Of a DNA stretch of 13,609 bases, positions 1-13,609 are shown piece by piece. Position numbers and translations under genes: made by a program. A model generated the notes under the pieces. The model had not been told where the DNA came from, ran no database searches, and was given only the letters and a program-made list of their open reading frames with translations. The stretch covers positions 1-13,609 of the forward strand of contig JACMQR010000195.1 of assembly GCA_014376885.1 (NCBI GenBank), written 5' to 3'. Positions within the stretch are counted from its first letter, which is position 1. Every line of letters begins with the position of its first letter. The stretch comes from Polaromonas sp. Lineage in GTDB: Bacteria; Pseudomonadota; Gammaproteobacteria; Burkholderiales; Burkholderiaceae_C.

Positions 1-1839
1 CCAGTCGGCGCTGGAAAGCAGCAAGGTGTCGTCATCGCCGCAGCGGAAATAAAACACGCGCGAATGCTCCAAAAAGCGGCCGATGACCGAGCGCACCCGG
101 ATGTTGTCGGTCAGGCCCGGCACCTGCGCGGGCAGCATGCAAGCGCCGCGCACGATCAGGTCGATCTTGACGCCGCACTGGCCGGCCTTGATGAGCGCGC
201 GCATCAGGCTTTCGTCGGTCAGCGCATTGGTCTTGATCACGATGCGGGTGTCCTTGCCCTTCAGGGCGGCCTGGGCCAGCGTGTCGATTTTTTCCAGCAG
301 CCTGCGCTGCAGCTGGAACGGTGCAAGCAGCAGGTGGTGCAGCTTGGGCAGGCGGCTGTGGCTGGCCAGGTGAACAAACACATGGTCGATGTCAGCCGTC
401 AAAAGGGGCTCGGCGGTCAGGTAGCTGATGTCGGTGTACAAGCGGGCGGTGCCGGGGTTGTAGTTGCCGGTGGACAGGTGGGCATAGCGCACCAGGCGGC
501 GGCCTTCGCGCCGGGTCACCAGCAGCATCTTGGCATGGGTTTTCAGGCCCATCACGCCGTACACCACCTGCGCGCCGATCGACTCCAGCAGCTCGGCCCA
601 GTTGATGTTCGCCTCCTCGTCAAACCGGGCTTTGAGCTCGACCACCACCGTCACCTCCTTGCCGCGCCGCACCGCCTCGCGCAGCAGCACGATCAGCTCG
701 GAGTCCGGGCCGGTGCGGTAGATGGTTTGCTTGATGGCCAGCACCTGCGGGTCTTTGACTGCCTCGCGCAAAAAGGCCAGCACCGCGTCAAAGCTTTCAA
801 ACGGCTGGTGAATCGATACATCGCCTTGCGCAAGCCGCTCGAAAAACGACTGGCCCGGCACCAGCTGCCGGGGGTAGCAGGCTTTGTAGCGCGCAAACAG
901 CAGCGCTGGGTCGTTGACCAGGTCGACCAGCTGCGTCAGCCGCACCAGGTTGACCGGGCCATGCACCCGGTACAGCGCCAGCGCCGGCAGGTTGAATTGC
1001 GTGAGCAAAAAGCCCGCCAGGTAGTCCGAGCAGCCGGACGACACTTCGAGCCGGACCGCCTGGCCGTAGTGGCGCTGCTCGAGCCCCAGGCGCAGGGCGG
1101 TGCGCAGGTTCTTCACATCGTCCTCGTCGACTTCCAGGTCGGAGTGTCGGGTCACGCGGAATTGCGAGAATTCGCCCACCTTGCGGCCGGGAAACAGGTC
1201 CACCAGATGGGCCCGGATGACGCTGGACAATGACAAGAACAACTTGGTGCCCGCCTCGCTCCCCGGGCTGGGCATGTGGATCAGGCGCGGCAGCACCCGG
1301 GGCACCTTGACGATGGCGATTTCGTTTTCGCGCCCGAAGGCGTCAAGCCCGCCAAGCCGGACAATGAAATTCAGCGACTTGTTGGCCACCTGCGGAAACG
1401 GATGCGACGGGTCCAGCCCGACCGGAACCAGCAACGGCCGCACGGCCCGTTCAAAATAGTCCTTGACCCAGCGCCGCTGCGCCGCATTGCGCTCGCCATG
1501 GGACACGATGCGGATGCCCTTTTGGGCAAACGCAGGCAGCAGCTCTTCGTTGTACAGCGCATACTGGCGCGCCACCATGTCGTGGGCAATGCCAGCGAGC
1601 GCCTCGAATGACGCGGCGGTATAGGGCTCCTTGGGATCGTTGTTCTGGGCCGCCAACAGGTGGGACACCGCCCGGACTTCAAAAAACTCGTCCAGGTTGG
1701 ACGACACAATGCACAGAAAACGAAGCCGCTCCAGCAGCGGCACATCGGCGCGCCGCGCCCAGTCGAGCACGCGCTCGTTGAAGGCAAGAATGCTGTGGTC
1801 GCGGTCAAGAAATTTGATGGGCACAGGCTCGGAGATCAT
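1..1839 (-). CDS. ppk1: Polyphosphate kinase 1, C-terminus cut by window edge
   Basis: Ppk1 reversibly transfers the terminal phosphate of ATP to long-chain inorganic polyphosphate, usually as a membrane-associated oligomer. The frame is open from the ATG at 1839 to base 1, giving 613 codons. The N-terminal domain carries SNLDEFFEVR near residue 50. The catalytic half carries GLKTHAKM with His435 (codon 535-537), the phosphorylated histidine, and FLEHSRVFYF with His592 (codon 64-66). Both numbers equal those of the E. coli enzyme, which supports the chosen start (MISEPVPIKF). The visible part ends at SSADW, so about 75-80 residues of a roughly 690-residue protein lie outside. No strong ribosome binding site is visible. 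A Pho box 75 bp upstream suggests PhoB control. It stands 216 bp downstream of the thiamine-diphosphate enzyme gene on the same strand, a gap with its own regulatory site, so it is probably transcribed separately. Identity is very secure. Confidence 0.97.
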   Translation of the reverse strand, partial: MISEPVPIKFLDRDHSILAFNERVLDWARRADVPLLERLRFLCIVSSNLDEFFEVRAVSHLLAAQNNDPKEPYTAASFEALAGIAHDMVARQYALYNEELLPAFAQKGIRIVSHGERNAAQRRWVKDYFERAVRPLLVPVGLDPSHPFPQVANKSLNFIVRLGGLDAFGRENEIAIVKVPRVLPRLIHMPSPGSEAGTKLFLSLSSVIRAHLVDLFPGRKVGEFSQFRVTRHSDLEVDEDDVKNLRTALRLGLEQRHYGQAVRLEVSSGCSDYLAGFLLTQFNLPALALYRVHGPVNLVRLTQLVDLVNDPALLFARYKACYPRQLVPGQSFFERLAQGDVSIHQPFESFDAVLAFLREAVKDPQVLAIKQTIYRTGPDSELIVLLREAVRRGKEVTVVVELKARFDEEANINWAELLESIGAQVVYGVMGLKTHAKMLLVTRREGRRLVRYAHLSTGNYNPGTARLYTDISYLTAEPLLTADIDHVFVHLASHSRLPKLHHLLLAPFQLQRRLLEKIDTLAQAALKGKDTRIVIKTNALTDESLMRALIKAGQCGVKIDLIVRGACMLPAQVPGLTDNIRVRSVIGRFLEHSRVFYFRCGDDDTLLLSSADW

Positions 1840-1913
1840 TGCAGGGATCGAGTCAGAGGTCAGCAACACAGGCCTTTTCGATAAAAAAATAAGCTCTAGT
1901 GTTGCAGGCTTTG

Positions 1914-1931
1914 GTGACAGGCCGGTGACAG
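1914..1931 (-). promoter_or_regulatory. Pho box (PhoB site) upstream of ppk1
   Basis: On the minus strand there are two perfect 7-base direct repeats, CTGTCAC, at 1931-1925 and 1920-1914, separated by CGGC. This gives the 11-bp repeat period of the E. coli Pho box (CTGTCAT, four bases, CTGTCAT), and each half differs from consensus only in the last base. The site ends 74 bp before the ppk1 ATG and is oriented towards it. In PhoB-activated promoters the box replaces the -35 and a weak -10 lies about 10 bp on; here AACACT or CACTAG around 1898-1904 could serve, though neither is strong. ppk genes are known Pho regulon members in several proteobacteria. The repeat is direct observation; PhoB binding is inferred. 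Confidence 0.75.
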
Positions 1932-2055
1932 CGCGCCGCATCAAGGTTGCTCTCGTCAGGGCGACCTAGCAAGCAGGACAGCACCGCCTTGGCCAGGAAT
2001 TTGAAGCAATTCATGTGTTTTGCGCAATACCGGCGGCGCTTTACAGCTCCTGGTT

Positions 2056-3750
2056 TTATAGCGTTTTTTTCAATGCGCCCTGGGTGATTGCCGACAGCGT
2101 GCCGCGCGTGGTGATGACCTCCGGGTCCAGTGTGACCTCGATCACGGTGCCCTCGGGCCGGGCCAGCGCGGCCAGCAACTCGGCCTCGAACTGCGCCGTG
2201 CGGCTGATGCGCACGCCGGCATAGCCATAGGCGCGCGCCAGGGCCGCAAAGTCCGGATTATTCAGCCGGGAGCCGCTCTCGTGCCGTGGAAACTGCTTTT
2301 CCTGGTGCATGCGGATGGTGCCGTACATGCCGTTGTTCAGCAGCACGATGATGCTTTTCGCACCATGCTGCACGGCTGTGGCCAGTTCCTGGCCGTTCAT
2401 CAAAAAGTCGCCATCGCCGGCGATGGTGAAGGCCACGCGCCCGGTCGTGATGGCCGCGGCAATGCCCGCCGGCACGCCGTAGCCCATCGCGCCAACCGTC
2501 GGCGCCAGCTGGGTTTTAAAGCCTTTGGCCAGCCCGTGGTGCCGGTAAAAGCGGTGCAACCAGCTGGCGAAATTGCCCGCGCCGTTGGTCAGCACTGCGT
2601 CCGCCGGCAAATGGCGCTGCACCAGGCCAATGAGGGCCGGCATGTCAATGTCGCCGGGCAGCGATTGCGGCTGCAGGTTGGCCAGGTAGTCGGCGTTGGC
2701 GGCGGCAGTCCAGGCTTGCCAGGGCACCGACAGTGGCGCGGCCAGCACTTCGAGCGACCGGGCGGCGGCATTCATGGTGGCGTTGATCGCCAGGTCGGCC
2801 TGAAACACCCGGTTGAGTTCTTCGGCGCTGGCGTGGATGTGCACCAGCTTTTGCTTGGGCCGGGGCGCTTCGATCAGGGTGTAGCTGCCGGTCGTCATTT
2901 CGCCCAGGCGCGGGCCGATGGCGATGATCAGGTCGCTGGCTTTTACCCGGGCCGCCAGCGCCGGATTCAGGCCGATGCCGACATCGCCGGCATACAGCAG
3001 GTGGTGGTTGTCAAACGTGTCCTGGAAACGGAACGCATTGCCCACCGGCAGCTGCCAGTTTTCGGCAAAGCGCTGCAGCGCCTGCGCTGCTTGCGGCGTC
3101 CAGCCGCCGCCGCCGGCAATCACCAGCGGCTGCCGGGACGCCAGCAGCAGCTCGCGCAGCGTGCGCAGCGCGCCCGGGTCGCTCCAGGCCTGCACCGGCT
3201 CAACACGCGCCAAAGGCGACGCCGAAGTCATGCGCGTCAGCATGTCTTCGGGCAGCACCAGCACCACCGGCCCGGGCCGGCCGTTCATTGCCGTAGCAAA
3301 GGCGCGCGCGACATATTCAGGGATGCGGTCAGCGTCGTCGATGCGCTCGACGCGCTTGGCAAAGCCTTTCGTGCTGGGGCCGAAAAAGCTCGAATAGTCG
3401 ACTTCCTGAAAGGCTTCCCGGTCGCGGCAGTCGCTGGCCACGTCGCCGACCAGCAGCACCATGGGCGTCGAATCCTGAAAGGCGGTGTGCACGCCAATGG
3501 ACGCATTGGTGGCGCCCGGCCCGCGGGTAACCATGCACACGCCGGGGCGGCCGGTGAGCTTGCCGTGGGCTTCGGCCATGAAAGCCGCCCCGCCCTCCTG
3601 GCGACAGGTGATGAAGCGGATCTGGTCCTGCCGGGCATGCAGGCCGTCGAGTACCGCCAGGTAGCTTTCGCCCGGAACGCCGAAGGCGTGGGTGACGCCC
3701 TGACCGATCAGGCAGTCGACCAAAAGATGTCCGGCAAGTTGTGAAGTCAT
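2056..3750 (-). CDS. Thiamine diphosphate-dependent enzyme, acetolactate synthase-like
   Basis: This 564-residue protein belongs to the thiamine-diphosphate (ThDP) decarboxylase/acetolactate synthase superfamily. The N-terminal PYR domain has FGVPGES (23-29) and RQEGGAAFMAEAHGK, whose Glu52 is the conserved glutamate that activates ThDP. RGPGATN follows. A central domain spans about 190-330. The C-terminal PP domain has the ThDP/Mg motif beginning GDGDFLMNGQE at 445 and ending in NN at 472-473. I chose the ATG at 3750 (MTSQLAGHLL) because it starts where family members start; a start at 3807 would add 19 atypical residues. No strong ribosome binding site precedes it. There is no regulatory small-subunit gene next to it, so a role in branched-chain amino acid synthesis is not supported. 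It lies 71 bp downstream of the acidic-protein gene and may share its transcript. The superfamily is certain; substrate (2-oxo acid, glyoxylate, benzoylformate-like or other) is open. Confidence 0.9.
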   Translation of the reverse strand: MTSQLAGHLLVDCLIGQGVTHAFGVPGESYLAVLDGLHARQDQIRFITCRQEGGAAFMAEAHGKLTGRPGVCMVTRGPGATNASIGVHTAFQDSTPMVLLVGDVASDCRDREAFQEVDYSSFFGPSTKGFAKRVERIDDADRIPEYVARAFATAMNGRPGPVVLVLPEDMLTRMTSASPLARVEPVQAWSDPGALRTLRELLLASRQPLVIAGGGGWTPQAAQALQRFAENWQLPVGNAFRFQDTFDNHHLLYAGDVGIGLNPALAARVKASDLIIAIGPRLGEMTTGSYTLIEAPRPKQKLVHIHASAEELNRVFQADLAINATMNAAARSLEVLAAPLSVPWQAWTAAANADYLANLQPQSLPGDIDMPALIGLVQRHLPADAVLTNGAGNFASWLHRFYRHHGLAKGFKTQLAPTVGAMGYGVPAGIAAAITTGRVAFTIAGDGDFLMNGQELATAVQHGAKSIIVLLNNGMYGTIRMHQEKQFPRHESGSRLNNPDFAALARAYGYAGVRISRTAQFEAELLAALARPEGTVIEVTLDPEVITTRGTLSAITQGALKKTL

Positions 3751-3821
3751 GCCGTGATTGTGCCCGCGCAGGCCGGCCCGCAGGCTGCGCCGGGCGGCGC
3801 CCAGCAAGGGGAGCTTCGGGC

Positions 3822-4124
3822 TTATTCGGGCGTTGCCGGGTCGGCGTCGGCGCCGCCACTCTCCAGCGCCTGGCGGGCGAGCTCTTCATCGCTCAGCGGC
3901 GGCGCGTCTTCCAGCGCGGCCAGCTCTTCGAGCAGCGCCTCGTCCGGCGGTTCATGGCCGAGCAGGACCTCTTCGATGCGCTGGCTGTAGGTTTCGCCGT
4001 GCAGGGCTGCAGGCCCGCTGGTGGCCGGCGGGAACTTGTCGCCGATGTCGGCCATGACAGCGTCTGATTTTTCTTCCACCCAGCGGACAAAGTCATTGGC
4101 CGGAGGGGTCTGGGATGCGCTCAT
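3822..4124 (-). CDS. Small acidic protein of unknown function
   Basis: I do not recognise the family. The 100-residue protein begins MSASQTPPANDF and holds 23 Asp/Glu against 5 Lys/Arg. It has no signal peptide, membrane segment or cysteine. Residues 11-30 (DFVRWVEEKSDAVMADIGDK) and 45-72 look helical; the C-terminal third is rich in Glu, Ala, Pro and Asp and is probably disordered. The ATG at 4124 is preceded by AGGAG at good spacing, and a possible promoter lies about 55 bp further upstream, both supporting a real gene. The frame is open further upstream to an ATG at 4457, but that stretch is antisense-like overlap with the channel gene and lacks a ribosome binding site. It lies between the channel gene (100 bp away) and the ThDP enzyme gene (71 bp), all in one direction. 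Function cannot be assigned. Confidence 0.75.
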   Translation of the reverse strand: MSASQTPPANDFVRWVEEKSDAVMADIGDKFPPATSGPAALHGETYSQRIEEVLLGHEPPDEALLEELAALEDAPPLSDEELARQALESGGADADPATPE

Positions 4125-4179
4125 TGAGGTCTCCTGAGGTGTTGAACCCGCGTGATGCGGCTGGGCTGCCTGAACTGGC

Positions 4180-4208
4180 AATGTACGCCCGTGCCGCAAA
4201 CCGTGCAA
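4180..4208 (-). promoter_or_regulatory. Possible sigma-70 promoter for the acidic-protein gene
   Basis: On the minus strand TTGCAC (4208-4203) and TACATT (4185-4180) are separated by exactly 17 bases. The -10 matches four of six consensus bases and the -35 three of six. The -10 ends 55 bases before the ATG at 4124, inside the 100-bp gap after the channel gene. If real, it makes the acidic-protein gene, and perhaps the ThDP enzyme gene, independent of the channel gene. Confidence 0.35.
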
Positions 4209-4224
4209 CCGGCGCGCTGTGAAC

Positions 4225-6723
4225 CTAGGCCGGCGCTTGCCCTGGCGGCGCTGGCGCGGGTGGCGCTGGCGGATCGAGCGCCCTGTCAGGCAGCTCCCGC
4301 AGCACCAGGCCCGCCGGCCTGAGCAGCGAGATACCGGCTTCACGCAGGTGCCGGAGCACCTCGAACAGCAAGGCGCTGCGAACGCCGTAGGCGGTGCGCG
4401 GCGAGTTGACGAACGCAGTGGCGTTGAACACCATGCCGGCGCTGTCGATGCTGTCAAGCTGCACGCTCGGCTCGGGGTCTTTCAGCACCTCGGCATGCGC
4501 GGCGAAGACATCCAGCATCAGGCGGCGCACCTGGTCGGCATCGGCGGCCAGCGGCACCGGCAGCAAGATCTTCACCAGCCCGAGCGGGTTGGCATGCGTG
4601 ACATTGCGCACCGTCTTGGTGATGAACTCCGAATTCGGAACGATCACCGTCGAGCGGTCGCCCATCTGGATTTCGGTGGCGCGCACATTGATGCGCCGGA
4701 TGTCGCCCTCGATGCCGCCCAGCGACACCCAGTCGCCGACCTTGACCGGCTTTTCGGCCAGCATGATGATGCCCGAGACAAAGTTCTGCACCACCGCCTG
4801 CAAGCCAAAACCGATGCCCACCGACAAGGCGCTGGCCACCCACGCGATGCGCTCCAGGCCAATGCCCACGGCGGCCAGGCCGAGCGACAGCGCCAGGATG
4901 TTGCCGGCATAGGCCACCAGCGTGGCCGTCCAGACCTGCATACCGGCGTCCAGCGAGGTGGTGGGCAAGAAATCCTCTTTCAGCCAGCGCCTGACGATGC
5001 GCACACCGGCCAGGCACACGGTGATGACCAACACCGCCTGCAACAACGCCACCGGAACAATCTGGAAGGCACCGAGTGAAACGCCCTGGTGGAGCTTGTC
5101 GGCGCGCTCGAAAAGCTCGGACGGCCCCTCGCCGAAGGGCGCCAGCAGCAGCAGCAGCGTGACCACCACCACCAGCAGCCGGCCGGCGCCCGACAGCAGC
5201 ACTGCCGCCTGGGCCCGAATCCTGAGAAAGCTGGCTGTGGAAAGATCGCCCGCGCCAGGCACCGCTGCACCGTCAGCATCCGGGAAAGCGCCTGGCGCCG
5301 GCGCCAGCAGCGTGGTGAAGCCGTCGTCCACCAGCACCGCCAGCAGGTAGGCCGAGCCCAGCACCACCGCCACCCAGGCGATCTGGTGGACCACAAAGCT
5401 GCCCAGCGCCACATAGCCGAGCAGCAAGGCCAGCCCGCTGCCGGCCGTGCCCAACCAGGCCAGACTGACCAGGCTCGTCAGCCACAGCGGGCTGGCCGGC
5501 CATTTCGCCGCGCCCGGCGGGTCGCGCAGCGCCTGGCGGCGCAGCAGGTCGGTGCGCAGCAAAGCCAGCCCCAGGGCCACCACCATGGCCAGGGCGATGA
5601 TGCAGTCGGCCGCCACCGTGGTGACCAAGCTGGCATTGATCTGGCCGGTCAGCTGCACGACCGCCCAGGTCAGCACCATCATCAACGCCAGAAATGGCGG
5701 CAGCCAGCGCAGACTCAGCGCAACTTGGTCCGGCAACGGCAGCAGGCGCCAGGACGGGCGGGTCGGCAGCAGCAAGGCATGCCCCAGGCCAATGACATAG
5801 CCGCCAAAACACAACACGCCCGCCAGCCGGCTGACCAGCGGCGCCAGCGCCTCGGGCAGGGGCGCTGCCCAGACCAGCCCGAGGTAAAGCGCCTCGGCCG
5901 CCAGGCCGGCGGTCAGGGTCGGCAGCAGCACCCGTGTCCAGGCATGCAGCGAGCGGCGCAAGCGGCCCGGCGGCACCCGGGTGGTGGTCAGCCTAAGCAG
6001 CGCCTGCCCGGCCCACCAATGCAGGCCAACAAGCACCAGCACCAGCAAGCCCACGCTGGCCCAGACGCGGGCGCCGCTGGCCTGCGCGGCGGCCGACAGC
6101 GCACCGAACAAAGTTTTAGCGCGCTGCAGGTCGGCGGGCAGGTCCGTTTTCAGTTCGGTCCAGAACACGCTGCTCATGATCGAGGCGGTCCGCTCGCCCA
6201 GCCGGGCCTGGAATTCGGAGCGCCGCAGCGCCGAGATGGCGTCTGCGGTCTGCTCGCTTTCCACCGCCAGCACCCGGGCGCGCTTGAGTTGGGCGTCGAG
6301 TTCGGCGCGAGCCTTGTTCAGCTGGGTCCGCAACACCGCCACCTCGGGCGCTTCCAGCTGTCCGGGCGTGACCGGGCCCAGTTCATTGAGCCGCGCCTGA
6401 AGGCTGGCGAGCTGCGGCTCCAGCACGGCGGCCGCGGCATCGGCCTGGGCGCCGGCGCCCAGCACCTGGGCGCGCAAGGGCAGCAGGCCGGCCGGATCCT
6501 TGGGCGGCTTGTCGATGAATTTTCGCGCCTGGTCGATCTGCTGGCGCGCCGTGTCCAGCGAGCCGTCGATGTTGTCCGGCTGGGCCCGGGCACTGAGCGC
6601 CGCCAGCGCCAGCAGCAGGCCCACCGCCGCGCCGCGCAGCAGCCGGCGAAAACCAGGCAAGGCATGGGAAGATTCAGCGAAACACGCAGGTCGCTGGCTG
6701 GGGCAAGGCAGGAAAATTCGCAT
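4225..6723 (-). CDS. Large MscS-family mechanosensitive channel (DUF3772-like N-terminus)
   Basis: This 832-residue inner-membrane protein should act as a tension-gated channel that releases solutes on hypo-osmotic shock. A signal peptide is visible: Arg-rich n-region at 26-30, hydrophobic core 31-43, probable cleavage after ARA at 45-47. The periplasmic part (about 48-215) is Ala/Gln-rich and helical, resembling the DUF3772 region of large MscS proteins. About ten hydrophobic segments follow, near 220-240, 263-287, 297-320, 337-360, 366-389, 413-437, 439-466, 507-530, 552-576 and 598-622. The MscS core begins with the pore helix region SVGIGFGLQAVVQNFVSG (634-651), then AEKPVKVGDWV (656-666), the beta domain with IVPNSEF (694-700), and a C-terminal alpha/beta domain to about 810. 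Residues 815-832 form a Pro/Ala tail. The start at 6723 lacks a strong ribosome binding site but puts the signal peptide in place. The MFS gene ends 100 bp upstream. Assignment to the MscS superfamily is secure; the exact subfamily is less so. Confidence 0.93.
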   Translation of the reverse strand: MRIFLPCPSQRPACFAESSHALPGFRRLLRGAAVGLLLALAALSARAQPDNIDGSLDTARQQIDQARKFIDKPPKDPAGLLPLRAQVLGAGAQADAAAAVLEPQLASLQARLNELGPVTPGQLEAPEVAVLRTQLNKARAELDAQLKRARVLAVESEQTADAISALRRSEFQARLGERTASIMSSVFWTELKTDLPADLQRAKTLFGALSAAAQASGARVWASVGLLVLVLVGLHWWAGQALLRLTTTRVPPGRLRRSLHAWTRVLLPTLTAGLAAEALYLGLVWAAPLPEALAPLVSRLAGVLCFGGYVIGLGHALLLPTRPSWRLLPLPDQVALSLRWLPPFLALMMVLTWAVVQLTGQINASLVTTVAADCIIALAMVVALGLALLRTDLLRRQALRDPPGAAKWPASPLWLTSLVSLAWLGTAGSGLALLLGYVALGSFVVHQIAWVAVVLGSAYLLAVLVDDGFTTLLAPAPGAFPDADGAAVPGAGDLSTASFLRIRAQAAVLLSGAGRLLVVVVTLLLLLAPFGEGPSELFERADKLHQGVSLGAFQIVPVALLQAVLVITVCLAGVRIVRRWLKEDFLPTTSLDAGMQVWTATLVAYAGNILALSLGLAAVGIGLERIAWVASALSVGIGFGLQAVVQNFVSGIIMLAEKPVKVGDWVSLGGIEGDIRRINVRATEIQMGDRSTVIVPNSEFITKTVRNVTHANPLGLVKILLPVPLAADADQVRRLMLDVFAAHAEVLKDPEPSVQLDSIDSAGMVFNATAFVNSPRTAYGVRSALLFEVLRHLREAGISLLRPAGLVLRELPDRALDPPAPPAPAPPGQAPA

Positions 6724-6785
6724 TGACGGGCAGCGCCGCAGGCGGGCGGCAGGCAGGAATCAGGAAACGGCCATCATAGGGGCCA

Positions 6786-6819
6786 CCGGCCTCGGGCCAA
6801 AAAAACTGGGCGAGGCCGG
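6786..6819 (-). terminator. Perfect 9-bp inverted repeat after the MFS gene, possible terminator
   Basis: The arms CCGGCCTCG (6786-6794) and CGAGGCCGG (6811-6819) are perfectly complementary around a 16-base loop. The repeat lies just after the MFS stop (6824). The seven-base T run, read on the minus strand, sits inside the loop and not after the stem, so this is not a classical intrinsic terminator. It may still be a transcript-end or stabilising hairpin separating the MFS gene from the channel gene. Confidence 0.4.
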
Positions 6820-6823
6820 GCTG

Positions 6824-7987
6824 TCAGGCTGTCGCCGGCGCGCCGCGGCGCACCCGGCACACGTTGAAGGCGCTGGCAACCAGCACGCCTTGCGTGAGCG
6901 CCAGGCCCAGCAGCACGCCCCGGTACTGCCCATGGTCCATCAGCGCGCCGAAGACCAGCGGCGACACCGCCTGGCCGATGTCCAGACCGGCATACACCAC
7001 GCCATACACCCGGCCCGACGCGTTTTCGGGCGTTGACCGCTTGACCAGCAGGTCGCGCGACGGCCCGGCCATGCCCGAGGCAAACCCCATCAGGCCAAAC
7101 AGCACCGGCACCATCCAGGGCGGCGGGCTGCCCAGGGCCAGCACCAGGCCCAGCACCAGGGCCATCAGCGCCGCCGCGCCAAAACCGGCGCCTACGATGC
7201 GCTCGCAGCGCGACAGATCGGCCGCCAGAAAGCCCCCCAGCACCATGCTCCCGGCCGCGCAGGCCATGTACACCGTCAGGCACACCGCCACCAGGCTCAG
7301 GTCCATGCCGTGCAGCTGGCGCGCCGCTTCCGGCGCAAATGCCTGCACCACGCTGAGCACGATGGCATTCCAGAAGAAAAATGCAAAGCACATCCACACG
7401 GCGGGAATCTTCAGGAAATCCAGGTCGCCGCCCGCGGCCTTGACGTCCGGCGCCGGCGCGGCGGGCCTGAGCGCCAGATGGTCCCGCTGCAGCAGCAGCC
7501 CGAACAGCACCGCGAACACCAGCACGCCGGCTGCCGCCAGCGCAATGCGCCAGGAAAAAGCCAGCGTCAGGGACACCACCAGCGCCGGCGCCAGCGCCCA
7601 GCCCAGGCTGCCGGTGATGCCGTGCACGCTATAGGCATGGCCTAGCCAGGCAGCGCTGACCTTGCGGTTGAGCAGCGTGTAGTCAGCCGGATGGAACACG
7701 CCGTTGCCCAGGCCGCCAAACAGGATTGGCCGCGGGCCGAAACGGTCCACCCAAAAGCCCGACAGCGCCTGCACCGCGCAGGACACCACAAAAAAGATGC
7801 TCATCAGCAACCCGAGCCGCGCATAGCTGACCTCGAACGCGTCCTTGAGCCAGGGAAACAGCGGCGCGAGCAGCAGCTGGCTAAAATGGCTGGTCATGTG
7901 CGCGATGCCGACCAGGCCGATCAGCCGAATGTCGCTGCGCGCCGACGCTATATCGGCCGATGGGTCCGGTAGGGGGACGGTGGTCAT
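6824..7987 (-). CDS. MFS transporter, apparently lacking TM3
   Basis: This 387-residue major facilitator superfamily permease should move a small molecule across the inner membrane; the substrate is unknown, and the GNGVFHPADYTLLN signature resembles fosmidomycin-resistance-type (Fsr-like) members. TM1 lies near 21-45 and TM2 near 54-77. Motif A between TM2 and TM3 is GFWVDRFGPR (77-86). The sequence then runs ILFGGLGNGVFHP with no room for TM3: about 25-30 residues expected between Gly92 and Gly94 are absent. Helices then follow near 116-140, 146-167, 193-215, 228-252, 263-286, 289-307, 328-349 and 357-376. I chose the ATG at 7987 (MTTVPLPDPS); the frame stays open to 8362, but that extension is not permease-like. 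No strong ribosome binding site is seen. The gene is divergent from creA. The reading frame is intact, so it is not called a pseudogene, but transport may be lost. Confidence 0.88.
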   Translation of the reverse strand: MTTVPLPDPSADIASARSDIRLIGLVGIAHMTSHFSQLLLAPLFPWLKDAFEVSYARLGLLMSIFFVVSCAVQALSGFWVDRFGPRPILFGGLGNGVFHPADYTLLNRKVSAAWLGHAYSVHGITGSLGWALAPALVVSLTLAFSWRIALAAAGVLVFAVLFGLLLQRDHLALRPAAPAPDVKAAGGDLDFLKIPAVWMCFAFFFWNAIVLSVVQAFAPEAARQLHGMDLSLVAVCLTVYMACAAGSMVLGGFLAADLSRCERIVGAGFGAAALMALVLGLVLALGSPPPWMVPVLFGLMGFASGMAGPSRDLLVKRSTPENASGRVYGVVYAGLDIGQAVSPLVFGALMDHGQYRGVLLGLALTQGVLVASAFNVCRVRRGAPATA

Positions 7988-8010
7988 TGAACTACTGTAA
8001 TACCGGCGCG

Positions 8011-8037
8011 GGCCCGGCCCGGCCCGGCCCGGCCCGG
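8011..8037. repeat. GGCCC pentanucleotide tandem repeat (five units)
   Basis: Five exact copies of GGCCC run from 8011 to 8035, followed by GG. The tract lies in the 222-bp divergent region between the MFS gene (starting 24 bp away) and creA. It is self-complementary, so it can fold back on itself, and short tandem units of this kind can change copy number by slippage. The rest of the divergent region (8038-8209) holds no recognisable gene; CGGATAAT at 8131-8138 could contain a -10 for creA. Confidence 0.8.
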
Positions 8038-8209
8038 AGATTTTGACCGGCGACCCATGAAACGGTGCCCGATACCCGGCGCCATCACATTGCCGGCCAC
8101 CCCGACCAGCCGCTGGCAAACTGTCCGCACCGGATAATCGGCAGTGCCGGCGCGGGTGCCTCATGGGCCCGCGCCGCCCCCCTTTCAGCCGCATCTTCAA
8201 GGAAACCAC

Positions 8210-8728
8210 ATGCAAACCGTCAGCGCGCCCTCGTTTCGCCGCTTCGGCCCCTTGGGCCACTGCGCCCTGGCCGCCGCCCTGCTCTTGGGCGGCTGCGCGC
8301 CCTCCGGCGCTGAGGAAATCGGCGCGGTCGATACCGTTTTCAAGTTCATCGGCCCGGACCACAAGATCGTGGTCGACGCCTATGACGACCCGAAAGTCGC
8401 CGGCGTGACCTGCTATGTGTCGCGCGCCAAGACCGGCGGCGTCAAGGGTGCTCTAGGCCTGGCCGAAGACAAGGCCGAGGCATCGATTGCCTGCCGCCAG
8501 ACCGGCGCCATCAGCTTTGTCGGCGGCAAGCCGCTGGACCGGCAGGAGGAAATGTTCAGCGAGCGGATTTCGCTGGTCTTCAAAAAACTGCGGGTGGTGC
8601 GCATGGTCGATGCCAAGCGAAACACCCTGGTCTACCTCACCTATTCAGACCGGGTGATCGAAGGCTCGCCGCAAAACAGCGTCACTGCCGTGCCGGTGCC
8701 GGCCGGAACGGTCATTCCACTGAAGTAG
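8210..8728 (+). CDS. creA: CreA family protein, putative lipoprotein
   Basis: CreA (PF05981) is a conserved exported protein of unknown biochemical function; in E. coli it heads the creABCD operon. This 172-residue copy has a signal sequence with hydrophobic core 18-27 and a lipobox LGGC whose Cys29 would be lipidated, with Ala30 at +2 suggesting the outer membrane. The mature part follows the family from [17 protein letters not shown], with two cysteines at 68 (VTCYVS) and 95 (IACRQTG) that could pair in the periplasm, and ends near [11 protein letters not shown]. The ATG at 8210 is preceded by AAGGA at seven bases and matches the expected signal sequence; a start at 8144 would bury it. No creB, creC or creD gene is in the window. 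The synthetase gene follows 84 bp later on the same strand. Confidence 0.93.
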
Positions 8729-8731
8729 CCA

Positions 8732-8748
8732 GGCCCGCCAGCCGGGCC
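8732..8748 (+). terminator. Weak hairpin after creA
   Basis: GGCCCG (8732-8737) and CGGGCC (8743-8748) form a six-pair GC stem with a five-base loop, starting three bases after the creA stop. The nearest T run (8771-8777) is 22 bases further on, so this is at best an imperfect terminator; creA and the synthetase gene could be partly co-transcribed. Confidence 0.35.
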
Positions 8749-8765
8749 GCACAGCGAGCGAGATT

Positions 8766-8784
8766 TGCTATTTTTTTAGTAGCA
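8766..8784. repeat. AT-rich TGCTA...TAGCA intergenic element
   Basis: TGCTA (8766-8770) and TAGCA (8780-8784) flank a nine-base spacer beginning with seven T. From memory, similar AT-rich hairpin elements occur in many intergenic regions of Comamonadaceae genomes, which hints at lineage. It lies in the gap before the synthetase gene and could alternatively be part of its promoter region. Its repeat status cannot be tested from this window because only one clear copy is present. Confidence 0.4.
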
Positions 8785-8812
8785 GGTTTCCAACACTTTA
8801 CAGGGCCGTCGG

Positions 8813-11800
8813 ATGGTCCTAACGGATAATTGGGAACAGCCCGGCTGTTGGGTTCCTTTTGGGCACATGCTTTTTATGATTCCTTTTCCCGTCGCCGGTC
8901 TACTGAACCCACTGCACCTGCTGGCCAGCGACCCGTCCGGGCCTGCCGAGCATCCGGACATCTTGTCCGGGCCGATCAGGCCCGACTTGGTACGCGCCGA
9001 AGTGCTGGCTGATATTCTCGAAGCCACCGCCGCCCGGATTCCGCAGCAGGTGGCGCTGATCTTCGCCGAGCGGCAGCTGACCTACCAGGCGCTGAGCGAG
9101 CAGGCGGACCAGGTGGCGTCGCACCTGATCGCGGCCGGCGTGCGCCCCGGGCACATCATCGGCCTGTGGCTGCCGCGCGGCATCGACCTGCTGGTCATGC
9201 AGGCGGGCATTGCCAAGGCCGGCGGCGCCTGGCTGCCGTTTGATGCAGACACGCCGGTCGAGCGGATCGCCGTTTGCCTGAACGACGCTGGCGCGCTGGG
9301 CGTGGTCAGCTGCGAGGAATTTACACCGCGCCTGGTGGGCGTTGACATAGGCCACGGCGCCCGCGTCTGGACCGCCGAAGCGCTGCTGGTTTGCGCGCCC
9401 GAGCCGCTTCGCCGGCAGGGCTTGCTGCCAGCGCATCCGGCATACGTCATCTATACCTCGGGATCGACCGGCAAGCCCAAGGGCATTGAAATCACCCAGG
9501 CCAGCATCTGCCACTTTCTGCGCAGCGAAAACGCCCTGCTGGGCGTGCGGGAAACCGACCGGGTGTACCAGGGTTTTTCCGTCGCCTTTGACATGTCGTT
9601 CGAGGAGATCTGGATCAGTTACCTGGCCGGCGCCACGCTGTGGCTGGCCCCGAAGAACGTGGCGTCCGACCCGGAAGCGCTGCCCCGGGCGTTGATTGAC
9701 AACCGGCTCACCGTGCTGCACGCAGTGCCAACGCTGCTGGCCCTGTTCGGCTCGGATGTGCCCGGCCTGCGCCTGATCAACCTGGGCGGCGAGATGTGCC
9801 CAGAAGCGCTGGTGGCGCGCTGGGCCAGCCCCGGCAGGCAGCTGTTCAACACCTACGGCCCGACCGAAGCCACGGTCTCGGCCAGCCTGGCCGAGTTGCA
9901 CGCCGGCGAGCCGGTGACCATCGGCCGGCCGCTGCCCAATTACCGGCTGATGGTGATCAACCCGGCACTCGAAAGTGGCCTGCAGTTGCTGGCGCGCGGC
10001 GAGATTGGCGAGCTGTGCATCACCGGCCCCGGCGTGGCGGCCGGCTACCTGGGCCGGCCCGAACTGACGGCAGAAAAATTCCTGCCCAACCCCTGGCGCA
10101 GCCACGCCCATGACGAGCGCCTGTACCGCACCGGCGACCTGGCCCGGATCGATGCCGACGGCCGCGTTCAGTGCCTTGGGCGCACCGACGACCAGGTCAA
10201 GATTCGTGGGTTTCGGGTCGAACTCGGCGAAATCGAAGCCGCGTTGACCCGCCAGCCCGGCGTTGGCACGGCGGCCGTCGTGCTGCGCCAGGAGCAGGGA
10301 ATCGACCAGCTGATCGCTTTTTTGGTGCTGGAGAGCGGCGTTGCCGGCTCAGCCAGCGCGCTGCGGGCCGCCCTGACGGCCAGCCTTCCCGGCTATATGG
10401 TGCCCGGCTACTTCGAGCCGCTGGACGCCATGCCGCGCCTGACCTCCGGCAAGATCGACCGCAATGCCCTCAAGGCGCGCGCGCTGCGGGCGGCCACCGG
10501 CGAGTCGGGCGCTTCGGACCTGGCGCAAACGCCGGCGGAAGAAGTTTTGTTCGCCGCCTTGGCAAAACTGTTTCCCGGCCAGCCGATCGTTCGCAGCGCC
10601 GACTTTTTCTCCGACCTGGGCGGCCATTCGCTGTTTGCGGCCCGGCTTGCCTCGGCGCTGCGAGCCGACCCGCGCTTTGCCCACATCACGGTGCATGCGA
10701 TCTATGAAAACCGACGGGTCGGCCGCATTGCCGAGGTGCTGGGCCAGGCACCTGAAGCCAGCCAGCCGGTCGACACCGCCTGGGCACCGCCGTCGCGCCT
10801 CAAGCGCTGGACCTGCGGCGCGGCGCAGGCGGCGGTCGTGCCGTTTTTGGTGGCGCTGCACATGGCCCAGTGGATGGCGCCGTTTTTCACCTACCATTTC
10901 TTCACCGGTGACCCGGGAGACTCGATCACCCTGGCCATCGCGGCGGCGGTCGGCGCGTTTTTGCTGTCCACGCTGATGGAGTTTGCGGTGGCCATTGCCG
11001 GTAAGTGGCTGATTGCCGGGCGCTTGAAGGCCGGACGCTACCCGCTGTGGGGCTGGGTGTACTACCGCTGGTGGCTGGCCGACCGGCTGGTCGAAGCAGC
11101 GCCAACCTATCTGCTCAGCGGCTCGTCGATGTATGCCTGGTGGCTGCGGGCACTGGGTGCCAAGGTGGGGCGCGATGTCACCATCGGCTCGATCACTCTG
11201 CGCGCGCCGGAGCTGCTTAGCCTCGGCGACGGCGTGAGCATTGGCAATGCCGTCAACTTTGAAAACGCCCGGGTCGAGCACGGCCAGCTGCGCCTGGGCG
11301 CGATCAGCCTGGAGCGCGAAGCCGGCGTCGGCTCCTATGCGGTTCTGGAAGGCAACACCCGCATCGGCGCCTTCGGCCATCTCGAAGGCCAGTCGGCCCT
11401 GAGCGACGGCCAGGCGCTGCCGGCCGGGCGCATCTGGAAAGGCTCGCCGGCCCTGGACATCGGTGCATTCGAGCGGGCCGGCCGGCCCGCGCGGCCGGTG
11501 GTTTCGCGGCGGCGCAGCCTGCTCGAAGGCAGCTACTTTGTGCTCGGCGCCCTGCTCATCACCACCTTGTTTTTCCTGCCGGTGTTTCCCAGCTTCATCC
11601 TGATCGACTGGATCGACGACAGCGAAGGCTTGAGCGCGCTGAACAACAGCGGACTGGCGTTTCAGCTGGCCAAGTATTTTGTGCTGGCCTTTCCGGCCAC
11701 CGGGCTGCTGATTGTCTGCACCGTGCTGCTGTCGGCCGGCATCCGCTGGAGCGTGCTGCCGCGCCTCAAGCCGGGCAGCTGGCCGGTGCACAGCAACCTG

Positions 11801-12943
11801 TACTGCGCCAAATGGCTGGTCAGCCAGATCCAGGAGTCCAGCCTGGCGGTGCTGCACGGCGTGTACGCCACGGTGTATGCGCCGCTGTGGTACCGGCTGC
11901 TGGGCGCCAAGGTCGGGCGCGATGCCGAGATTTCCTCGGCCCTCGGGCTGGTGCCCGACATGCTCACCCTGGGCGATGAGACCTTCATTGCCGATGCGGT
12001 CATGCTGGGCGACGAAAGCATCGACGGCGGCTGGATGTCCATGCAGCCGACGGTGATTTCCCGGCGCAGCTTCGTGGGCAACGGCGCGTACATTCCCGAC
12101 GGCACCACGCTCCCGGAAAATGTGCTGATCGGCGTGCATTCCAGCGCGCCGGCCAACGACCAGATGAACAGCGGCGACACCTGGCTCGGCTCGCCGCCGA
12201 TCAACCTGCCGGCCCGCGAGCAGACCAGCGGATTTCCTGAGCATCTGACCTACCGGCCGTCGCTTTTTCGGCGCCTGGCGCGCGGCCTGATCGAGGCCTT
12301 TCGCATCGTCGCGCCGCATGCCATCGTGACCTCCGTGGGCTACACGGTGGTGCTGAACACCATGCCGCTGGCCGACGCGGGCCAATGGGGCAGCGTTGTG
12401 CTGTACCTCACCGGCGCGGGTCTTTTCTATGGGGTGGGCACTTTCATTTTCATTGCCGCCATCAAATGGTCAATGATGGGGCGCTACCGCAAATGCAGCG
12501 TGCCGATGTGGACTCCGTTCGTCTGGCTGTCCGAGGGCGTGACCAATTTGTACGAAGGCATTGCCGTGCCAAACTTTCTGCGCTACCTGCGCGGTACGCC
12601 CTGGCTGCCAGTGGCGCTGAACTGCCTGGGCTGCCGCATCGGCCGGGGCGTTTACCTGGACACCACCGACATGACCGAATTCGACTGCGTCAGCATTGGC
12701 GACTTTAGCGAGCTCAATGGCCTGGCGTGCCCGCAGACCCACCTGTTTGAAGACCGGGTGATGAAGGTTGACCATGTCACCATCGGCAAGCGCGTTTACA
12801 TGGGGCCGCGCAGCGCGGTTCTTTATAGCGCGGTGGTGGCAGACGATGCCCAGCTCGGCGCCCTGACTCTGGTAATGAAGGGCGAGTTCATTCCCCCGGC
12901 ATCGAGCTGGAAAGGATGCCCGGCAGCGCCAGCCCGGCACTGA
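8813..12943 (+). CDS. Pls/PosA-type membrane NRPS, predicted poly-amino-acid synthetase
   Basis: This 1376-residue protein matches the layout of epsilon-poly-L-lysine synthetase (Pls): one module that activates an amino acid and polymerises it at the membrane. The adenylation domain (about 60-560) has YTSGSTGKPKG (214-224), NTYGPTEA (346-353), YRTGD (438-442) and TSGKIDRN (544-551). The thiolation domain has DLGGHSL, with Ser606 taking phosphopantetheine. Six hydrophobic segments follow in pairs, near 671-692, 703-730, 905-930, 952-976, 1163-1186 and 1192-1218. Each pair precedes a hexapeptide-like domain: C1 (about 743-900), C2 (978-1135) and C3 (1218-1376). These carry the recurring LGAKVGRD / LGAKVGRD / LGCRIGRG and end in WKGSPA / WLGSPP / WKGCPA. 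In Pls these domains make the amide bond without a classical condensation domain; no thioesterase is present. The start is uncertain: ATGs at 8813, 8867 and 8876 are all in frame and none has a good ribosome binding site. The gene is coupled to the transferase downstream. The product amino acid is unknown. Confidence 0.93.
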   Translation: MVLTDNWEQPGCWVPFGHMLFMIPFPVAGLLNPLHLLASDPSGPAEHPDILSGPIRPDLVRAEVLADILEATAARIPQQVALIFAERQLTYQALSEQADQVASHLIAAGVRPGHIIGLWLPRGIDLLVMQAGIAKAGGAWLPFDADTPVERIAVCLNDAGALGVVSCEEFTPRLVGVDIGHGARVWTAEALLVCAPEPLRRQGLLPAHPAYVIYTSGSTGKPKGIEITQASICHFLRSENALLGVRETDRVYQGFSVAFDMSFEEIWISYLAGATLWLAPKNVASDPEALPRALIDNRLTVLHAVPTLLALFGSDVPGLRLINLGGEMCPEALVARWASPGRQLFNTYGPTEATVSASLAELHAGEPVTIGRPLPNYRLMVINPALESGLQLLARGEIGELCITGPGVAAGYLGRPELTAEKFLPNPWRSHAHDERLYRTGDLARIDADGRVQCLGRTDDQVKIRGFRVELGEIEAALTRQPGVGTAAVVLRQEQGIDQLIAFLVLESGVAGSASALRAALTASLPGYMVPGYFEPLDAMPRLTSGKIDRNALKARALRAATGESGASDLAQTPAEEVLFAALAKLFPGQPIVRSADFFSDLGGHSLFAARLASALRADPRFAHITVHAIYENRRVGRIAEVLGQAPEASQPVDTAWAPPSRLKRWTCGAAQAAVVPFLVALHMAQWMAPFFTYHFFTGDPGDSITLAIAAAVGAFLLSTLMEFAVAIAGKWLIAGRLKAGRYPLWGWVYYRWWLADRLVEAAPTYLLSGSSMYAWWLRALGAKVGRDVTIGSITLRAPELLSLGDGVSIGNAVNFENARVEHGQLRLGAISLEREAGVGSYAVLEGNTRIGAFGHLEGQSALSDGQALPAGRIWKGSPALDIGAFERAGRPARPVVSRRRSLLEGSYFVLGALLITTLFFLPVFPSFILIDWIDDSEGLSALNNSGLAFQLAKYFVLAFPATGLLIVCTVLLSAGIRWSVLPRLKPGSWPVHSNLYCAKWLVSQIQESSLAVLHGVYATVYAPLWYRLLGAKVGRDAEISSALGLVPDMLTLGDETFIADAVMLGDESIDGGWMSMQPTVISRRSFVGNGAYIPDGTTLPENVLIGVHSSAPANDQMNSGDTWLGSPPINLPAREQTSGFPEHLTYRPSLFRRLARGLIEAFRIVAPHAIVTSVGYTVVLNTMPLADAGQWGSVVLYLTGAGLFYGVGTFIFIAAIKWSMMGRYRKCSVPMWTPFVWLSEGVTNLYEGIAVPNFLRYLRGTPWLPVALNCLGCRIGRGVYLDTTDMTEFDCVSIGDFSELNGLACPQTHLFEDRVMKVDHVTIGKRVYMGPRSAVLYSAVVADDAQLGALTLVMKGEFIPPASSWKGCPAAPARH
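8835..8849. promoter_or_regulatory. Operator-like palindrome at the synthetase 5' end
   Basis: AACAGCC (8835-8841) and GGCTGTT (8843-8849) are perfect inverted 7-base arms around one C. A -10-like GATAAT lies at 8825-8830. If translation starts at 8867 or 8876 this palindrome falls between promoter and start and could be a repressor site or leader hairpin; if it starts at 8813 it is merely coding sequence. No partner regulator gene is in the window. Confidence 0.35.
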
Positions 12944-12944
12944 C

Positions 12945-13598
12945 ATGCGCGCCGCGCCAGCGACCGTGGCGGTCCACGCCTGGCCGCAGCAAAGGGCGCT
13001 GGCGGTCAGGGCCCTTGGCTCGGGATCGGGCCTGGCGGTCATTGGCATTGCAACGCCTGTGCCCCATGACCGGCAGCTGGCCAGACAGCTTGTTCGTGAC
13101 GCGTTGCGTCAGCTGCTCGGGCAGTTCCTTGACCAGCCAGCGGCAGCACTGGCGCTGGTCTCCCAGCCCGGCCAGGCGGTTGCGCTCAATTTTCCGGGCT
13201 CGCAATTGCGCCTGTCGGTCAGCCACATGCCTGGCCTGAGCGTGGCGGCGGTCAGCAACTGGTTTGCCGTGGGCGTGGATGTGATGGCGGTCGACGGGCT
13301 TGCCAGCGATATGCCTGACTGGGCGCAGGTGGCGCTGGACTACCTGGGGCCGGTCCAGGCAGCCCTGCTGCACCGCACCGTGCCCGCTGGCCGCCCTGCT
13401 GCCTTTGCCCGCGCATGGACCCGCCACGAGGCCGGACTGAAATGCTGCCGTCGCGCGCTGACCGAATGGACGCCAGCCCTGGCCAATCTGCTGGCCAGCT
13501 GCCAGGAGATGGCCTTGAGCCTGCCGGATGGCTGCTGCGGGACTGTGGCGATCGGCTGGCCGGTTGCGGGACAGACGGTCAATTCACCAACAAATTAA
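12945..13598 (+). CDS. 4'-phosphopantetheinyl transferase, Sfp-like
   Basis: The 217-residue protein should transfer 4'-phosphopantetheine from CoA to the serine of a carrier domain, most likely Ser606 of the synthetase just upstream. The signature blocks are LRLSVSHMPG (88-97, with His94), GVDVM (110-114, with metal-binding Asp112) and FARAWTRHEAGLK (154-166, with Glu162 and Lys166), matching the SxSH, GxDxE and W-x-x-x-E-x-x-x-K blocks of Sfp-type enzymes. The usual Glu two residues after the first Asp is Met114. Length agrees with the family. The ATG lies one base after the synthetase stop (TGA-C-ATG), with no strong ribosome binding site of its own, so translation is probably coupled. The C-terminus beyond about 185 is not conserved to my eye. 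The last 11 bases of the window hold AGCGGAG, which could be a ribosome binding site for a following gene. The family call is good though the sequence is divergent. Confidence 0.87.
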   Translation: MRAAPATVAVHAWPQQRALAVRALGSGSGLAVIGIATPVPHDRQLARQLVRDALRQLLGQFLDQPAAALALVSQPGQAVALNFPGSQLRLSVSHMPGLSVAAVSNWFAVGVDVMAVDGLASDMPDWAQVALDYLGPVQAALLHRTVPAGRPAAFARAWTRHEAGLKCCRRALTEWTPALANLLASCQEMALSLPDGCCGTVAIGWPVAGQTVNSPTN

Positions 13599-13609
13599 CC
13601 TCAGCGGAG

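Follow-up and report, generated by a model that had tools for sequence, protein, structure and literature searches.

Which product does the gene pair at the end of this contig make, and is the locus of a kind not described before? The window, meaning the whole 13,609-nucleotide stretch of Polaromonas sp. DNA that was analyzed, ends with a synthetase gene and the gene for a phosphopantetheinyl transferase (PPTase). A first-pass annotation had presented the two open reading frames (ORFs), which are indeed present at 8813-12943 and 12945-13598, as a candidate undescribed Pls-like locus for poly-amino-acid synthesis. The locus very probably encodes a delta-poly-L-ornithine synthetase of the PosA type and a PPTase of its own that would activate the carrier domain. 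Behind this reading stand the domain content, family, pocket identity, tree placement and conserved PPTase pairing, each of which was directly observed. The features are as follows.

8813..12943, + strand: posA-like gene, Pls/PosA family NRPS, 1,376 aa as the ORF from the first ATG (TIGR02353, TIGR01733, 54.3% identity to A. baumannii PosA)
9017..10480, + strand: adenylation (A) domain, residues ~69-556 (PF00501, PF13193; PDB 8g95)
10520..10747, + strand: carrier (T) domain, residues ~570-645, phosphopantetheine Ser606 (motif DLGGHSLF; helical in the model)
10823..12925, + strand: TIGR02353 terminal domain, three units, each with a membrane helix pair and a left-handed beta-helix (profile, AlphaFold2 model)
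12731..12757, + strand: residues 1307-1315 of the third beta-helix, a candidate catalytic stretch (Q1308 and H1310, both in 91 of 91 rows; putative catalysis)
12945..13598, + strand: Sfp/HetI-like 4'-phosphopantetheinyl transferase, 217 aa (PF01648, NF042922, motif residues, conserved neighbor)

The synthetase and its family

The posA-like ORF runs as a single full-length open frame and retains its motifs. Its start at 8813 is probably too early, because the invariant alignment columns shared with relatives begin at residue 47 and the public gene call for the protein (P0001) begins at residue 31; the true start probably lies further in, at the ATG at 8876 or at residue 31. The TIGR02353 model ("Pls/PosA family NRPS") scored 847.9 bits over residues 671-1371 (model positions 2-695 of 695) and 850.4 bits in the genome search, about twice its curated cut-off of 423.1, and TIGR01733 scored 397.6 bits at residues 90-489 (cut-off 317.4). 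Pfam returned AMP-binding (PF00501), AMP-binding_C (PF13193) and sub-threshold Hexapep matches and nothing else, with no condensation, thioesterase or PP-binding model reported at 1e-3. The carrier motif DLGGHSLF lies at residues 601-608, and its Ser606 is kept in all 91 family rows of the alignment. With the AlphaFold2 model described below, these results bear out the architecture proposed at first pass: A, T and three units of two helices and a hexapeptide-like domain, with neither condensation nor thioesterase domain. In the genome searched (2,594,256 bases in 401 contigs, 78.46% complete), only the A domain of the posA-like gene exceeded the NRPS A-domain cut-off. Promoter-like sites numbered 1 (0.4 in shuffles) and terminator-like sites 3 (4.2 in shuffles).

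The closest characterized system is PosA of Acinetobacter baumannii (PMC10522769; PDB 8G95-8G98), which likewise has the A-T-terminal domain layout and, in the available text of that paper, an identical pocket code. We treated an A. baumannii gene (L105; 943.4 bits to 8g95 over all 412 A-core residues) as PosA because no difference was visible in that alignment. The Polaromonas synthetase is 54.3% identical to it over 97% of the length, and 53% identical over the aligned part of the terminal domain. In a quick maximum-likelihood search with SH-aLRT supports only, comprising 31 of the 91 rows (two of them long-branched) and no characterized full-length Pls, PosA and 21 other rows, including the Polaromonas synthetase, formed one branch with support 100. 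Almost all rows of this branch come from Betaproteobacteria or Pseudomonas; Azospirillum and Rhizobium sit next to it. The profile score and this placement beside PosA also support the expectation, voiced at first pass, that a polymer is likely formed. The epsilon-poly-L-lysine synthetase Pls of Streptomyces albulus has the architecture in common, according to the available text of PMC10522769, but its A domain (PDB 7WEW) is far less similar to ours, at 260.8 bits versus 529.2 for PosA.

The protein search returned 4,016 proteins with E <=0.001 among 7,991 candidates scored. Of 87 genomes of the genus, 10 had a TIGR02353 match over cut-off, as did 16 of 300 genomes from the order; both figures include the genome itself, and the second may be low because at most three candidates were scored per genome. 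The distribution is thus patchy in genus and order. The same search gave matches in 13 of 14 control genomes, over cut-off in one; the sub-cut-off matches look like other hexapeptide proteins. Among the best 80 of at least 520 relatives, the nearest named copy is that of Polaromonas glacialis (84%), and Polaromonas sp. CG_9.7 carries a copy at 15558-19598. Two other copies deserve mention. A contig labeled Candidatus Eremiobacterota (L058, 2810-7554) encodes a 70% identical synthetase with the PPTase gene upstream instead of downstream, through either wrong binning or transfer, and the match to a same-genus copy (L007, 3027-6976) is split in two inside the A domain, through either a gene break or an assembly error.

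The description of the locus as undescribed does not survive these comparisons. Its pocket code is that of characterized PosA, 17 of the 120 listed homologues are already named Pls/PosA family (most others are nameless), and PosA homologues are described in many phyla in the available text of PMC10522769. A Burkholderiales gene is also in print: the NAPAA-type NRPS of Ottowia thiooxydans, which has A and PCP domains and a terminal domain like that of Pls/PosA (PMC13291983, available text); it sits in a hybrid PKS-NRPS-PUFA cluster and is likened here by its description only. Novelty of the locus is therefore not supported; what remains is modest, namely a conserved co-encoded PPTase and a set of candidate catalytic residues.

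The adjoining PPTase and the neighboring genes

The PPTase gene follows the synthetase gene after 1 bp. Its Pfam ACPS (PF01648) match is weak, at 24.2 bits (cut-off 25) and 25.4 bits in the genome search, and NF042922 (HetI) scored 33.2 bits, below its cut-off of 370. The protein carries GxD and W...E...K, which we take to be the Sfp-type motif residues: G110, D112, W158 and E162 are present in 55 of 55 rows and K166 in 54, after 8 of 63 rows were dropped as over-long ORFs. A PDB search with the PPTase gave no match at E up to 1. Two other PPTase-family genes lie elsewhere in the genome.

To compare loci across relatives, as the first pass had advised, we used the best 80 of at least 520 relatives, named, with up to 10 kb on each side and in some far less, so that the sample leans towards near kin. 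A BLAST match to the PPTase adjoined the synthetase in 62 of these best 80 loci (63 of 81 with the Polaromonas locus). A strict downstream filter combined with a profile gave 60 of 80 (61 of 81), the difference being L067, in which a longer overlapping frame terminates in the PPTase, and L058, where the PPTase is directly upstream; homology clustering placed it in 61 of the named loci, or 62 with the Polaromonas locus. The match was absent from 18 of the best 80, five of them Collimonas, and in 10 of those 18 one nearby downstream ORF each was scanned, none being a PPTase. Among ten loci from a plasmid collection, an annotated PPTase directly follows the synthetase, as in Polaromonas, in Rhizobium, Sphingomonas and Shinella, whose synthetases are 33-39% identical to ours and differ in pocket code. 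In the other seven a PPTase was neither annotated nor detected (two carry no annotation there), an absence that is uncertain because our profile failed to pick up the PPTase annotated in Sphingomonas.

The synthetase-PPTase pair is thus conserved among relatives, and the adjoining PPTase would probably serve the synthetase. Adjacency is not needed, given the two other genomic PPTase genes and the A. baumannii locus, where posA is reported as a single-gene operon (PMC10522769, available text) and, unlike in Polaromonas, a PPTase beside the gene was neither annotated nor detected. We found no description of the pairing in the literature searched, which took in the available text of PMC10522769.

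The first pass had also read the locus as a synthetase and its transferase with no tailoring genes. This agrees with the relatives and stands for the visible part only, as only 11 bases of contig follow the PPTase stop codon and gene content downstream is not visible in the window. Nor is a minimal locus new, since a lone synthetase gene is reported for A. baumannii in the available text of PMC10522769; pls of S. albulus shares a 4-bp overlap with the degradase gene pldII (PMC4361855, available text). In three relatives, the genes beside the pair encode an aminotransferase (L025), a pyrroline-5-carboxylate reductase (L026) and a protein with no Pfam match (L030), and no tailoring gene was common to the three. 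The reductase gene, in a Rhodoferax relative, lies after the pair on the opposite strand (14721-15566); a link to ornithine-proline metabolism is possible and was seen in this one of the three loci checked. A search for other conserved neighbors, in which ORFs 110 aa or longer and no more than 7 kb from the synthetase were grouped, gave at least 30 clusters. One of these, overlying the PPTase on the opposite strand in 17 loci, is probably a shadow ORF and was set aside, and the other clusters listed were in at most 13 loci each.

Upstream, the window carries genes for a polyphosphate kinase 1 (PPK; 1-1944, - strand, cut by the contig start; TIGR03705, 773.5 bits), a thiamine pyrophosphate enzyme of acetolactate synthase type (2056-3807, - strand; NF006052, 786.2 bits), a large mechanosensitive channel protein of MscS/MscM type with DUF3772 (4225-6723, - strand) and an MFS transporter (6824-8362, - strand; PF07690, 110.4 bits), the true start of which lies further in because the listed ORF overlaps creA. 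The gene immediately preceding that of the synthetase, in the same orientation, encodes a CreA-family protein (8144-8728, + strand). Beside the synthetases of the best 80 of at least 520 relatives, CreA, the transporter, the channel protein and PPK had no match at 1e-4, and the thiamine pyrophosphate enzyme had only 29% matches, in four Collimonas loci. A tie between a polycation and the polyphosphate kinase was considered and dropped, as PPK matched in 0 of these best 80 loci.

Fold and conservation of the terminal domain

Residues 570-1376 were modeled with AlphaFold2 from an alignment of 64 rows; the best model had a mean pLDDT of 87.3 and a pTM of 0.87 (pLDDT 75.0-87.3 over five models). 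The prediction has long helix pairs at residues ~662-734, ~899-980 and ~1151-1222, with a beta-helix after every pair (at about 790-890, 1030-1140 and 1270-1376); each of the three units thus comprises two membrane helices and a beta-helix. A hydropathy scan was less clear, with two overlapping segments before the sites of units one and two each and one segment only in the third. The first beta-helix has fold matches to hexapeptide acetyltransferases, in a VIA-align list that covers mainly this part (model residues 166-323). When the terminal domain was searched against the PDB, 16 weak matches to beta-helices came back (best E 8.2e-5), none bearing the name of a Pls enzyme.

Conservation is unevenly spread over these units. 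When 16 divergent rows out of the 91 were compared, the third beta-helix had 13 invariant positions out of 115, the second 12 out of 121 and the first 6 out of 121, with 0-1 per membrane helix pair. His1310, Gln1308, Glu1289, Glu1358, Asp1061, Arg1085 and Asn1090 are identical in 91 of 91 rows. This concentration of invariant positions suggests that the active centre lies in beta-helix units two and three, His1310 being likely central to the candidate polymerizing centre; the conservation of His1310 may instead be structural. A 2013 study may reportedly already bear on where the active centre lies. The PosA paper leaves the polymerization chemistry open in its available text (PMC10522769).

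Predicted product and alternatives

The pocket of the Polaromonas synthetase consists of D260, M261, E264, H303, N323, G325, T347, V355, S356 and K547 (DMEHNGTVSK), and all ten residues equal the PosA code printed in the available text of PMC10522769, where Asp217, Glu221, Thr304 and Ser313 of PosA are said to matter for ornithine and lysine enzymes to have Ala in place of the pocket Met. In the PDB, the A domain of PosA itself matches best (8g95; 528.9 bits, residues 49-459). The code was found in 80 of 91 rows, these being the Polaromonas gene, A. baumannii PosA and 78 of the best 80 of at least 520 relatives, the remaining two of which (L041, L103) deviate at one position. Nine plasmid-collection rows bear other codes, the nearest being DMEHNGTVTK of Sphingomonas.

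Substrate, polymer, linkage and chain length are predicted here by analogy with characterized PosA, which is also the source of the adenylation, loading and chain-growth steps through isopeptide bonds given here (PMC10522769, available text). The PPTase would load the phosphopantetheine arm onto Ser606. The A domain would adenylate L-ornithine, with Asp260 and Glu264 binding both amines, and would then load it onto this arm. The membrane-embedded three-unit beta-helix domain would repeatedly join the ornithine carboxylate to the next delta-amine, giving a short cationic isopeptide chain. PosA made chains of 7-12 ornithine units in vitro (PMC10522769, available text), and at 54% identity the Polaromonas chains could be of another length. 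Delta-linked ornithine oligomers are thus a more specific reading than the minimal homopolymer or short oligomer first suggested.

It is unlikely, in our judgment, that the same class of enzyme yields another product here, be it poly-lysine, poly-diaminobutyrate, a polymer of D-ornithine or a chain whose length differs clearly. PosA does activate D-ornithine nearly as well as L-ornithine, and lysine weakly (PMC10522769, Table 1, available text), but it made no lysine polymer according to the same text, all ten pocket residues are those of PosA, and rows with the codes DAESIGTVVK, DFE... or DLED... branch outside the PosA clade. Less probable still is a terminal domain that transfers ornithine to another acceptor, such as a lipid, glycan or small molecule, without polymerization. 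The acyltransferases that the first beta-helix resembles act on sugars or amino acids, and the long paired helices look membrane-embedded in the model, features that would suit such a role; the terminal domain is nonetheless 53% identical to that of PosA, which polymerized ornithine in vitro (PMC10522769, available text). We consider it highly improbable that this genome carries the synthetase gene only as a remnant or a silent copy: the patchy occurrence in the genus and a genus relative matched in two pieces (G003) would fit decay, but both synthetase and PPTase frames are open, the synthetase motifs are in place, and identity to intact relatives is 75-84%.

The PosA-type poly-ornithine reading would extend a characterized antifungal oligomer pathway to environmental Burkholderiales; we found no poly-ornithine study and no biochemistry of family members for Betaproteobacteria in the literature searched. 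A broader proposal, tentative and to us somewhat short of an even chance, is that Burkholderiales, Pseudomonas and some Alphaproteobacteria carry an ornithine-type synthetase and dedicated PPTase as a two-gene unit, in which polymerization takes place in beta-helix units two and three around His1310 and the first unit is structural. If true, the polymer would be makeable wherever the pair goes. The picture of the Pls/PosA family is unchanged by these findings; the co-encoded PPTase may help activate the synthetase in vitro, and the conservation map offers a short list of candidate residues for the polymerization chemistry.
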